Shown here one piece after another: positions 1 through 64,000 of a stretch of 64,000 nt of DNA. How positions within the stretch are numbered: position 1 is the stretch's first letter; every line of letters starts with the position of its first letter. The position numbers and the translations under genes were made by a program. Source of the stretch: a bacterium (lineage in GTDB: Bacteria > Zhuqueibacterota > Zhuqueibacteria > Residuimicrobiales > Oceaniaggregativiventaceae); the NCBI GenBank assembly GCA_029565675.1, contig JAKQNP010000019.1, positions 62,001 through 126,000 on the forward strand. Reading direction: 5' to 3'. The notes beneath the pieces were generated by a model. That model did no database searches. It saw only the letters and a list, made by a program, of their open reading frames with translations, and was not told where the DNA came from.

Positions 1-796
1 CCACATCGGCCATGCGCAAATTGGCCTCGCCGGGGTAATAGCTGATCTCATGGCCGGGTCGCAGCGGATCGACGACCACGACGTGAAGGTCGGGTTGGTA
101 AAACGGCAAATCGTTGTTGCCGCCGTCCCAGAGAATCACATCCGCTTCTTCCTGAGCCTGGGCAAGGATGGCACCGTAATCGACGCCTGCATAGACAACC
201 GAACCGCTGACGATATGCGGCTCATACTCTTCCATTTCTTCAATGGTACAATCGTGCTTCTTCAGATCCGCCAGTTCAGCAAACCTCTGTACCTTTTGCG
301 CCAGCAGATCGCCATAGGGCATTGGATGTCGCACCGCAACAATCCGTTTGCCGCGTGCCTTGAGCAGCTCGGCAATTCGGCGGGTCGTTTGGCTCTTGCC
401 ACAGCCGGTCCGCACGGCACAAACTGCAATCACCGGCACCCTGGCTTTTAGGCTCGTATGGCGCGGACCGAGCAGCGAAAAAGTTGCACCCAGGCTGTTC
501 ACCAGCGCTCCCTGGTGCATTACCCTCTCATTCGACACATCGCTATAGGAAAAAAAGACCTCGTCAACCGCATTTTCCCGAATCAACCGCGGCAGTTCGC
601 TCTCCGCTTCGATCTGGATACCCTGCGGATAGAGAGAACCCGCCAGTTGCGCGGGATACTTGCGACCATCGATGTTGGGAATCTGGGTAGCGGTGAAAGC
701 AATTACCCGATAATCCGAATTGTCTCGAAAATAAGTGTTGAAATTGTGAAAGTCGCGACCGGCTGCACCCATAATTATCGCTTTTTTTACCGCCAT
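1..796 (-). CDS. GTPase-like protein (cyclic 2,3-diphosphoglycerate synthetase/COG2403 type), 3' part missing
   Basis: The minus strand reads open from an ATG at 796 to the left edge, giving the first 265 residues. A Rossmann-like N-terminal part (MAVKKAIIMGAAGRDFHNFN) is followed by a P-loop at about residues 128-135 (VRTGCGKS). A later stretch reads WDGGNNDLPFYQPD and then DPLRPGHE and YYPGEANLRMAD. These are hallmarks of the predicted GTPase family related to cyclic 2,3-diphosphoglycerate synthetase, which is usually about 440 residues, so roughly 60 percent is visible. The physiological role of bacterial members is not settled. It lies 68 bases downstream of the dus gene on the same strand and may be co-transcribed with it. 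Family recognition is good; the exact reaction is unknown. Confidence 0.85.
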   Translation of the reverse strand, partial: MAVKKAIIMGAAGRDFHNFNTYFRDNSDYRVIAFTATQIPNIDGRKYPAQLAGSLYPQGIQIEAESELPRLIRENAVDEVFFSYSDVSNERVMHQGALVNSLGATFSLLGPRHTSLKARVPVIAVCAVRTGCGKSQTTRRIAELLKARGKRIVAVRHPMPYGDLLAQKVQRFAELADLKKHDCTIEEMEEYEPHIVSGSVVYAGVDYGAILAQAQEEADVILWDGGNNDLPFYQPDLHVVVVDPLRPGHEISYYPGEANLRMADV

Positions 797-864
797 AAAT
801 CCTCCATCTGTGCGATCGAAAACTATTTTCCCTCTGAATTTAACCCAACCGCCTTTGCCGCGCC

Positions 865-1860
865 TCAGCGATCCGATTCCGTATTCAGCATATCATCGAA
901 TCGCTGACCGGCCAGACGCAAAACCAACAAATTGTCCCGCAATGCCGTCCAGGAATTGCTGTTGACCAACATGCTGCGATAACGGTTGAAAAGCGGCCGG
1001 CCGCGCAGATAACAGAGAAGATGCTTTCGCATCATGTACATGGCCCGCTTTTCACCATAGTGCTCCACCATTTCCGCTGCATGTTCCAGAAGCGTTCGAT
1101 CGACTTCCTCGGCAGTCGGTTCTGACGGAACTGGAAGCCCTGCCAGGCGAGCACGGACCTGGCTGAAAATCCAGGGATTGCCCTGGCTGCCGCGACCGAT
1201 CATGATACCGTCACAACCCGTTTGCCGGACCATTTGTTCCGCATCCACTGCCGACCGCACATCGCCGTTGCCGATCACCGGGATGCGAACCGCGGCTTTG
1301 ACGCGCTGAATGATGCACCAGTCAGCCTTGCCGCTGAATTTCATTGCCTGCGTTCGGGCATGTACGGTTACCATCTGCACACCGGCGTCCGCAAGAGCCA
1401 AAGCGATTTCCACCGCGTGATCCTCTTCCCAACCGGCGCGGATTTTGGCACTGACCGGCAGGTCGACAGCCGCCACAACCCGCCGAACAATCTCGGTCAT
1501 GCGCGGCAGATCGCGCAACAACGCCGATCCTGCGCCGGTTTTGATCACTTTCTTCACCGGACAACCGAAATTGAGATCCAGGCCATCTGGCCTATGGAAA
1601 GCCAGCATTTCCGCTGCCCTGGCCATAACCTCGGAATTGCCACCGTAAAGCTGAATCGAAATCGGCCTTTCACTTTCGCAGAATTCGATAAACTCCATGG
1701 TCTTGCTCTGCCGATGCAAAACCCCATCCGAGCTGACCATCTCGGTAAATACCCAGCCGGCACCGGCGCGTTTGCACAATCGGCGAAAAATGGAATCCGA
1801 CCATCCCGCCAATGGCGCCAAACAAGTGGGATTTTCTGCCAGGTGTTGACGTACGTTCAT
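865..1860 (-). CDS. dus: tRNA-dihydrouridine synthase (DusB-like)
   Basis: The 331-residue protein is an FMN-dependent TIM-barrel enzyme that reduces uridine to dihydrouridine in tRNA. Visible signatures are APLAGWSDSIFRRLC at the N-terminus, the LDLNFGCPVKK segment with the catalytic cysteine at residue 100, VSAKIRAGWEE, VTVHARTQAMKFSGKADW, and the FMN-phosphate region IPVIGNGDVRS...GCDGIMIGRGSQGNPWIF. Length is normal for the family. The ATG at 1860 is preceded by a GGGATGAG ribosome-binding site. A short terminator-like hairpin sits only about 20 bases upstream of this start. Assignment to the Dus family is firm; the DusB subgroup is likely from the MIGRG-QGNPW motif. Confidence 0.95.
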   Translation of the reverse strand: MNVRQHLAENPTCLAPLAGWSDSIFRRLCKRAGAGWVFTEMVSSDGVLHRQSKTMEFIEFCESERPISIQLYGGNSEVMARAAEMLAFHRPDGLDLNFGCPVKKVIKTGAGSALLRDLPRMTEIVRRVVAAVDLPVSAKIRAGWEEDHAVEIALALADAGVQMVTVHARTQAMKFSGKADWCIIQRVKAAVRIPVIGNGDVRSAVDAEQMVRQTGCDGIMIGRGSQGNPWIFSQVRARLAGLPVPSEPTAEEVDRTLLEHAAEMVEHYGEKRAMYMMRKHLLCYLRGRPLFNRYRSMLVNSNSWTALRDNLLVLRLAGQRFDDMLNTESDR

Positions 1861-1878
1861 CTCATCCCGCTACAAACG

Positions 1879-1900
1879 AAAAAACCGGTGCAAAGACCGG
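1879..1900 (-). terminator. Short Rho-independent-like terminator between tetR and dus
   Basis: Read on the minus strand, CCGGT-CTTTGC-ACCGG forms a 5-bp GC-rich stem followed by a run of six T (1884 to 1879). It would end transcription of the TetR gene, which stops at 2165, or attenuate read-through into dus, whose ATG lies at 1860. The rest of the 304-base gap (1861-2164) is AT-rich and shows no gene. The stem is short, so efficiency is uncertain. Confidence 0.5.
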
Positions 1901-2164
1901 CAGGGTGAATTTCAAAAGGGCGGCTCACCGGAAAAAATATACAGCTTTAAAGTGAATGATGCAAGGTAATTATTGCGTAAGTTGCTCATTTTAATAACTT
2001 TAAAAATGCAGCAGATCGAATGGCATGTCATGATAAAATTGGCAAATCCATGGCATTTGACTTGAAAAGTAACCTCAGACCGCGGATTGTGTTAAACTAT
2101 TCTAGATTTGCTCGGCATGATACAGCAGGAACGATCATGGGGATAAAGCGGCGACTCGCCTGGT

Positions 2165-2743
2165 TTAGCGCAAGACGCCATTGAGAAAGATGTTGGCGAT
2201 TTGCTCAGCAGATTCGTTCAAATCGATTTTTTTGCTGCGCGAAAGGGTATAATTGGTCGAGATTTGATCGAGCGCGCCGAACAGCACTTGCTTAAAAATC
2301 GTTGGCTGAATGTCGCTGCGAAAAATCCCTCGCTGTTGCCCTTCTTCAAAGACACTGGAGATCAGGTTGAGGTATTCGCGGAATTTGGATCCGGAATATC
2401 CGTGGATAAACTTGCTGCTTTGCCGGAGCTCGACCTCGAGCAATTGCGCCATATCGGGCTTGTTTTTGACCAATTCGAGATGGTGATTGATAAAAGCGTG
2501 CAACTTGTCGACAGCAGTTTCAGCCTTGTTGATTTCGCGGGTCATATTTGAAATGATCGGAATCATCTCTTCTTCAAATATCGAGATCAGCAAATCGTCT
2601 TTGTTCTCAAAATAGAGATAAGTTGTCCCGGTGGCGACGCCAGCCAGACGAGCGATCTCTTCCATTTTGGCGTTAAAAAAGCCATCACGTGCAAATATCT
2701 TGACCGCAGCTTTGAGTATTTTTTCCCGCTTCCCTCGGGCCAT
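2165..2743 (-). CDS. TetR-family transcriptional regulator (FadR-like)
   Basis: A 192-residue repressor-type protein. The N-terminal helix-turn-helix covers about residues 10-55 (KILKAAVKIFARDGFF ... GVATGTTYLYFENKDDLL), the standard TetR DNA-binding signature. The C-terminal ligand domain resembles the TetR_C group found in acyl-CoA-responsive FadR proteins of Bacillus. I chose the ATG at 2743, which has a GAGGAG site six bases upstream, over a GTG one codon earlier. It is divergent from a FadL-type outer-membrane transporter at 3103, and inverted repeats lie between the two. A role in controlling that transporter in response to a hydrophobic or acyl ligand is inferred from this layout and has not been shown. 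Confidence 0.9.
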   Translation of the reverse strand: MARGKREKILKAAVKIFARDGFFNAKMEEIARLAGVATGTTYLYFENKDDLLISIFEEEMIPIISNMTREINKAETAVDKLHAFINHHLELVKNKPDMAQLLEVELRQSSKFIHGYSGSKFREYLNLISSVFEEGQQRGIFRSDIQPTIFKQVLFGALDQISTNYTLSRSKKIDLNESAEQIANIFLNGVLR

Positions 2744-2763
2744 CACAAACTCCTCTTTGAAAC

Positions 2764-2782
2764 AGTGGCAGATCGTGCCACT
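2764..2782. promoter_or_regulatory. Perfect inverted repeat in the tetR leader, candidate operator
   Basis: AGTGGCAGATCGTGCCACT has two perfect 7-base arms around a 5-base centre. It starts about 20 bases upstream of the TetR start codon. Its position suits autoregulation by the TetR protein, but it could equally form a small leader hairpin. Confidence 0.45.
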
Positions 2783-2904
2783 AACATAGAAAATTTTTTG
2801 AGAAAAGCAAATATCTTGTGCAATTCTGAACTAAATTCAACCGATTTTGCAGCATTTTTTCTTCATATTAATCAAACACTTTGAACAATCGTAATATTCA
2901 GAAA

Positions 2905-2919
2905 TTGAATCGGATTCAA
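2905..2919. promoter_or_regulatory. Inverted repeat upstream of the -35 box, candidate TetR operator
   Basis: TTGAATCGGATTCAA is a perfect palindrome with 7-base arms around a central G. It ends eight bases before the -35 box of the transporter promoter. The TGAAT...ATTCA core resembles the operator known for Bacillus FadR, a TetR-family regulator of fatty-acid genes, and the divergent gene here encodes a protein of that type. Binding is an inference. Confidence 0.5.
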
Positions 2920-2927
2920 AATAAAAG

Positions 2928-2956
2928 TTGACAAAGTGACTTTTTTTCACTAAAAT
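2928..2956 (+). promoter_or_regulatory. Sigma70-type promoter of the FadL-like gene
   Basis: TTGACA (2928-2933) and TAAAAT (2951-2956) are separated by exactly 17 bases. The spacer holds AGTGA-N7-TCACT (2935-2951), a second imperfect inverted repeat that overlaps the -10 box. Transcription would start near 2963, giving a leader of about 140 bases. Confidence 0.75.
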
Positions 2957-2963
2957 CTTGCGC

Positions 2964-3043
2964 CCGACCGAAATCGAGCGGCATTCTCGATTTGCCGCAT
3001 TTTACCAAACGGCGTGCTGACGCCACTATCCCGACCGGGTCGG
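2964..3043 (+). other. Structured 5' leader with three successive stem-loops
   Basis: Within the predicted leader of the FadL-like gene are an 8-bp stem (AAATCGAG 2971-2978 with CTCGATTT 2986-2993), a 5-bp stem (GGCGT 3011-3015 with ACGCC 3020-3024) and a short CCGA/TCGG stem around 3031-3043. GGTCGG at 3038-3043 could instead pair with CCGACC at 2964-2969 and enclose the other two. It matches no riboswitch that I recognise. Confidence 0.4.
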
Positions 3044-3102
3044 AATTTGTCCGCGTGCCGTTCGTTTGCACCACCAATCATTGACCACTTGAAGGAGGAA
3101 AG

Positions 3103-4587
3103 ATGAAGAGAGCATCTTTTATCACCGCCCTGCTGATCTCGGCCTGTTCATTTACATCGCTTTTTGCCGCCGGTGTGGACTTGACCGGAGTGGGCGCTCG
3201 CGCTACTGCTTTGGGAGGCAACTATCGCGCTGTCTCCGACGATTGGAGCGCCATGTTCTGGAATCCGGCTGGTATGGCCTTCTCCAAGGGCTGGAAAGTC
3301 GGCGCTTCGCTCGAATTTGTGACCCCGGTGGTCGGATATACCCCAAAATTCAGCCTTGCCGGCCAGCAGTTCAGTGCCACCTCGAGCCAGGAAATCGAAA
3401 ACGAACCCAAAACCTTCACCATCCCCGCCGCCGGTATCTATTACAGCAACGAAAAGTTTGCTGCAGGTCTTGCTTTCTGGGCACCTTTTGGCCTCGGCGC
3501 CAAATGGGATCTTTTGAATACCCAAACCTACAACAACAAATATCCCGAATATGACTTTGAAGATGACCTGATGATCGTCGCCGTGCAGCCGACTGTTGCC
3601 TATCGCGTGTCCGACAAATTTTCCCTCGGTCTGGGCGCCTCGTTGACTCTGGCGGACATCATGATCCGCAAGCCCAATTTCACGCCGAATCCTTATATCT
3701 ACAACCAGAGCATCAACGCTTTGGTCAGCGCTGCCTTCCCGGCTGCTGCCCTGAGTTCACCCTTTGATCATCTGCTCACCGAAACAGAACTGCAAGGCGA
3801 CGGGATGTCCTTCGGCGTCAACCTGGGTGCCATGTATAAAATCACCCCCTGTTTGAACTTTGGCGCTTCGATGCGTTTCTACAACGATATTCCGCTCGAA
3901 GGCACGGTCACTGCCACCAACTACTTTGCCAATCTCCCGGCGGTACACGGCGCGGTGCAAGCCGCTGTCGTGCCCACCCTGACGGCATTGAAAAATGCGG
4001 GGCAGATTCAGATTACCCAGCAGCAATTTGACGTGTTGGCCAACTACTATTCCGGGGCGGTTGTCCCCCACATCCCGGAAACCGACGTTAAAGCCGATAT
4101 GCCGTTGCCGATGAACATAGGTGCCGGTATCGCTTACACCGGCGTGCCCCGCTTGCTCGTCACTGCCGACGTCGCCTGGAGCCAATGGTCGGCCTGGGAT
4201 GTCATCGACATCAACGATACCGATGGCAATCCGATCAGTGCACTGGTGCAGAATTGGGAAGACGGCATCCGCGCCGGTGTCGGCCTCGAGTACAATGTCG
4301 GCTTTGGTTTTCTCCGCGGCGCCTACTACACCGAACCGCGCGCAGCCGTGAATGAAACCATGACGCCGGCAATCCCGGATGCCAACCGCCGCCATGTAGC
4401 GAACATCGGCTTTGAATTGCCGGTCGGTCCGTTGCGCCTGCATGCCAGCTATGAGAAAATTTTTATCGGCGAGCTTTCCGTCGACGAATGGAATCTTCGC
4501 CCCGATAACTCTGGCTATGAAAACCAGGCTGGTGATTACAAAATGGACATCAATAATTTTATGGTCGGCATGGACTACCAGTTTTAA
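3103..4587 (+). CDS. Outer-membrane transport protein, OMPP1/FadL/TodX family
   Basis: A 494-residue beta-barrel protein with a signal peptide (first about 22 residues, ending SLFAA). The mature N-terminus GVDLTGVGARATALGGNYRA followed by WSAMFWNPAGMAF is the characteristic FadL/OMPP1 start, in which an N-terminal plug precedes a 14-strand barrel. Family members carry fatty acids or other hydrophobic compounds across the outer membrane. Many alternating hydrophobic strands follow, and the last residue is phenylalanine, as expected for BAM-assembled barrels. The start is set by a very strong AAGGAGGAAAG site. The gene has its own promoter and terminator, so it is monocistronic. The divergent TetR gene suggests ligand-controlled expression. 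The exact substrate is unknown. Confidence 0.92.
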   Translation: MKRASFITALLISACSFTSLFAAGVDLTGVGARATALGGNYRAVSDDWSAMFWNPAGMAFSKGWKVGASLEFVTPVVGYTPKFSLAGQQFSATSSQEIENEPKTFTIPAAGIYYSNEKFAAGLAFWAPFGLGAKWDLLNTQTYNNKYPEYDFEDDLMIVAVQPTVAYRVSDKFSLGLGASLTLADIMIRKPNFTPNPYIYNQSINALVSAAFPAAALSSPFDHLLTETELQGDGMSFGVNLGAMYKITPCLNFGASMRFYNDIPLEGTVTATNYFANLPAVHGAVQAAVVPTLTALKNAGQIQITQQQFDVLANYYSGAVVPHIPETDVKADMPLPMNIGAGIAYTGVPRLLVTADVAWSQWSAWDVIDINDTDGNPISALVQNWEDGIRAGVGLEYNVGFGFLRGAYYTEPRAAVNETMTPAIPDANRRHVANIGFELPVGPLRLHASYEKIFIGELSVDEWNLRPDNSGYENQAGDYKMDINNFMVGMDYQF

Positions 4588-4612
4588 GCCATCAGCACTT
4601 TCTTCGTTTTAC

Positions 4613-4652
4613 AGCCGAACAATCTGCTTTGCGATTGTTCGGCTTTTTTTTA
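4613..4652 (+). terminator. Rho-independent terminator of the FadL-like gene
   Basis: AGCCGAACAATC (4613-4624) and GATTGTTCGGCT (4633-4644) form a perfect 12-bp stem with an 8-base loop, followed directly by a T-rich run. Confidence 0.93.
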
Positions 4653-4748
4653 TATTTAAGCGCTGTGCGGCTTTGGTGGCCTGTTGCTCCAGTCGCTCGA
4701 GCGGACGAAAGGCGAGCACGGTTTTACCATTAAGAAATCGGGGAAACG

Positions 4749-5564
4749 ATGGCACGAACGCACTTGATCTTTTTCTTAGCAATCGCCGCAGGGCTGTTCT
4801 TTGCCTGCGATACGGGTCTGGAACCGACGCAGAGCGGTTTTCGCGGCCAGATTTTTTTTAGCGGCGAAAAACCAGCCGACACGGATCAGGTGATGGTCGT
4901 CGCCGCCACCCGCTTTCCGCCGACTCAGATCAGCGAAATTTTTCTCGGTGAGCCTTTGCCTCTGAACCGCGATACCGTGAGCTATACGGTTTATTCGCCG
5001 GTTCAGGACTATGCCGCGATCGGCGTGGTTTGGAAACAAGTAGACCAACCGTGGGATGTCACCAATATCATCGGTATCTATCTGCCCGATTCCAAAGGGT
5101 TCACTCCCATTCGGGTAAATGTTGCCACGTCCAGCACCATGATCGATTCAGTCGACATCCTCGCCGATTACCGAAAAGCCAAGCGTGCGGTGCACAGCAA
5201 GGTGAGCGGAACCTTGCGCGCAAACGGAGAATGGCCGGCCGACAGCGAATCGATTCTTTTGATTGCTTCTTCCCAGTTGATCCCTTCCGGTCTGCTTGAT
5301 CTGCAATTTGCCTCCCCAATCCCGGCACCATTCGATTCGATCGATTATGAATGGACAATTCAACCCGGTACTTATCCCTTGTTCGGAGTCCTGCTGATCC
5401 GCAGTGGGCAACCTTTGGGCGTCTCCAGCATTAGGGGTTTTTATAGCCGCATTCCTGGAGCGCTTTTCCCATCGCCGGTTGCAATCGCGACCGACACCTC
5501 ACAAATCAACAGCATCGATATCACCTTCGATCCAGCCAAAGGGCCGTTCGGCGCTCAACCGTGA
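4749..5564 (+). CDS. Lipoprotein with two repeated beta-rich domains, function unknown
   Basis: A 271-residue protein with a lipoprotein signal peptide: a hydrophobic stretch ends at LFFAC, with the lipidated cysteine at residue 20. The mature part holds two homologous halves. The first has GQIFFSGEKPADTDQVMVVA and later AIGVVWKQVDQPWDV. The second has GTLRANGEWPADSESILLIA and LFGVLLIRSGQPLGV. The halves look like carboxypeptidase-regulatory or transthyretin-like sandwich folds. I do not recognise a named family. It sits 15 bases upstream of a TonB-dependent receptor, so it may be a surface-exposed partner of that receptor. A GGGGA site precedes the ATG. That it is a membrane-anchored lipoprotein is well supported; its job is not. 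Confidence 0.8.
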   Translation: MARTHLIFFLAIAAGLFFACDTGLEPTQSGFRGQIFFSGEKPADTDQVMVVAATRFPPTQISEIFLGEPLPLNRDTVSYTVYSPVQDYAAIGVVWKQVDQPWDVTNIIGIYLPDSKGFTPIRVNVATSSTMIDSVDILADYRKAKRAVHSKVSGTLRANGEWPADSESILLIASSQLIPSGLLDLQFASPIPAPFDSIDYEWTIQPGTYPLFGVLLIRSGQPLGVSSIRGFYSRIPGALFPSPVAIATDTSQINSIDITFDPAKGPFGAQP

Positions 5565-5579
5565 AATGGATAAATCGAC

Positions 5580-7733
5580 ATGAAAAAATCTTTTGTCATT
5601 CTGCTGTTTCTCTCTGCCTCGATCCTCTTGCAAGCCGCCGAGCAAACCGGCCGCATCACCGGCCGAATTGTCGACAGCGAGACTGGCGAAGCACTGCCGG
5701 GAGTCAACATCCTTCTCATAGGCACAGTTCTCGGCACCACATCCGACCTGGGTGGCGAATTTAGCCTGGCTGATCTGCCTGCCGGCCGGGTCGATGTGCG
5801 CATCACCATGATGGGATACAAGCAGGTTGTCAAAAAAAACATCCTGGTGGTTGCCGGGCAAACCGTGGATCTGCCTGTGGCCATGGAATCGACCGTATTG
5901 GAATCGCCGGAAATCCTCATTACCGCCAACAAACGCCGGCAAAATATCACCGACTCCCCGAACAGTGTCGGAGTCTTGACTGCGCGAGACCTGGCAGCGA
6001 AAAACAAGGTTTATTTGAATGATCTGCTCCAATATGCCTCCGGAGTCAATTTTGTCGGCTCGCAGATCAACATCCGCGGCTCTTCGGGCTACAATTACGG
6101 AGCGGGCAGCCGGGTCCTCTATCTGATCGACGGTGTGCCGGTCATGCCGGGTGACAGCGGCGACATCAAATGGGATCTGGTGCCTGCATCGCAAATCGAA
6201 CAGGTTGAGATTATCAAAGGCGCCGGCTCAGCCTTGTACGGCTCGAACGCCCTGGGTGGCGTGGTCAACATCATCACCAAAAAAGCCACCAACCGCCCGC
6301 TGACCCAACTCCGTTATTCTGCCGGTTTCTACGATGAACCTGCCTATCCAGAATGGCAGTGGACCGAAAGATTGCTCCATTTTGATGACCTCGACATCGA
6401 TCACACCCGCACCATCAGCGATCACCTCAATCTTTTTGCAGCCTTCGGCCGTCATCAATCGACCGGCTATTACCAGAATGGCCATTTCCAGCGCTGGAAT
6501 GCCGCGGGGAAATTGCACTGGAAGGTCAATCCGACTTCCAACCTCACTCTCTCATCCCATTATGAAGCAGGCGATCGCGGTGCCGCGCTGTTGTGGCGCA
6601 GCCAGCGCCATGCGTTGGAAATGCCTGCAGAAGCGCTCGGCGACCGGGTTGAATCCAACAAGCTGAGCCTCAACGCCTTTTATAATCTGGCTGCCAATCG
6701 CAATCTGGGTTTCAAGACACGAGTCTCCTATTTTCGCAATTTTTGGGAAAATTTTTTCCACGACAACCAGACACGTTCAACCGCCCACCGTGTCGGCCTG
6801 GAAGTACAGGCTGACCGGCAGTTATCCGAACACAATTCGCTGATTATCGGCAGCGAAACCTCATGGGATCACGTGATCTCACAATTGGTCGGCACTCACG
6901 ATCAAACCGTCTTCTCTGTTTATGCCCAAAATGAACGCCGACTCATCGACGATCTCAATTTGACCATCGGCATGCGGTTCGATCACCACAGTGTTGACGA
7001 TAGCTTTACAGACTCTGAATTGAGTCCCAAACTGGGACTGGTTTGGCACGCTCGCCCGGAGGTAAGTGTGCGGCTGTCCAGCGGCCGAGCCTTCCGCGCC
7101 GCCAGCATGTCTGAACGCTTTTCCGAAGGACTCTATTCGGGGCTGCGCCTGATTCCCAATCCACAACTCAAATCGGAAACAGCCTGGTCGCACGAGATCG
7201 GTGCCAACGTTCGCCTGCACTCCAGCCTGATCATCGACCTGGCCGCCTTCAGCAGCGACTATTGGGACCTGATCGAACCAGAACCCGATGCCAGCCAGAC
7301 CATCCAGTTTATCAACCTCACGCGGGCCCGCATCTCCGGAACTGAAATCATGCTCAAATGGACCACCTGGAGAAAACGGCTGAACTTCGATCTCGGCTTT
7401 ACGTTTCTCTATCCGCGCGATCTGGAACGCGACACCTTTCTCGCCTATCGCTCGCGCCGGCTTTTGAATGGTTCGACCAGTTTTTCTTTTTCGCGGTTCG
7501 AAATAGGCATCGACTACCGGTATGCCGCCAAACTCGATCAAGAAGCGATTAAAGTCTACCCAAACGACGATCGCGTCTCCCAACATGTTGTGGATTTGCG
7601 TCTGACAACGAACATCGGCACCTACCAGTTCATTGCCCAAGTTAAAAATCTCTTCAACCACAACCACATTCAGGTCGAACGCACTCTGATGCCGATCCGG
7701 CATTTTCTCTTTACCGCCAGCACACGTTTCTGA
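5580..7733 (+). CDS. TonB-dependent receptor with N-terminal carboxypeptidase-like domain
   Basis: A 717-residue outer-membrane receptor. After a signal peptide (MKKSFVILLFLSASILLQA), residues about 22-105 form a CarboxypepD_reg-like domain (GRITGRIVDSETGEALPGVN ... TTSDLGGEFSL). A plug domain follows at about 115-220 (NSVGVLTARDL, INIRGSSGYNYG, YLIDGVPVMPGD, EQVEIIKGAGSALYGSNALG) and then a barrel ending in a terminal phenylalanine. Such proteins import scarce substrates such as siderophores, cobalamin, glycans or peptides using TonB energy. No SusD partner is adjacent, so a Bacteroidetes-type glycan pair is not indicated. It follows the duplicated-domain lipoprotein by 15 bases, probably as one transcript. 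The substrate cannot be read. Confidence 0.93.
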   Translation: MKKSFVILLFLSASILLQAAEQTGRITGRIVDSETGEALPGVNILLIGTVLGTTSDLGGEFSLADLPAGRVDVRITMMGYKQVVKKNILVVAGQTVDLPVAMESTVLESPEILITANKRRQNITDSPNSVGVLTARDLAAKNKVYLNDLLQYASGVNFVGSQINIRGSSGYNYGAGSRVLYLIDGVPVMPGDSGDIKWDLVPASQIEQVEIIKGAGSALYGSNALGGVVNIITKKATNRPLTQLRYSAGFYDEPAYPEWQWTERLLHFDDLDIDHTRTISDHLNLFAAFGRHQSTGYYQNGHFQRWNAAGKLHWKVNPTSNLTLSSHYEAGDRGAALLWRSQRHALEMPAEALGDRVESNKLSLNAFYNLAANRNLGFKTRVSYFRNFWENFFHDNQTRSTAHRVGLEVQADRQLSEHNSLIIGSETSWDHVISQLVGTHDQTVFSVYAQNERRLIDDLNLTIGMRFDHHSVDDSFTDSELSPKLGLVWHARPEVSVRLSSGRAFRAASMSERFSEGLYSGLRLIPNPQLKSETAWSHEIGANVRLHSSLIIDLAAFSSDYWDLIEPEPDASQTIQFINLTRARISGTEIMLKWTTWRKRLNFDLGFTFLYPRDLERDTFLAYRSRRLLNGSTSFSFSRFEIGIDYRYAAKLDQEAIKVYPNDDRVSQHVVDLRLTTNIGTYQFIAQVKNLFNHNHIQVERTLMPIRHFLFTASTRF

Positions 7734-7783
7734 AATTTCGGCCGATCCCATGCAGCAGAACAAGCGATCAGAAAAAACATCGT

Positions 7784-7811
7784 TTGGATTTCTATACATA
7801 AATTCTATATT
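7784..7811 (+). promoter_or_regulatory. Possible promoter of the M49 peptidase gene
   Basis: TTGGAT (7784-7789) and TATATT (7806-7811) are 16 bases apart in an AT-rich stretch between the receptor gene and the peptidase start at 7873. The match is moderate, and read-through from the receptor gene is also possible. Confidence 0.3.
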
Positions 7812-7872
7812 AACATTTGTTGAGCGGTTCACCATTCGGCGAATACAAGGATTCAACCGTCAAGGAGAAGAA

Positions 7873-9537
7873 ATGCAGACAAGAAAGGTATTGGGTATGG
7901 TAGTCATTGCCGGCTTGGTCATCGGCGGTTGCGGTCACCGCGATATCAGCAAAAAAGCGCCGTTGGAAGTTGTCCAGGCTGAGCTGGCCAAACTGGCGCC
8001 GCTGGAGCTGCAATGCGATCTGACCCAGATCACCGCCTCGGAAAAAGAAGTGTTGAAAAGACTGGTACAAGCAGGCCGGTTGATCGATGAGCTCTTTTTG
8101 TTGCAGGTTTCACCCGACAATCCCAAAATCCGCCGGGCTCTGCAAAATCCGCAAGACCAACCTTATCTCGAACTGTTTACCATTATGTTCGGACCGTGGA
8201 ATCGGCTCGATCAAGACAAGCCCTTCATCAATGAAGACGAGAAACCGCTGGGCGCTGGTTTCTACCCGGCTGGTATCACCCGTGAAGAATTTACCGCCCA
8301 TCTAAAAGCCAACCCGCAAGATGCAGAATCGTTCATGAGCAATTTTACCGTGATTCAGCGACAGCAAGGCAAACTGATCGCTGTTCCATTTCACCAGGTC
8401 TATCGCGAACAGGTCGACAAAGTCAGCTCGCTTTTGCGTGAAGCAGCGGAATTGAGCGAAGATCCAACTTTGCAGACATACCTGCAACTGCGCGCCGAAG
8501 CCTTTCAAACCGACGATTATTTTGCCAGCGATATGGCGTGGATGGATCTGGCTGGCAATCTGGAGGTGGTCATCGGTCCCTATGAGGTCTATGAAGATAA
8601 GCTCTTCAACGCCAAAGCCGCCTACGAAGCCTTTATCTGCATCGTCGACCATCAGGAAAGCGAAAAACTGGCAGCTGCAGCGCGCTACCTCAACGACATG
8701 GAAGCCAACCTGCCGATTGCCGATCGCTACAAGAATTTTAACCGCGGCACCTCCTCACCAATCAAAGTGGTACAGGAATTGTTCTCCGCCGGCGATACCA
8801 AAGCAGGCGTGCAAACCACCGCATTCAATCTGCCCAACGATGAACGCGTGCGCGAAGCCAAAGGCTCGAAAAAAGTGATGCTCAAAAACATCGCGCAGGC
8901 CAAGTTCGAAAAAAGCTATATTCCCATCGTCAATGCCATTTTGGCAGCCGATCAGTTGGAACAAGTTTCCTTTGATGCCTATTTTACCCATGTGCTGATG
9001 CACGAAATCAGCCATGGCCTCGGACCTGGAATCATTGCTTTGCAAGACGGCTCACAAACGACTGTTCAGAAGGAGCTCAAAGAGCTTTATTCGGTCATCG
9101 AAGAATGCAAGGCAGATGTGCTGGGGATCATCAACATGCATTTTCTCATGGGCAAAGGCATTATCCCGACGAGCATGGAAAATTCGATGTATGCCAGCTA
9201 CCTCGGCGGCATGTTTCGTTCGATCCGTTTTGGCATCGAGGAGGCGCACGGCGGCGGTGTCGCCATCCAATTCAACTATTTGATGGAGCACGATGCTTTT
9301 AAACAAAACAATGAGGGCAAGTTGACTCTTAACAGCCGCCAAATCTTGCCTGCTCTAAACGAGTTGGCCAGCGAGTTGCTTACACTGCAGGCAGAAGGTG
9401 ACTACCCGCGCGCGCAAAAGCTGGTTACAAAATACCGGCAAATGACTCCGGTGATGCAAGACATGATCGAGCGGCTACAGGACTTGCCAGTCGACATTCG
9501 ACCTTCCTATCCGGCGGCAGAACTGTTGATGCAGTGA
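7873..9537 (+). CDS. Dipeptidyl-peptidase III-like zinc peptidase (family M49), lipoprotein
   Basis: A 554-residue metallopeptidase. The ATG at 7873 was chosen because AAGGAG lies just upstream and the encoded start is a lipoprotein signal (MQTRKVLGMVVIAGLVIGGC, cysteine 20). The zinc site is H377-E-I-S-H381 followed by GLGPG, and the second motif is E410-E-C-K-A-D, both typical of M49. Classical members carry a hexapeptide HEXXXH; here it is the shorter HEXXH form known from some bacterial enzymes including, as I recall, that of Caldithrix. M49 enzymes release dipeptides from N-termini of short peptides. The lipobox places this one at the cell envelope, whereas best-studied homologues are cytosolic. 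It is followed by other exported proteins, including a second peptidase. Confidence 0.9.
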   Translation: MQTRKVLGMVVIAGLVIGGCGHRDISKKAPLEVVQAELAKLAPLELQCDLTQITASEKEVLKRLVQAGRLIDELFLLQVSPDNPKIRRALQNPQDQPYLELFTIMFGPWNRLDQDKPFINEDEKPLGAGFYPAGITREEFTAHLKANPQDAESFMSNFTVIQRQQGKLIAVPFHQVYREQVDKVSSLLREAAELSEDPTLQTYLQLRAEAFQTDDYFASDMAWMDLAGNLEVVIGPYEVYEDKLFNAKAAYEAFICIVDHQESEKLAAAARYLNDMEANLPIADRYKNFNRGTSSPIKVVQELFSAGDTKAGVQTTAFNLPNDERVREAKGSKKVMLKNIAQAKFEKSYIPIVNAILAADQLEQVSFDAYFTHVLMHEISHGLGPGIIALQDGSQTTVQKELKELYSVIEECKADVLGIINMHFLMGKGIIPTSMENSMYASYLGGMFRSIRFGIEEAHGGGVAIQFNYLMEHDAFKQNNEGKLTLNSRQILPALNELASELLTLQAEGDYPRAQKLVTKYRQMTPVMQDMIERLQDLPVDIRPSYPAAELLMQ

Positions 9538-9561
9538 GCGGCTGTTCGCTCCAGAGGAACG

Positions 9562-9588
9562 CAGCGATGCAGGTCTTGTGCATCGCTG
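9562..9588. repeat. Perfect 10-bp stem-loop after the M49 gene
   Basis: CAGCGATGCA (9562-9571) and TGCATCGCTG (9579-9588) form a perfect stem with a 7-base loop, 25 bases after the stop codon. No T run follows, so it is not a standard intrinsic terminator. It may protect the mRNA end or mark a Rho-dependent end. Confidence 0.6.
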
Positions 9589-9715
9589 GCTGATTTCAAC
9601 CCACAGGAGCATCAAAAGCGAAATTGCCCGACTCTTGCCATGGAACAGATCAGAGGCAAAGGGAACGAAATCAATATCGAACCGTTGGATAGAGTAAAAA
9701 TCGAAAGGCAAGATC

Positions 9716-10651
9716 ATGCACAGTTTCAAATGGTTGTTCGCTGTTGTCGCACTCGTTGTGGTGGCTGTTTTTTTTACTCTTTCTCTGCGCGCCTACCAGT
9801 CTGAGGCCGATGAACAACTGACGACCGGTGTGCCCGATTCTGCGCTGAGCCAGAGAGGTTCGGCCCTGCAAGCCAGGTTGTCCAGCGCCATCGAACCCAG
9901 CGTCCCAGCCAGGCGCGTCGCCCCTCTTGAATTTGTCTATTCACCCTGGATGCGCAGGCTGCAACAAAACGCTTTTCAGGTGGGCGAAAAGTTGGTCTAT
10001 AAAGTCAAATACGGCATCATCACCGCTGGGGAAGCAGAACTCGCCATCCCAACGATCAGCCAATTCAACGGCCATTCAGTCTTTGAAATCACTTCGCGCA
10101 TTCAAACCGCCAGCACCTTTAACCGCATTTTTCGCGTCGATGATCTGGTGCGTTCTCTTGTCGATGAACAGGGAATCTTTTCCTGGTATATCGAAGAACA
10201 CCTGCGTGAAGGCAAATACAACGCGGATCGCTGGATCATCTTGAACCACCAAGTCGGTCTGGCCTACAACGCCCGCGATACGGTGGCCATCGCACCATTC
10301 ACTCAGGATGTGCTGTCGATCATCTATTTCATCCGCAGCCAACCGCTAAAAAGCGGTGCCGTCATTGAAACAGAAAACATCATCAACATGAAGCGCTACC
10401 CTGTAGATGTGCATATTTTGGGACAAGAGCGCGTGAACGTCAAGGCAGGCGATTTTAACTGTTTTCAGGTCGAGCCTCGCTATCGCCCTGGCTTCGATAA
10501 AAAACCCAAAGGCGAAATGAAACTTTGGGTGTCCAACGACCAGCGCAAGCTTCCCATTCGCATCATTACCAGCACACCTTTTGGGTCGCTCAAAATGGAG
10601 CTCGAATCTACTTCGGGTCTCATCGGACTGGCAGCAGCCGATACCGACTAA
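9716..10651 (+). CDS. DUF3108 domain protein, exported or membrane-anchored
   Basis: A 311-residue protein. Residues about 6-27 are a hydrophobic segment (WLFAVVALVVVAVFFTLSL), a signal anchor or uncleaved signal. The DUF3108 domain starts near residue 85 with FQVGEKLVYKVKYGIITAGEAEL and continues through SRIQTASTFNRIFRVDDLVRS and the C-terminal MKLWVSNDQRKLPIRI region. Family members are periplasmic beta-rich proteins of unknown biochemical function, probably related in fold to outer-membrane lipid-handling proteins. The gene lies between the M49 lipoprotein and a secreted oligoendopeptidase on the same strand. Confidence 0.85.
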   Translation: MHSFKWLFAVVALVVVAVFFTLSLRAYQSEADEQLTTGVPDSALSQRGSALQARLSSAIEPSVPARRVAPLEFVYSPWMRRLQQNAFQVGEKLVYKVKYGIITAGEAELAIPTISQFNGHSVFEITSRIQTASTFNRIFRVDDLVRSLVDEQGIFSWYIEEHLREGKYNADRWIILNHQVGLAYNARDTVAIAPFTQDVLSIIYFIRSQPLKSGAVIETENIINMKRYPVDVHILGQERVNVKAGDFNCFQVEPRYRPGFDKKPKGEMKLWVSNDQRKLPIRIITSTPFGSLKMELESTSGLIGLAAADTD

Positions 10652-10853
10652 GAGTTCTGCTGATTTTTTCGCTTTGCGGTCCATCGAGATGGCGCAAATC
10701 GACTGCACGCGCTCCGGGGTAAACACGATCTTTTTTTTCGCCTGTTTTTCGCGAATCCAAATCACTTTTTTTTCGTACTGCAAGAGCAAATAGGGCGGCA
10801 AGTTGGGCCAAATCTTTGATGTCCTGCACCAAATCAGTTTTAGAGGAGAAAAC

Positions 10854-12728
10854 ATGAAAAAAGGGATTGTATTGCTTATGAGCCTGATTTTTGTCACCAC
10901 GGGGCACTCTGCCGGTTCTCTGGAACGAGGCGCTGTGCCAACTGCCGAAACATGGAATCTTGCCGATATCTATGCCACCGAAGCGGATTGGCAACAAGGC
11001 AAAACCGCCTGGGCCGCTAAAATCGATCAAATCGATGCGTATCGCAACAAATTGAGCGAATCCGCTGATCAGCTCTTGGCCTGTCTCGAATTCACCACAG
11101 AGATGTCAAAAGAACTCAGCCAGCTCTACAGCTATGCCTCGATGTTCTCCGATCAGGATACCCGTGAATCCAAACCACAGGGAATGAAACAGGAGCTGCA
11201 GCAGCTGGCCACCCAGTTTTCCGCCAAAGCCTCTTTTATCGATCCTGAAATCGTTGCCATAGATCCACAAACCATCGAGGAGTTCCTGCGCAAACAACCG
11301 CGGTTGCAGATCTATCGCCAATATTTGGATAACTTGCAGCGCCAGCGCGCCCACCTCCTTTCTGCTCCAGAAGAAAAAATCGTCGCCGAAGCTGGATTGA
11401 TCAGCGGCACAGCTGGACAAATCTACAGCATTTTCAGCAATGCCGATCTGCCTTACCCCAAAGTAACTCTCAGCAACGGCGAAACCGTTTTGCTCAACGC
11501 GGCAGGGTATAGCCTCCACCGCGCTTCCACCAATCGTGAGGATCGCGAAAAAGTTTTCGATGCCTTTTTTACTGCCCTGAATGGGTTTCGCCGCACCTTT
11601 GGCACCCAACTCGACGGCAACATCAAAAAAGACCTTTTCTACGCCCGGGTGCGCAATTATCCATCAAGCATGGCGGCTGCGCTGGACGCCAACAATATCC
11701 CGCTGACCGTCTACCATTCGCTGATCGAAAACGTCAACAAAAACCTCGACACCTTCCATCGCTACCTGACTCTCAAAAAACGCATGCTGGGAGTGGACAC
11801 GCTCAAGTACTCGGATCTCTATACGCCGGTCGTCGCGGATATCGACATTTCCTATACCCTTGATCAGGCCCAAAAGATGATCCTCGAGGCCATGGCTCCG
11901 CTCGGCCCTGAGTATGTGGCAACACTCAAAGAGGCTTTCGATAACCGCTGGATCGATTACCATCCGACCCTCGGCAAACGTTCGGGTGCCTATTCCAATG
12001 GAAGTGTCTACGACGCCCATCCCTATATCCTGATGAATTTCAACGGCCAGTACAACGATGTCAGCACCCTGGCGCACGAACTCGGCCACTCACTGCACAG
12101 CTATTTTGCCAACAAAACTCAGCCCTATGCCACTGCTGACTATCCGATTTTTGTTGCTGAAGTCGCCTCGACACTCAACGAAGCACTGCTGATCCACAAA
12201 CAACTCGAATCGATTCAAGACGATGACGCACGCCTCTCGCTATTGATGAACTATCTCGACAGCATCAAGAGCACCGTCTTCCGGCAAACTCAATTCGCTG
12301 AATACGAATTGCGGATCCATGAAGCTGCCGAACAGGGAATTCCGCTAACCGGCGACAAACTGACCGAGATCTATGCAGATGTGGTGCGCACCTACTACGG
12401 TCACGAAAAGAATATCTGTCTGGTGGACGATCTCTATACCATCGAATGGGCCTATATTCCCCACTTTTATTACAATTTTTATGTCTATCAATATGCCACC
12501 TCATTCACCGCTTCGACTGCGCTCTCCCAGAAAATTCTCGCCGGCGATCGCGATGCCGTCGCAAAAACCATCGCCTTTTTATCTGCTGGCGGCTCGGACT
12601 ATCCGATCGAACTGTTGAAAAAAGCCGGAGTCGATCTGACAACATCAGAGCCCTTTGTCATGACCATGCAGGCGATGAACCAAACAATGGATGAAATCGA
12701 AAAAATTCTCGAGCGCCGAGGCAAATGA
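10854..12728 (+). CDS. pepF: Oligoendopeptidase F (family M3), with signal peptide
   Basis: A 624-residue zinc peptidase. The zinc motif H408-E-L-G-H412 sits in STLAHELGHSLHSYFA, with the downstream glutamate in the segment EVASTLNEALL. The N-terminal region ETWNLADIYATEADWQ is the usual PepF start. Unlike the familiar cytosolic PepF, this protein begins with a signal peptide (MKKGIVLLMSLIFVTTGHSAG). The ATG at 10854 is preceded by GAGGAGAA at good spacing, so the signal peptide is truly encoded. It should therefore degrade medium-sized peptides in the periplasm or outside the cell, probably together with the upstream M49 lipoprotein. A strong terminator ends the transcript. Confidence 0.94.
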   Translation: MKKGIVLLMSLIFVTTGHSAGSLERGAVPTAETWNLADIYATEADWQQGKTAWAAKIDQIDAYRNKLSESADQLLACLEFTTEMSKELSQLYSYASMFSDQDTRESKPQGMKQELQQLATQFSAKASFIDPEIVAIDPQTIEEFLRKQPRLQIYRQYLDNLQRQRAHLLSAPEEKIVAEAGLISGTAGQIYSIFSNADLPYPKVTLSNGETVLLNAAGYSLHRASTNREDREKVFDAFFTALNGFRRTFGTQLDGNIKKDLFYARVRNYPSSMAAALDANNIPLTVYHSLIENVNKNLDTFHRYLTLKKRMLGVDTLKYSDLYTPVVADIDISYTLDQAQKMILEAMAPLGPEYVATLKEAFDNRWIDYHPTLGKRSGAYSNGSVYDAHPYILMNFNGQYNDVSTLAHELGHSLHSYFANKTQPYATADYPIFVAEVASTLNEALLIHKQLESIQDDDARLSLLMNYLDSIKSTVFRQTQFAEYELRIHEAAEQGIPLTGDKLTEIYADVVRTYYGHEKNICLVDDLYTIEWAYIPHFYYNFYVYQYATSFTASTALSQKILAGDRDAVAKTIAFLSAGGSDYPIELLKKAGVDLTTSEPFVMTMQAMNQTMDEIEKILERRGK

Positions 12729-12743
12729 CCCGATACATGCTGT

Positions 12744-12785
12744 AAAAAAAAAGAGCCGCTATAAAAACAGCGGCTCTTTTTTTTA
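12744..12785 (+). terminator. Bidirectional Rho-independent terminator between pepF and the PAP2 gene
   Basis: AGAGCCGCT (12752-12760) pairs with AGCGGCTCT (12769-12777) over an 8-base loop. A runs lie on the left and T runs on the right, so the element works for both converging genes. Confidence 0.95.
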
Positions 12786-12806
12786 AAATTGACAGGCGTA
12801 GCACGG

Positions 12807-13700
12807 TTAGCCCCTTGGTCTCGCCAATCCCACCCAAACAAACACCCCGGGTATCCACCCGGTAATGGCGAATCCCACATTCCAAAATACCACAAATGTC
12901 GTCAAATCCGAATGAGCCACCGATCTCCCGGCCAGGATGAGCTTGAAAAAACCATAAAGCGCAGCCATCAGAATCAGGCCGAGCAGCAACCGCAGAATCT
13001 TCTCTTTGGCAGATCCTTGCGCAGAGAATCGCACCCAGAGCGCGTCGATAACCAGGCCAGCAGCAACTCCGGTCAATGCAGCAATGACAAACAGCGACCG
13101 GGCAATCGGCAAAATCGCATAGATAATGGCACAAAGCGCATAGAGAAGCAGCAAGACTCCGACTGAGGGAAACCGGTACAGGGCCTCGACGACCGCTTTT
13201 TCCCAGTAGAGAAAAACCAACAGCAACACGCCGCCGATCACCCATCCAAGCAACACATCGCTGGGGAAATGCAAACCCAGATAGACGCGTGAAAGGCCGA
13301 TCAAGAAGACACCGATTGCGATAATCAAACGCACCTCTTTACGCGATACAAGCGAGGCAAGATATCCCCACAAGGCGATCGACAACTGCGCATGGCCGCT
13401 CGGCAGACTGTATCCCTCTGCATGGCTGATTTGCAGATGCGGCAGATAGGCAAAAGGGCGCGCCTGTTGAAACAGCTCTTTCAGATCCAGGTTCACCCAC
13501 CCGGATATCAGGATTAAAAAACCGATACGAACGGCCAACATTCTGCTCATACACCAATAGAGAATCGGTACAAATAAGAGGTAGAAATACTCACTGCCCA
13601 GAAATGTGATGGTCTTGAACAGAACGTCCAACGCTCCGCAGCGGGCCTGCTGCAGCCAAACAATAAAATCCAAGCCGTACCGCAAAATCGGTGGCATCAT
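12807..13700 (-). CDS. PAP2-family membrane phosphatase
   Basis: A 297-residue multi-pass membrane protein. The three phosphatase motifs are present: K74 ... R81-P in KELFQQARPF, PSGHA with S101-G-H103, and S-R138 ... H144-F-P-S-D148. This is the type-2 phosphatidic acid phosphatase set used on lipid phosphates such as phosphatidate, undecaprenyl pyrophosphate or sphingoid phosphates. Hydrophobic segments surround each motif, and four more follow to the C-terminus. Two adjacent ATG codons (13700 and 13697) lie after GGAG, and either could be used. It converges with pepF on a shared terminator. The exact lipid substrate is not readable. Confidence 0.92.
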   Translation of the reverse strand: MMPPILRYGLDFIVWLQQARCGALDVLFKTITFLGSEYFYLLFVPILYWCMSRMLAVRIGFLILISGWVNLDLKELFQQARPFAYLPHLQISHAEGYSLPSGHAQLSIALWGYLASLVSRKEVRLIIAIGVFLIGLSRVYLGLHFPSDVLLGWVIGGVLLLVFLYWEKAVVEALYRFPSVGVLLLLYALCAIIYAILPIARSLFVIAALTGVAAGLVIDALWVRFSAQGSAKEKILRLLLGLILMAALYGFFKLILAGRSVAHSDLTTFVVFWNVGFAITGWIPGVFVWVGLARPRG

Positions 13701-14072
13701 TTTGCTCCATTTTCATTTCCGTAAACTAGCGTGTTTGCCGGTATACAAGTAAGAATCCGGCCTTTTGGACACAACTGGCGGCAGATACGGCGGGTTTAAT
13801 GGAACCTTTGCCTGTGATATTCAAATTCGCTGTTGCTTGCGGATCCGACAAGAGAATCCCGACTGATAAAGCACTATTCGTCGTGGTTCGAAAGAGCAAC
13901 AGAATGAGCTAACCTCACGATTGAAGCTGGAGAAATGGGATTGTTATAATAGGTCGCAGGCGTCTTCTTGCAGCAAATCATCCTACAAACCGGACCATTG
14001 GCTTCGCCGGTCGCATCCGTCCTTTCCCATCGGCCCCATACGGGAGCGGTTGACCATTGGTCCGGTATTTTT
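13701..14072. other. Intergenic region with a long-loop inverted repeat
   Basis: No convincing gene is seen in this 372-base stretch, which lies downstream of the DUF6599 gene and upstream of the PAP2 gene. ACCGGACCA (13989-13997) is perfectly complementary to TGGTCCGGT (14058-14066). A T run follows on the plus strand and touches the stop codon of the DUF6599 gene. The 60-base loop makes a terminator role doubtful. Confidence 0.4.
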
Positions 14073-15005
14073 TTAGCGAATCTGTTGCTCGATATGACGC
14101 TGCAATTGCTGCAGGACCAGCAATCCGCGCTCCTTTTGCCCAAATCGCATGACGCCGAAGAGATAGTGATCGTGGCGCATTGACAATATTTCGCCCAAAT
14201 AGAACAGGTTTCCACAGACCACTTGGCAGTCGCGATCAAGTTCTTGACCCTCGCTCCCATCCCCGTTTTGCACTTCCCTGGCAAACGCCGCCAGGGCATC
14301 GGCAGCCTCGGTGCTGTCTTTTTGCATGGCCACAAAAGCCATCACCGTATCCTGATCTGCAGTGATATAGTGGGCTTGCAGGGTTGGACCAAACAGCGAA
14401 CGCCCGAGGAAGCCATCCGATATCAACTTGAGCGTGTTGGGCATCTGGCCTTCCCGAGGCAGCAAATCGAGTTCCCGGATCGGCTCATTGGGGGTCGGCA
14501 GTGATTCCGAGATCAGTCGGGCGATCTTGACCATAATCGTCTGCATGGTGGAATCGCTGCTGCCGGCATTTATCTGAACCACATAGCGCTCTTGCACAAA
14601 TCGCAAAGAGTAATCGGAGAGATAGCCCTGTAAACCCAAATCGATGAACCGGTAATCCGGATTGCGGTAGGCGCTGTAGATGCCAAAAGCATGCAAAGGC
14701 GAATCCATACAAAAGAGATCGACCGATAAAGAATGACGGTCATTGGTCGAATCGATATAAGCGACTGTTGACAGACGTTCGAAGCCGTAGGCAAGGTAAA
14801 GATCCGCTTCACCGTTTATCACTTCGAATAGATTTTGTCTTTCATATGTCTCAGGAGCAAAATCGATCATCCAGTGCGGTGCAAAATCAGCCGGTGGCAG
14901 ATAGCGAGAGAGATCGCTCTCTTGTTGAGCAGGTAAAATCGGCGCAAGCACAATTGCCAACAGCAGGCAAATTACGCGTGAATCACAATTTAAAGATCGC
15001 AGCAT
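14073..15005 (-). CDS. DUF6599 family protein, exported
   Basis: A 310-residue protein with a signal peptide (MLRSLNCDSRVICLLLAIVL, cleavage near APILPAQ). The motif ENLFEVINGEADLYLAYGF-like region at about residues 57-76 (QNLFEVINGEADLYLAYGF) and the later SLSVDLFCMDSPLHAFGIYS stretch match the DUF6599 family, whose function is unknown. I use the ATG at 15005, preceded by AAGAGG, rather than an upstream TTG. It begins 19 bases after the stop of the Tat-exported aldo/keto reductase, so the two are probably one transcript and may meet in the periplasm. Confidence 0.82.
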   Translation of the reverse strand: MLRSLNCDSRVICLLLAIVLAPILPAQQESDLSRYLPPADFAPHWMIDFAPETYERQNLFEVINGEADLYLAYGFERLSTVAYIDSTNDRHSLSVDLFCMDSPLHAFGIYSAYRNPDYRFIDLGLQGYLSDYSLRFVQERYVVQINAGSSDSTMQTIMVKIARLISESLPTPNEPIRELDLLPREGQMPNTLKLISDGFLGRSLFGPTLQAHYITADQDTVMAFVAMQKDSTEAADALAAFAREVQNGDGSEGQELDRDCQVVCGNLFYLGEILSMRHDHYLFGVMRFGQKERGLLVLQQLQRHIEQQIR

Positions 15006-15024
15006 ATCAACCTCTTGATATTGG

Positions 15025-16176
15025 TCAAGCAAAGAGCTTCATCGCGCGGCGCATATTTTCTGCAACCGGCAGTCCATAGGCACAGCGGACCACGCATTCA
15101 GCGCAGGAGAGGCAGGCCTCCGGAGTTTGTCGATGGTTCAGTTCAGCATAGGTTGCAGCAGCGAGTTTTGGGTCGCCGTAGCCGTCATTGTATATCAGAC
15201 AGCGGGTCAGATCTGCGACCGATACCCCATGAGGGCATTGGCCTGTACAAGCGCCGCAAAAACGGCACATTTTGCGATCAATGGCCTGGCCGTAGCGGTG
15301 AAGTGTTCTGCGATCCATCCAGCCAAAGGAGCCGTTCATCACCTGAAAATTTTCCTCCAACTGCTCAAAGGTCAGCATCGCCGGAATCGCACAGCTGACA
15401 TCGCTGTTGTTCAACACCCATCTCAAAGCCGCGGGGTGAGGGCGCAGATTCCCCATTTTTTTCTCTTTATAGCCGCCCGCCTGAGTTTTCATCGCAACGA
15501 TTCCAATTCCTGCACAGGCGGCCTCGTGGATCGCATCGCCGACGTCAGAGTTCGAGGTAAAATTGTAAACCGTCAAAATGACGTCATAGGGATTCTCCGG
15601 GTTTTTAGCTGCCGCACGCAAAAGATCAGCCATATTGGTGTGGGTGGAAAACCCGACGTATCTTGTCTTGCCTGTTTTCTTTAACTCTGCCAAAGCTTCC
15701 AGGGACTCGGGTTGCGCAAGGTCACCTGTATTTTTGAAGGAATGGACCAGCAAGATGTCCAGATAGTCGGTACCAAGGGCTTTCAAGCTGGCTTCAGCAT
15801 CGGCGATCATTCTCTCCTTGCTGGCGGCGCGGATTTTGGTGGTGATCACCAACTGCGGTCGCCGACCTTGGATCGCCTTGCCGACGATCACTTCGTTCTC
15901 ACCGTCCATGTATCCGCGTGCGGTGTCGATGTTGTTGACACCCAGTTCGATCGCCCGGCGGATCACCCCGGGGTCGCTGCTGCGCATGGCGCCAAAACCG
16001 AGTATCGAACAACTCAGACCGGTCCGGCCCAGGGTGCGATAAATCACCGGAGAGCTTTTGACCTCGTTTGTTTGTTCTTGCGCTGCCAGGCGGCCACTTG
16101 CACCAGGCAGCAGAGTGGTGGCAACCGCTGCTCCGGCAGCTACCCGACAAAACCTGCGTCGATCGATGGTTTTCAT
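15025..16176 (-). CDS. Tat-exported aldo/keto reductase with C-terminal ferredoxin-like domain
   Basis: A 383-residue protein. The N-terminus carries a twin-arginine signal (MKTIDRRRFCRVAAGAAVAT) and a short linker. The aldo/keto reductase barrel spans about residues 45-290, with the start TLGRTGLSCSILGFGAM, the catalytic region NIDTARGYMDGENEVIVGKA, the lysine in VITTKIRA, and DILLVHSF. The C-terminal part has two cysteine clusters (CRFCGACTGQCPHG and CLSCAECVVRCAYG), which look like 4Fe-4S ligands. Folded Fe-S proteins with a Tat signal are exported after cofactor insertion, so this should act outside the cytoplasmic membrane. A DUF6599 gene follows. Substrate and electron partner are unknown. 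Confidence 0.9.
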   Translation of the reverse strand: MKTIDRRRFCRVAAGAAVATTLLPGASGRLAAQEQTNEVKSSPVIYRTLGRTGLSCSILGFGAMRSSDPGVIRRAIELGVNNIDTARGYMDGENEVIVGKAIQGRRPQLVITTKIRAASKERMIADAEASLKALGTDYLDILLVHSFKNTGDLAQPESLEALAELKKTGKTRYVGFSTHTNMADLLRAAAKNPENPYDVILTVYNFTSNSDVGDAIHEAACAGIGIVAMKTQAGGYKEKKMGNLRPHPAALRWVLNNSDVSCAIPAMLTFEQLEENFQVMNGSFGWMDRRTLHRYGQAIDRKMCRFCGACTGQCPHGVSVADLTRCLIYNDGYGDPKLAAATYAELNHRQTPEACLSCAECVVRCAYGLPVAENMRRAMKLFA

Positions 16177-16298
16177 TGCACGCTCCTCTTGTTTGATGCC
16201 TTGTTTCTCCGCCAGCGGCCCAGATCATTCACACAGTGAAAATGGCATGTTCATTGCTAAAAAGTAAAACAAAATTCGAGTCGATGCAACCGATTTGT

Positions 16299-16345
16299 CC
16301 GCTGTCGCATCGGTCTAAAACAAATCTGCAGCACATCGACAGCGG
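16299..16345. terminator. Stem-loop directly after the amino-acid permease gene
   Basis: CCGCTGTCG (16299-16307) and CGACAGCGG (16337-16345) form a perfect 9-bp stem over a 29-base loop, touching the permease stop codon on the minus strand. There is no clean T run, so this is only terminator-like. Confidence 0.4.
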
Positions 16346-17749
16346 TCAAGATCGGTTGATCTTTTTTGCGATCCATCCGCGATAATAATAAAACAAACCC
16401 GACAAGGTCAACACCGCGCCCAGCAACGATGGCCAAAAGGCGGTGATCAGGGTGGTGAGCATAAACCAGATCTGAATCACCAGAACGATGATCAGAGTAT
16501 AGGGGTATCCCCATACTTTATAGGGCCGCGGTGCATTCGGGTATTTGCTGCGCAAAACCCAGACAGCGGCAAAAGTCGAGATATTGAAAACGCTCGAGGT
16601 AAACGAAAAATAATCGATAATCGTCTCATAGGCATGCTCGGCAAAAGCGGCTGCCAGAAGCAATATCGATGCCCACATCCCCTGCCCCAACAAAGCTTTG
16701 TTGGGGGTTTTAAAACGGGGATGCAGTTCCCCCATCGGGCTGAAAAACAGACCATCGCGAGCCATGGCATACCACGTTCGCGCCTTGACCAATACCTGAG
16801 TGCTGACGTTGCCAAAGGTATTCATCATCACTGCCGCAGAAATCAGTACCCCGCCGAGAGTGCCGACTGCCATTTTCATCGCGTCATTGGCGACCGCCTT
16901 GGAGGCAGCGATCGCCTTCGGTGATAGCTGATACAGGTAAGCGCTGTTGATGGCAAAATAGAGCAACATGACGCCGGCGATGCCGAGAATAATCGACAGC
17001 GGCAGGTTGCGCCGCGGATTTTTGACCTCCTCTGCCACGTAAGTCGCTCCCTCCCAACCGCTGTAAGCGAAAAAGGCATAACGCATGGCCACTCCTACCG
17101 ACATCAGAGTGGACCAAGTAAAAGTTTGCGGCCAAAAACCGGCGGTGAAATGGTTTAGCTCCCCTGCCTTGCTGAAGCAAACAAAGATCACCGCACCGAC
17201 GGCGATGAGTTTGATCAGGCTGAAAAAATTCTGCACCTGCCCGCTCAGGCCCACACCAAAACAGTTGACTGCGGTCAGCGACCAGATCACTCCCAGGGCA
17301 AGAAACACTTCGAATAAACGGGAAAATGGCTCTCCTGCAAAAGAGGTATAGAGGGAATTGCTGTACTCGGCAAAAACCAAAGCAACTGCCGCGATGGCGC
17401 CGGTCTCGGAGACAAAAAACATCGCCCAGCCGCGCAAAAAGGTCCAGATAGGCGGATAAGCAGCTTTGAGATAGGCGTAGGGCCCACCGGATTTGGGAAT
17501 CATCGTGACCAACTCTGCATAGCAAAACGCACCCAGCAAAGTGGCCACTGCACCGAGAATCCACACCCCATAAAAAAGGCTGACCGCACCAACCGCCAAC
17601 ATGATGGGGACAGGTGTGCGAAAAATACCGGAACCGATGATTCTGCCGATCACGATGGAAAACGATTCCAACAATCCCAAATCTCGCCGCAATTCAGTCG
17701 ATTCGGAAAAAAGCTCCTCGGATTGATCTTGCATCGTTGCCTTCCGCAT
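16346..17749 (-). CDS. APC-superfamily amino-acid permease
   Basis: A 467-residue integral membrane protein with about 12 hydrophobic segments. The first helix carries the consensus unwound region SIVIGRIIGSGIFRTP, and the conserved stretch ELVTMIPKSGGPYAYLKAAY follows near residues 80-100. Both are typical of the LAT/YfnA-like branch of amino acid-polyamine-organocation transporters, which exchange or import amino acids by proton coupling. Another recognisable part is FAYSGWEGATYVAEEVKNPRRNLP in the middle. AAGG lies upstream of the ATG at 17749; a second ATG at codon 6 is possible. It is divergent from a sodium:solute symporter. Specificity is not readable. Confidence 0.93.
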   Translation of the reverse strand: MRKATMQDQSEELFSESTELRRDLGLLESFSIVIGRIIGSGIFRTPVPIMLAVGAVSLFYGVWILGAVATLLGAFCYAELVTMIPKSGGPYAYLKAAYPPIWTFLRGWAMFFVSETGAIAAVALVFAEYSNSLYTSFAGEPFSRLFEVFLALGVIWSLTAVNCFGVGLSGQVQNFFSLIKLIAVGAVIFVCFSKAGELNHFTAGFWPQTFTWSTLMSVGVAMRYAFFAYSGWEGATYVAEEVKNPRRNLPLSIILGIAGVMLLYFAINSAYLYQLSPKAIAASKAVANDAMKMAVGTLGGVLISAAVMMNTFGNVSTQVLVKARTWYAMARDGLFFSPMGELHPRFKTPNKALLGQGMWASILLLAAAFAEHAYETIIDYFSFTSSVFNISTFAAVWVLRSKYPNAPRPYKVWGYPYTLIIVLVIQIWFMLTTLITAFWPSLLGAVLTLSGLFYYYRGWIAKKINRS

Positions 17750-18001
17750 TTGCCTTAAGGTAAGAGTGCACCAAGGGAGACCAATTCAGTATAGGCGAAA
17801 ATTTGCAAAAATCAAAATTCTTATTTGTTTTTTAACCGGCAAATTGATTTATTGGTTTGATTCATGCAGGTGCCGATCATCCGACCGCCGCAAGGCTGTG
17901 AGCGCTCGATCGCTCTCGATGTTGATCGGCGAACCGCAAACATCAGCAAATTCCAGACAACGATCATTCAGAGCAAGTTTACCAGCGGACAGGGGAACAC
18001 C
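17750..18001. promoter_or_regulatory. Divergent control region between permease and symporter
   Basis: This 252-base AT-rich region must hold the promoters for both divergent transporter genes. An interrupted repeat GAGCG-N6-CGCTC lies near 17900. I cannot name clear -35/-10 boxes with confidence. Confidence 0.35.
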
Positions 18002-19756
18002 ATGAACCTTCATCCCATCGATGGCGGAATTGTTTTGGTTTATCTGCTCGCCATGCTCATCATCGGTTTTATCACTGAACGCCGCGCCGCCAAGAACATC
18101 AACACCTATTTCCTCGGCAATCGGCAAATGCCATGGTGGATTCTGGGAATGAGCGGCAGCAGCACCTATTTTGACATAACCGGAACAATGTGGATCGTCT
18201 CCACCTTTTATGTTCTTGGCATGCGGGGCATGTGGGTGCAATGGTTGTGGTGTTTTCCGTTTGCCGGTTTTATCATGGCCTACAAAGCCAAATGGGCGTA
18301 TCGCAGTGGTGTGCTGACAGGCATGGAGTGGTTGATCTTCCGCTTTGGCCGCGGTCGGGCCGGGCAGGCAGCGCGTCTTACCAGCGTCATCATCAATATC
18401 AGCTTGATGACCCTCATGTTGGGCTACGCCGGCACAGGTGTGGGAATGTTCATGGAAGAATTCTTTGCCATCAGCAAAAATACAGCTGTTCCTTTGTTGT
18501 TCATCTTTACCGGGTTCTACGTGCTGCTGGGTGGTTTTTTAAGCGTTGTCTATTCAGACGTTTTTCAGACTCTTTTGCTCAGTTTTGCTGCCATTTATAT
18601 CGCGGTCACTGCTTTTCTCCAGATCGATCCTGTGGCTTTCAGACAGCTCGTCGATCCGGATTGGTTTTCCCTGGCCCCAGTCTGGCGCCTCGATCCTGTA
18701 CCAGCCGAATATCCGCAGATTTTCGGACTGCTGATCATGCTCTGGGTCAGCAAAGGCGTTCTTGGTCTTTTTACGGCTGCATCCGGCGTCGATTTTCAGC
18801 GTTTTCGCGCCGCCCGCAGTGAAGCAGAAGCCTCCAAGGTCGGTCTTGCCTGGGGAACAGCGATCAGCATACGATGGGGACTGGTGATTGCATTGACGAT
18901 ATTCGGTCTGACCTTCCTGAATCAAACTGGCCAGGCGGTCGACAGCGAACGCGTCCTGCCCATGATCATCAACCGGATTTTACCTGTTGGCATCAAAGGC
19001 CTGGTCCTCGCTGGTCTGATCGCTGCTTTTATGTCGACCTTTGATTCCGGCTTGAACGTGGCGGCATCCTATATCGTCAACGATCTGGTCAAGCCAGTAT
19101 GGAAGAACGCAACGGCAAAGCAACTGATCAAGATCAGCTATCTCTCGACCATTTTGTTGATTGCGACCGGCGTCCTGATCAGCCGGCACACCGAATCGAT
19201 TCGGCAAATCTGGAATCCGATCAATTTCGCCCTTGGTGCTGCTCTGATCATTCCTTCGCTTCTTGCACCTTATTGGTGGCGCATCGGCGGCTGGGCCTAT
19301 TGCCTGAGCGGATTGATCACCTTGCCGGCGGCATTTTTTATCTATTTCTTTACGGAATGGACGGAATTGACCTATTTCCCGATTTTGACCGGCTTGAATT
19401 TAATCGTCTGTTTGGTTGCTGGGCTTTCTTTTCCGCCTGCGTCACCCCAAACCTTGCTAAATTATTATCGCAAAATCAGGCCGTTTGGCTGGTGGCGGCC
19501 TGTTCAACGACAACTGGCGGCGATGGGTGAACCCTGCGAGCGCTTGCCGCAAGATCGCCACGATCTGCTCGTTGCCGTCATCGCCACTCTCTTTTTTATC
19601 TGTCTCTATATCCTGATTATGGATCTGGTGCTGCACAATTGGCCGCGGGTCATTGCGTTGATGGCCGTGCTGCTGCTCACGGGGGGGGTGATTTATCACC
19701 TATGGTACCGCCGATTGGCACCGGACTTGCCACAGACGGACAAGAGCGATCTATAA
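18002..19756 (+). CDS. Sodium:solute symporter family protein
   Basis: A 584-residue SSS-family transporter. The start at 18002 is preceded by AGGGGA, and the first residues ([39 protein letters not shown]) are the family's typical first helix and loop. The conserved region [19 protein letters not shown] in the eighth helix area contains the serines involved in sodium binding. About 13 membrane segments are visible. The extreme C-terminus includes a run of eight G (19681-19688) and overlaps the convergent phoH stop by six bases. Substrates in this family range from sugars to amino acids and carboxylates; I cannot choose. Confidence 0.92.
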
Positions 19757-21067
19757 CAGATTGCTCGCCAGCTCGGCCAATTCGGATCGCTCGCCTTTTT
19801 CCAGGGTGACGTGTGCGTAAAGCGGCTGTCCGTGCAAACGATCGATCAAATAGCAGAGGCCATTTGATCGGCTGTCCAGATAAGGGGTGTCGATCTGGTA
19901 GGGATCGCCGGTAAAAATAATTTTGGTGCCCTCGCCGGCACGGGTGATGATGGTTTTGACCTCGTGCGGGGTCAGGTTTTGCGCTTCATCGACGATGAAA
20001 AAAATGTGCTCCAGGCTGCGACCGCGGATGTAGGCCAGCGGGGCGATCTCCAACTTGCCGTTTTCCAACATATCCTGGATTTTTTTGTAGCGCGCCTCAT
20101 TCTCATTGAAACGGTTGCGGATCACACCCAGGTTATCGAAAAGCGGTTGCATATAGGGATCCAACTTGGACTCGATATCGCCCGGCAGATAGCCCAAATC
20201 CTTATTGGAAAGCGCAACCACCGGACGCGATAAATAGATCTGGCGGTAGCTCTGTTGCACCTCCAAAGCGGCTGCCAATGCCAACAAGGTCTTGCCGGTC
20301 CCTGCCTTGCCGCTCATGGTGACCAGATTGACCTGCAAATTCATCAAGGCGTGCAAAGAAAAAATCTGTTCCGCATTGCGCGGCAAAATGCCGTACGCCT
20401 GAATTTTATCCACGCGCTCCAAACGCTGACTCTGCGGATTGTAGCAGGCCAAGGCAGAAGTTTTGCCGTTCCGCAGAATAAAGTATTCATTGGCGACCGG
20501 ATCCTCGATATTGAGCAAATCAGCAGAAACTTCGTATGGCGGGGAAAATAACGCCGACAGCGCCGCGCTGTCGGCAGTTTCAATTACCCTCTCGCCGCGG
20601 TAGAGTTTTTCGACTGCCTCGATTTTGTCGTTGTAATAATCCTGCGATCTCAGCCCCAAAGCCTTTGCCTTCAACCGCAGATTGACATCCTTGCTGACCA
20701 GAACCACTTGCTTGCGTTTGCTGTTCTTTTGCAGATACAGAGCAGCGCTCAAAATACGATGATCCGGTTTGGCTTCAAAAAATGAGGCCTGCACTTCCGG
20801 TGCATCTTGATAACTGCTCAAAATCGATACGGTGCCCATGCCTTCGCCCAGTTGGGCACCGCCGTTGATCAAACTCTCACCGGAAAATTCATCCAGAATG
20901 CGGATAAAATCACGCGCATGAAAGTTGATCGGATCCTGTCCGCGCTTGAACTGGTCGATCTCTTCCAGAACCGTGATGGGTATGACGATATGGTTATCCT
21001 GAAAATTAAAGATGCAGCGCGAATCGTGCAAAATGACATTGGTATCGAGGACAAATATTTTTTCCAA
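19751..21067 (-). CDS. phoH: PhoH-family ATPase fused to a PIN domain (PhoH2 type)
   Basis: A 438-residue protein. Residues 1 to about 150 form a PIN nuclease-like domain ([11 protein letters not shown], with acidic residues also at VLEEIDQFK and [14 protein letters not shown]). After a linker, a PhoH ATPase domain begins near 230 with the Walker A motif G253-KAGTGKT-260 and a Walker B segment [15 protein letters not shown]. The region [16 protein letters not shown] follows. Proteins with this architecture are thought to act as RNA-unwinding and RNA-cleaving machines. It starts seven bases after the stop of the upstream aldo/keto reductase gene, so it shares that transcript, and it overlaps the convergent symporter gene by six bases. 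Confidence 0.95.
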
Positions 21068-21073
21068 ATTATC

Positions 21074-22129
21074 TCATCCTTTGGAGTCTTGTTTCAATGC
21101 CTGGTTGATTGCTTCAACTCGATCGATTGACAGCTGGATTTTGGCAGCATGGGCATTGCTCTCCAACTGTTCGATGGATGAAACCGAAGCGATGATCGGC
21201 CCCATACCTGACATGGTCAACATCTTGGCGATGACCAACTCGCTGAGCGGCAAATGCCATTTTGCTGCCAGGGCAGCCAGGCGGCGCACCGTGTCGATCT
21301 GCCGGCAATCGCTCTCCAGCGTTCCCTCGTCAAACAGACGATCGCCCGAGCCTGCATTCTCCGGCTTTAAATAGCGGTCGGTCAGCAATCCGCGGGCCAA
21401 GGGGCTCCAGGCGATAAACGAAATGCCCAAATTCTGCACCTCCGCCAACACACCTCTGTGCTGCGGCGATTCACCGTTAACGATATCATACTGATTCTGC
21501 ACCGCAACGATGCGCACCCGGCAGGATAAACGTTCTTCCATCGACCGCAGCAAGCGGATCTGCTCGATGCTGTAATTGGAAACTGCAAAATAGCGCACCA
21601 TATCCTGCCGAACCAAATCCTCGACGGCAGCCAGACTCTCTTCGACCGGCGTGTGCGGATCATAGGCATGAAAAAAGAGCAAGTCGACACCATCCAACAT
21701 CAATCGATCGAGCGAAGCATAGAACGACTCGAGTATATTCAACCGCGAAAGGCGGCTGTGATTTGGAGTGAATCCATCCATGCCGCCAAAAAGCTTGGTT
21801 GCCAGAATGATGTTGCGGCGCTGATCCGGATTTGCCGCCAACCAGCGACCGATGACCCGCTCTGAATTGCCGGAAGCGTTGTTGTAGCGGTTGGCTGTAT
21901 CCCAAAAGGTCACCCCCAGTTGAACCGCGCGGTCCAGGATCGCCAATGCACTCTTTTCATCTACCCGTGCCTGGTCGCCGGTCTCTGGAAATCCGATTTT
22001 CCAGGTCCCCAGACCAACCAGCGGTACGCGTAAACCCGAACGCCCCAAAACTCGATAGGGCATGCCGTTGTATGAATCGGTCGTCCAGGGCACATTGTAC
22101 ATGTCCGTGTTGGGTTTGCTTTGTTGCAT
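21074..22129 (-). CDS. Aldo/keto reductase
   Basis: A 351-residue NADPH-type oxidoreductase related to the potassium-channel beta-subunit and YghZ group. Signatures are YRVLGRSGLRVPLVGLGTW, the catalytic aspartate and tyrosine in FWDTANRYNNASGNSERVIG, the lysine in ILATKLFGG, the histidine in DLLFFHAYD, and the cofactor region AWSPLARGLLTDRY near the C-terminal third. I chose the ATG at 22129, which has a GAGGA site, over an upstream in-frame start that would add an atypical 31-residue tail. It follows the ABC ATPase gene by 172 bases and is tightly followed by phoH. It may process an imported sugar, but nothing fixes its substrate. Confidence 0.92.
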   Translation of the reverse strand: MQQSKPNTDMYNVPWTTDSYNGMPYRVLGRSGLRVPLVGLGTWKIGFPETGDQARVDEKSALAILDRAVQLGVTFWDTANRYNNASGNSERVIGRWLAANPDQRRNIILATKLFGGMDGFTPNHSRLSRLNILESFYASLDRLMLDGVDLLFFHAYDPHTPVEESLAAVEDLVRQDMVRYFAVSNYSIEQIRLLRSMEERLSCRVRIVAVQNQYDIVNGESPQHRGVLAEVQNLGISFIAWSPLARGLLTDRYLKPENAGSGDRLFDEGTLESDCRQIDTVRRLAALAAKWHLPLSELVIAKMLTMSGMGPIIASVSSIEQLESNAHAAKIQLSIDRVEAINQALKQDSKG

Positions 22130-22301
22130 AACAGTCCTCGTGGAACAGCATCTGATCAACCGACGGTTCAACCACCCCTGACAATCAAAAAGCCGATCTC
22201 TGGTTTTTCCCCATAGCGGCAAAACGCAACCGGCTCCCGAGCCAGACTGCAGCTCCTATTTTTCGCCAGAGAGCAGATATGTTTTTTAGGCGCAGCTGTA
22301 A

Positions 22302-23402
22302 TCAGGCGAGACGATAACCCGTTTCGCTGTCAAAAAAGTAAATCTTGGATAAATTCAAAACGACTTCGATAGTATCGCCGCACGCATAGATATGCTCCGG
22401 CGGCATGCGCATGCAATAGTTCTGTTTGGAATCGCGAAAATAGAGAAAAATTTCGTTGCCGATCGGTTCCACCACATCCACAGCGATTTTTTGCGGGACG
22501 CTGTAAATGTCGCCTGAGACAGAATTCGCCAGCAAGACATTTTCCGGCCGTACTCCCAGAAGAATCGACTTGCGATTGTAATCCTTCAACTTGTTCAGCA
22601 CCGGTTCAGGGATCTCAAATTTCAACAGTTCAGAAATGAATTGCACATCGCCGTTTTGCTGAATTTCTCCACAAATAAAATTCATTGCCGGACTGCCCAT
22701 GAATCCAGCCACGAATTGGTTGACCGGATTGTTGTAGAGATTCAGCGGCGAATCGACCTGCTGAATAACTCCATCTTTCAGCACCACAATCTTGGTCCCC
22801 ATGGTCATGGCTTCGACCTGATCATGGGTCACATAGATCATGGTGGTATTCAACCGATTGTAAAGGCGGTTGATCTCGATTCGCATCTGCACACGCAGTT
22901 TGGCATCAAGGTTGGAGAGCGGCTCATCGAATAAAAAAACCTTGGGTTTGCGAACAATCGCACGGCCAACCGCGACACGCTGGCGCTGCCCTCCGGATAA
23001 CGCCTTGGGCTTGCGGTCGAGATAATCTTTGATGTGCAAGATCTCTGCCGCTTCCATAACCCGCTGCTTGATCTCTGTCTTCGGTAGATGGCGCAATTTT
23101 AAACCAAAAGCCATGTTGTCGAAAACCGTCATGTGGGGGTAGAGCGCATAATTCTGAAAAACCATAGCGATATCACGATTCTTGGGTGGTACATCGTTGA
23201 CTGTCTTACCGTCGATCAAAATCTCCCCTTCGCTGATCTCTTCCAAACCGGCAATCATGCGCAAAAGAGTCGACTTGCCACAACCGGATGGCCCAACCAA
23301 CACCGCAAACTCGCGGTCCTTGATTTCCAGACTCGCCTCCTTGACAGCGACAACCTGATTGTCGTACACTTTTGTGACATTCTTCAATTCCACCGAAGCC
23401 AT
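22302..23402 (-). CDS. Sugar ABC transporter ATPase (MalK/UgpC/MsmK type)
   Basis: A 366-residue ATPase. Walker A GPSGCGKST is at residues 37-45, the signature LSGGQRQRVAVGRA and Walker B VFLFDEPLSNLD follow, and VTHDQVEAMTMG is the switch region. The C-terminal third (from about 240) is the TOBE/OB regulatory domain typical of carbohydrate importers (GVRPENVLL). A good AGGAGA site precedes the ATG. It lies downstream of the binding-protein and permease genes of the same strand but is separated from them by two genes and a 337-base gap. It may therefore serve those permeases and possibly others in the cell. Confidence 0.96.
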   Translation of the reverse strand: MASVELKNVTKVYDNQVVAVKEASLEIKDREFAVLVGPSGCGKSTLLRMIAGLEEISEGEILIDGKTVNDVPPKNRDIAMVFQNYALYPHMTVFDNMAFGLKLRHLPKTEIKQRVMEAAEILHIKDYLDRKPKALSGGQRQRVAVGRAIVRKPKVFLFDEPLSNLDAKLRVQMRIEINRLYNRLNTTMIYVTHDQVEAMTMGTKIVVLKDGVIQQVDSPLNLYNNPVNQFVAGFMGSPAMNFICGEIQQNGDVQFISELLKFEIPEPVLNKLKDYNRKSILLGVRPENVLLANSVSGDIYSVPQKIAVDVVEPIGNEIFLYFRDSKQNYCMRMPPEHIYACGDTIEVVLNLSKIYFFDSETGYRLA

Positions 23403-23739
23403 ATCTCATCTCTCCTGATTTGATATTCAAACTCTTAAAGATAGAAGAATTTCCAAGGATGCCAAACATTATTTGCAGTCAGCAGGGGTCCCATCGCCAA
23501 CCGGGGCCCTTATTGCCAATCTCATTATTATCTTGGACTTAAAACATCTTGCGTATAATCCCGAATTCGGAGCTGCGCACCAAATTCGGGATCATTTCGA
23601 TTAGATACAGGTTTGCTTGATTTTCGCGGTTGTTACACCGCTTGCGATGGGTGGTGGCCACTCCGTGACACCGCCCGCCTGCGTTCACTGCTGACTGATT
23701 TTATACCGCCCTTTGGCCGAGCAACAATACCAGCCCTGT
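23403..23739. promoter_or_regulatory. Gap upstream of the ABC ATPase gene with an inverted repeat
   Basis: ATCCCGAATT (23558-23567) and AATTCGGGAT (23583-23592) are perfect 10-base arms 15 bases apart. The left arm overlaps the self-palindrome CCGAATTCGG (23561-23570). The element lies about 155 bases upstream of the ATPase start and about 150 bases after the previous stop, so it could be an operator or a transcript-end structure. No gene is seen in this stretch. Confidence 0.5.
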
Positions 23740-25809
23740 TCACCGGTGCGAAGCTATTCGCACCCGAGGTCTCCCGTGGTGAGAGAATTCAATCGTCGTC
23801 AGGGATTTGATCACAAGGTCCGTTACTTCTCGGCCGTCCGCCAGCGCGATCGATGCCTTGCACCCGGTTCCGCAACGGTATGGCAAAGCAGTGACAAGCT
23901 GGGTATCGTCCAAAATGGTAAAGGTCACCCAAATCTCTGCTGCGGTCTCAACCGGTCGCAGCCCCGGAACCTGTTTCAATCTCTGCAAAAGTTCATCGAC
24001 TGTATAAAAACTTTGCATTTGATCATCGGTCAAGGTTTCTCCTGCATCGGTAAACTCAGGTGCAGCAAAAATCTGTTTTACTTGCATGTGCGACCTGATG
24101 AGAGGTAAAATCCGCTCAGGAACAATCCGGGCATGCGGCAGCAACAGGCTGTCATACAATTCGCCGTTCAGCAAGAACCGGCCGTTCTTCCATTCCCCAT
24201 GTGCCAACATTTCGTTCGTCACCACATGAACTTGATAATGATGGTCTATGAGCGCAAGAAGCAGACGAAAACAGTCAGCAGCGATCGCGTTCGCCTCGAG
24301 TGGCTGGACAGCATAAAGAGTCTCCACCGGATAGACGAACAACAAATTCGCCATCGGCAGATGATTGCCGGTCAGTCGAAAGTGATCTTCCAGACGGTGC
24401 GTCCATTCGGGAAAACCTTTCCAGGTACAATGGTTGGGATAGCCGGGAGTCGGTGCAGACCCGAGGAAGCGATCGCTTTCGCCGATGGTGCCGACCGGGC
24501 CATAGATATGCGCCAGCCAGTGCTGCCCGAAGGCGGCCATCACGTCGACACAATGGTTCATGGCCGCCAATTGCTCGGCATCGCTCTCCCCGCCGCCTGC
24601 AGTCCAAAGGTTGTTGATTGCGAACTTTTTGGCGCTGCAGCGTCCCAACGAAGTCCCAATCACCGCCATGGCCGCCAGATTGGCATAATAATCGCTTTGC
24701 GGATCGCTCAACACTTGCACGCCGCCGAGATCGACAAAACCACCCGACTTGTTTGCCAACCCTTGCCAGAGGTCCATGCTGCCGTGGTTGCGATCCGCCA
24801 TATCGGCAGACTCGAAATGCCAGGTATCGTGTATGCCGCCCAGCAGACCAGCGCCCCACACTCGTCGGGCATGGGATAGGGTGAGTTCCTGTGCTTCCAC
24901 CACAGTCTGGCGCAAAAGCCGATAGTAAACCTGCCTCACGCGGATATGGCTGTGATCCTGTGCTTCGAAAGCCAGTTTCCAGATCTCATCGCACAAGCGT
25001 GCTCGGGTCAACCGTTCAAAATTTTCGGCGAGGGATCGGCTGAAGGGCAAAGCGCCATAGACACAGGTATACCCGGGCTCGTCCCATATCAACAGATCGA
25101 GTTCGGCAACATCTTTGCGCAGCAAATCCAGATGCGAAAGATAGACCTGCAGATGGGCTTGGTTGCTGTAATCGACATGACAGGTCTCAAAAAGAAAAAA
25201 GGCGCAAACCCGCCACTCATCGGTATCCGGCGGTTGAAAAGCACCAAACGCCTCGACATAGCCGTCGCGGGCATTGTAAAAATAATCGCATTGTTCAGTC
25301 AGATCGATCAAATCGGTATTCTGCAGGGGAGCACCCGTGTGGCGCACAGCGACTACCCGACAAATACCTGTCGGGCGATATTCTATTGCAACCTCATGCA
25401 CCATATGGCCGTGTCGCGGCGGATGGGCGCAGCGGATGGAAAAACGGCCGTTCTGCACGGTTTCGGTATGCGGCACCTGTCGCGCCAGAGTCTGGTCGCC
25501 AAATAATACCACAGGCAATCCTTGACCGCTAGCTTCCAGACAGGTACGGGACAGGTATCGCGGATCCGGCGCCAGCCAGAAGGCCAGTCCGTTTTCCCGG
25601 CACCAGTCGCTGATCTTTGCGAGAACGGCACGCACCCGTGGATGATCCCACCGGTAGCGGTTGCAGCGCACAAGAGCGGCAATGCCCCTAAAGCCAGCGT
25701 TGCGAATATCGTTTATCTCAGCCAGCCAGCGCTGCGGATCATCGATAACCGCATCATGGATGGTCCACATGATCATCGCGGCAGGTACAGGACCAGTGTT
25801 GTTTTTCAT
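23740..25809 (-). CDS. Putative TIM-barrel glycoside hydrolase-like protein of unassigned family
   Basis: A 689-residue protein with no signal peptide. The N-terminus (IMWTIHDAV ... DIRNAGFRGIAALVRCNRYRWDHPRVRAVLAKISDWCRENGLAFWLAPDPRY) alternates strand and helix as in a TIM barrel. A candidate acidic catalytic segment is LDLLIWDEPGY. Later parts (SADMADRNHGSMDLWQGL, NNLWTAGGGESDAEQL) and the segment ANLLFVYPVETLYAVQPLEANAIA recall glycosidases that carry a glutamine-amidotransferase-like domain after the barrel, such as GH42- or GH106-like enzymes. I cannot assign a known family. It sits 15 bases after the neighbouring 471-residue gene, inside the sugar ABC locus, so a role on the imported sugar is likely but inferred. 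Confidence 0.7.
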   Translation of the reverse strand: MKNNTGPVPAAMIMWTIHDAVIDDPQRWLAEINDIRNAGFRGIAALVRCNRYRWDHPRVRAVLAKISDWCRENGLAFWLAPDPRYLSRTCLEASGQGLPVVLFGDQTLARQVPHTETVQNGRFSIRCAHPPRHGHMVHEVAIEYRPTGICRVVAVRHTGAPLQNTDLIDLTEQCDYFYNARDGYVEAFGAFQPPDTDEWRVCAFFLFETCHVDYSNQAHLQVYLSHLDLLRKDVAELDLLIWDEPGYTCVYGALPFSRSLAENFERLTRARLCDEIWKLAFEAQDHSHIRVRQVYYRLLRQTVVEAQELTLSHARRVWGAGLLGGIHDTWHFESADMADRNHGSMDLWQGLANKSGGFVDLGGVQVLSDPQSDYYANLAAMAVIGTSLGRCSAKKFAINNLWTAGGGESDAEQLAAMNHCVDVMAAFGQHWLAHIYGPVGTIGESDRFLGSAPTPGYPNHCTWKGFPEWTHRLEDHFRLTGNHLPMANLLFVYPVETLYAVQPLEANAIAADCFRLLLALIDHHYQVHVVTNEMLAHGEWKNGRFLLNGELYDSLLLPHARIVPERILPLIRSHMQVKQIFAAPEFTDAGETLTDDQMQSFYTVDELLQRLKQVPGLRPVETAAEIWVTFTILDDTQLVTALPYRCGTGCKASIALADGREVTDLVIKSLTTIEFSHHGRPRVRIASHR

Positions 25810-25824
25810 CGATTATTCTCTGTT

Positions 25825-27240
25825 TCAAGCAGATATCGGGTGAGCATCCAAATTGATTTGCAGCTGCGGCATGGAAAAAAGTGCAGTTCCCGAGCCCCGG
25901 AATACGAGCATCAGATGCAGGCGATCCGCCGCCGACGGCAAGGGCGGCGTGCAAACGCTGATCAACTGCCAATCCCGATGCGTACCACTAACCGGCGAGG
26001 ATTGGTACACATTATAGTCGGCAAGGTTAAAGACCGAGCCTTCGTTGCAGCAATGCATTCGCAGCGCCAAAAAGGCGGTCTGGTCGACCGATTCTAGGCG
26101 AACGCGCGCGCTAAAGCAATGGCGCCTGCCGGATCGCAGAGGCACGCCGCCAAAGGCGGGGCCCAGCGATGGCGCTATCCAGGCCGATTCATTCATCTGT
26201 AGATGACTGATCACCAACACCAGCCGATCCGCTGACTCTGCAGATGGTGCAACCCCGAAGCTTACAGCTTCAGCAGACGCTGCCGTCGGCCGTTGTGGTT
26301 GCCAGGGCCACAGCCCTATGCGTTCCACAGCCTCATAGGAACGATATAGCCGGTCAAATTCAAGCCGACCGGCATGAAATACCGGATCTGGGGCGTCTAT
26401 CGGTTGTTCGACCGATCGTTCGAGCAGAACCCGACCGGTTTCACGATCGATCGTGCTCACTTCGATTTCAGCCTGAAAATGGCTGCCCAAAGGCAATACC
26501 ACCGGTTGACCCTGGTCGCATACCTTGTAGCCCAGATGAGCATCCCACATGTAGGCACATACGCCCGCATCAACCTTTGTTTTGGAAAGCAGCCGGATAC
26601 TTGGATTTTCATCTTCCAGCAACCACAGAAAACGGTCACCTTGCCGCAGGGGGATCATCGCCTTGTCGCGGGTCTCAAGATGGTGATGTGGGATCTGAAG
26701 AACCGTCTGCTTGCAATCCACAACACAACAGGAAAATCGCTTTAATTGAGGCTTCGCCGGATCATAAGAGCCTGCCGGCCAAAAATTGCAAAATTCAACT
26801 TCTCCTTGTACCGGATTGGGGCTTACCAACCATCCTTTTTCAGAGACCACATTCAACTCGGCGGTGAGATGACAGCGATAACCATCACCCGACGGTTCGA
26901 GTTCGATTCGCATTACAAATCGGCTGGAAATGGAGGCGCTGGCATTGGTTCCGCATGCTGCCAGAGTGATCGAATTCACACGGCGTTCGAGTACGGTCAA
27001 CCGACCGCTGGAGCCGGCGTTTCTTTCAGGATCCTGATGATCAGCATACTGCCGCCAGAACAAAGGCAGAGGAAAGCTATCGCTCAGAATGCTGGATCCC
27101 TCCCGTCGCAGTCGCAATTCGACCACGGAAAGATTTTCGATTCTCGCGATCAGATGATCGCTGTCCAGAATCAGACCACCAGCGGTGCCCTGGGATTGAA
27201 AAACCAGACCTCTTCCCTGCCGAGATGCACCTCGTTTCAT
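25825..27240 (-). CDS. Uncharacterised beta-rich protein of the sugar locus
   Basis: A 471-residue protein that I do not recognise. I start it at 27240, where GGGGA lies upstream, four bases after the permease stop; a longer frame to 27315 would overlap the permease. There is no signal peptide. The first 300 residues are strand-rich and include an aromatic segment (VEFCNFWPAGSYDPAKPQ) and a histidine cluster (IPHHHLETRD). The last 110 residues (CFSARVRLESVDQTAFLALR ... DWQLISVCTPPLP) look like a jelly-roll carbohydrate-binding module. It is translated next to the ABC permeases and the putative hydrolase, so carbohydrate binding or processing in the cytoplasm is plausible. Confidence 0.7.
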   Translation of the reverse strand: MKRGASRQGRGLVFQSQGTAGGLILDSDHLIARIENLSVVELRLRREGSSILSDSFPLPLFWRQYADHQDPERNAGSSGRLTVLERRVNSITLAACGTNASASISSRFVMRIELEPSGDGYRCHLTAELNVVSEKGWLVSPNPVQGEVEFCNFWPAGSYDPAKPQLKRFSCCVVDCKQTVLQIPHHHLETRDKAMIPLRQGDRFLWLLEDENPSIRLLSKTKVDAGVCAYMWDAHLGYKVCDQGQPVVLPLGSHFQAEIEVSTIDRETGRVLLERSVEQPIDAPDPVFHAGRLEFDRLYRSYEAVERIGLWPWQPQRPTAASAEAVSFGVAPSAESADRLVLVISHLQMNESAWIAPSLGPAFGGVPLRSGRRHCFSARVRLESVDQTAFLALRMHCCNEGSVFNLADYNVYQSSPVSGTHRDWQLISVCTPPLPSAADRLHLMLVFRGSGTALFSMPQLQINLDAHPISA

Positions 27241-27244
27241 TTCA

Positions 27245-28108
27245 TCATCCCCGCAATCCGCCGACATTGATGCCCTTGATGAACTGCCGTTGTGCAAGAA
27301 AAAAGACGAGAACATTGGGGATCAAAACCAACACCGAAGCCGCCATCAGCACATGCCATTGTGTCTGGCCGGCGCCGATAATCTGCGCTTTCAGCGAGTT
27401 CAATCCCAGAGTCAAAGTCGCCTTTTCAAAGGAATTGATATAGATCAAGGGATTGAAAAAATCGTTCCACGCCCCCATAAAGCTGAACACCACTACCGTG
27501 GCAATTGCCGGCCGCGCCAGGGGTAGAATGATTTGCCAATAGATGCGAAATCGACTGGCGCCATCGAGCAAGGCCGCCTCGTCGTACTCGTAGGGTATGG
27601 AGAGAAAAAATTGCCGCAACAAAAAGATATAAAACGGCGACCCAAAAAGCGCCGGCACGATCAAGGGCAAATAGGTGTCGATCCAGCCAAGACGGGCAAA
27701 GAGCACATAAAGGGGAATCATCGTGACCTGTCCCGGCAGCATCATGGTGGCGATGCACAATCCGAACAGTTTATCCCGGCCGCGAAAGCGAAAACGGGAG
27801 AACCCGTAAGCCACCAACGTGCTGGAAAAAACACCGCCAGCAATAATGGCAATGCTGATCACCGTTGTGTTGAGCACATAGCGGGCAAATGGAATCAGAG
27901 TCATGGCGTCGCGGTAATTTTGCCACTGCAAATTTTCCGGAATCCAGTGGAACGGAACGCGGAAAACACCCTCCAACGACTGCAACGAGGAAGAAATCAT
28001 CCAGAGCAGCGGAGTTAAAAAAACCAAACTCACCGCGACCAAAAAGAAATACGAGATGCCGAAGCGCAGCGCACCGACCATCGGCTTTGTCCGAGAAAGA
28101 GTACTCAT
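27245..28108 (-). CDS. Sugar ABC transporter permease (MalG/MsmG type)
   Basis: A 287-residue inner-membrane protein with six hydrophobic segments. The cytoplasmic coupling loop is EYDEAALLDGASRFRIYWQIILPLARPAIATV, the EAA motif that contacts the ATPase. The C-terminus QRQFIKGINVGGLRG is the conserved end of carbohydrate permeases of the MalG branch. Its ATG overlaps the stop of the partner permease by four bases (28105-28108), which indicates coupled translation of the two subunits. Confidence 0.96.
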   Translation of the reverse strand: MSTLSRTKPMVGALRFGISYFFLVAVSLVFLTPLLWMISSSLQSLEGVFRVPFHWIPENLQWQNYRDAMTLIPFARYVLNTTVISIAIIAGGVFSSTLVAYGFSRFRFRGRDKLFGLCIATMMLPGQVTMIPLYVLFARLGWIDTYLPLIVPALFGSPFYIFLLRQFFLSIPYEYDEAALLDGASRFRIYWQIILPLARPAIATVVVFSFMGAWNDFFNPLIYINSFEKATLTLGLNSLKAQIIGAGQTQWHVLMAASVLVLIPNVLVFFLAQRQFIKGINVGGLRG

Positions 28109-29025
28109 GATCGGCCTCCCGCTTCGTAATAGACCCAGCGGCGTGACAGATTGAACTGAAGCAGAGTGAAGAGCAAGATAATGATAAAGAGAATCCAGGC
28201 CAACGCCGATGCATACCCCATCTTGAATTGCTGAAATGCTTTTTTATACAAATAGAGGACAAAAAACAGAGTCGAGTTGTTCGGCGCTCCTTCACTTCCT
28301 TGCCCGGCGGATGCAGTCATGACAAAAGCTTGCGTAAAGACCTGAAAAGAACCGATCATGTTCATGATCAGATTAAAGAACAGAGCCGGCGAAATCATCG
28401 GCGCCGTGATATGCCAGAATTTGCGCCAGCGTTTTGCGCCATCCAGATCAGCCGCTTCGTACAACTCGGGCGGTATGCCCTGCAGGGCAGCCAACATGAT
28501 AATCATCCCCCCGCCGATCCCCCACAACGACATGAGAATAAGGGCCGGCTTGGACCACGTCTCACTTTGCAGCCACAACGGCCCTTCGATGCCGGTCCAT
28601 TCCAATGCCCTATTGAGCAAACCGAATTCGGGATTGAAAATCCACATCCACAAAATCGACACTGCCACCAGGTTGGTCACCGACGGCAGAAAGAAAAGAG
28701 TGCGGAAAAGTCCGATACCGCGCAGTTTTTGATTGAGGAGCAGAGCCAGCCCCAATGAAAGCGCGATTCCCAATGGCACCGAAAAAAGAACATAGTAAGC
28801 GGTGTTCCACAGACTCTTGCCGACCAGCGGATCGCGCAACAGGATTTCGCTGTAATTCTCCAATCCGATCCATTGCGGGCTGGACAACATCGACCAGCGG
28901 GTAAAACTCATAAAAAACGACACCACGATCGGACCGAGCGCAAAACATATAAAGCCTATAAACCAAGGCATAATATATAGATAACCTTGCCAATCCTTGA
29001 ACAGCTTGTTCTGCTGGTGCGGCAT
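28105..29025 (-). CDS. Sugar ABC transporter permease (MalF/UgpA type)
   Basis: A 306-residue permease with six predicted membrane helices. The start is WQGYLYIMPWFIGFICFALGPIVVSFFMSFT, standard for this subunit. The coupling loop is PPELYEAADLDGAKRWRKFWHITAPMISPAL with its EAA core. The ATG at 29025 has AGGA upstream; a longer frame to 29088 would overlap the glycosidase gene. It forms a heterodimer with the downstream permease. The insertion MTASAGQGSEGAPNNSTLF in a periplasmic loop is somewhat long but common in the family. Confidence 0.96.
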   Translation of the reverse strand: MPHQQNKLFKDWQGYLYIMPWFIGFICFALGPIVVSFFMSFTRWSMLSSPQWIGLENYSEILLRDPLVGKSLWNTAYYVLFSVPLGIALSLGLALLLNQKLRGIGLFRTLFFLPSVTNLVAVSILWMWIFNPEFGLLNRALEWTGIEGPLWLQSETWSKPALILMSLWGIGGGMIIMLAALQGIPPELYEAADLDGAKRWRKFWHITAPMISPALFFNLIMNMIGSFQVFTQAFVMTASAGQGSEGAPNNSTLFFVLYLYKKAFQQFKMGYASALAWILFIIILLFTLLQFNLSRRWVYYEAGGRS

Positions 29026-29056
29026 AAGCGAATTCCTTTTTATTGAACAGTGCCTA

Positions 29057-31267
29057 TCATTCTCTTTCGATCTCCAGTACATGAACACCCGGGGTGCAGG
29101 TTTCTAGCGGCAGTATTTTGCCCCGTCGCCATACGCGGCCGTTCCAGATAATCGAACGAATGCCAGGCCCCGTGCCGCGGCTGTGCACCGTCCAGCTGCC
29201 GCCGCGAAAGCAGATATCCTTTATAATGGTTTCTGGCATATCATCAAGATCATGAATAACCACACCATCATCCTGAAATTCCACTCCGAGCAAAGCGGCG
29301 ATCAACGCCAGATACCAGCCTGCAGCGCAATTGAGATTCCAGACCGCACCATGACGGCTGAAGGGAACAGAATCTTCGTCTATTGCTGCAAATTCAGGAC
29401 AATAGTCGAGACTGTGCAGACACGATTCCACCAGCTCCAGCCACCGCCGCAGAGCTGTGAAACGACCGGTGCGCAGCCACAAACGCACAGCAATCCAGTC
29501 CCAGTGCGGGTACCAGGATGACAGTGCAGCCTCGCTGCGGCGGTGCGGATCCCACATCGGTGTCATTCCCAATCCTTGCGGACCAAGTAGGTGGTGCTCG
29601 ATGAATGCAGCACACTCCGTCAACACCGGGCTGAGCCACTCGATGCCGCGTTGCGACTCGGCGACCAACAGCGAATACAAACCATAGCAGCTCACGGTTC
29701 GGCCGCTGTCGCTGTCGATTGAATCGCAAAAAAATCCCTTTTCCCTGTCCCACAAGGCATGGAGACCGGCAACCTGCACCAGTTGCGCGCGCTGTGCCGC
29801 CTCACTTGCCAATGCGTCATCGCCAAGTTGTTCGGCAATGACAGCCATATTGCGGCAAAGGCCATACCAGGCGCCGACGTCGATAGTCACCAGAGAGCGT
29901 TCGCTGCGGCCTAACTTGGCTGGCAGATCGGGATAAAAGCCCAACGATGGGAAAAGTCCGTCCGATCTGGATCGCTCTGCCAGCTTGCGATAGGCAAACA
30001 CCAGCGCCGGATAATTGTCACGCAATATGGCAAGATCAGCGGTCTCGGTTGCACAGCGCAGCACCAATTCAGAAAAAAGAAAATCGAGGGCTCCGAAACC
30101 GACCGCATCCATCGGATCGAGCTGCCGAGTCCAGCGCATGGGTATCGACCCATCGATGTCGCGATGCATGCGCAGAAAATCGATCTGCTTTCGCATCTGT
30201 TCCAATGCCCCCCAGCGGGGCAAAGCAAACCCGGTCACCATGTTGTCCCACGCCCAGGTCCAGTAATAACTCCCCTGGCAAGCGCGAAACAGACCGACGT
30301 CGCTTACCCAGGAAGCGGAACAGATCGCTGGAACCCGATTAAAAAAACGTTCGATGGCCGGCTGTCCCGGGCAGCAGAGTTTTGGGCTTGTCTCTTCGAT
30401 TTGCCGATAGCGTTTTTGCTGACGGTGAAAAAAAACGCCGGGGGGGTGCGTTGTCAAAGGTGTGAAATTACCATCACCAGAAAACTGCAGGTAGAACTCC
30501 GGCGCATGCCAATCCCTTGTGCTGTTGGGATCCTCCCAGACCGTAAATTCAATTCGGCTGTCGTCGAACCTTTCAACCCTCCACCCCGCCCCACCGGCGC
30601 GAATCGCAATCTGTGCCTCAGCAAATGCCAGCTCGCTGTCGCGGTATTCCGGCCACACGTCCGACATCCGTCCCAACCCCGATTTGACTCGACGCGCAAA
30701 TATCAACCGGCGCCAGCTTTCGGGAATGAGAAAATCGCCTTGATAGTCGCCCTCACGGCGCAACCAGGATCGCAACACCAACCGATCCTGCGCCACCGCC
30801 CGCCATTCCTCATCTGTACATTCGTGGTGCCAAATACGCTGCCCGTGTACTTGAATGGTCAATGCGCAAAGATTGAGATGGATCTGCAAACCGATGCGGC
30901 GCCGCGAAGGGCTTGCTGCTTCCCTGGTTCTGCAAGCCAAACAAAGCGTATCGCGTTTGAGCGCCATTGTCCATTCGGCGCGCACACCATCGCACCTCAC
31001 CGACGTGCGGGCAGTGGCCGGGGTGACGATGAGATCGCCCCAATCGAGGTCGATGGCTGCAATTCCTTCTGCGGATTCGATCAGCAGCCGGGGCAGCAGT
31101 ACCCCGCTCTCCGCTTGGAGCAACACGGCGTTGCGGCTTACCGGCTGTCGCCCATGAAAATCGATCTGATCGATGCCTCCGGCGCGTCGAGAAAGTCGCG
31201 CGGCAATGCGATCGTCAGACAACCAACAACTGCCATCGAGATTTTGCAGAGGATTGCGCTTTTTCAT
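29057..31267 (-). CDS. Six-hairpin (alpha/alpha)6 glycosidase, GH63/GH37-like
   Basis: A protein of about 736 residues (ATG at 31267; an in-frame ATG at 31288 would add seven). It has no signal peptide. The C-terminal two-thirds is an alpha/alpha toroid with the characteristic segment YYWTWAWDNMVTGFALPRWG, containing a likely substrate-binding W-D-N, and DGSIPMRW. SWYPHWDWIAVRLWL and RHGAVWNLNCAAGWYLALIAALLG follow near the end. This layout matches clan GH-G type enzymes (GH63 and GH37 relatives) that remove terminal sugars. The N-terminal 250 residues look like a beta-sandwich. It stands directly upstream of the permeases in the sugar locus. The exact sugar is unknown. Confidence 0.8.
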   Translation of the reverse strand: MKKRNPLQNLDGSCWLSDDRIAARLSRRAGGIDQIDFHGRQPVSRNAVLLQAESGVLLPRLLIESAEGIAAIDLDWGDLIVTPATARTSVRCDGVRAEWTMALKRDTLCLACRTREAASPSRRRIGLQIHLNLCALTIQVHGQRIWHHECTDEEWRAVAQDRLVLRSWLRREGDYQGDFLIPESWRRLIFARRVKSGLGRMSDVWPEYRDSELAFAEAQIAIRAGGAGWRVERFDDSRIEFTVWEDPNSTRDWHAPEFYLQFSGDGNFTPLTTHPPGVFFHRQQKRYRQIEETSPKLCCPGQPAIERFFNRVPAICSASWVSDVGLFRACQGSYYWTWAWDNMVTGFALPRWGALEQMRKQIDFLRMHRDIDGSIPMRWTRQLDPMDAVGFGALDFLFSELVLRCATETADLAILRDNYPALVFAYRKLAERSRSDGLFPSLGFYPDLPAKLGRSERSLVTIDVGAWYGLCRNMAVIAEQLGDDALASEAAQRAQLVQVAGLHALWDREKGFFCDSIDSDSGRTVSCYGLYSLLVAESQRGIEWLSPVLTECAAFIEHHLLGPQGLGMTPMWDPHRRSEAALSSWYPHWDWIAVRLWLRTGRFTALRRWLELVESCLHSLDYCPEFAAIDEDSVPFSRHGAVWNLNCAAGWYLALIAALLGVEFQDDGVVIHDLDDMPETIIKDICFRGGSWTVHSRGTGPGIRSIIWNGRVWRRGKILPLETCTPGVHVLEIERE

Positions 31268-31325
31268 CACCTGTGTCCGTGCAGTCATGTCTATCGGTCA
31301 CAAAGTCTTTGGCGGTTGCCCACCG

Positions 31326-33206
31326 CTAATCCGCGGAAAACAGGCAAGTCGGCAACTCTTGATCATGCGCCTCCAGGGCGCGCAAACTGAACCAGCATTC
31401 TTGGTCATCCGCACCGTTCCAGCACTGTCGGGTGATCCGTTCCGTAAAGCGGTTATAGTCGAATTGCATGTAGCCGCCATCCAGAGTCCAGTCGATCCTC
31501 TCACTGCCACCGGTTCCGCTGGAATGTTGCACCTCTGCTGCCCGCAGCTGTGCAAGGAGGGTTTGCAGCGGTTTATCGCGCAACGACACCACCCAAAAGC
31601 CCAATCCCAGGCCACTGGCGCTCAGGGCATCGCGGCTAACAATCTTTTTTTCACCTTCATAGAGAAAAAAGGAACAGATTTTATAGGGTGGATGGTGGCG
31701 CAACTGGACAAACGCCTTTGCCCCTTCAAGGGGAGATAAAAACATGGGCATCACCGCGATGGCAACCGATCCATCGATCCAGAGCAAAGACTTGGGCGGA
31801 TCAAACCGCTCTGCAGCAGCCGCTGCTGGACAACCGTCGATGTACAATCCGGCAAAATCGGCTGCATCGTTCCACAACAGATCCAAGCGCAGCCGTTGGA
31901 TTGGGCCCTGGCCTGCCCTCTTTGGTGTAATCACCTCGATGGCGCGGTTTTCGTGCTGATAAACGAGGGTGCGCCCTTCTTCATAGAGATAGTCGCTGCC
32001 GACGGAAAAACCGGCAGTATGACACAGATTCGCCTCTCCAGCTTCTGCTTGGTCAAAGACCATACGGGTGGTCATACTGTGAAAATCCGCCATGGAGCAT
32101 ACAGGAGATTTCCGCCGCACGCGCAGGACCAGTGCGTCGCTTTGTGCGGCATTGACGTAGGGCCGGCTTGCGCTGGCCAGTGTATAATCCGGATGGAGAA
32201 AAGTGGTCAACTCACTCCAACCACCCGGATAGACCTCAGCATCAAAACCGGCAATCAGACCCGAACTTTGCATTTCTCGCGCATTTTCGTGATAACTTTC
32301 ACCGTAAGTGGTGCAGCGCAACAACAGGGGCATGGGCTTATCGAAAGCGAGGCGCCGCGCGGCCAGGGGCACATGAAAGGGCACCGCAGCGATCATGGCG
32401 TTCTGAATAAGAGCAGAGGGGTGATTCAGCCGGCGCGGCAGGTCGGGTTCGAGGTAAATCCCACAATTAAAGGCCTGCGCAAAAGTGCAGTGCAGTCCGG
32501 AAAAACCGCCCAGTGAATCCTCGGCATAAGCACGCGAAAAAGGACCGGCGAATTGTTGGGTCGGCGCGTGCCAGTGCAACGCCACATCGATCCACAGCTG
32601 TTCTTCCAGCGCCAATGAGCGGCGGCGAATTTCCGGGTCAACGCTGTATTCCGCTGCCAGAGCGAGAAACCACAGTGTCAATGCCGTATAAGTCGGGCTG
32701 TTGTATTCGGCCATCTCCGCCTGGCGATAGAAGCGGTGTTGCCGGTTGGCGATGGTTTGGTGAAATTGGCGCAACAGCGCCCTGCCGAGCTCGACGTAAG
32801 CGACCAATCCAAACCGTTCGCCGCCCAACACGAGATGAACATAGGCGGCGATTGGATGGTTTACATTGCCGTCGCTGTAACGGACAGTGGCAGAAATTGG
32901 CAAATTCTCGCGCAGATTGCGCATAAGGGAATCACGGGCGGCGGCGGACAGCCGGTCGCCATAACGGCGCAATATCAAATCCAGCGTACAGGGTGAATGA
33001 GTGCCGTCGTCAACCCGCAAATTGGTCAAAATCCGATTGGCAAGCTCTCGATCTGCCTGCTCCTCACTTTCAAGCAGACAGATGGCGTACCAGGCAGATT
33101 CCCGGGGAATAAGGCAGAGCAATTGTTGCGCATTGAAATGGCGCTCGGCTTCCGCGCGCGCCGATTGCAGCAACCAGGTGCGAAAATTTTTCGGATCGGT
33201 TATCAT
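31326..33206 (-). CDS. Orphan (alpha/alpha)-toroid-like protein, lyase-like layout
   Basis: A 626-residue cytosolic-type protein with no signal peptide that I cannot place in a family. The first 300 residues are helical and hold conserved-looking polar and aromatic segments: GNVNHPIAAYVHLVLGGERF, EMAEYNSPTYTALTLWFLAL and GPFSRAYAEDSLGGFSG. The second half is beta-rich (LVLRVRRKSPVCSMADFHSMTTRMVF and others). A helical toroid followed by an antiparallel beta part is how heparinase II/III-like and related polysaccharide lyases are built. It begins nine bases after the heparinase-like gene and so belongs to the same transcript. Function as a lyase or sugar-processing enzyme is inferred from layout only. 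Confidence 0.65.
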   Translation of the reverse strand: MITDPKNFRTWLLQSARAEAERHFNAQQLLCLIPRESAWYAICLLESEEQADRELANRILTNLRVDDGTHSPCTLDLILRRYGDRLSAAARDSLMRNLRENLPISATVRYSDGNVNHPIAAYVHLVLGGERFGLVAYVELGRALLRQFHQTIANRQHRFYRQAEMAEYNSPTYTALTLWFLALAAEYSVDPEIRRRSLALEEQLWIDVALHWHAPTQQFAGPFSRAYAEDSLGGFSGLHCTFAQAFNCGIYLEPDLPRRLNHPSALIQNAMIAAVPFHVPLAARRLAFDKPMPLLLRCTTYGESYHENAREMQSSGLIAGFDAEVYPGGWSELTTFLHPDYTLASASRPYVNAAQSDALVLRVRRKSPVCSMADFHSMTTRMVFDQAEAGEANLCHTAGFSVGSDYLYEEGRTLVYQHENRAIEVITPKRAGQGPIQRLRLDLLWNDAADFAGLYIDGCPAAAAAERFDPPKSLLWIDGSVAIAVMPMFLSPLEGAKAFVQLRHHPPYKICSFFLYEGEKKIVSRDALSASGLGLGFWVVSLRDKPLQTLLAQLRAAEVQHSSGTGGSERIDWTLDGGYMQFDYNRFTERITRQCWNGADDQECWFSLRALEAHDQELPTCLFSAD

Positions 33207-33215
33207 GTCAGCCTG

Positions 33216-35540
33216 TCAGAGTTGGACGGTAAATTCGCGATGATCATAATAGCCGGACAGATGCTGGCCAGAGCCATCAACAGTCAGCGATTCGGCTTGT
33301 GCTGCCCATGCCAGCACAACAACAAACCGGCATTTTTGACCTTTATGGCCCAGTTGCAGGAAATAATCGCGCTCGCCGGCATGCGGATAAGCAGGCACGA
33401 AATCGCTCAGACCGCGTCTAGCCGCTGTCAGTTCCGGGGATAGACACCAAACCTGCAGTCGCCGTTTGCCGAACCCGCAAGCCGCAACCTCGTGTTTCGC
33501 GCCTCTTCGGCACAAGTGCCAGGGGTGATAGGAGTGCAGATTCCACTGCACCTCCTTCTCATCTGTACATTCGACTGTATCCTGAACAATCAACAATCCA
33601 GGCGGCAACCAGATCACTTTGCGCCTTAAGCGTTTGACCGCCAGAAAATCGAGATATGCCGGTGCCAAATCGGTTTCGGCATAAAAACCGTTCTCCAGCT
33701 CTCCATGGCCGACCAAACAGCTGAACCGGTCAGCTGCGATAAAATCTGGTGCCCAGACCATGCGGTCGCCGATCTGACCATAACCGTTAAAAGTCACGGT
33801 ATTGTGCAGCAGAGTATCGCGGCGATAGACCGGCCCGGGACCACAGACCAACAAACCGCGGTCATCGGCGATCAAAAAACTGCCCTGTCCGGGATCGCTG
33901 TGGCCATAACCGCTCCACTCCCCGGCTTGATAGCGTTTTTCTCCCAGCGGTGCACCGGCTCGCAGAGTGACCAAATAACAGCTCGAACGCCAAAACAACT
34001 GACCGCCATCCGGAAAATCGGCAGCTTTTCGACTTGGCGCTGCTGCAGGCGCAGGCGTTTTGCCACTATAGAGAAATTCCCAGATACGGCGGCGCGCTGG
34101 AGCGTTGCGAAAATCGACTCCTGCCGGTGACAGATCGATCAATTTCGCGGCCAAATTCGCGGCTGCAGGCGAAGCGGTGCGCAACGCAATCAGCCGGTGC
34201 ATCCAGCTATCGCCGCCCACGCGGTATTGCGGATCGCCGAATGTGACGCCCAGCAAACCGTTGTCGCTGGTCGCAGCTGCGCGGAAACAAGAAGCCTTGC
34301 GCCAGTACGGGGTTGCCGACCAATAATCCAGACCCGCACAGCCGCGCAAGAGTTCCAAAAACCGGAGCAAAAAAGCATGTTCGTAGATCCACAGATTCAG
34401 ACCATGGGGATAAAAACCGTCGTCTGGCAGCATATCCAAAACACGCAGGAAGGCGCCGTGCAGCCATGCCGCCCACTCGGCAACCTGCGGATGAGTTTCC
34501 CAAAAAAGAAAACAAAAAGCCAACAAACCGTGCCCGGCCCCGAGAAAATGCGCCTGTGCATAATCCTCGCGCTCGTAGCCGATGTGGCGCCAGACGCGAT
34601 CAGCGGTCTGGTAAAGCTTTTCACGAACAGATCCACGCAAGCTGTCATCCATATGATTCCACAGCCAATCGACTGCCAAACAAAGGGAAAAGAGGCATTC
34701 ACCGGACTGGGTGTCGATCACCATGGGCTCGTAGTCAGGTTGCAGCGATAAATCCAGAGCATGGACAAGTTGTTCTATCGCCCGATGCCGCAAAGCCGCA
34801 TCGCTGTCAAATAAAGTCAAAAATGCAGGGAGCAACAAACGGTCAAAATCGCGCAGCCGCTCTGGACCCGGCAGCAGCTTGGCTTCTGCTGTCACCTCAT
34901 CTGGCAAATACCTATTCCGTTCAAGGCGAAGCAGTTGCCGTTTGATCTTGCGGTGCGCCGATGCAGAATCTTTGCGCAGCTCGGTAAACTGCTCGGCAGT
35001 GAATAACAGTCGCGGATAACCACCTCGTCGATCGGTGACGAGATCAACGGGGGTCGGCTCTGCCCGGCGTCGGGCATTGGGAATGATTTCGATCCGAAGC
35101 GGCAGCAGCCGGTCGTCAGACCACTGAAGCCACAGCTTGTGATCCTCCGGTGCCCGCACAAAGAGCAGAGCGATGGCGCGCAGCAGTCCGCTCTGCTCTT
35201 CGTCACCATAAAAATTGAATTGTGCGCGCACCGATTCATGCGGAGTGGTCAGTTTGACTTCCGGCATCGGCGGCACACCGCGCCAGCCCGGCCACGGGCC
35301 GACGCACAAACCGGGCGGCTGCAAGGAAAAAGTCATTTCAGCAAAACGCCGCAACCCCTGTGGATCGCTTTGCGGATCAGACGGCCGCATATGACAACAA
35401 TGGCGCCGCAGCGGGTATAAACGGCAGTCGAAGATCAAATGCAAACCGTAACGCCCTGGTGTCAGGTCAGGAAGCTGAACCTGCATCTCGGTCGACTGAT
35501 CAGGCGGTCGAATACCTATTGTCTGTGCGCAAGTGTTCAT
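33216..35540 (-). CDS. Heparinase II/III-family-like protein, cytosolic
   Basis: A 774-residue protein. After a beta-rich N-terminus of about 150 residues, the helical toroid runs from about 190 to 480 and includes AQAHFLGAGHGLLAFCFLFWE and DDGFYPHGLNLWIYEHAFLLR. This matches the DGxYxxG...Y pattern of heparinase-like lyases. The C-terminal beta domain has SGYGHSDPGQGSFLIADDRGLLVCGPG and LLHNTVTFNGYG, the characteristic HxDxGSF and HNT region. Such enzymes cleave uronate-containing polysaccharides by elimination. No signal peptide is present, so it would act on imported oligosaccharides. Its ATG overlaps the stop of the sugar-binding protein by four bases. Confidence 0.82.
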   Translation of the reverse strand: MNTCAQTIGIRPPDQSTEMQVQLPDLTPGRYGLHLIFDCRLYPLRRHCCHMRPSDPQSDPQGLRRFAEMTFSLQPPGLCVGPWPGWRGVPPMPEVKLTTPHESVRAQFNFYGDEEQSGLLRAIALLFVRAPEDHKLWLQWSDDRLLPLRIEIIPNARRRAEPTPVDLVTDRRGGYPRLLFTAEQFTELRKDSASAHRKIKRQLLRLERNRYLPDEVTAEAKLLPGPERLRDFDRLLLPAFLTLFDSDAALRHRAIEQLVHALDLSLQPDYEPMVIDTQSGECLFSLCLAVDWLWNHMDDSLRGSVREKLYQTADRVWRHIGYEREDYAQAHFLGAGHGLLAFCFLFWETHPQVAEWAAWLHGAFLRVLDMLPDDGFYPHGLNLWIYEHAFLLRFLELLRGCAGLDYWSATPYWRKASCFRAAATSDNGLLGVTFGDPQYRVGGDSWMHRLIALRTASPAAANLAAKLIDLSPAGVDFRNAPARRRIWEFLYSGKTPAPAAAPSRKAADFPDGGQLFWRSSCYLVTLRAGAPLGEKRYQAGEWSGYGHSDPGQGSFLIADDRGLLVCGPGPVYRRDTLLHNTVTFNGYGQIGDRMVWAPDFIAADRFSCLVGHGELENGFYAETDLAPAYLDFLAVKRLRRKVIWLPPGLLIVQDTVECTDEKEVQWNLHSYHPWHLCRRGAKHEVAACGFGKRRLQVWCLSPELTAARRGLSDFVPAYPHAGERDYFLQLGHKGQKCRFVVVLAWAAQAESLTVDGSGQHLSGYYDHREFTVQL

Positions 35541-36898
35541 CGACCGGTTTTGCCCTCGGCGCGGTGAGCGGCAATTTGGGTTTCGACATGGCGGAGAAAA
35601 AGCGAATCGAGATTTGACTTGAGCAGTTTATCCAATTCCCGTTCGACATTGCGGTTGATCTCGGTTTCTGCCGCGGCCAATTGGTCCAAATCGATTTTGC
35701 CTGCAAACAACAGATCCATCCTGGGCGCCAAAATTTCGAGAATAGCGCTGCTGCTCCAGGAAGAATAACGAACAAAATCGCGCGGATCTCCGCCGTCGTA
35801 TTCCTCGCTCAATCGCCAGACGCGTGCGAATTGAGTATTTTGCAGCACCGGATAGCTCTCCTGCCAATCGCCGACAAAATCGACGTCCGATAAAATCGGA
35901 TTGGGTGTGTTGTAGCGCGATTCGGTGATCAGCCATTTTAAAAATTCCCAGGCTGCTTGCGGATCGCGGCAACCGGCGGAGATGGACAAGCCGCCGGAAG
36001 CAGAGCGAAAATAGGCAGGTGGATGATCGCCCATGCGCGGCAACGGCGCAACATCCCAATCGATTTCGAGCCCGCTGAAGACATCGGGATTGGGCAAGGC
36101 CTCCACCGCCATCGCCGCCCGGCCGCTGTTCAACAACTGGGTCATCTGCATTCCCTGTGCTTGCATCAATGACACGTCGGGCATGACGCGATAGCGATTC
36201 ATCAAATCCAAATAAGCAGCCAGCGCATCCCGCGACTCGGCAGAAAGGGAATAAAACAGCGCGTTGCGCTCAAATCTGGCGCCGTTCATCTGTTCAAAGG
36301 CGTCGACAAAATGTTTGGCGATAAAAAGGCCGTATTGTTCAGGTTTGCCGTCACCGTCGCTGTCGATCGTCAGCGCCTGGGCGGATCGCAGCATATCGTT
36401 CCAGGTCCAGGAAATGTCGGGGAAAGCCAAACCGGCCCGGCGGAACAGATCGCGATTGTAATAAAAAGCATAGGTAAAGGTCCAGTCACAAAACTGATAC
36501 CAACCGCCATCTATGGATGTGCCGCGGTCGATAAACTCCGGACGGATGCGCTGCACAAATGGATCGCCTTTGCTCACTGTTCGCAGATCCAGCAAGCGCT
36601 TCTCTGCGGCCAGGCGGTCGCGCACCACGGTATTGGTGTAAAAAATATCGGGGGCCTGACCGGCGGCCATCATGGCGTATAGCTTTTCCTGGCCCGTGAA
36701 AGGATAGAGTTTGATTTTTACTCCGGTCCGTTTTTCGAATTGTGGCAGATCCTGACGCAAATTTTGGATTTGATTGGCATTGGCCGGTACATTGAAAGTC
36801 AAAGTAACTGACGCGGTATCATCACCGGTTCCGCAACCCAGGTTGGCAACGCCGGCTGCCAGCAAAACAGCTCCCAGACAGATGTTAAGTGTTTTCAT
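35537..36898 (-). CDS. Sugar-binding lipoprotein of an ABC importer (family 1)
   Basis: A 453-residue solute-binding protein. The signal peptide ends in a lipobox (VANLGC, cysteine 22), so it should be tethered at the inner membrane. The mature part has the family's pattern: LTFNVPANANQIQNLRQDLPQFEKRTGVKIKL, then APDIFYTNTVVRD, YAFYYNRDLFRRAGLAFPDISWTWNDMLRSAQAL, and AAMAVEALPNPDVFSG. It is the only exported protein of the locus and sets what is taken up through the two permeases. It overlaps the heparinase-like gene by four bases and follows the alpha/beta hydrolase gene by 12. A lyase as the immediate neighbour suggests an acidic oligosaccharide, but this is inference. Confidence 0.94.
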   Translation of the reverse strand: MKTLNICLGAVLLAAGVANLGCGTGDDTASVTLTFNVPANANQIQNLRQDLPQFEKRTGVKIKLYPFTGQEKLYAMMAAGQAPDIFYTNTVVRDRLAAEKRLLDLRTVSKGDPFVQRIRPEFIDRGTSIDGGWYQFCDWTFTYAFYYNRDLFRRAGLAFPDISWTWNDMLRSAQALTIDSDGDGKPEQYGLFIAKHFVDAFEQMNGARFERNALFYSLSAESRDALAAYLDLMNRYRVMPDVSLMQAQGMQMTQLLNSGRAAMAVEALPNPDVFSGLEIDWDVAPLPRMGDHPPAYFRSASGGLSISAGCRDPQAAWEFLKWLITESRYNTPNPILSDVDFVGDWQESYPVLQNTQFARVWRLSEEYDGGDPRDFVRYSSWSSSAILEILAPRMDLLFAGKIDLDQLAAAETEINRNVERELDKLLKSNLDSLFLRHVETQIAAHRAEGKTGR

Positions 36899-36910
36899 GC
36901 CATTCTCGTT

Positions 36911-37942
36911 TTATCGGTTCAGTCGATCGAGCAGAAACTCGAGGCCGCTCGCCAATCGTACACAATGGCCGCCGTCGAAAAGGTCCCAGCGCAAATGATC
37001 GCCAATTCCAAGTCGCTGGTAATGGAGTTGGGCCGCTTTGAATTCTTCTTCGACCAGACGCGGATCGGCGATCGAATCCGCGCGACCGCTCTGGATCAAC
37101 AGCGGCCGCGGACAAATCAACGACGCCAGGTCACGGTCACTGAAATGGCGCAACCAACCCGGCAAAAAGGCGTGTTCTTCTTCGCTGTCGAGGAAACAGG
37201 TATAGTTGGGATCCGAAACCGCCATTTTTCGGCAGCGGTGATTAAACCAGCCCGAAATCACCCCGACCCGCAACCTGGCCTCCACAGGCATCCAAAAGAG
37301 CGAATACGCACCGCCCATGCTCAACCCCCAGATACCGATCCGGTCAGCATCGATGGGAAAACGATCGAGGCATTCGCTGAACAACCGTCTGAGCAAACCG
37401 AGCTCAAGGCCCCAGACGCTCGAACCGAGAAGGAGCGCCAAACGGTTGATCCGCGCACGAGCGGCAAAGGTATCCAGCAGAGCCGGAACCAGCACAGCGC
37501 AACCGGATTCGATCAATTCGCGTCCATAACCGAAATAGCTCGGCGGTTCAGTATCTGTTTCGCCCAGCACAGCGGCCGGCGATCCGCCAATTCCATGCAA
37601 ACAGATCACCAGGGGCAGCGATCCGGACGGATCGCCGGCCGGCAAAATCACCCGGCTGCACATCAGGGATCGATTTTTATGCCTGACTTGCAGGATCCAA
37701 TTGCGAGATTGCACTTTCTGCAGGGCAATCTCACAATCCCGGAATTCCGGCAACAGCGGTGCAAGCAACTGACTCCAATGTTGCCGAGCCGAAGCGACCG
37801 ATTCGATATAGGCCGATTCGGAGCTGTAATCGCGCCGCCAAAAATGATCCTGATGTTGTGGATAGTCCAAAATCCGATCGACCAGGCACTGTTCTAGATT
37901 GAGGGACAAATCGCTCTGTCGATCTGATGTGGGTAAAGCCAT
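36911..37942 (-). CDS. Alpha/beta hydrolase, possible carbohydrate esterase
   Basis: A 343-residue protein without a signal peptide. The oxyanion region is LPLVICLHGIGGSPAAVL, the nucleophile elbow is GIWGLSMGGA with serine 208, and near the end the aspartate sits in QSGRADSIADP and the histidine in LFDGGHCV. This is a complete catalytic triad of the dienelactone-hydrolase or acetyl-xylan-esterase-like branch. I start it at 37942, as an upstream frame overlaps the oxidoreductase gene. Its position in the sugar locus suggests removal of acetyl or other ester groups from imported oligosaccharides; a peptidase or lactonase role cannot be excluded. Confidence 0.85.
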   Translation of the reverse strand: MALPTSDRQSDLSLNLEQCLVDRILDYPQHQDHFWRRDYSSESAYIESVASARQHWSQLLAPLLPEFRDCEIALQKVQSRNWILQVRHKNRSLMCSRVILPAGDPSGSLPLVICLHGIGGSPAAVLGETDTEPPSYFGYGRELIESGCAVLVPALLDTFAARARINRLALLLGSSVWGLELGLLRRLFSECLDRFPIDADRIGIWGLSMGGAYSLFWMPVEARLRVGVISGWFNHRCRKMAVSDPNYTCFLDSEEEHAFLPGWLRHFSDRDLASLICPRPLLIQSGRADSIADPRLVEEEFKAAQLHYQRLGIGDHLRWDLFDGGHCVRLASGLEFLLDRLNR

Positions 37943-37952
37943 GCGGATTCTC

Positions 37953-38957
37953 TCAATAGGTTCTTGAATGCAGGTTGACCGAGCCGGATAGATCCCGCGA
38001 AATTTCAACAACCGCATCGTGTTGCGCTGAATCGATCGCCGCTTTGATCATCGCCTGGGCCATAACCCCGTTTTCCACCGCACATGGTGATGCGAGTTTT
38101 TTGTCGATGGCCTCGATAAAAGCCTGGTTTTCCAGAAAAAAACCATCTTCCTCGCCGTTTTCGATGCGCAGCGTGCCGTCGCGCAGCTGTATCCCCAGAC
38201 GGGTGAACCGCTGGTCAAGATCGACGGTCCCCGCTTCGCCTGCCAAATTACAGGAAAATTTGCCCTGCAGCACGGCTCGCCCACAATCGCCGACAACCAG
38301 TGAGCCGGATGATCCATTGGCAAAGCGAAAAACCGCGTTGAGATTGTCTACCACGCCGGTTTTCTGGTGATAATTGCCACCGACGGCATAAACGGCGGTC
38401 GGTTCCGATTGCAGCAGATAACGGAGCAAATCAGCCCCATGCACTCCCTGCGAAATCACATTGCCGCCGCCCTTGTCCTGCTGGTTGGCCCAAAAATCCG
38501 CAGGCCAGGGATCGTCCAGTATCTGCACAGCCGCCAGATAGGGTTTGCCAACACAGCGTCTGGCACGCTCGATCAGACGATAAAAACGAAATTTAAAACC
38601 CACCATCACCAGCCGATCCGTACGACGCGCAGCACGAGCGATCTGTTGGGCCTGATCCAGATCCAACGCCAGAGGCTTTTCGATGAAAAGGTGCTTGCCG
38701 GACTGCAAGGTTTGCAGACAATCCGCAAAATGCGCATCGGTGCGGCTGAGCACATAGACCGCATCCACCTCCGGATCGCGAAAAATATCGCCGGAGTCGC
38801 TGCAATAACGATCAACTGAAAAATTATGGCAGAGCTCTTGTGCCTTGCTCACATCGATGTCACAGCACGCCAACAGTTTGACACCGGGCAGCCGGGCTAA
38901 ACAAGTTGCATGGGTTCGGCCCATCTCCCCGCATCCGATCAAGGCGACTTTGATCAC
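37953..38957 (-). CDS. Gfo/Idh/MocA-family oxidoreductase
   Basis: A 334-residue NAD(P)-dependent dehydrogenase. The N-terminal Rossmann motif is VALIGCGEMGRTHA, followed by the acidic residue in LLACCDIDVSKA. The catalytic region includes FIEKPLALDLDQAQQIA with the EKP lysine. The C-terminal domain has a long beta-sheet (NLNAVFRFANGSSGSLVVGD), as in sugar dehydrogenases of this family. It lies ten bases upstream of the alpha/beta hydrolase gene and is likely an early member of the sugar operon. Substrate is probably a sugar or inositol derivative; direction of reaction is unknown. Confidence 0.94.
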   Translation of the reverse strand: MIKVALIGCGEMGRTHATCLARLPGVKLLACCDIDVSKAQELCHNFSVDRYCSDSGDIFRDPEVDAVYVLSRTDAHFADCLQTLQSGKHLFIEKPLALDLDQAQQIARAARRTDRLVMVGFKFRFYRLIERARRCVGKPYLAAVQILDDPWPADFWANQQDKGGGNVISQGVHGADLLRYLLQSEPTAVYAVGGNYHQKTGVVDNLNAVFRFANGSSGSLVVGDCGRAVLQGKFSCNLAGEAGTVDLDQRFTRLGIQLRDGTLRIENGEEDGFFLENQAFIEAIDKKLASPCAVENGVMAQAMIKAAIDSAQHDAVVEISRDLSGSVNLHSRTY

Positions 38958-39037
38958 GCAAGATCTCCAGGTTTTCGTGCAACAAAATGGCCATTAAAAA
39001 TACAATATCTCTGTCGGTTTGTCAAGCATTACCCCAA

Positions 39038-40153
39038 TCAGCTGCGAAAAACCGAATGGCTGCGCACCAGGCGCACCAGATCCCGCGCATCATCCCTATC
39101 GCGGCAGCTGATCTGCAGAAACACATTGCGCCGCCGCAATTCTGCGATGTGCCGTCGCACCTGCTCGCTGGTGCCGTGCAGCAGCAGATTGCAGTCGCCG
39201 GTATGACGATAGACTGTATCGAGGTCTTCCAATGTTGGGACCGCATTCGGATCGTTGGACACTTCGAGCAACCGCATGCCGGGCAAAGAAGCGAGCAACG
39301 GCACATAGTGCCATTTTTCGTTGTGAATATGGTAAAGACTACCTTCATAGTGGCTAACGAGCTCTTTTTCGACTGGATAGCTAAAGTCGCGATAGCTGTC
39401 AGCCGAGCATAAAAGAGTGGCATCGTTGGAAAGGTGGCCGAAAGTCCCTTTTGGCATCCAACCGCCGGTGATCCAAAACACCTTGCCGTCCTGCACACAA
39501 TCGCTCCAATCGAGCAGGTGCGAGAAATACCAGCGTATCCCCTGGCTCAGCTTTTCCAACAGGCGATGGACCAGCTCCGGCTGCAGGAAAAAATCGGTAA
39601 ACAGATCGTTGCCGCGGATGGCATTGGCCAGATCGAGCGGCGCCATGGTTCCGCGCAGGGACAGCAAAAAGGTGCCGTCTTGCTGGTGTCGCAGCCATTC
39701 ATATCCCCGTTTCATCAACTGAAACCAGGGTTGAGCAGGCGTAAATGAAAGCTTTTCAACATCAGCCAATTCGTGGATAAAAGGAACCGGCAGAGAAGTG
39801 GTTTCCTGCAGATGCACCTCTGCGCCAGTCCATGCCGAATGTTCAGCGATTCCGAACCAGGGACAGATATTGGGCAGGGTGTCATCATCGAGATCGTTTT
39901 TAATCTTCCATAGAGGACGATAATAGTCGAGCAAAGCCTGCAGCCATTCTTCCAACTGCCCGTGAAGATCGAAATTCGTCAATGCCGGCAGAGGCGGCCG
40001 GTCTACAGGAATCTCACAATGGATGAGCAGATGGCCCGGAGACGGGGAATTGTAAAAAGCGCGGCTGCGGCGCACTACATGGTCGATCTGTTCAGCAAGA
40101 GTCAATCTTTGCACCTTTCCGGATTCGATGTTGCGCAGTTTCTTTTCCTGCAT
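39038..40153 (-). CDS. UroD-like domain protein of the sugar locus
   Basis: A 371-residue protein resembling the uroporphyrinogen decarboxylase superfamily, which also contains corrinoid methyltransferases. Supporting parts are the central TIM-barrel-like rhythm and GIRWYFSHLLDWSDCVQDGKVFWITGGWMPKGTFGHLSNDATLLCS, and LYHIHNEKWHYVPLLASLPGMRLLEVSND near the C-terminus. The usual zinc H-x-C of methyltransferases is not evident: the corresponding stretch reads IHNEKW. Proteins like this recur in glycan loci with unknown function. It is first in the sugar series, 80 bases before the oxidoreductase. No good ribosome-binding site is seen, so the exact start is uncertain. Confidence 0.7.
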   Translation of the reverse strand: MQEKKLRNIESGKVQRLTLAEQIDHVVRRSRAFYNSPSPGHLLIHCEIPVDRPPLPALTNFDLHGQLEEWLQALLDYYRPLWKIKNDLDDDTLPNICPWFGIAEHSAWTGAEVHLQETTSLPVPFIHELADVEKLSFTPAQPWFQLMKRGYEWLRHQQDGTFLLSLRGTMAPLDLANAIRGNDLFTDFFLQPELVHRLLEKLSQGIRWYFSHLLDWSDCVQDGKVFWITGGWMPKGTFGHLSNDATLLCSADSYRDFSYPVEKELVSHYEGSLYHIHNEKWHYVPLLASLPGMRLLEVSNDPNAVPTLEDLDTVYRHTGDCNLLLHGTSEQVRRHIAELRRRNVFLQISCRDRDDARDLVRLVRSHSVFRS

Positions 40154-40276
40154 TCGCTGTTACGCCGCTTTTGTTTCAAAGTTTTAGTGGGGATTCTCGC
40201 AAGAGCTTTCGACCCGAATCGGCAAGTCGGTCTATTTTGTGCCAGATCCGCCTTGCAGCAACTGCTTGCAATCATC

Positions 40277-40645
40277 TCAACCACCGGCCAGTTTGACGGT
40301 ATAGCCTTGTTCTCTCAACTCGCGCAACAGCCATTGCCGATGATCGCCTTGAATTTCGATTCTGCTGTCTTTGACCGTGCCGCCGCTGCCCAATTTTTGC
40401 TTGAGTCGGCGCGCCATCTGTTGCAACTCCTGCACGTCCGGGGACAAACCGGAAATGATGGTCACGCCCTTGCCTTTGCGGCCCTTGGTCTCAAGAGACA
40501 GGCGGACAACTCCGTCGCCGCGCGCAACCGGCGACACCGTTTGTTTTTCGCAGAGGCATCCATCCGCAGGCTGCCCGCAATTTGGGCACAAGTTGCCCAA
40601 TGCAGTGGAATAAACCCTTGTTGATCGGTCCAATTTGATCTTCAT
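40277..40645 (-). CDS. yciH: SUI1/YciH-type translation factor
   Basis: A 122-residue protein. The N-terminus has a small zinc-ribbon-like cysteine set (C20-P-N-C23 and C30-L-C32). The SUI1 fold follows with KGRKGKGVTIISGLSPDVQELQQMARRLKQKLGSGGTVKDSRIEIQGDH, which is the conserved eIF1-like core. Family members influence start-site fidelity on the 30S subunit. It is unlinked in function to the sugar genes and is probably a separate unit, with a 123-base gap to the UroD-like gene. Confidence 0.95.
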   Translation of the reverse strand: MKIKLDRSTRVYSTALGNLCPNCGQPADGCLCEKQTVSPVARGDGVVRLSLETKGRKGKGVTIISGLSPDVQELQQMARRLKQKLGSGGTVKDSRIEIQGDHRQWLLRELREQGYTVKLAGG

Positions 40646-41091
40646 GCCGAATTTTCCTCGCCGCCCTGTTTCAAAGTGCGCTCTCCGTATCCTTTTTGCA
40701 ATTGGATTATAGATTATCGATTTTCCTTTTCAATCACAACCATTTCTTTTAAAACCTGATTTCTTTGTTAACAGAACAAGACAAAAGGACTCTTTCAGTG
40801 GCGTCCGAACAGGGAATACCGCTCAATATCCTTGTCAGTTCATTCTGTTTGCAGCGTTCCTCATCGCCACTATAAAGGTGCAAATAATCTGTCGTATTCA
40901 GTGCTGATTCGCTGCTGCGCACCGAATCTGGGAAAACGTAATTTCAGGTATTTCTGTAGATTTTCTACAATTTTTCTCCCTATATTCCATGAACATCCTT
41001 TTCAAGCGAGCACATTGAATTCGCCGGCACAGCCCCATTATCGGCGGCTGCGGTCGTTAGATACCAAAAAACATTCAATTCGAGGTTTGGG
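40646..41091. other. Divergent intergenic region with a small inverted repeat
   Basis: No gene is seen in these 446 bases between yciH and the GxGYxYP gene. TGTAGATTTTCTACA (40955-40969) is a perfect palindrome with a 3-base centre, followed by ATTTTTCT, about 120 bases upstream of the plus-strand start. It could be an operator or a weak hairpin. Promoters for both genes must lie here. Confidence 0.4.
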
Positions 41092-43149
41092 ATGAAAAAA
41101 CTGTTCACCATTTTGCTTTTCCTGCCTGTTCTTTCACTCGCTGCGAATCTTTCCGATTTTGCTGGCCGCTGGGAGATTGCGCCCGGCAAAAACCTGGACA
41201 CAGGAAGGCGCGGCGGGCATGTTCTGGAGATTCAAACAGCCGGAAATCAGATCGCCCTGATCCGCTCGATCAGCGGTCGCAGTACCTATGCCGACACCCT
41301 GGCTTTGACGGTCGGGCAAACCATCGAAAAAGAGATCACCACCTATCGAATTCCGAATATTTTTTATCTCGGCATCCGCGGTAAAAAAGGCGATAAAAAA
41401 ACCTTTGCCACCCGTTTCGATGCCGCCACCGCCACCATGACCGTAGTCGAAAAATTTCCGGTGCTCGTCTCACAAGGAAACGAAGAGATGACCCATGTTC
41501 ATACCTATACGTTAAAACCTGATGAAATCATGGTCTACCGGCTCACCCGTCCAAGCCGTCAGGGCGGCGAAGAACAGCTCATCACCTACAAACCGGAGAA
41601 CAGCAAAAAAGCCTGGACAATGGAGTTGGAGAACGAATGGAACATCGACGGAAAACTGGATCAAAATGCCGCGTTGATCAGTCTGCAGGGTGTGGTAAAC
41701 CGCTCTCAACCGCAACTCTATTTCGTCTATCCGGAAAAATGGGATTTTAATTTCACTCCGCATGTGCGCGAATTTCTGCAGACAAAGCGTTATTACACCT
41801 TCCTGCCACTGCAAACACTTGAACAGGCGGTGGAAACATTTCGCAAGCACATCAAAGGCTATATTGTCTGGGATAAAGAGGTCCGCACTTCGCTGATCGT
41901 TGCTTTTACCCTGGCCGGTCTGGAAGATGCGGTGGTGGTTTCTGGCGAACAAATCCCGCTCATGGAAAAGAATGGCATTCCGTGCATCGAGGATTATCGC
42001 GGCAAATTCAGCGGCCAGAGCGATTTTCAAATCTATTCCTGGGCCAAGGCGCAATATTGGTCCCGCAGTTCCAAAGAGAGCATTGTCTGGTTGGGCGGCG
42101 AACACGGTCGCATTATGAAACCCGGCGTGGTCGATTGGGGCATGTACAATCGAGCCTTTTTTCAGGATCTCTCGTGTCACCCGGCCGATTCCGCCGAGTA
42201 TAACCTGGCCAAAGAATTGTTGTCAGAGATGAAGCCCATGTCCAGGGTCTATGGCTGGCATTCCTATAAAAAAGACTCAGAAGGCGAATACACCACCCTC
42301 GCGTCGAGTTTCGGCTATCCGGTTGATGGTCTGCATTCCTTGCCCAACATGTCTTTCATGAAACATGTGCCGGTCACACCCGGCTTTACCTTCAAGAACA
42401 ACCACAACATCGAACCCGGCAAGACCTACAAGCCTGAGAAAAAAGTTTATATCGCCTGCATCCAGACCGACTGTCTGGGATTGGGCGCCTGGACCCAGCC
42501 CGGCCGCGGTACGATTCCCTATGCCTGGGAAGTGACCATGAACTGGAGCTGGATGGCGCCGGCAATGCTCGAATTTTTCTATAGCCAGGCCACCCCGAAC
42601 GACTATTTTATCGGCTCGCTTGGCGGCCCGGGCTATATGTATCCACGCGCCATTCCAAAAGATAAACTGCCGGCTTTGGTCGATAAAGCTTATTCCCTGA
42701 TGCAAGATCTCGATTTGAACTATTTCGAAATCATGGACCACGCCCGCCTGGGACAAAAAGAGTCCAACAACAACCTGCCGTTGGATATCATCCAGACTTT
42801 TTTCGAACGCATGCCGGGCGCCATCGGCTTTGGCAATGGCTACAACGCCTCCCATACCTTCTATAGCGACGGCAAACGCAGCCTGATTTCGTTCGACTAT
42901 TATCTGGCGCAGGATCGTTCGGAAGCCGACGCAGTCGCCGACTTGAATGAGCTGATCTTCCTCAACAAGGACCGGCCCTACTTCTTGCTCATGCACGTGC
43001 GGCAATGGAGCAATATCGAACGCGTCAAGAGCATCCTCGACAAACTGGGACCTGAAGTCGAGGTGGTTCCCCTTGATCTGTTCACTATGATGGCCAACGC
43101 CAAACCGACATTCAAAAACTGGTATCTGCCCAGCGCAAGTGCCGAATAA
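41092..43149 (+). CDS. Secreted GxGYxYP-family protein
   Basis: A 685-residue protein with a signal peptide (MKKLFTILLFLPVLSLAA). The family-naming motif is present as GGPGYMYP at residues 511-518, in the context FIGSLGGPGYMYPRAIP. The family is described as putative glycoside hydrolases, but I know of no settled activity. The first 150 residues (DFAGRWEIAPGKNLDTGRRGGHVLEIQ) are a beta-rich module. GAGG precedes the ATG. It is a single gene between the sugar locus and the DUF4954/nagB pair and may act on glycans outside the cytoplasm. Confidence 0.88.
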   Translation: MKKLFTILLFLPVLSLAANLSDFAGRWEIAPGKNLDTGRRGGHVLEIQTAGNQIALIRSISGRSTYADTLALTVGQTIEKEITTYRIPNIFYLGIRGKKGDKKTFATRFDAATATMTVVEKFPVLVSQGNEEMTHVHTYTLKPDEIMVYRLTRPSRQGGEEQLITYKPENSKKAWTMELENEWNIDGKLDQNAALISLQGVVNRSQPQLYFVYPEKWDFNFTPHVREFLQTKRYYTFLPLQTLEQAVETFRKHIKGYIVWDKEVRTSLIVAFTLAGLEDAVVVSGEQIPLMEKNGIPCIEDYRGKFSGQSDFQIYSWAKAQYWSRSSKESIVWLGGEHGRIMKPGVVDWGMYNRAFFQDLSCHPADSAEYNLAKELLSEMKPMSRVYGWHSYKKDSEGEYTTLASSFGYPVDGLHSLPNMSFMKHVPVTPGFTFKNNHNIEPGKTYKPEKKVYIACIQTDCLGLGAWTQPGRGTIPYAWEVTMNWSWMAPAMLEFFYSQATPNDYFIGSLGGPGYMYPRAIPKDKLPALVDKAYSLMQDLDLNYFEIMDHARLGQKESNNNLPLDIIQTFFERMPGAIGFGNGYNASHTFYSDGKRSLISFDYYLAQDRSEADAVADLNELIFLNKDRPYFLLMHVRQWSNIERVKSILDKLGPEVEVVPLDLFTMMANAKPTFKNWYLPSASAE

Positions 43150-43165
43150 ACCAACCCGGCAATAA

Positions 43166-43226
43166 AACGCGGAAGACGCAGAGATAACCGACTTGGTTCG
43201 TTTCGTTCTCTTGCGCCTTCCGCGTT
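43166..43226. repeat. Long imperfect inverted repeat between convergent genes
   Basis: AACGCGGAAGACGCAGAGA (43166-43184) is complementary to TCTCTTGCGCCTTCCGCGTT (43207-43226) with one mismatch and one bulge. It stands between the stop of the GxGYxYP gene and the stop of the DUF4954 gene. It may be a bidirectional transcript-end hairpin, though no T run is present. It also resembles GC-rich repeats that recur in some environmental genomes. Confidence 0.7.
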
Positions 43227-43281
43227 CTTCACAAACAAATGGTTCTCGTTCGAACACCGGGCTGCATGACAGCTTGAGCCT

Positions 43282-45267
43282 TCACTGCGACAGGCTTTGC
43301 AGCCTTTTCAGCAAACTTTCGGCGCGTTCGATGATTTTGCGGTTTTCTTCTTGCAGTTGACAGATAAACGAATTCTCCGCCAAACTGCCGCGTACAGCGG
43401 TGAAATCTCCATCCGCAATTTCACCGTCGCCATCGATGCCGTAACCGATGCGGCTGTCAACATCGAACTCTTTCTCCGCATCATGAAGGATCAGGTTGTT
43501 GAGCTTGATCCCCTGATCGCGCCATTCCTGTACCAATTTCTCGAGGTGCTGGATTTCTATTTGGTCCCATGTTCTTTCCAACCGTTTTTCGATGAGACCG
43601 ACCAGCCATGCCCAACAGTCGATCGAACAGCCGTTGTACCAAGCATCGAATCGGCTATCCAGCTGCTCGAGGTCAGGGATCGCCCCGGATCGGATTTCGC
43701 AGAGCAATTCTTCCATCTTTACCTTTGGTACCAGCAGTCCGCATACATCGATCCATTCTCCCTTGCCGATCGCCGACTCTGTGGCCAACTCGCGCTTGAG
43801 TGCAAACCAGGACAAAGTGTGCGAAGCTTCCAGTTTGTCGACCAACATCTGGCCAATGCTGACTTGCACTGCGATCTCGTAAAATTTTCGGCAGGTCTTG
43901 AGAAGCAAACGCTTGATGTACAACCCCTTGTGCTTCACCACCTCCTGCTCGCTAGGGGTGGTCTCGGCCAGTTTGTCGAGAAGATCCATCCCGCGCAGCA
44001 CCCGGCCCAGGACAAACGGATTGAAAAGATCGAAATGGATGCGATCGCGTTTATCCAGGTCACGACGGCGATCCCGAGACGGCCACTTGGCGCTATCGCG
44101 CTTGGTACCTACGGTAAAGAGATTCATCGCTGGCGTGATGAAACTTTTGCCGTCCTGCACATCGATATAAGAGAAGGGCAAGTCAGAACTGTCGAAATTG
44201 GCTGTGTGTTTGCCCATCACGACTGTAAAGGCACCGATGCGGCATGGCCAGAGCAGATAGGAGCCTGATCCGCTCTTGCTTCCTCGTTCGAAAAGACCCT
44301 GGTGCAAAGGGCCGAGTTTATACATGTGGTTGCTCTGATTGCTGTTGCTGCCGGCGTTGAAAAATGAAAAATGCGCTGCAATGAGCAAAGTCGATTTGTG
44401 ATGAGTGACGGTATAAGGCCCAGCCAGGACACTGACCGCTTCGCCGTGAAAACCTTCGCAATTGGCAAAAAATGCCGAGTGCTCGGCTGAAAACTGCTTG
44501 CCCAACCGCACACCCTGTCCAAGGAAACAATGGTACAATAAAACTCCGTCTCCGATATGAGAGCCGGATTGAACGATAAAATTTCTTGCCACCACTCCTG
44601 CACCGATCCGCACCGGGTCAGCTTCGTTGCTTGCCAGGGTACCGTCGCACAATTCGGCCGCACCGCGGATCTCGGCGTAAGGGCCAACCACAAGATTTTC
44701 CAGAACAGCGCAACCCTCGATGCGGGCGTTGCATCCGATGATCCCCCGGGCTGAGCGTTTTGCGGCGCAATATTCGCGAATCATTGCCTCCAGGCGCTGA
44801 ATGAACTCGGCATCATGGCGGTAATGCACCAAACAATAAGCGAGCTGCGCAGACAGGCGATCGAAGATCAACAGACTGCGGCCGCCGCCTTCGTTGACCA
44901 CATCCAATGCCGTGCCGTTGCCGAAAGTGGTCTGGCCGATGACCGTCAGCTTGCCGATCTGCTGCAGGACGACTCCGTCCTCCACCCGATAGCGAACGAG
45001 CTCGCCGACAGCTGCAATGCGCACATCATCGCCGATGGAACAGTCTTGCAGCGTGCTTTCATAAATCCCGCTCGGACGAAGGATATCGGGTTCCAGTTCG
45101 ACATCCGCCGAGAATCGCCCGAGTTCGACCGTTCCAAAAAAACGGCTGTTTTGCACCCGATGCGGCGAAAAATCCGCGGACACGTGTACCTGCCGCCAAT
45201 CTTCAGCCCAACAACCCTGGCTTTCGAGTCTGGTGATCTCATCGTTGGAAAGATGGCGTAAGGACAT
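43282..45267 (-). CDS. DUF4954 family protein with left-handed beta-helix core
   Basis: A 661-residue protein. The middle third holds hexapeptide-type repeats (IGCNARIEGCAVLENLVVGPYAEIRGAAELCDG ... IGAGVVARNFIVQSGSHIGDGVLLYHCFLGQGVRLGK), which form a left-handed beta-helix as in sugar-nucleotide and acyl transferases. The stretch HHKSTLLIAAHFSFFNAGSNSNQSNHMYKLGP is the DUF4954 hallmark. The family is common in FCB bacteria and has no proven activity. AAGGGG lies upstream of the ATG. It follows nagB by 52 bases, so an amino-sugar context is likely. Confidence 0.88.
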   Translation of the reverse strand: MSLRHLSNDEITRLESQGCWAEDWRQVHVSADFSPHRVQNSRFFGTVELGRFSADVELEPDILRPSGIYESTLQDCSIGDDVRIAAVGELVRYRVEDGVVLQQIGKLTVIGQTTFGNGTALDVVNEGGGRSLLIFDRLSAQLAYCLVHYRHDAEFIQRLEAMIREYCAAKRSARGIIGCNARIEGCAVLENLVVGPYAEIRGAAELCDGTLASNEADPVRIGAGVVARNFIVQSGSHIGDGVLLYHCFLGQGVRLGKQFSAEHSAFFANCEGFHGEAVSVLAGPYTVTHHKSTLLIAAHFSFFNAGSNSNQSNHMYKLGPLHQGLFERGSKSGSGSYLLWPCRIGAFTVVMGKHTANFDSSDLPFSYIDVQDGKSFITPAMNLFTVGTKRDSAKWPSRDRRRDLDKRDRIHFDLFNPFVLGRVLRGMDLLDKLAETTPSEQEVVKHKGLYIKRLLLKTCRKFYEIAVQVSIGQMLVDKLEASHTLSWFALKRELATESAIGKGEWIDVCGLLVPKVKMEELLCEIRSGAIPDLEQLDSRFDAWYNGCSIDCWAWLVGLIEKRLERTWDQIEIQHLEKLVQEWRDQGIKLNNLILHDAEKEFDVDSRIGYGIDGDGEIADGDFTAVRGSLAENSFICQLQEENRKIIERAESLLKRLQSLSQ

Positions 45268-45319
45268 AAATTACCCCTTGCCCAATACCTATCCTTATAG
45301 CTTTATTCTGATCGCCTGC

Positions 45320-46132
45320 TCAGTTAAGCACCGGTAAGGCGCCCAGCGCTTCACGCTCAATGTCCTTGAAATATTTAACCGTGCCGACTTTAAGTTCCAG
45401 TGTCGCTTCTTCATCACAGCAGATCATTCCGTGTTGGTGAAGCTGCAGCATCGAAATCGTCCACATGTGGTTGACCGCCTCTTCCACGCCTTTTTGCAAT
45501 GCGTGAGCTTTGCTGTAACCATTGACCAGGATCAGAACCTCGTTCGCATCCATAATCGTTCCAACGCCGACTGTCAATGCCGTCTTCGGCACTTTGCTGA
45601 TGTCGTTACTGAAAAAGCGCGAGTTTGCCATCCGAGTATCATGGGTCAGGGTTTTGATGCGGGTACGAGAGGAAAGCGAAGAGCCTGGTTCGTTGAAAGC
45701 GATGTGGCCATCCGGTCCGATACCGCCGAGGAACAAATCGATACCCCCTATCTCTCTGATCTTGGCCTCAAACCGCCAACACTCTTGCAGCGGATCGGCA
45801 GCCATACCGTCGAGAATATTGACATTCTCTTCTCGAATATCGATATGGTTGAACAGATTGCTCCACATAAAATGGTGGTAACTCTGCAGATGGTCTTTGC
45901 CAAGACCGATGTATTCATCCATGTTAAAAGTGACCACATTCTGAAAGGAGAGCAAACCTTGCTTATAGAGCTCAATCCATTCGGAATAGACACCAAGCGG
46001 CGAAGAACCGGTGGGCAGGCCCAATACAAACGGCTTCTCTTTGCTCGGTTTGGCCTGATTGATTTTCTGTCCGATGTAATGGGCCACCCATTTGCTCATC
46101 GACTGATAATGATCGAAAATCAGTATCCTCAT
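45320..46132 (-). CDS. nagB: Glucosamine-6-phosphate deaminase
   Basis: A 270-residue isomerase/deaminase that converts glucosamine-6-phosphate to fructose-6-phosphate and ammonia. The phosphate-binding motif is [12 protein letters not shown]. Catalytic residues stand at the positions known from the Escherichia coli enzyme: D72 in [10 protein letters not shown]141 and H143 in [14 protein letters not shown], and E148. Length is typical. AAGGAG precedes the ATG. It likely forms a transcript with the DUF4954 gene behind it, and the region upstream carries a palindromic element. Confidence 0.96.
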
Positions 46133-46223
46133 CGCTGCAACTCCTTCTCCTTGATCAATTGCTGGACAGTTCAGTTCTCAATCTGTCGATTAAAACAACT
46201 AAAAAATCGATCACCTGTCTCAC

Positions 46224-46249
46224 CCGGATCCGGTTCTGCGCACCGGATC
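46224..46249. promoter_or_regulatory. Palindromic element upstream of nagB
   Basis: The palindrome CCGGATCCGG (46224-46233) is followed after nine bases by CCGGATC (46243-46249), so GATCCGG and CCGGATC form an inverted pair. It lies about 95 bases upstream of the nagB start in a 282-base gap. An operator or a short hairpin at the end of the preceding gene are both possible. Confidence 0.4.
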
Positions 46250-46414
46250 TCATATAAAATCAATCTGATAGCAATGCGCAGAGGGTGACAAGTGCCCATT
46301 TTACAAACGCATGAAGAATTAGAGATTCAATGTTTTTTGATTTGGTTAACACCGAATCTGGGTCTCAGCGATCCACAAGACGGCATTTTTCGATTCATTC
46401 CATAAACACCATTA

Positions 46415-48538
46415 CTACAGCAATATTTTGGCATCGGCAACCCAACACCCTCGATGATGGACAATCAACGGATTGATATCGAGCTCACGCACCAGTTCTT
46501 GCTCGACACTTAGCTGCGCCAGACGCTGAATACACTCTTCGATTGCGTTTACATCCATCGGCCGTTGGCACCGGCTGCCTGCCAGAATCAGATAGGTGCG
46601 AATTTCGCGAATCATTTCGCCGGCATCTGATCGATAGAGCGGGGCCACCCTGAAACTGACATCTTTGAATATCTCGACATAGATCCCGCCCAGACCAAAG
46701 AGCACGACCGGTCCGAAAGTGCGGTCCCGCTTCACCCCCAGGATCACCTCCTGACCCGGTTTCACCATTCGGGTCACCCAAATGCCTTGCACCTCTGCTT
46801 GCGGCGCATTTTTCTTCACCATCCGCATGATCTGCCGATAGGCATGCAACACTGCCTCGCGATCTTCCAGCCCGAGGCGCACACCGCCAATGTCGAATTT
46901 GTGCAAAATGGCATCTGACATCACTTTAAGCACCGCGGGGTAACCCAGGCGATCACTATGTGCCGCAGCCTCCTCTGCCGACCTTGCCAACCCACCCTTG
47001 AGCACGGGCAATCCATAGAGCCGTAGAATCTGCGAAGCCTCGTGTTCGAGCAGCACTGAACGACCGGCCTCAACCGCAACAGATAAAATTCGGTGCACTT
47101 TGGAATCAGCGACTTTAAACCGAGCCGCCAGCGGTTCGTGTTTTCCCCGATGTTCCTGAAAGCGATGCGCAACCGCGAAAGCCCGACACATCGATTCAGG
47201 CAAGATGTAATGTGGGATGCGATTCCGCTGGAGGATATCGATTCCCGTTGCCACATCCGCTTCACCCATGAATGAAGCATAAATCGGCTTGTCGTACTGG
47301 CTGGAAACATTGCACACTTCGCGGGCAATGGTCTCGATATCGGTCATCGACTGCGGCGTCAGGATGACCAGGGCTCCATCGACATCCTCATCTTTGAGCA
47401 CACTGGAAAGCGCCAGATTGTAGCGATCCGCGCGTGCATCGCCGATCACATCCACCGGGTTCTTGATATTGGCGGTCTTGGGCAGACTCTTGCGGAACAG
47501 CGCCGTGGTCGCATCGGAAAACTTGGCCAATCTAAGCCCCTGTTGAATGGCCGCATCGGTAGTCAGCACTCCCGGGCCGCCGGCATTGGTGACGATGGCG
47601 ATGCGATTGTTGCGCGGCAAGGGTTGATAGGTCAAGGCAATGGCATTGTTGAACATCTCTTCGATATCCGCGCAGCGGATGATGCCTGCTTGCTTGAAAG
47701 CAGCGTCACAAATCTCATCTCTGCCGGCCAACGAGCCGGTGTGTGAGGCAGCCGCCGAAGCGCCTTCTGCCGTACGTCCGGATTTGAGTGCCAATATCGG
47801 TTTGCCGCTTTCCTCGATTATCTGTCGAGCGATGCGTATGAGCGCCGGGCCATCGGTAATTTCCTCCAAATAGATCAGGATCACACTGGTATGCGGATCA
47901 TCCTTGAGATAATAGAGCAAATCGATTTCGTTTATGTCCGCCTTGTTGCCAAAGCTGATGAATTTCGAAAATCCAATATGTTTGGCCTGGGCATAGTCGA
48001 GCACAGCGGTACACAGCGCCCCGCTTTGTGAAAGAAAGCCGATTGCTCCGGCCTCCGGCATTTGGCGGGCAAATGAGGCATTCAGGTTGCATCCAGGATC
48101 GGTGTTGATCACCCCCAGACAATTGGGACCGATGAACGAAATTCCATACCGTTCAGCAATCTCGACCAACTGCCGTTCTCTCGCCAGACCGCTCTCCCCC
48201 ACCTCCTTGAATCCCGCCGAAATGATGATGGCCGCTCGAATGCCTTTTTCACCGCACTGTTCCAACGCCATATGGCAAACACTGCTGGGGAAGACCAAAA
48301 TTGCCAGATCCACTGGATCCTCGATATCGACAACATACTTGTAGGTCTTGATCGAATAGATGAAATTCTCGCGCGGGCTGACAGGATAAACCACTCCCTG
48401 AAAATTGGCTTTGAGAATATTGACCAAAATGTCATGCGGAACAGTACCCTTGACCTTGTTGGTGCCTATGACGGCAAGAGATTGAGGATAAAATATTTTG
48501 ACCATGTTTTGTTGATGTCGATGCGGATGATCAACCAT
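46415..48538 (-). CDS. NDP-forming acyl-CoA synthetase (acetate-CoA ligase, ADP-forming type)
   Basis: A 707-residue fused alpha/beta enzyme of usual length. The CoA-binding domain covers about residues 10-115 (FYPQSLAVIGTNKVKGTVPHDILVN). The ligase domains follow, with FIGPNCLGVIN, and the phosphorylated histidine probably in ASAAASHTGSLAGRDEICDAAFKQAG. An ATP-grasp domain runs from about 490 to the end (GLPVLKGGLARSAEEAAAH ... GQEVILGVKRDRTFGPVVLFGLGGIYVEIFKD). It makes acyl-CoA and NDP reversibly from acid, CoA and NTP. The ATG at 48538 has GAGG upstream and stands seven bases after the acyl carrier protein stop, so the two are co-translated. That pairing is unusual. Confidence 0.94.
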   Translation of the reverse strand: MVDHPHRHQQNMVKIFYPQSLAVIGTNKVKGTVPHDILVNILKANFQGVVYPVSPRENFIYSIKTYKYVVDIEDPVDLAILVFPSSVCHMALEQCGEKGIRAAIIISAGFKEVGESGLARERQLVEIAERYGISFIGPNCLGVINTDPGCNLNASFARQMPEAGAIGFLSQSGALCTAVLDYAQAKHIGFSKFISFGNKADINEIDLLYYLKDDPHTSVILIYLEEITDGPALIRIARQIIEESGKPILALKSGRTAEGASAAASHTGSLAGRDEICDAAFKQAGIIRCADIEEMFNNAIALTYQPLPRNNRIAIVTNAGGPGVLTTDAAIQQGLRLAKFSDATTALFRKSLPKTANIKNPVDVIGDARADRYNLALSSVLKDEDVDGALVILTPQSMTDIETIAREVCNVSSQYDKPIYASFMGEADVATGIDILQRNRIPHYILPESMCRAFAVAHRFQEHRGKHEPLAARFKVADSKVHRILSVAVEAGRSVLLEHEASQILRLYGLPVLKGGLARSAEEAAAHSDRLGYPAVLKVMSDAILHKFDIGGVRLGLEDREAVLHAYRQIMRMVKKNAPQAEVQGIWVTRMVKPGQEVILGVKRDRTFGPVVLFGLGGIYVEIFKDVSFRVAPLYRSDAGEMIREIRTYLILAGSRCQRPMDVNAIEECIQRLAQLSVEQELVRELDINPLIVHHRGCWVADAKILL

Positions 48539-48545
48539 AGTAGCC

Positions 48546-48797
48546 TCATTGCTTTTTCCGCAAATATCCCGAGATGAATTCAACAGCTTCATTCACGGTC
48601 TGGACTTCCAGTGCTTTGTCTTCATCCATCTCGATGCCAAACTCCTCTTCAAAAGCAGCCACCAACTCGAGGCTTTGCATCGAATCGGCCCCGAGATCGA
48701 AAATAAAATTGGCCTCATCGGCAATAAGTGCAGAATCGGCTTTGAGCACGTGGGCTATCACCGACTTGACCCGGGTACGCACATCGTCCATTGTCAT
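48546..48797 (-). CDS. Acyl carrier protein
   Basis: An 83-residue protein starting at 48797, fixed by a near-perfect AGGAGGTGATC site. The 4'-phosphopantetheine attachment serine is S39 in FDLGADSMQSLELV, with methionine where most ACPs have leucine (DSM for DSL). The second helix is AAFEEEFGIEMDEDKA, acidic as expected. It lies seven bases before the NDP-forming acyl-CoA synthetase. No fatty-acid synthesis genes are adjacent, so this is a specialised ACP rather than evidently the housekeeping one. Confidence 0.93.
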   Translation of the reverse strand: MTMDDVRTRVKSVIAHVLKADSALIADEANFIFDLGADSMQSLELVAAFEEEFGIEMDEDKALEVQTVNEAVEFISGYLRKKQ

Positions 48798-49319
48798 GAT
48801 CACCTCCTGGGGAATGAATCGTTGGATGGCGGCAACAGAACTTGAGCGCCTTGCCAGGGAAATACTATAAATATCATTGATTTTGCTTTTGCCAGGTAAG
48901 AAAGATCTTTTCGGGAACACCACTTAACATTGAGAGCAAATGGAGAAATGAACTTTGTCTTGTTTGACCTACCGAACAAACATCAAAACCTTGCTGTCAG
49001 CATCTTGATCGCCATTCGAGGGCCATGGGGTGCAGAAGTAAAAACCGCTGATCCGGATGAATTGTCTGGGGATTGGTTTCTCGAAGCCGCCCGCTTAAAA
49101 GAAAAATAGATAGACTGAGGGAAAATGTCAATATAAAAGAAGTGAATCGCAGCCTGTTCGACAGGCAAAACCGGGCAAGTTGGTGCAGCAGAACCACTCC
49201 TTTCATTTTCTGCAACACCTCGGGTGCCGGTAGAGAAAGGAGATAGACTCCGCTCTGCAACCGATCTCCCTCTGCGGGATTTTGCAGCCTTCTCAGAGAC
49301 AACAGTCGATGCGAGCCGC
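48798..49319. other. Gap with no convincing gene
   Basis: This 522-base stretch lies between the PlsC gene and the ACP gene. Open frames on both strands are short, start at weak codons and have no recognisable domain. The ACP promoter should lie in its left part, but no clear boxes were picked out. Confidence 0.5.
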
Positions 49320-50048
49320 CTATGTTTGCAAGAGTTCCAGCATCCTCTGTCGCACGCTGTCCTTGATCTCATCCGCAGCCAGTCCTGAAAAAGATGGAAA
49401 AGGGAGCGGTTCCCCGATGCGCAGAATCAGCCGGCCCGGCTTGATCAACAGGCTGCCCTTGCGGTTGATCGCAAACGCACCGATCATGACCATGGGGATA
49501 ATATCCGCCCCGGCTTCACTGGCCAAAACAAATGGCCCCCGCTTGAAAGGTTTCATCTGGCCGTCCAGGGTCCGCCCGCCTTCAGGCATGATCAGAATCG
49601 AAGTGCCGTTGTCCAGGGTTTTCCGCGCCTGTTCAAGAGAGCGCTTCGCCTGCATGGGCCTCGTGCGGCTGATCGGGATCATTCCCAGTCGGTGGATAAT
49701 CCAGCCATACAACGGCCAGTTAAAATGGTCATCCAATTCCACGCCTATGAAAGGGATGGGCACATGGCCGTAGAGGACAAAACCGTCAAACAGGTTGATG
49801 TGATTGGAAACCAGCACCGCGCTGTGCACCTGCGAAAGGTGTTCCTCGCCTTCGACACGGACGCGAATGCCGGCAAGCCGCACAACCAGCTTGCAGACCC
49901 ACGTGGCAAGCGATCGGGTTTTTTGCGAATCGCCGCACAAACTGAGCAGAATGACTGACAAACCGAGGGGAACAAAAAATACCAGAGCCGCTGCCCACAG
50001 AAATGCCGAGCGGAAGACTGCCCAAAAAACTGTTAATCGAGAGCTCAT
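49320..50048 (-). CDS. plsC: 1-acyl-sn-glycerol-3-phosphate acyltransferase (PlsC family)
   Basis: A 242-residue membrane-associated acyltransferase. A hydrophobic segment at about residues 10-38 anchors it. Motif I is NHINLFD with H83 and D88, the catalytic pair. Motif II appears as GMIPISR, and motif III as MPEGGRTLDG, where the common PEGTRS is changed to PEGGRT. It probably acylates lysophosphatidate or a related lipid. Its ATG overlaps the stop of the upstream lipid kinase gene by four bases, so the two are translationally coupled. Confidence 0.93.
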   Translation of the reverse strand: MSSRLTVFWAVFRSAFLWAAALVFFVPLGLSVILLSLCGDSQKTRSLATWVCKLVVRLAGIRVRVEGEEHLSQVHSAVLVSNHINLFDGFVLYGHVPIPFIGVELDDHFNWPLYGWIIHRLGMIPISRTRPMQAKRSLEQARKTLDNGTSILIMPEGGRTLDGQMKPFKRGPFVLASEAGADIIPMVMIGAFAINRKGSLLIKPGRLILRIGEPLPFPSFSGLAADEIKDSVRQRMLELLQT

Positions 50049-50932
50049 CGGTCAAAAATCCGGATTTTGCCGGGCAACACCGAGATGGTAATGGGAGTTG
50101 ATCCGATCGATTCGCCGTCGGGTGTCAGGCCTTTGGGGATCGCTGGCCGAAAAACCGCCCGGCTTGCGCGGAACGTTTCAACTTCCGGCATTTGGACATG
50201 GGTGCCCTTGTAAATTTTGGGCAATGCCGAGAGCAGCCGCGGACGGGAGACCTTGTTCAACAAAACCACATCCAGCATGCCATCATCGATTTTCGCTTCC
50301 GGTGCCATGATCATGTCGCCGCCAGTCTTGGTCGAATTGCAGATTTCGACAAACAGATTGTCGCGAGAAAAGGACTGGCCGTCGATCTCGAATTCAAGAT
50401 CATAAGAAGAAAGGCGGCTGATGCAGATAAAAACTCCTATGACATAGCTCAACGCCCCCCAACGCTTGTAGAACGATGCCTGGTAGGCTACATCCGCAAC
50501 AAACCCGAATCCGGCGATGTTGATAAAACAAAACGATTGATCAGCGCATTGACAAAAACCGAGATCAACACCCCGGCTCTTGCCTTCCAGAACGCTTTGT
50601 ATGGTGTCAGATAAACTCTTGCTTTTCAGATCACGAGAAAATGAGTTGCCGGTCCCAACCGGAATCACTGCAAGCGGGACAGGCAAGTTCTCGTTGCCGG
50701 CCAGCATGCCGTTGACAACCTCAAACAAGGTTCCATCTCCTCCCACCGCCACCACCCCGTCCCATGTCTCATTCACCTGTTGTCGCCCGATCTCGACCAG
50801 ATGACCGGCCCATTCAGAAACCATTGATTTGACCTTAACACCTTGTTCCTCAAATGCCTTGACCGCTTCTTGAGCGACCTGCAAACCCCGCTTGTGGCCG
50901 GAAACCGGATTCACCAACATCAGCACCTGCAT
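50045..50932 (-). CDS. YegS/diacylglycerol-kinase-like lipid kinase
   Basis: A 295-residue lipid kinase of the DAGK catalytic family. The nucleotide-binding motif is VVAVGGDGTLFEVVNG with GGDGT at 64-68, and VIPVGTGNSFSRDL follows. VDLGFCQCADQSFCFINIAGFGFVADVAYQ is the conserved middle part. The ATG at 50932 has GGAG upstream; a TTG one codon earlier is less likely. Products in this family include phosphatidate, ceramide phosphate or phosphatidylglycerol phosphate, and the exact lipid is unknown. It forms a coupled pair with PlsC, in line with joint work on phospholipid or related lipids. Confidence 0.93.
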   Translation of the reverse strand: MQVLMLVNPVSGHKRGLQVAQEAVKAFEEQGVKVKSMVSEWAGHLVEIGRQQVNETWDGVVAVGGDGTLFEVVNGMLAGNENLPVPLAVIPVGTGNSFSRDLKSKSLSDTIQSVLEGKSRGVDLGFCQCADQSFCFINIAGFGFVADVAYQASFYKRWGALSYVIGVFICISRLSSYDLEFEIDGQSFSRDNLFVEICNSTKTGGDMIMAPEAKIDDGMLDVVLLNKVSRPRLLSALPKIYKGTHVQMPEVETFRASRAVFRPAIPKGLTPDGESIGSTPITISVLPGKIRIFDR

Positions 50933-51085
50933 CAATGTTCTCCACGATTGTTCGACTGTTAATCCTTGTACATACCAGTTATTAACAACCTGTCACCCAA
51001 TCGACCGGCTTGTCGATCAGTCCTGGTTGTTTTCGGCCAGGAGGTCTCTTGTTTTGCTTGTCACTCAAAGAAAATCTCGCGTTTT

Positions 51086-53962
51086 TCATTTCGCCAGGAT
51101 CATTTTTCGCAGCTGAACAAAGGAGCCGCTTTGCAAACGATAAAAATAGATACCGCTGGACACCCGCATCCCCCGTTCATCTGTGCCGTCCCATGGCAAG
51201 ACATGGTGCCCGGCAGCACAAACGCTGTGGAACAAAGTTTTGATGCTTTTACCACGCACGTCGAAAATTTCTATCTTTGTTTCACCCTGTTTGGGCAAAG
51301 CAAAAGCAATATGGGTCAACGGATTGAAAGGATTGGGATAATTTTGCTGCAAAGCATAGTCGGTCGGTGCAGAAGCGATTTCCGGTTCTGTTCCATTCGA
51401 CATCAGGATCATAAAAATAAAATCGCTGGTATCAAAAACACCACTGGCGATATCGGTGACCCGCGCCAGACACTCTTCGCTGCCCGGACAGGTCACGTTC
51501 CAAATCCACTCGCCGCCTTCACCATGATTTTCAACGCCCTCAGCCAATGTTTCCCAGGTCAAGCCGTTGTTGCGAGACAATTCGATCCTGATTCGATCGT
51601 GCAGATCGGTTCCCTGCCAACTGATCATCAGATCTGAAAAACATCGATACGCTTCGCCGCCGTTGGGTGTGAGCAACCTGATTTCAGTCACAGGCTGGTT
51701 TCCGGTGCCGGTCAGTGCGATATCCAGCGGACTTTCATCGGTATCATTGCTCAACATCCGGAGCACAGCATTCTTCTCGCCGACAGCGATTGGGTGAAAA
51801 GCCAGCTCGATGGTGTGTGCCTCTCCCATAGGCAGCGCAAATGGCGCCTTGCCAGCGTTGATCGAAAAAAGCGCTGAATCAACACCGATTACCATCATTT
51901 CAGTCACCAGCAGATCGCTCGTGCCTGCATTGTGCACCACAAGGCTCTTTACCGAAACCGACCCAACCAGCACATCATCCCATTGCAGAACAAGGGAATC
52001 GACGGCAATATCCGGAACCGGCACCTCGACGCCGTTGCCGCTCAGGGAAACACTCAACAAGCGTTCATCCGGATCGTTGCTCAACAGGCGCAGAATTGCA
52101 TTCTTTTCTCCCACAGCAGTCGGATTAAAGCGCACATCAACGATCTGTGCACCTCCCGGCGCCAGGGTAAATGAAACCACTCTTGAAGTGATGGTGAACT
52201 GGTCGGCGTCAGGCCCGCTGAGAGTGGTGCCGATCACCTGCAAAACCGCAGTCCCGACATTGCTGACCACAAAACTCTGTATCGAAGCCGACCCGATCAT
52301 CACATTGCCGTATTCATGCAAGCCCGGTTGAACTGCGATATCAGGTTGCGGTACCGGTATCCCGTTGCCGGTCAGAATGACCTGAAACGGATTTTCGTCC
52401 GGATCGTTGCTCAACAGGCGCAAAACAGCGCTGTATGGCCGTACCTCGGTTGGAATGAATCGCACTGAAAAAGTCGTTTGGCCGCCCGGCAACAACCCAA
52501 ACCCAATCGAATCAATCAGGACAGAAAAAAAGGCTGAATCGGCGCCGCCTAGCTGCAAAGCTGTCACCTGCAGATCAACCTCGCCTAGATTGTAAACCAC
52601 AAAATCGCTGGTTGAAACGGTTCCGACAATCACTTCGCCAAAATCGCACCATTGCGGTTCGATCGCAAGGTCAGGCTGCGGGACAGGAACGCCTGTGCCG
52701 GTCAGAGCAACTGCAAACGGATTTTCGTCAGGATCGTTGCTCAGCAAAAGCAGAGCAGCCGCATAGCTCCGCACTTCGGTTGGGTTGAATTCCACGGCAA
52801 CCGCTGCCGTTTCTCCCGGCGCCAAACTAAAACCGGAATTACCAGACAAGCAAGAGAAAAAAGCCGAATCAACACCGGTGAACTGCAATGCAGTCACACT
52901 GAGATCGACACCGCCGGAATTGCGCACCACAAAGCTATGCGTTGAACTGGTCCCGACCATCACCGGGCCATAGTCGTGGGAGTTTGGCTCAACCTCGATG
53001 TCAGAATTCGGCAGCGGAATACCGGTGCCTCCAAGAACGATCGCGAGCGGATTTTCATCCGGATCGTTGTTCAAGAAACGCAAACAAGCGCTGTAGGATC
53101 TCGATTCGGTTGGGCTGAATCGCACCCGCACCTTGTGACTGTCTGCCGGCGCCAGATTAAAACTCAGTGTATCGGAGAGGATGGCAAAAAAAACCGAATC
53201 GGTTCCGACGAGCTGCACCAGGGAAACGCGCAATTCAGCCGTCCCAAGATTGACGACTTTAAAATAATGGATGGAATCCGTTCCGATGATGACATCGCCA
53301 AAATCAAAAACAAGCGAATCAACGGCAATATCAGGTCGCGGAGGCAACACCCCCCGGCCGACCAGATCAACGCTATAGGGATTCTCATCCGGATCGTTGC
53401 TGTTAAGCCGCAGTTCCGCGGTTTTGATTCCCGGTGAAGAGGGTCGAAAAATCATCTCGATGATATGAAACGCCCCGGCCGCAACAGTGAAAGGCGCTCC
53501 GCCACTCTCGATACTGAACAAACTCGCATCGGCTCCGATGATGCTGATCGAGGTTACCATGAGAAGATCATCGCCGCGATTGTACACCACAATCTCAACA
53601 GTTCGACTCTTTTTGTTGACGGTGGCATCGCCAAAATCATAGAGGCTTATATCGGTATCGATATCAGGCACACCCGCGCCGCCAGTTACCACTGGATCAT
53701 CACCGCTGGGATTTTTCTCTTCCGCTGAGATCTGCGGTTCTGTCGAAGTGTCGATGGGAAAACCTTGCCTGGGATGACCTGATCGATGGGTTTGTTCGGC
53801 ATCCGACTCAATAACGACCTGGGAGGCTTCAGATCCGCTGCCGGCGGCAGCAAAAACGGCATTTGGTTGTGCGCAGGCGGAGCATGGAGCCAGCAGAGCC
53901 CAACTCATGGCGAAAAGCAGGCAAGGAAAACAACGCCTCAAAAGAGTGGCAGAACCAGACAT
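51086..53962 (-). CDS. Secreted ASH-repeat (choice-of-anchor D) protein with type IX sorting domain
   Basis: A 958-residue exported protein. The signal peptide spans about the first 32 residues, and AGGAGG precedes the ATG. From about residue 95 there are six repeats of roughly 100-110 residues, each starting like PDIAVDSLVFDFGDV and ending like SNDPDENPFAVALTGTG. These are ASH/HYDIN-type immunoglobulin-like domains. A further domain (IRLLTPNGGEAYRCFSDLMISWQGTD) follows. The end is a type IX secretion/FlgD-like sorting domain with NYPNPFNP, FDVRGKSIKTLF and GIYFYRLQSGSF. It should be secreted to the cell surface or medium as a structural or adhesive protein. No known enzymatic module is seen. 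Confidence 0.92.
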   Translation of the reverse strand: MSGSATLLRRCFPCLLFAMSWALLAPCSACAQPNAVFAAAGSGSEASQVVIESDAEQTHRSGHPRQGFPIDTSTEPQISAEEKNPSGDDPVVTGGAGVPDIDTDISLYDFGDATVNKKSRTVEIVVYNRGDDLLMVTSISIIGADASLFSIESGGAPFTVAAGAFHIIEMIFRPSSPGIKTAELRLNSNDPDENPYSVDLVGRGVLPPRPDIAVDSLVFDFGDVIIGTDSIHYFKVVNLGTAELRVSLVQLVGTDSVFFAILSDTLSFNLAPADSHKVRVRFSPTESRSYSACLRFLNNDPDENPLAIVLGGTGIPLPNSDIEVEPNSHDYGPVMVGTSSTHSFVVRNSGGVDLSVTALQFTGVDSAFFSCLSGNSGFSLAPGETAAVAVEFNPTEVRSYAAALLLLSNDPDENPFAVALTGTGVPVPQPDLAIEPQWCDFGEVIVGTVSTSDFVVYNLGEVDLQVTALQLGGADSAFFSVLIDSIGFGLLPGGQTTFSVRFIPTEVRPYSAVLRLLSNDPDENPFQVILTGNGIPVPQPDIAVQPGLHEYGNVMIGSASIQSFVVSNVGTAVLQVIGTTLSGPDADQFTITSRVVSFTLAPGGAQIVDVRFNPTAVGEKNAILRLLSNDPDERLLSVSLSGNGVEVPVPDIAVDSLVLQWDDVLVGSVSVKSLVVHNAGTSDLLVTEMMVIGVDSALFSINAGKAPFALPMGEAHTIELAFHPIAVGEKNAVLRMLSNDTDESPLDIALTGTGNQPVTEIRLLTPNGGEAYRCFSDLMISWQGTDLHDRIRIELSRNNGLTWETLAEGVENHGEGGEWIWNVTCPGSEECLARVTDIASGVFDTSDFIFMILMSNGTEPEIASAPTDYALQQNYPNPFNPLTHIAFALPKQGETKIEIFDVRGKSIKTLFHSVCAAGHHVLPWDGTDERGMRVSSGIYFYRLQSGSFVQLRKMILAK

Positions 53963-54065
53963 TTCGCCTCCTGGCGGCAAATTGAACAGCTACCGAGTAA
54001 TGATCGCGGGATTGGCAATAAAAAACAGAACGATGACTTTCACCCACAAAGCGCAAAACCAACCA

Positions 54066-55520
54066 TCAATAAGCAATGGTCCCCTTCCATTGTGCAGGGG
54101 TGATAAAAATGAACAGAGCATAGATTTCCAAACGTCCCAGGAGCATGACTGCCGTGAGAATCCATTTGCCCAGCACCGGAATATGGGCAAAATTTCCGAC
54201 AGAACCAACAGACGATAGACCCGGGCCAACGTTGCCCATCGCGGCAACGACGCCGGAAAAAGCGCTGAGCAAATCGACGCCCAGCGCCGCCAGCAACAAA
54301 GAAGTAAAAAAGACAATGATGAGATAAACCATCACATAGAGCACATTTTTCAGCGCGGTTTCTTCCTTGACCGGTTTGCCATCGACGCGAATCGGGATGA
54401 TTGCATTGGGGTGCATGACCAGCCGGATCTGGTTGATGAACGCCTTTAAAACCACCACGATGCGGTCCACTTTGATGCCGCCGGATGTCGAACCGGAACA
54501 GGCGCACTGCAGGGCAAAAAAGATTAAAATCAGCTGGGAAAAGGCTGGCCAGACAGAAGTATCGGTTGTTGCAAAACCGGTCGACGTACCAACCGACAAA
54601 ATATTGAAAGAAGCCAGCCGCAATGCATCAACAAAGGTTTTATCTTGGGATAGAGCGAGATTGAAGGTCACCAGCAGAACCCCCAGCAGCAGAGAAAAAA
54701 CATAATAACGGACCACGGTCGCACCGAACAAATTTTTGACTTTGCCGCTGATCGCAGCGAACAAAAGCACAAAATTGATGCCCGATAACAGCATAAAAAC
54801 CATGACGACCATCTCAATAGGTGCAGAATGGTAATGGGCAATGCTGGCATTGCGGGTGGAGAACCCCCCGGTGGCAATGGTGGCAAACGAGTGGGTGACG
54901 GCATCGAAAAGCGACATGCCGCAAAACAGCAATGCCAATGTTTCGAGGGCGGTTAAACCGAGATAAACGCCCGCTAGAATCTGGATGGCGCGGCGGGCGC
55001 GCACATGGAAATTTTGCTGCACAACTGCAGACACCTCTGTCTTGAACAGCACAATCTCGGCGATGCCGATGAACGGCAGAATCGAGAGCACAAAGATTAT
55101 GATACCGATACCGCCGATCCAATGCGTCGAGGCGCGCCAGAACAGCAAACTGCGCGGCAGCACTTCAATATCGATCAAAATCGTCGATCCGGTGGTGGTA
55201 TATCCGGATACACTTTCGAACCAGGCATTGGTAAAATCAAATGGTCCGCCCCAAAGAATATAGGGCATCACCCCGAACAGACAGGCAGCCAACCAGCTGA
55301 GCACGACGATCGATAAACCTTCCTTGTTGGTGATGTGGTCTGTCGACGGTACAAAAATCAGCGAAAACACGCCGATCAGAGCGGAGACCAGCCCGCTGTA
55401 AAACAGCGGCAAAAATGCACCATCATGAAAAATTAGCGAGAGGCCGGCCGACAGAAACATAAAAAAGGCATTGAGCAGCAAAGCCAGGGAAACATAGCGC
55501 AAAACAACATGGATTCTCAT
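54066..55520 (-). CDS. trkH: TrkH-family potassium uptake protein
   Basis: A 484-residue membrane protein with four pore loops. The selectivity-filter glycine segments are visible as VSGYTTTGSTI, IATGGFSTRNAS, VGTSTGFATTDTSV and MGNVGPGLSSVGS. About 10-12 membrane helices surround them. It imports potassium and normally needs a TrkA-type gating ring, which is not encoded nearby. Its ATG overlaps the stop of the upstream HAMP-protein gene by four bases (55517-55520), so the two are co-translated. An in-frame start at 55553 would overlap that gene further and is less likely. Confidence 0.95.
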   Translation of the reverse strand: MRIHVVLRYVSLALLLNAFFMFLSAGLSLIFHDGAFLPLFYSGLVSALIGVFSLIFVPSTDHITNKEGLSIVVLSWLAACLFGVMPYILWGGPFDFTNAWFESVSGYTTTGSTILIDIEVLPRSLLFWRASTHWIGGIGIIIFVLSILPFIGIAEIVLFKTEVSAVVQQNFHVRARRAIQILAGVYLGLTALETLALLFCGMSLFDAVTHSFATIATGGFSTRNASIAHYHSAPIEMVVMVFMLLSGINFVLLFAAISGKVKNLFGATVVRYYVFSLLLGVLLVTFNLALSQDKTFVDALRLASFNILSVGTSTGFATTDTSVWPAFSQLILIFFALQCACSGSTSGGIKVDRIVVVLKAFINQIRLVMHPNAIIPIRVDGKPVKEETALKNVLYVMVYLIIVFFTSLLLAALGVDLLSAFSGVVAAMGNVGPGLSSVGSVGNFAHIPVLGKWILTAVMLLGRLEIYALFIFITPAQWKGTIAY

Positions 55521-56281
55521 CGGTTCTTTTCCCGACTTTTGCTGATTTGGCACAATTGCGCAATCGATTCCGAAAGCTCGGCGATCTCGTCTTTTGTCTC
55601 GATAGAGACATCATAGGGAGCTCTATTTTCGATAAAGCGTTTGACGCGGTCGGTGATCCGGATGATCGGGCTGACCATGTAGTAATTGACATAGTAATTG
55701 AATATCAGGGTGAACAGCAACGCAGCCAGAATTGCCACCAAACCCGGCATGACAGCGCGATTGGAACGTTGTTTGAGATCCGAAGCAGTATGATACATGG
55801 CGCCCGCATTTAAGCTGCTGAGTTCATTCACCTTAGTTTTTACATCCAAAAACTCCTGATGGACCTCCTGCCAATACCATTCGATATTTCCTTGACGGGG
55901 CGTATCGACGATGGGGCGCATCCACTTGGTTCTATATTGCTCATACCGGATTTGGATCGAATCGAGGCAGGCTTGTTCGCCGGCTACAGTGATATTGCTT
56001 TTGGCAAACGCGAGGCGATCGGTGAAAATGCTGTCGGATCTGACAAGAAGCTGCCGCCCTTCTTGCCACTTACCGAGCATCAACAGCAAAATCGCACTGT
56101 CCTGGCGCTCCAGAGCGTCGGCCATAACGTCTGCCGCCGAGATGCTGCGGAAATTCTCGTCGAGAAAGCCCTGCACGGAAAAACTGGCGGCTTTGAGTTC
56201 CCAGATAGTCCAGATGCCGGCAATGGCCATCATAATGGCCAAAATTAAAAATCCAGACAAAACCTTTATACGCAAACCCAT
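55517..56281 (-). CDS. Membrane sensor with HAMP domain but no output domain
   Basis: A 254-residue protein. A first membrane helix (residues 8-26) is followed by a periplasmic helical region of about 150 residues that resembles a four-helix-bundle sensor (4HB_MCP-like). A second helix lies at about 178-200, and then a HAMP domain (SPIIRITDRVKRFIENRAPYDVSIETKDEIAELSESI) ends the protein. No kinase, methyl-accepting or cyclase domain follows before the stop. It is translationally coupled to trkH. The ATG has AGAGGTG upstream. It could be a regulatory partner of TrkH in place of TrkA, or the remnant of a chemoreceptor or kinase; I lean to the former on gene layout. Confidence 0.8.
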   Translation of the reverse strand: MGLRIKVLSGFLILAIMMAIAGIWTIWELKAASFSVQGFLDENFRSISAADVMADALERQDSAILLLMLGKWQEGRQLLVRSDSIFTDRLAFAKSNITVAGEQACLDSIQIRYEQYRTKWMRPIVDTPRQGNIEWYWQEVHQEFLDVKTKVNELSSLNAGAMYHTASDLKQRSNRAVMPGLVAILAALLFTLIFNYYVNYYMVSPIIRITDRVKRFIENRAPYDVSIETKDEIAELSESIAQLCQISKSREKNR

Positions 56282-56511
56282 CGTTCACCTCTAATTCTTA
56301 GGCGCCTGAACAAACAGCGTTCACCCCACTATCGCCTGATTAGTTTATTTTATCGAATATATACTAAAGTCGCAAGCATTTCTTATCGGATTTCGCGGCT
56401 GGTTAGAGCTATTTTATCCAATTTACCCTTGCTCGGAAGATCTAAAAACAATACATTGCAGCACAATCTCGCTGGTTTTTGGAAAGCGTATTTTTAATCG
56501 AGGAAATGGTT

Positions 56512-59500
56512 ATGTTCAGAAAACCCGTCATTTGGATCATCATCGCTGTGCTGGCAGTGATGAGCACGATCGTCGCGGTGCGCTATTTCCCGCGCGCTTT
56601 TCCCATCGTCTCGCTCGATCTGCAGATGGATCGCGAGTTGGCCATGGAACAAGCGAGACAGCTGGCCGTGCGTTACGGCTGGGGACCGGAAGATTTCCGC
56701 CAGGCCGCCTCTTTTTCGGGCAACGAAAACGTGCAATATTATGTTGAGCTGGAAGCCGGCGGAGTCACAGCGCTGCGCGACATGATGCAGAAAGACGCCT
56801 ACCATCCCTATACCTGGCGAGTGCGCCACTTTCAAGCGGGCGACGCTCACGAAACCCGAATCGTTTTCAAGCCTGACGGCACCCCCTACGGCTTTCGCAT
56901 CAAATTGCCAGAAGAAGAACCGGGCCCAACCCTGACAGCCGACGCCGCCCGCGCTATTGCCGAATCGCTGGCTGTGGCGGACTGGAAAATCGATTTCTCC
57001 CTCTATGAACCGGTGGAAACCGCACTCGACGTCCGCATCGGCGGCCGCACCGACCATACTTTCGTCTATGAACGATCGGATATGAAAATCGGCGAGGGGC
57101 TATACCGTCTGCGCCTCATGGTAGCCGGCGACCGCTTTGCCGAACTGAACCATTTCGTCAAAGTCCCGGAAGGCTTTGACCGCCGCTACCAGGAAATGCG
57201 CTCGCGCAACGAGATGCTCTCCATGTTCAGCGTCGGCGCCTTTGCCCTGCTCTACGGCGTCGTCGGCATCCTCATCGGCCTCTTTGTCCTTCTCAAACAG
57301 CGCTATGTGTTGTGGCGCAAAGCCTTGCTGTGGGGTTTGTTTATCGCTTTGCTCAGAATGCTGGTTCTAATAAACAGTTGGCCTCTGGAATGGATGGATT
57401 ACGACACCGCGCTGTCGCAGGGTAATTTCCTGTTGCAACGCATCCTTATGCTGCTCGGAACCTTTATCGGCGAAGCACTGCTCCTGGCCTTGACGTTCAT
57501 GGCCGCCGAAAGCCTGTCGCGCAAAGCCTTTCCCCACCATGCACAATTGTGGAAAGTTTGGAGCAAAGAGCCGGCCGCGTCGCCGCATGTCTGGGGTCTG
57601 ACCTTTGGAGGCTACCTCTGGGTACCCCTTACCTTTCTCTTCAGCACGCTTTTTTATTATTTCACCAACCGCCTGTGGGGCTGGTGGACTCCTTCGGATA
57701 TGCTCTTTCAGCCCGACATGCTGGCGCACCATTTCCCGTGGCTGTCATCCATTGCCATCTCTTTACAGGCAGGTTTTTGGGAAGAATCATACTTCCGCGC
57801 GATTCCTATCGCCGGCGCGGTGCTCCTTGGCAGGCGTTATGGCAAAACAGGCATCTGGCTGGTCGGCGCCATGATCCTTCAGGCCCTGATCTTCGGCTCC
57901 GCCCACGCCAATTACCCACAACAACCCGCCTATGCCCGCATCGCCGAATTGTTCGTGCCCTTTGTCTTTTACGGCATCATCTACTATTTTTTCGGTTTGC
58001 TGCCGGTGATCATCTCTCACTTTATCTATGATGTGATCTGGTTCGCCTTGCCCCTGTTTGTCTCTTCGGCAAGCTCCATCTGGATAGACCGCGCTCTGGT
58101 CATCCTCCTCGCTCTCGTACCGGTATGGGTCATTCTAGTTGCCCGCTTGCGCGCCGGCAAGTGGCTGCCGATTGCAGATCATCTGAACCGCACGTGGACA
58201 CCGCCGCCACAGAAAATCGACGACAAACCGATAACAGGAGCGAACGAAATGCCGATTTCCGCCTGGACCCGTCGCATGCTGACTGTGGCCGGTCTCGTCG
58301 GTCTGCTCGTCTGGGCGCTGTTCACACCTTTTGTCAACCACACCATTCCCCTGCAACTGGACAAGACCCGGGCCATCGACTATGCCCAGCAGGAACTGGC
58401 AGCCCGGGGAATCGAGCTGCCGGATCATTACAAGACTCTGCCTTTTGTGCTGCAGCCAATGGATGTCGATGACCGTTTTGTGTGGCAGACCGGCGGCAGC
58501 GAGGTGACTGATTCGCTGATGGGATCCTATCTCGCGCCGCCGTTGTGGAAAGTTCGCTATGCAACCTTTAGCGGTGATATTGAGGAACGGGCAGAGGAAT
58601 ACATCGTTTCAGTGGGCAACGACGGCAAGATCTATCGATTCATCCACCAACTGCCCGAATCGCGGGCCGGCGCCCGCCTCGATGAGGCGCAAGCCAGACA
58701 GCTCGCTCATCAACACCTTCAGGAACGCTTTGGCAAGAATGCAGCCGAATTGCTGGAAACTACAGCTGAACCGAAAAAACTGCCCAATCGCACTGACTGG
58801 TCTTTTGTCTATGCCGACACCGCCGGCTATCCGATGGCCGCAGGACAGGCGCGCATGACAGTGCACATCAGCGGCGACGAGGTCACCGATGCCTATGCCC
58901 TGGTCCATGTGCCGGAGGAGTGGCGGCGTTTGGAACGCAACCGCAACAATGCCATCGAAATCCTGCAAACCACCAGCCAGTCGCTGTTAATCCTGAGCTT
59001 GATCGCCGGCGTGGTCCTTGCAATCATCTTTTGGAGCCGCAAGCAGTTCGACACCCGTTTGTTTTTAATCGTCGCCAGCGCCCTGGTGCTGCTGCGCATC
59101 GCTTTGTCGATCAACAGCTGGCCGGCGGTTTGCGCCAATTTTGTCACCGCGCAATCCTTTGAAACCCAGAAAGCGATCGTCCTGGTCGGCATCGCGATCG
59201 GCACGGTCTTCATCGCGGCTGCATTCGGTTTGGTGATCGGATTTTTGCGCGCCTGGCTGCCGCAACAGAAACGACAACCGCAGGGTTGGCTCCTGGCAGT
59301 GTTGGCGGGAATGGCGGTCAGCGGCCTGGTCGCACTGCTGTTGCGCCTCAGTCCGTCGCTGACGCCGAAATGGCCGGACTATACCGCTCTGGACCGCCTG
59401 GTTCCCTTGTTCGGCGTGACTTTCAGCCCGCTGATCTCCTATTTGCTGAATTCAGCGTTTCTGTTGTTGCTTTTCCGGCTGGTGAGCACCATCAGCGATT

Positions 59501-59835
59501 TCGGCCGACGGCGCAAAGGTCTGCTCGCCTTTTTAATGCTGCTCGCCGGTTTTATCTTTGCCGGACAGTTCTCGTTCGATTCCGTGCTCTCCTTTGTCGT
59601 GGCTGGAGTGGTGCTGGGCACAACCTTGCTGCTGCTCTATCTCGGACTGTTCAACCGCCAGCTGTATCTTGTCTGGATTTTTGTCGCTGTGTTGATCATG
59701 ATCGAACAGCTGGCCAATGCGCTCGTGTATTCGCAACCGTTCTATTGGCTGGGCATGGGATTGTCGATGGCGATGATCGCCCTCGTCGCCTGGTCGATGA
59801 CCAGAGCGTTTATGCGCACCTTAACGGACAAGTGA
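56512..59835 (+). CDS. Large duplicated CPBP-family membrane protease
   Basis: An 1107-residue membrane protein. The start at 56512 follows AGGA. The first half has an N-terminal helix, a periplasmic PepSY-like region (residues about 35-230), and then a CPBP (Abi/CAAX protease) domain. Its catalytic parts are E424-E-S-Y-F-R429, H465 in FGSAHANY and H503 in ISHFIYD. The second half, from about residue 590, repeats the first: HVPEEWRRLERNRNNAIEI matches KVPEGFDRRYQEMRSRNEM, and LLRIALSINSWP matches LLRMLVLINSWP. It lacks the EExxxR glutamates. So one half looks active and one is degenerate. Substrate is unknown. Confidence 0.88.
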   Translation: MFRKPVIWIIIAVLAVMSTIVAVRYFPRAFPIVSLDLQMDRELAMEQARQLAVRYGWGPEDFRQAASFSGNENVQYYVELEAGGVTALRDMMQKDAYHPYTWRVRHFQAGDAHETRIVFKPDGTPYGFRIKLPEEEPGPTLTADAARAIAESLAVADWKIDFSLYEPVETALDVRIGGRTDHTFVYERSDMKIGEGLYRLRLMVAGDRFAELNHFVKVPEGFDRRYQEMRSRNEMLSMFSVGAFALLYGVVGILIGLFVLLKQRYVLWRKALLWGLFIALLRMLVLINSWPLEWMDYDTALSQGNFLLQRILMLLGTFIGEALLLALTFMAAESLSRKAFPHHAQLWKVWSKEPAASPHVWGLTFGGYLWVPLTFLFSTLFYYFTNRLWGWWTPSDMLFQPDMLAHHFPWLSSIAISLQAGFWEESYFRAIPIAGAVLLGRRYGKTGIWLVGAMILQALIFGSAHANYPQQPAYARIAELFVPFVFYGIIYYFFGLLPVIISHFIYDVIWFALPLFVSSASSIWIDRALVILLALVPVWVILVARLRAGKWLPIADHLNRTWTPPPQKIDDKPITGANEMPISAWTRRMLTVAGLVGLLVWALFTPFVNHTIPLQLDKTRAIDYAQQELAARGIELPDHYKTLPFVLQPMDVDDRFVWQTGGSEVTDSLMGSYLAPPLWKVRYATFSGDIEERAEEYIVSVGNDGKIYRFIHQLPESRAGARLDEAQARQLAHQHLQERFGKNAAELLETTAEPKKLPNRTDWSFVYADTAGYPMAAGQARMTVHISGDEVTDAYALVHVPEEWRRLERNRNNAIEILQTTSQSLLILSLIAGVVLAIIFWSRKQFDTRLFLIVASALVLLRIALSINSWPAVCANFVTAQSFETQKAIVLVGIAIGTVFIAAAFGLVIGFLRAWLPQQKRQPQGWLLAVLAGMAVSGLVALLLRLSPSLTPKWPDYTALDRLVPLFGVTFSPLISYLLNSAFLLLLFRLVSTISDFGRRRKGLLAFLMLLAGFIFAGQFSFDSVLSFVVAGVVLGTTLLLLYLGLFNRQLYLVWIFVAVLIMIEQLANALVYSQPFYWLGMGLSMAMIALVAWSMTRAFMRTLTDK

Positions 59836-60155
59836 TCAGAGGATGACAACCCCGGTGCGGCGAACGCGCACAACTGCTGATTTCGCTCAACTCCGGTAAA
59901 ACTCGGACAGGCAGAAAAACGGGGCCGAGGTTACAAGTGCATCCGGATCGATTCTAGAGCAGGTTCGACAAGTTACATTTCCATCGTTTATGCGCAATCG
60001 CCACATCTGGGTCCGATGGATGGCATAGACCGAGCAGGCGACAGGGCAAGAGTCTCGCCCTGCTGAAGTTTTCGCAGCAAAAAATCGGTTTCCAAGCGAG
60101 CGCTTGATGAAAATGGCGGGAATTTGACTTTGCAGCAGATTGAAACCGCTGAAAC
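59836..60155. other. Convergent intergenic region with no recognised gene
   Basis: These 320 bases lie between the ends of the CPBP and aldo/keto reductase genes. A 6-bp stem (CAGGGC 60042-60047 with GCCCTG 60057-60062, 9-base loop) is present but has no T run. Short open frames show no domain. Confidence 0.4.
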
Positions 60156-61250
60156 CTACTTCATGATTCTCTGAATATCGGCAAATCTCGCCAATATCGG
60201 CAACTTTTGCGTGCATGCCTCTTCACAGGCACCGCACTCGATGCAACGATCGAGATCGCTGTTCTCTCTGTTGATACCCCAGTGGAATCGCAACCGGGTA
60301 AGCATCTCTTTTTCCGATCCGCTCAGCATCAAGTGGTTGTACGCCTCCATGTATTTCACAACCGGAATGTCCACCGGACAGACATCGCAGTAGCGGCATC
60401 CTGTGCACAACTCGTTAAAGGCATCGCTCATATGACTGCGGATCTGCTGCAATTCGGCCTCGGTCAGCGGTGTATGGTTATCCATCGCCTGCAGAGCTTC
60501 GGCCAGCTGTGCAGGGCTGGAAAATCCCACCAACGCCGCCGTGATGCGCGGATCGCTCCAGATAAACCGCAACGCGCCGGCGACCGTGCTTTCCTCGGGC
60601 CGAGTGCGCACAAATGCGAACCGTTCCGGATGGGTGGGGATGAGCCCACCGCCCAGCGGATTCATCACCATCACCCCGCATCCCTGCCGCGCCGCCGCCT
60701 CGATTCCGGCTTCGCGATAGGCAAAATTCATCGCTGAATAGCCAAGCAAGACTCCCGCAAACGGATAGTCGGCGAGCAGATCGCCGATTTCCGGCCCGGT
60801 CATATGTGTGGATATGCAAACGTGGCGGATCAGCCCCTCCTCTTGCAGACGGCCGAATTCCTCCAACGCGCCCGCCGCTTTGCGACGTTCATAGGCATCG
60901 CGCTTGATGATGCACCACATGTGATAAAAATCGATTGCGTCGATGTTCATGCGCTGCAAAGAGAGCTCCAGGTCGCGACGGATGTCATCAGGCTTGCTGC
61001 GGCTGGTTTTGGTCGACACATAAAACGGCCGTTCGCTGCGGATTCGCTTCATCTCTTTAAAAGCCACACCGAACAGATCCTCCGATTTGCCATATCCCGG
61101 TGCCGTATCGAAATAATTGATACCCGCATCATAAGCCGACTTGACCAGCTGCGCACAAGAGTCAACATCATCCTGATCGATAAAACGCATGCCGCCAAAA
61201 GCAAGGGCGGAAACCTCGATGCCGGTACGACCATAAGGTTTATAGATCAT
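60156..61250 (-). CDS. Aldo/keto reductase with C-terminal 4Fe-4S domain (cytosolic)
   Basis: A 364-residue protein. The barrel start is YKPYGRTGIEVSALAFGGMRF, with the catalytic NYFDTAPGYGKSEDLFG and YVSTKTSRSKPDD regions. The C-terminal cysteine clusters CTGCRYCDVCPVDIP and CIECGACEEACTQ look like ferredoxin-type cluster ligands. I chose the ATG at 61250, with AAGGA at good spacing; longer frames add a tail with no family match. No export signal is present, in contrast to the Tat-exported relative at 15025-16176. It stands alone and ends convergently with the CPBP gene. Confidence 0.92.
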   Translation of the reverse strand: MIYKPYGRTGIEVSALAFGGMRFIDQDDVDSCAQLVKSAYDAGINYFDTAPGYGKSEDLFGVAFKEMKRIRSERPFYVSTKTSRSKPDDIRRDLELSLQRMNIDAIDFYHMWCIIKRDAYERRKAAGALEEFGRLQEEGLIRHVCISTHMTGPEIGDLLADYPFAGVLLGYSAMNFAYREAGIEAAARQGCGVMVMNPLGGGLIPTHPERFAFVRTRPEESTVAGALRFIWSDPRITAALVGFSSPAQLAEALQAMDNHTPLTEAELQQIRSHMSDAFNELCTGCRYCDVCPVDIPVVKYMEAYNHLMLSGSEKEMLTRLRFHWGINRENSDLDRCIECGACEEACTQKLPILARFADIQRIMK

Positions 61251-61326
61251 CTCCAGTCCTTTCCGTTCAGCCATTCTATTCCAGATTCGATGTAAACCGG
61301 GTAACCACACGCGCAACGCGGCAAGT

Positions 61327-61701
61327 TTGATCTTCTTGCCACGTTCTTTTATTTCAGCTTTGGAGGATCACTATCCATTTGATCCGTTTGCAGATCCACA
61401 GTTTTGCCCCGAGTCCGGGGGGGGCCGTCAGTTTCGCGCCCCAGAAACTCTGTTACACCATTTGCTGTCTCAGGAACACGCCGTTTGTGCGGATGATCTG
61501 TCTCCTGCGATTAATATAAACGACAGCAGCCGCAAGATCAAGGGTTAAATGAATGGTGTGGACAGCCTTGCCGGCAAAATGCGACCTGTGGTCAGCGCCT
61601 TAATGGTCTTGACCGAAGATGATGCCGACGAATTGGCCTTGCTTTTAATTTCAAAACTCGCTAGGTTGTCGACCGCTGATTTGTCTGCCGCTGTCCAGTG
61701 A
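61327..61701 (+). other. Possible gene remnant with small ORFs
   Basis: Two in-frame short frames are separated only by a stop: TTG 61327 to TAA 61546-61548, and ATG 61549 to TGA 61699-61701 (50 codons, AAGGG upstream). The first contains HYPFDPFADPQFCPESGGG and later NININDSS-like residues, faintly like the zinc-ribbon start of NUDIX hydrolases with a frame disruption. A run of eight G (61417-61424) lies inside. This may be decayed DNA or chance. Confidence 0.2.
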
Positions 61702-61750
61702 TCTCGACAGGGAGCCGCCGTTCACCGCCAAACGCCAAAGGAAAAAGGCC

Positions 61751-64000
61751 ATGCACCATCCCGACTATACCTTCCTCGGCAATGTGGACAACATGGAAAT
61801 CGATGGCAACCGAATCGACTTGCATTGTTCGCCCGCTGCACGTCTGCGCATCGTTTTCCTCGACCACCACATTTTCCGCGTCACTCTGAGCCGCGGTGAC
61901 TCGCTGCCGCCCACCCTCGACCACGCTCTGGTCGAGCGCCAATGGCCAAAGATCGATCTGCAAGTGCAACAATCCGGGCAGAGCCTCGAGGTCACAACCG
62001 CAGAACTCCATCTTCGCATCAACCTCGCGCCGTGCCGGATAACTGTCTCGGACCTGCAAGGCCGGATCATCAATCAGGACGACCCGGCTTTTGGCATGGG
62101 GTGGGACGGCGATGAAATCTGTGTCTGGAAGACAGCCAGCAAAGATGAAAAGTACTACGGCCTGGGCGAAAAAACCGGCGCCCTCAACAAAATCGGCCGC
62201 ACCTGGGTGATGTGGAACAATGATGTGCCCTGCTTCCCCCCGCTCGCCGATCCTCTCTATCAATCCATCCCATTTTACCTGGGCATACGCGATCGGCAGG
62301 CTTACGGAATATTCCTCAACAACAGTTCTCGCAGCCGCTTCGACTTTTGCACGCCGGGCCTGGGTGCAGCGTCTTTTAGGGTGGAAAAGGGACCGCTCGA
62401 CTATTTTTTCATCACTGGTCCGCATCCCGAGCGTGTGGTCAGCGCTTATACCGAATTGACCGGACGGCCGCCAATGTGGCCGCGCTGGGCGCTGGGTTAT
62501 CAACAAAGCCGATGGTCATATTATCCGGCCGACCGGATCGAGGCATTGGCCCGCGAGTTCCGCGCGCGCGAAATGCCGTGCGATGCCATTCATCTCGATA
62601 TCCATTATATGGACGACTACCGGGTATTCACCTGGCATCCACACCGCTTTCCCGAACCGGAAAAAATGATTGCGGCGCTGCAAAAACGCGGAATTCGCCT
62701 CGTGGTCATCGTCGAACCTGCAGTCAAGGCGGATCCCGACTTTTCGATTTGCCGGGAAGGAATGCAGGGTGGCCACTTTATCAAATATCCCGACAACCGC
62801 GTCTACACCGGCCGGGTGTGGCCGGGTGATGCCTATTTTGTCGATTTCAGCCGCCCCCGCACCCGTTCCTGGTGGGCGGAAAAGATCCGCACCTTGATCC
62901 GCGCTGGCGTGGCCGGGTTGTGGAACGATATGAACGAACCGGCCACCTTTGACCAGTCCTTGCCTGATACCACGATCTTTGACGATGAAGGACAAATCAG
63001 CGGCCACAAAAAAATGCACAACCTCTACGGTTCGCTCATGGCTCGGTCTGCCTATGAAGGAGCGCTGCTGGAAAAACCAAACCTGCGCCCCTTTGTTATC
63101 ACCCGCGCCGGTTTTGCCGGCGAACAGCGTTTTACCACCGTGTGGACCGGTGACAACTGTTCAACCGAAGAACACCTGGAACTCGGCATCCGCATGCTGC
63201 AAGGACTGGGAATTTCGGGTATGGCGTTTTGTGGCATGGATGTCGGTGGCTTTTGTCAGCATCCATCGCCGGAACTCTTTGCCCGTTGGATGCAGGTCGG
63301 CGCGATTTCCCCATTCTTCCGTACCCACTCGATCATCAATTCGCCGGCACGCGAACCCTGGTCCTTCGGCGACGAAATCGAGGAAATCAATCGCAAGACT
63401 CTGCAGCTGCGCTACCAGCTTTTGCCTTACCTCTACAGCGTCATGTGGCAAGCCCATCGCAGCGGCGCACCGTTTATCCGCCCCCTCTTCTGGCACGACC
63501 CGAACGATGAGTCCAGCTACGCCGAGGCGGTTCAGCACCAGTTCATGCTCGGCAGCGAATTGCTGGCAGCACCAGTCACCCGCGTCGGCCGACGCTCCCA
63601 ACGCGTTTGGTTCCCGGCCGGCAACTGGCTGGACCTTGCCGATTATTCCGTCCATGCAGGCCCGCAGAACATACTTATCGATGCACCGCTGGATAAATTG
63701 CCGCTTTTTCTCAAGGCAGGCGGACTGCTGCCGCTGTGGCCGGAACCCGTGGCCTATACAGATGAAAAGCCGATGCGACACGTCGAGTGGCTGATCAACT
63801 GCACGGCCGATGGAGAATTCGACCTTTATGAAGACGATGGCGCCACGCTGGACTATACCCGCGGTGTTTATCGCCTGAGCCGCTGGTCTCTCTCTGCCCT
63901 ACAAGAGATGCACCTCCGGCGAAGCCTGATCCACGATGGCTGGTCGAGCACCGTCAGAACATGGACTCTGCGCTTCTGCGGCCTTGCACAGCCGCCGCAA
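61751..64000 (+). CDS. GH31-family alpha-glycosidase, 3' end missing
   Basis: The frame stays open from the ATG at 61751 to the right edge (750 codons). AAAGGA precedes the start. The N-terminal beta domain (MHHPDYTFLGNVDN ... YYGLGEKTGALNKIG) is the GH31 entry. The catalytic barrel has the nucleophile D393 in GLWNDMNEPATF, the acid/base D468 in VWTGDNC, and the WPRWALGYQQSRWSYYP segment. The C-terminal LYEDDGATLDY part is also typical of the family. No signal peptide is present, so it acts in the cytoplasm on alpha-linked sugars, probably alpha-glucosides or alpha-xylosides. Further residues lie beyond the window. Confidence 0.96.
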   Translation, partial: MHHPDYTFLGNVDNMEIDGNRIDLHCSPAARLRIVFLDHHIFRVTLSRGDSLPPTLDHALVERQWPKIDLQVQQSGQSLEVTTAELHLRINLAPCRITVSDLQGRIINQDDPAFGMGWDGDEICVWKTASKDEKYYGLGEKTGALNKIGRTWVMWNNDVPCFPPLADPLYQSIPFYLGIRDRQAYGIFLNNSSRSRFDFCTPGLGAASFRVEKGPLDYFFITGPHPERVVSAYTELTGRPPMWPRWALGYQQSRWSYYPADRIEALAREFRAREMPCDAIHLDIHYMDDYRVFTWHPHRFPEPEKMIAALQKRGIRLVVIVEPAVKADPDFSICREGMQGGHFIKYPDNRVYTGRVWPGDAYFVDFSRPRTRSWWAEKIRTLIRAGVAGLWNDMNEPATFDQSLPDTTIFDDEGQISGHKKMHNLYGSLMARSAYEGALLEKPNLRPFVITRAGFAGEQRFTTVWTGDNCSTEEHLELGIRMLQGLGISGMAFCGMDVGGFCQHPSPELFARWMQVGAISPFFRTHSIINSPAREPWSFGDEIEEINRKTLQLRYQLLPYLYSVMWQAHRSGAPFIRPLFWHDPNDESSYAEAVQHQFMLGSELLAAPVTRVGRRSQRVWFPAGNWLDLADYSVHAGPQNILIDAPLDKLPLFLKAGGLLPLWPEPVAYTDEKPMRHVEWLINCTADGEFDLYEDDGATLDYTRGVYRLSRWSLSALQEMHLRRSLIHDGWSSTVRTWTLRFCGLAQPPQ

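Follow-up and report, generated by a model that had tools for sequence, protein, structure and literature searches.

A receptor that ends at its HAMP domain, conserved beside a dedicated subclass of TrkH: a candidate sensor subunit for a potassium channel

Background

HAMP domains relay signals in very many receptors, and we know of no output for receptors that end at the HAMP domain, such as Af1503. Archaeal Af1503 is described as a HAMP-only receptor translationally coupled to a small STAC protein, Af1502, in an operon that includes an MgtE-type transporter, and archaeal HAMP-only receptors are reported to lie often near transport genes (PMC4834066). For VpTrkHA, it is reported that TrkA touches TrkH at HN1 (T175, R177), in a D1-D2 loop holding the pore closed, and at HN2 (H377, R379), in a D3-D4 loop that moves the intramembrane loop (PMC6987127). 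T175 and R177 were placed in the D1-D2 loop from our alignment of the TrkH described below with VpTrkH. SLC5-STAC kinases are reported to join transport to signalling (PMC13022988, PMC9100948). A HAMP-only protein accompanying TrkH, KtrB, a Trk system or a potassium transporter was not found described in the searchable portions of the open-licence literature.

Here we describe such a pair of genes in a 64-kb stretch of bacterial DNA, referred to below as the window.

Results

Layout and domains of the HAMP-only protein

The features of the pair are collected in Table 1. An earlier note on this DNA, made from the letters alone, had reported that the stop of the HAMP gene and the start of trkH overlap by ATGA, and its coordinates were correct: the HAMP-only frame stops with TGA at 55519-55517 on the minus strand and the trkH ATG begins at 55520, with four bases common to both. 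The TrkH length of 484 aa is counted from this ATG, while the listed 495-aa frame begins at an upstream GTG.

Table 1. Features of the HAMP-only/TrkH pair, in window coordinates
Feature	Coordinates	Strand	Basis
HAMP-only sensor gene (254 aa: TM1, periplasmic four-helix bundle, TM2, HAMP, stop)	55517..56281	-	ORF, alignment, model, profiles
Periplasmic four-helix-bundle sensory part, residues ~29-178	55748..56197	-	model pLDDT 84.7; VIA-align Z ~15
HAMP region, residues ~203-250; last folded part, with no output domain after it	55532..55675	-	alignment, model, profile
Four bases (ATGA) shared by the HAMP stop and the TrkH start	55517..55520	-	sequence
HAMP-linked TrkH, K+ channel subunit, 484 aa	54066..55520	-	Pfam, 3pjz comparison, tree
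TrkH D1-D2 cytosolic linker, residues ~158-184, remodelled in the HAMP-linked class; HN1 contact site in VpTrkHA	54969..55049	-	class comparison
TrkH D3 intramembrane gate loop, residues ~334-353; class-specific Q338, C339, A340, S346	54462..54521	-	class comparison
TrkH D3-D4 loop surrounding H370-P371, which corresponds to the HN2 contact with TrkA and is kept	54399..54419	-	alignment

The description of the upstream protein as a receptor that stops after HAMP also held. About four residues follow the HAMP region, the stop codon comes directly after HAMP with no cytosolic output domain in any of the 26 aligned members, and seven further HAMP-only proteins beyond these are 251-254 aa long. 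A truncated kinase or a sequencing error can be ruled out, since all members of the family end at the same point.

The structural model (mean pLDDT 84.7) consists of a transmembrane helix, a periplasmic four-helix bundle, a second transmembrane helix and HAMP, with helices at residues 133-219 and 232-253 forming a helix-connector-helix after the membrane span. P205, D231, E232 and L236 are invariant in all 26 aligned members. The HAMP signature, which we take to be a proline in AS1 and Asp-Glu at the start of AS2, is present in the family alignment (n=26), together with the modelled helix-connector-helix. At E <= 0.01, PF00672 (HAMP) matched four of the 26 members, the window protein not among them, and PF12729 (4HB_MCP_1) matched 25, identifying the bundle as homologous to 4HB_MCP_1; the window protein itself gave 4HB_MCP_1 alone in Pfam, at 21 bits and below the cut-off, with HAMP not called. 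The C-terminus of the family profile aligns with the HAMP domains of Af1503 (E 0.03-0.05) and Tsr. The sensor bundle superposes on the sensor domains of KinB, Vc1313 and MCP2201 with a VIA-align Z of about 15 over about 125-150 residues, a value that helical bundles reach easily, and the whole chain superposes on NarQ and on receptor TM-HAMP structures with a larger rmsd.

Conservation of the pair

The earlier note had proposed a search for conserved HAMP-only/TrkH neighbours, and the pair proved to be conserved in several phyla: trkH lies beside the HAMP-only gene in all 34 loci with readable surroundings. No gene separates the two in 33 of these; in the other, L067 from a Desulfobacterales genome, a 249-aa ORF with a signal-peptide-like start (5770-6519, plus strand) stands between them. 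At the 30 junctions measured among 33 examined, the gap was always between -4 and +10 bases, and 17 show the ATGA overlap. Linkage of this kind is far above chance.

These sequences come nearly all from metagenome-assembled genomes. A scan of 60 genomes yielded four further full-length HAMP-only proteins (G001, G029, G009 and G013), each immediately followed by TrkH; the GTDB species collection yielded 23 HAMP-only loci, and further loci came from scans of the window's own phylum and three others. The hosts, as named in the records, include candidate division KSB1, Calditrichota, Ignavibacteriota (Melioribacteraceae and others), Chlorobiota, Bacteroidetes, Desulfobacterales (Desulfobacterota), a Deltaproteobacterium and Acidobacteria; the KSB1 record, L063, corresponds to the same-genus genome G001. 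The count of 34 leaves aside L083, which is interrupted by a run of N and duplicates, in the same genome, the intact pair L105, and L084/L017, which holds 31 codons at a contig end and has a KtrB-like gene just upstream of the cut HAMP-only start in the same orientation. The trkH genes of L125, L079 and L223 are incomplete, with their starts alone present; that of L223 (1-593), the HAMP-linked one of G679, ends after about 90 codons beside a transposase-like frame at the contig end.

Around 27 sampled loci, the HAMP-only and TrkH families recur at every one and repeat-rich secreted proteins come next, at nine; the remaining recurring families are mostly antisense frames, and no signalling gene recurs beside the pair at these 27 loci. 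In the window, the gene directly downstream of trkH (51086-53980, minus strand) encodes a protein of 964 aa, predicted to be secreted, which carries five or more Ig-like repeats of the HYDIN/ASPM type and ends in a sorting-like tail at its C-terminus. Divergent from the pair lies a gene (56479-59835, plus strand) for a protein of 1118 aa with multiple membrane spans, which looks internally duplicated and matches Pfam only weakly, through a YcdB/YcdC repeat at 23.5 bits (cut-off 27).

Natural fusions of the two genes were also looked for. Two open frames of 652 and 808 aa turned out to be ordinary ATGA-overlapping pairs whose frames are open upstream, and there was no TrkH frame of fusion length among those listed from the examined genomes and the phylum scan, the longest being 631 aa.

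One origin for each partner

In a tree of 51 TrkH rows (27 HAMP-linked, 21 canonical and three from kinase operons), the HAMP-linked sequences form one clade (SH-aLRT 100) whose stem measures 1.22 changes per site. The canonical rows are labelled TrkA-linked, trkA being nearby for 17 of the 21 and the label resting on sequence type for L095, L104, L106 and L107. The sensor-module tree separates 33 HAMP-only sequences from 52 kinase inputs by a branch with an SH-aLRT of 100. The TrkH of L075, L079, L125 and L213-L223 stand outside the TrkH tree, and rows L102, L108, L109 and L113 were omitted; L069, which has masked letters, is in the tree and not in alignment A4, alignment A3 and the sensor tree do not contain the L105 HAMP row, and L238 counts among the kinase loci described below and not in the tree. 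The phylum scan gave six full-length TrkH matches above 500 bits (580-1025), every one beside a HAMP gene, with the rest below 400 bits; setting aside a 261-aa fragment at a contig edge in G015 and the contig-cut TrkH of G009, no TrkH of the HAMP-linked type lacked its HAMP gene among these six. Tree distances of the two partners correlate weakly (partial r 0.27, permutation p 0.047, 19 genomes).

The HAMP-only protein is thus a complete and conserved protein next to its own dedicated TrkH subclass. That it should be a kinase stripped of its output domain and left by TrkH through chance is an idea to which the homology of the module to kinase inputs lends something; it is contradicted by the uniform length and end point across several phyla, the single origin, the linkage at 34 of 34 loci and the low dN of the HAMP-only gene in the same-genus pair (0.24 against a dS of 2.3), and we consider it already refuted, with next to no probability left to it. 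The conserved coding of this protein with its own class of TrkH in many unrelated bacteria suggests that the channel is in part directly controlled by the sensor, and with a constant architecture and nothing else conserved around the pair, direct signalling to the channel would be the most economical reading. The HAMP-only protein could also be a structural subunit or chaperone for the assembly or stability of this TrkH subclass that senses nothing, and strict co-inheritance with translational coupling would then appear identical. A mere chaperone, however, would have no need of a conserved sensor core and HAMP signature that are common to kinases of potassium operons, and we regard this role as rather unlikely.

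TrkA in genomes that carry the pair

The earlier note had remarked that no TrkA lies near the pair, which is correct inside the window and does not extend to the genome, where TrkA is present: the contig that carries the pair also encodes, about 22 kb further on and outside the window, a double-RCK TrkA of 450 aa (232 bits to the solved TrkA 4g65), with a second trkH adjoining it. This canonical trkA-trkH operon (L033, on contig C2 of G000) has a syntenic counterpart in G001 (L119) that lacks trkH. The order of NHL protein, trkA, esterase and UroD-like gene is kept, the gap between trkA and the esterase gene is 34 bases, and TrkA is intact, with 84% identity to that of the window genome (dN 0.11, dS 1.35). 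The only TrkH-type channel of G001 is the HAMP-linked TrkH, beside two KtrB-like channels. The same situation is seen in G061, G062 and G103, where the single TrkH is HAMP-linked and a double-RCK TrkA is encoded elsewhere.

Among 27 distinct pair-bearing genomes (29 handles, two of them duplicated), a double-RCK TrkA was present in 23 and a fragment in one more; it was not found in G088, G093 and G099, all of which are fragmented assemblies. Most pair-bearing genomes examined also have a canonical trkA-trkH pair. A single TrkA serves both TrkH and TrkG in E. coli. As trkA is kept where the HAMP-linked TrkH is the sole TrkH, TrkA most likely still works with the HAMP-linked TrkH, and the HAMP protein probably adds to TrkA instead of replacing it. 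The hint of a TrkH that does without TrkA is therefore not borne out. Two findings had been named as speaking against a direct coupling, a TrkA encoded elsewhere and a lack of conservation of the pair; the first is what the genome contains, and the second is contradicted by the 34 linked loci.

Remodelled regions of the HAMP-linked TrkH

The window TrkH has an ordinary pore, with 172 bits to PF02386 and 270 bits to the V. parahaemolyticus TrkH (3pjz). It has the four M1-P-M2 repeats and filter glycines of TrkH, and TTTG, TGGF, TSTGF and NVGPG are invariant or nearly so in 23 sequences. When the 27 HAMP-linked sequences were compared with the 21 canonical ones, class-specific positions numbered 9 among the 27 residues of the D1-D2 linker (against 2.8 expected), 8 among the 20 of the D3 gate loop (2.1 expected) and 1 among the 32 of the D3-D4 linker (3.4 expected), a regional clustering that is to be read as a lead and not as a test, because the regions were drawn after the list of positions had been seen. 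In the gate loop, which is different in all 27, Q338-C339-A340 is invariant, whereas canonical TrkH has a variable residue followed mostly by Gly-Gly.

The two TrkA contacts differ in their conservation. At HN2 the histidine (H370) is retained in 26 of the 27 HAMP-linked sequences. At HN1 the arginine (Arg177) is retained in only 17 and lost in 10, so the contact with TrkA may be altered or lost in some of them, and Pro176, which precedes it, is retained in none.

These changes bear on a further explanation, in which the HAMP dimer takes over the task of the TrkA ring, so that the sensor alone gates the linked TrkH and TrkA serves only the canonical one. The losses at HN1, the altered gate loop and the availability of a canonical partner for TrkA in most genomes would all be in keeping with this. 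The near-complete retention of H370, the occurrence of TrkA in most of the genomes and above all the survival of trkA in the four genomes where canonical TrkH was not found (G001, G061, G062 and G103) argue against it, and we think it unlikely. A remodelled gate together with a kept HN2 fits a sensor that acts on the gate while TrkA retains its main anchor.

The same sensor module in potassium-operon kinases

The module that makes up the HAMP-only protein also serves as input module in histidine kinases, which are about 610 aa long and have HAMP, PAS, HisKA and HATPase domains. Of 53 kinase loci (33 hand-picked, mostly top-ranked, with four and all 16 from other scans; 530 kb in total), 42 had a potassium uptake gene in the stretch fetched, namely Kdp in 22, KimA-like in 20, Trk in nine and Ktr in four, a proportion that does not estimate that of a random sample, because the loci were partly hand-picked from the top ranks. 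The other 11 had no potassium gene, at least four of them being cut short by contig ends. The KimA-like transporters were identified by a match of 227 bits to the solved KimA 6s3k, and KdpA and KdpD by Pfam. As the kinases of this module stand beside potassium uptake genes, we infer that it is a potassium-related sensor, reading potassium shortage, turgor or something linked to these. Apart from its own TrkH, the pair had no potassium uptake gene in the window and one (L240) among 27 pair loci.

Several kinds of arrangement recur at the kinase loci. In Bacteroidota the kinase adjoins a KimA-like transporter, KdpA, KdpB or a KdpD sensor protein; a recurrent cluster there (L159-L191) contains an NtrC-type regulator, a KimA-like transporter and the 4HB-HAMP kinase, after which kdpA-kdpB or a KdpD sensor protein often comes, and is a potassium regulon cluster in its own right. 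Another operon (L158, L156, L157, L225, L227 and L233-L236) has the 4HB-HAMP kinase, a small response regulator, one or more separate small RCK genes and a divergent TrkH gene. In G010, G068 and G075 the genes run in the order kinase, response regulator, two small RCK proteins and TrkH. An RCK-RCK-TrkH operon at L223/L240 is followed directly by the HAMP-only gene and the beginning of the linked TrkH.

The presence of HAMP-only and kinase forms of one module around potassium transporters, like the known transporter-kinase fusions (PMC13022988, PMC9100948), would suit a flow of information in the reverse direction, with the HAMP protein reading the transport state of TrkH and passing it in trans to a kinase or chemoreceptor. 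In the window genome, G001, G029, G061 and G062, the search for this sensor module gave the HAMP-only gene as its sole match in each case, and no kinase. This and the lack of a recurring signalling gene beside the pair speak against such a transceptor, which appears improbable to us.

Discussion

A possible role for the sensor

Our best reading of these comparisons is that the HAMP-only protein is a previously undescribed sensor subunit that would act directly on a dedicated subclass of TrkH. That the two genes form one unit, in which this TrkH subclass has its own transmembrane sensor subunit as a direct input added to TrkA, is a proposal that we hold in about even balance. A dimeric sensor could detect potassium limitation, turgor or a related envelope signal in the periplasm and would meet a dimeric TrkH in the membrane. 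Movement of TM2 and HAMP would reach the TrkH dimer by contact on its cytosolic side, where the HAMP helices may touch the remodelled D1-D2 linker or the intramembrane gate loop, and the signal would shift the open probability of TrkH, that is, the ease with which the channel opens. TrkA would dock at the retained D3-D4 site and supply nucleotide control; with TrkA still docking and controlling, the HAMP protein would supply an additional input without standing in for the gating ring. The more specific idea of a widespread class of bacterial potassium channels gated by a transmembrane receptor is a tentative one, and we put its chances somewhat below even; a sensor without a kinase would there act through its HAMP coiled coil, which would push directly on the gate loop and D1-D2 linker of TrkH, next to nucleotide control by TrkA.

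If this is true, a signal from outside the cell would control potassium uptake in one step, while the nucleotide control by TrkA acts from inside, and a sensor-gated channel would have been made from chemoreceptor parts with HAMP itself as the output domain. A fast, post-translational, outside-sensing control of TrkH would thereby be added to nucleotide control through TrkA and to transcriptional control through the kinases of potassium operons. The occurrence of one sensor module with kinases and beside channels suggests that it is used in both a kinase form and a channel-coupled form. In many bacteria the pair also offers a receptor that ends at HAMP an ion channel as its candidate target, and with such a target the question of what a bare HAMP does becomes testable by channel recordings.

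Comparison with known systems

Four described systems share parts of this arrangement. The SLC5-STAC transceptor kinases (CbrA, CrbS) resemble it in the physical union of a transporter with a sensor of the two-component type, but there the union is one polypeptide with a kinase output, running from transporter to gene expression, whereas HAMP and TrkH are two polypeptides with no kinase. The KinB-type or 4HB-HAMP kinases of potassium operons have a homologous TM-bundle-TM-HAMP input and neighbours of the Kdp, KimA-like, Trk or Ktr type; they have a PAS-HisKA-HATPase output and response regulators, while the HAMP-only protein has no output domain and adjoins a channel gene. VpTrkHA belongs to the same channel family, with the same filter and D3-D4 docking site for TrkA, which the window genome also encodes; the window TrkH differs in its extra sensor gene, its remodelled D1-D2 linker and gate loop and its lack of linkage to trkA.

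The nearest precedent for the bacterial family, when the HAMP parts are compared, is Af1503 of Archaeoglobus fulgidus (operon Af1505-Af1502). In both, HAMP is the sole cytosolic part, and for Af1503 translational coupling to a neighbouring gene and an ion transporter (MgtE) in the operon are also described (PMC4834066). The bacterial family differs in having an MCP/KinB-like four-helix sensor. It has no coupled STAC partner of 60-90 aa, the next gene being TrkH with none separating in 33 of 34 loci. The tight partner of the archaeal receptor is the 68-aa STAC protein Af1502, whereas that of the bacterial family is TrkH itself.
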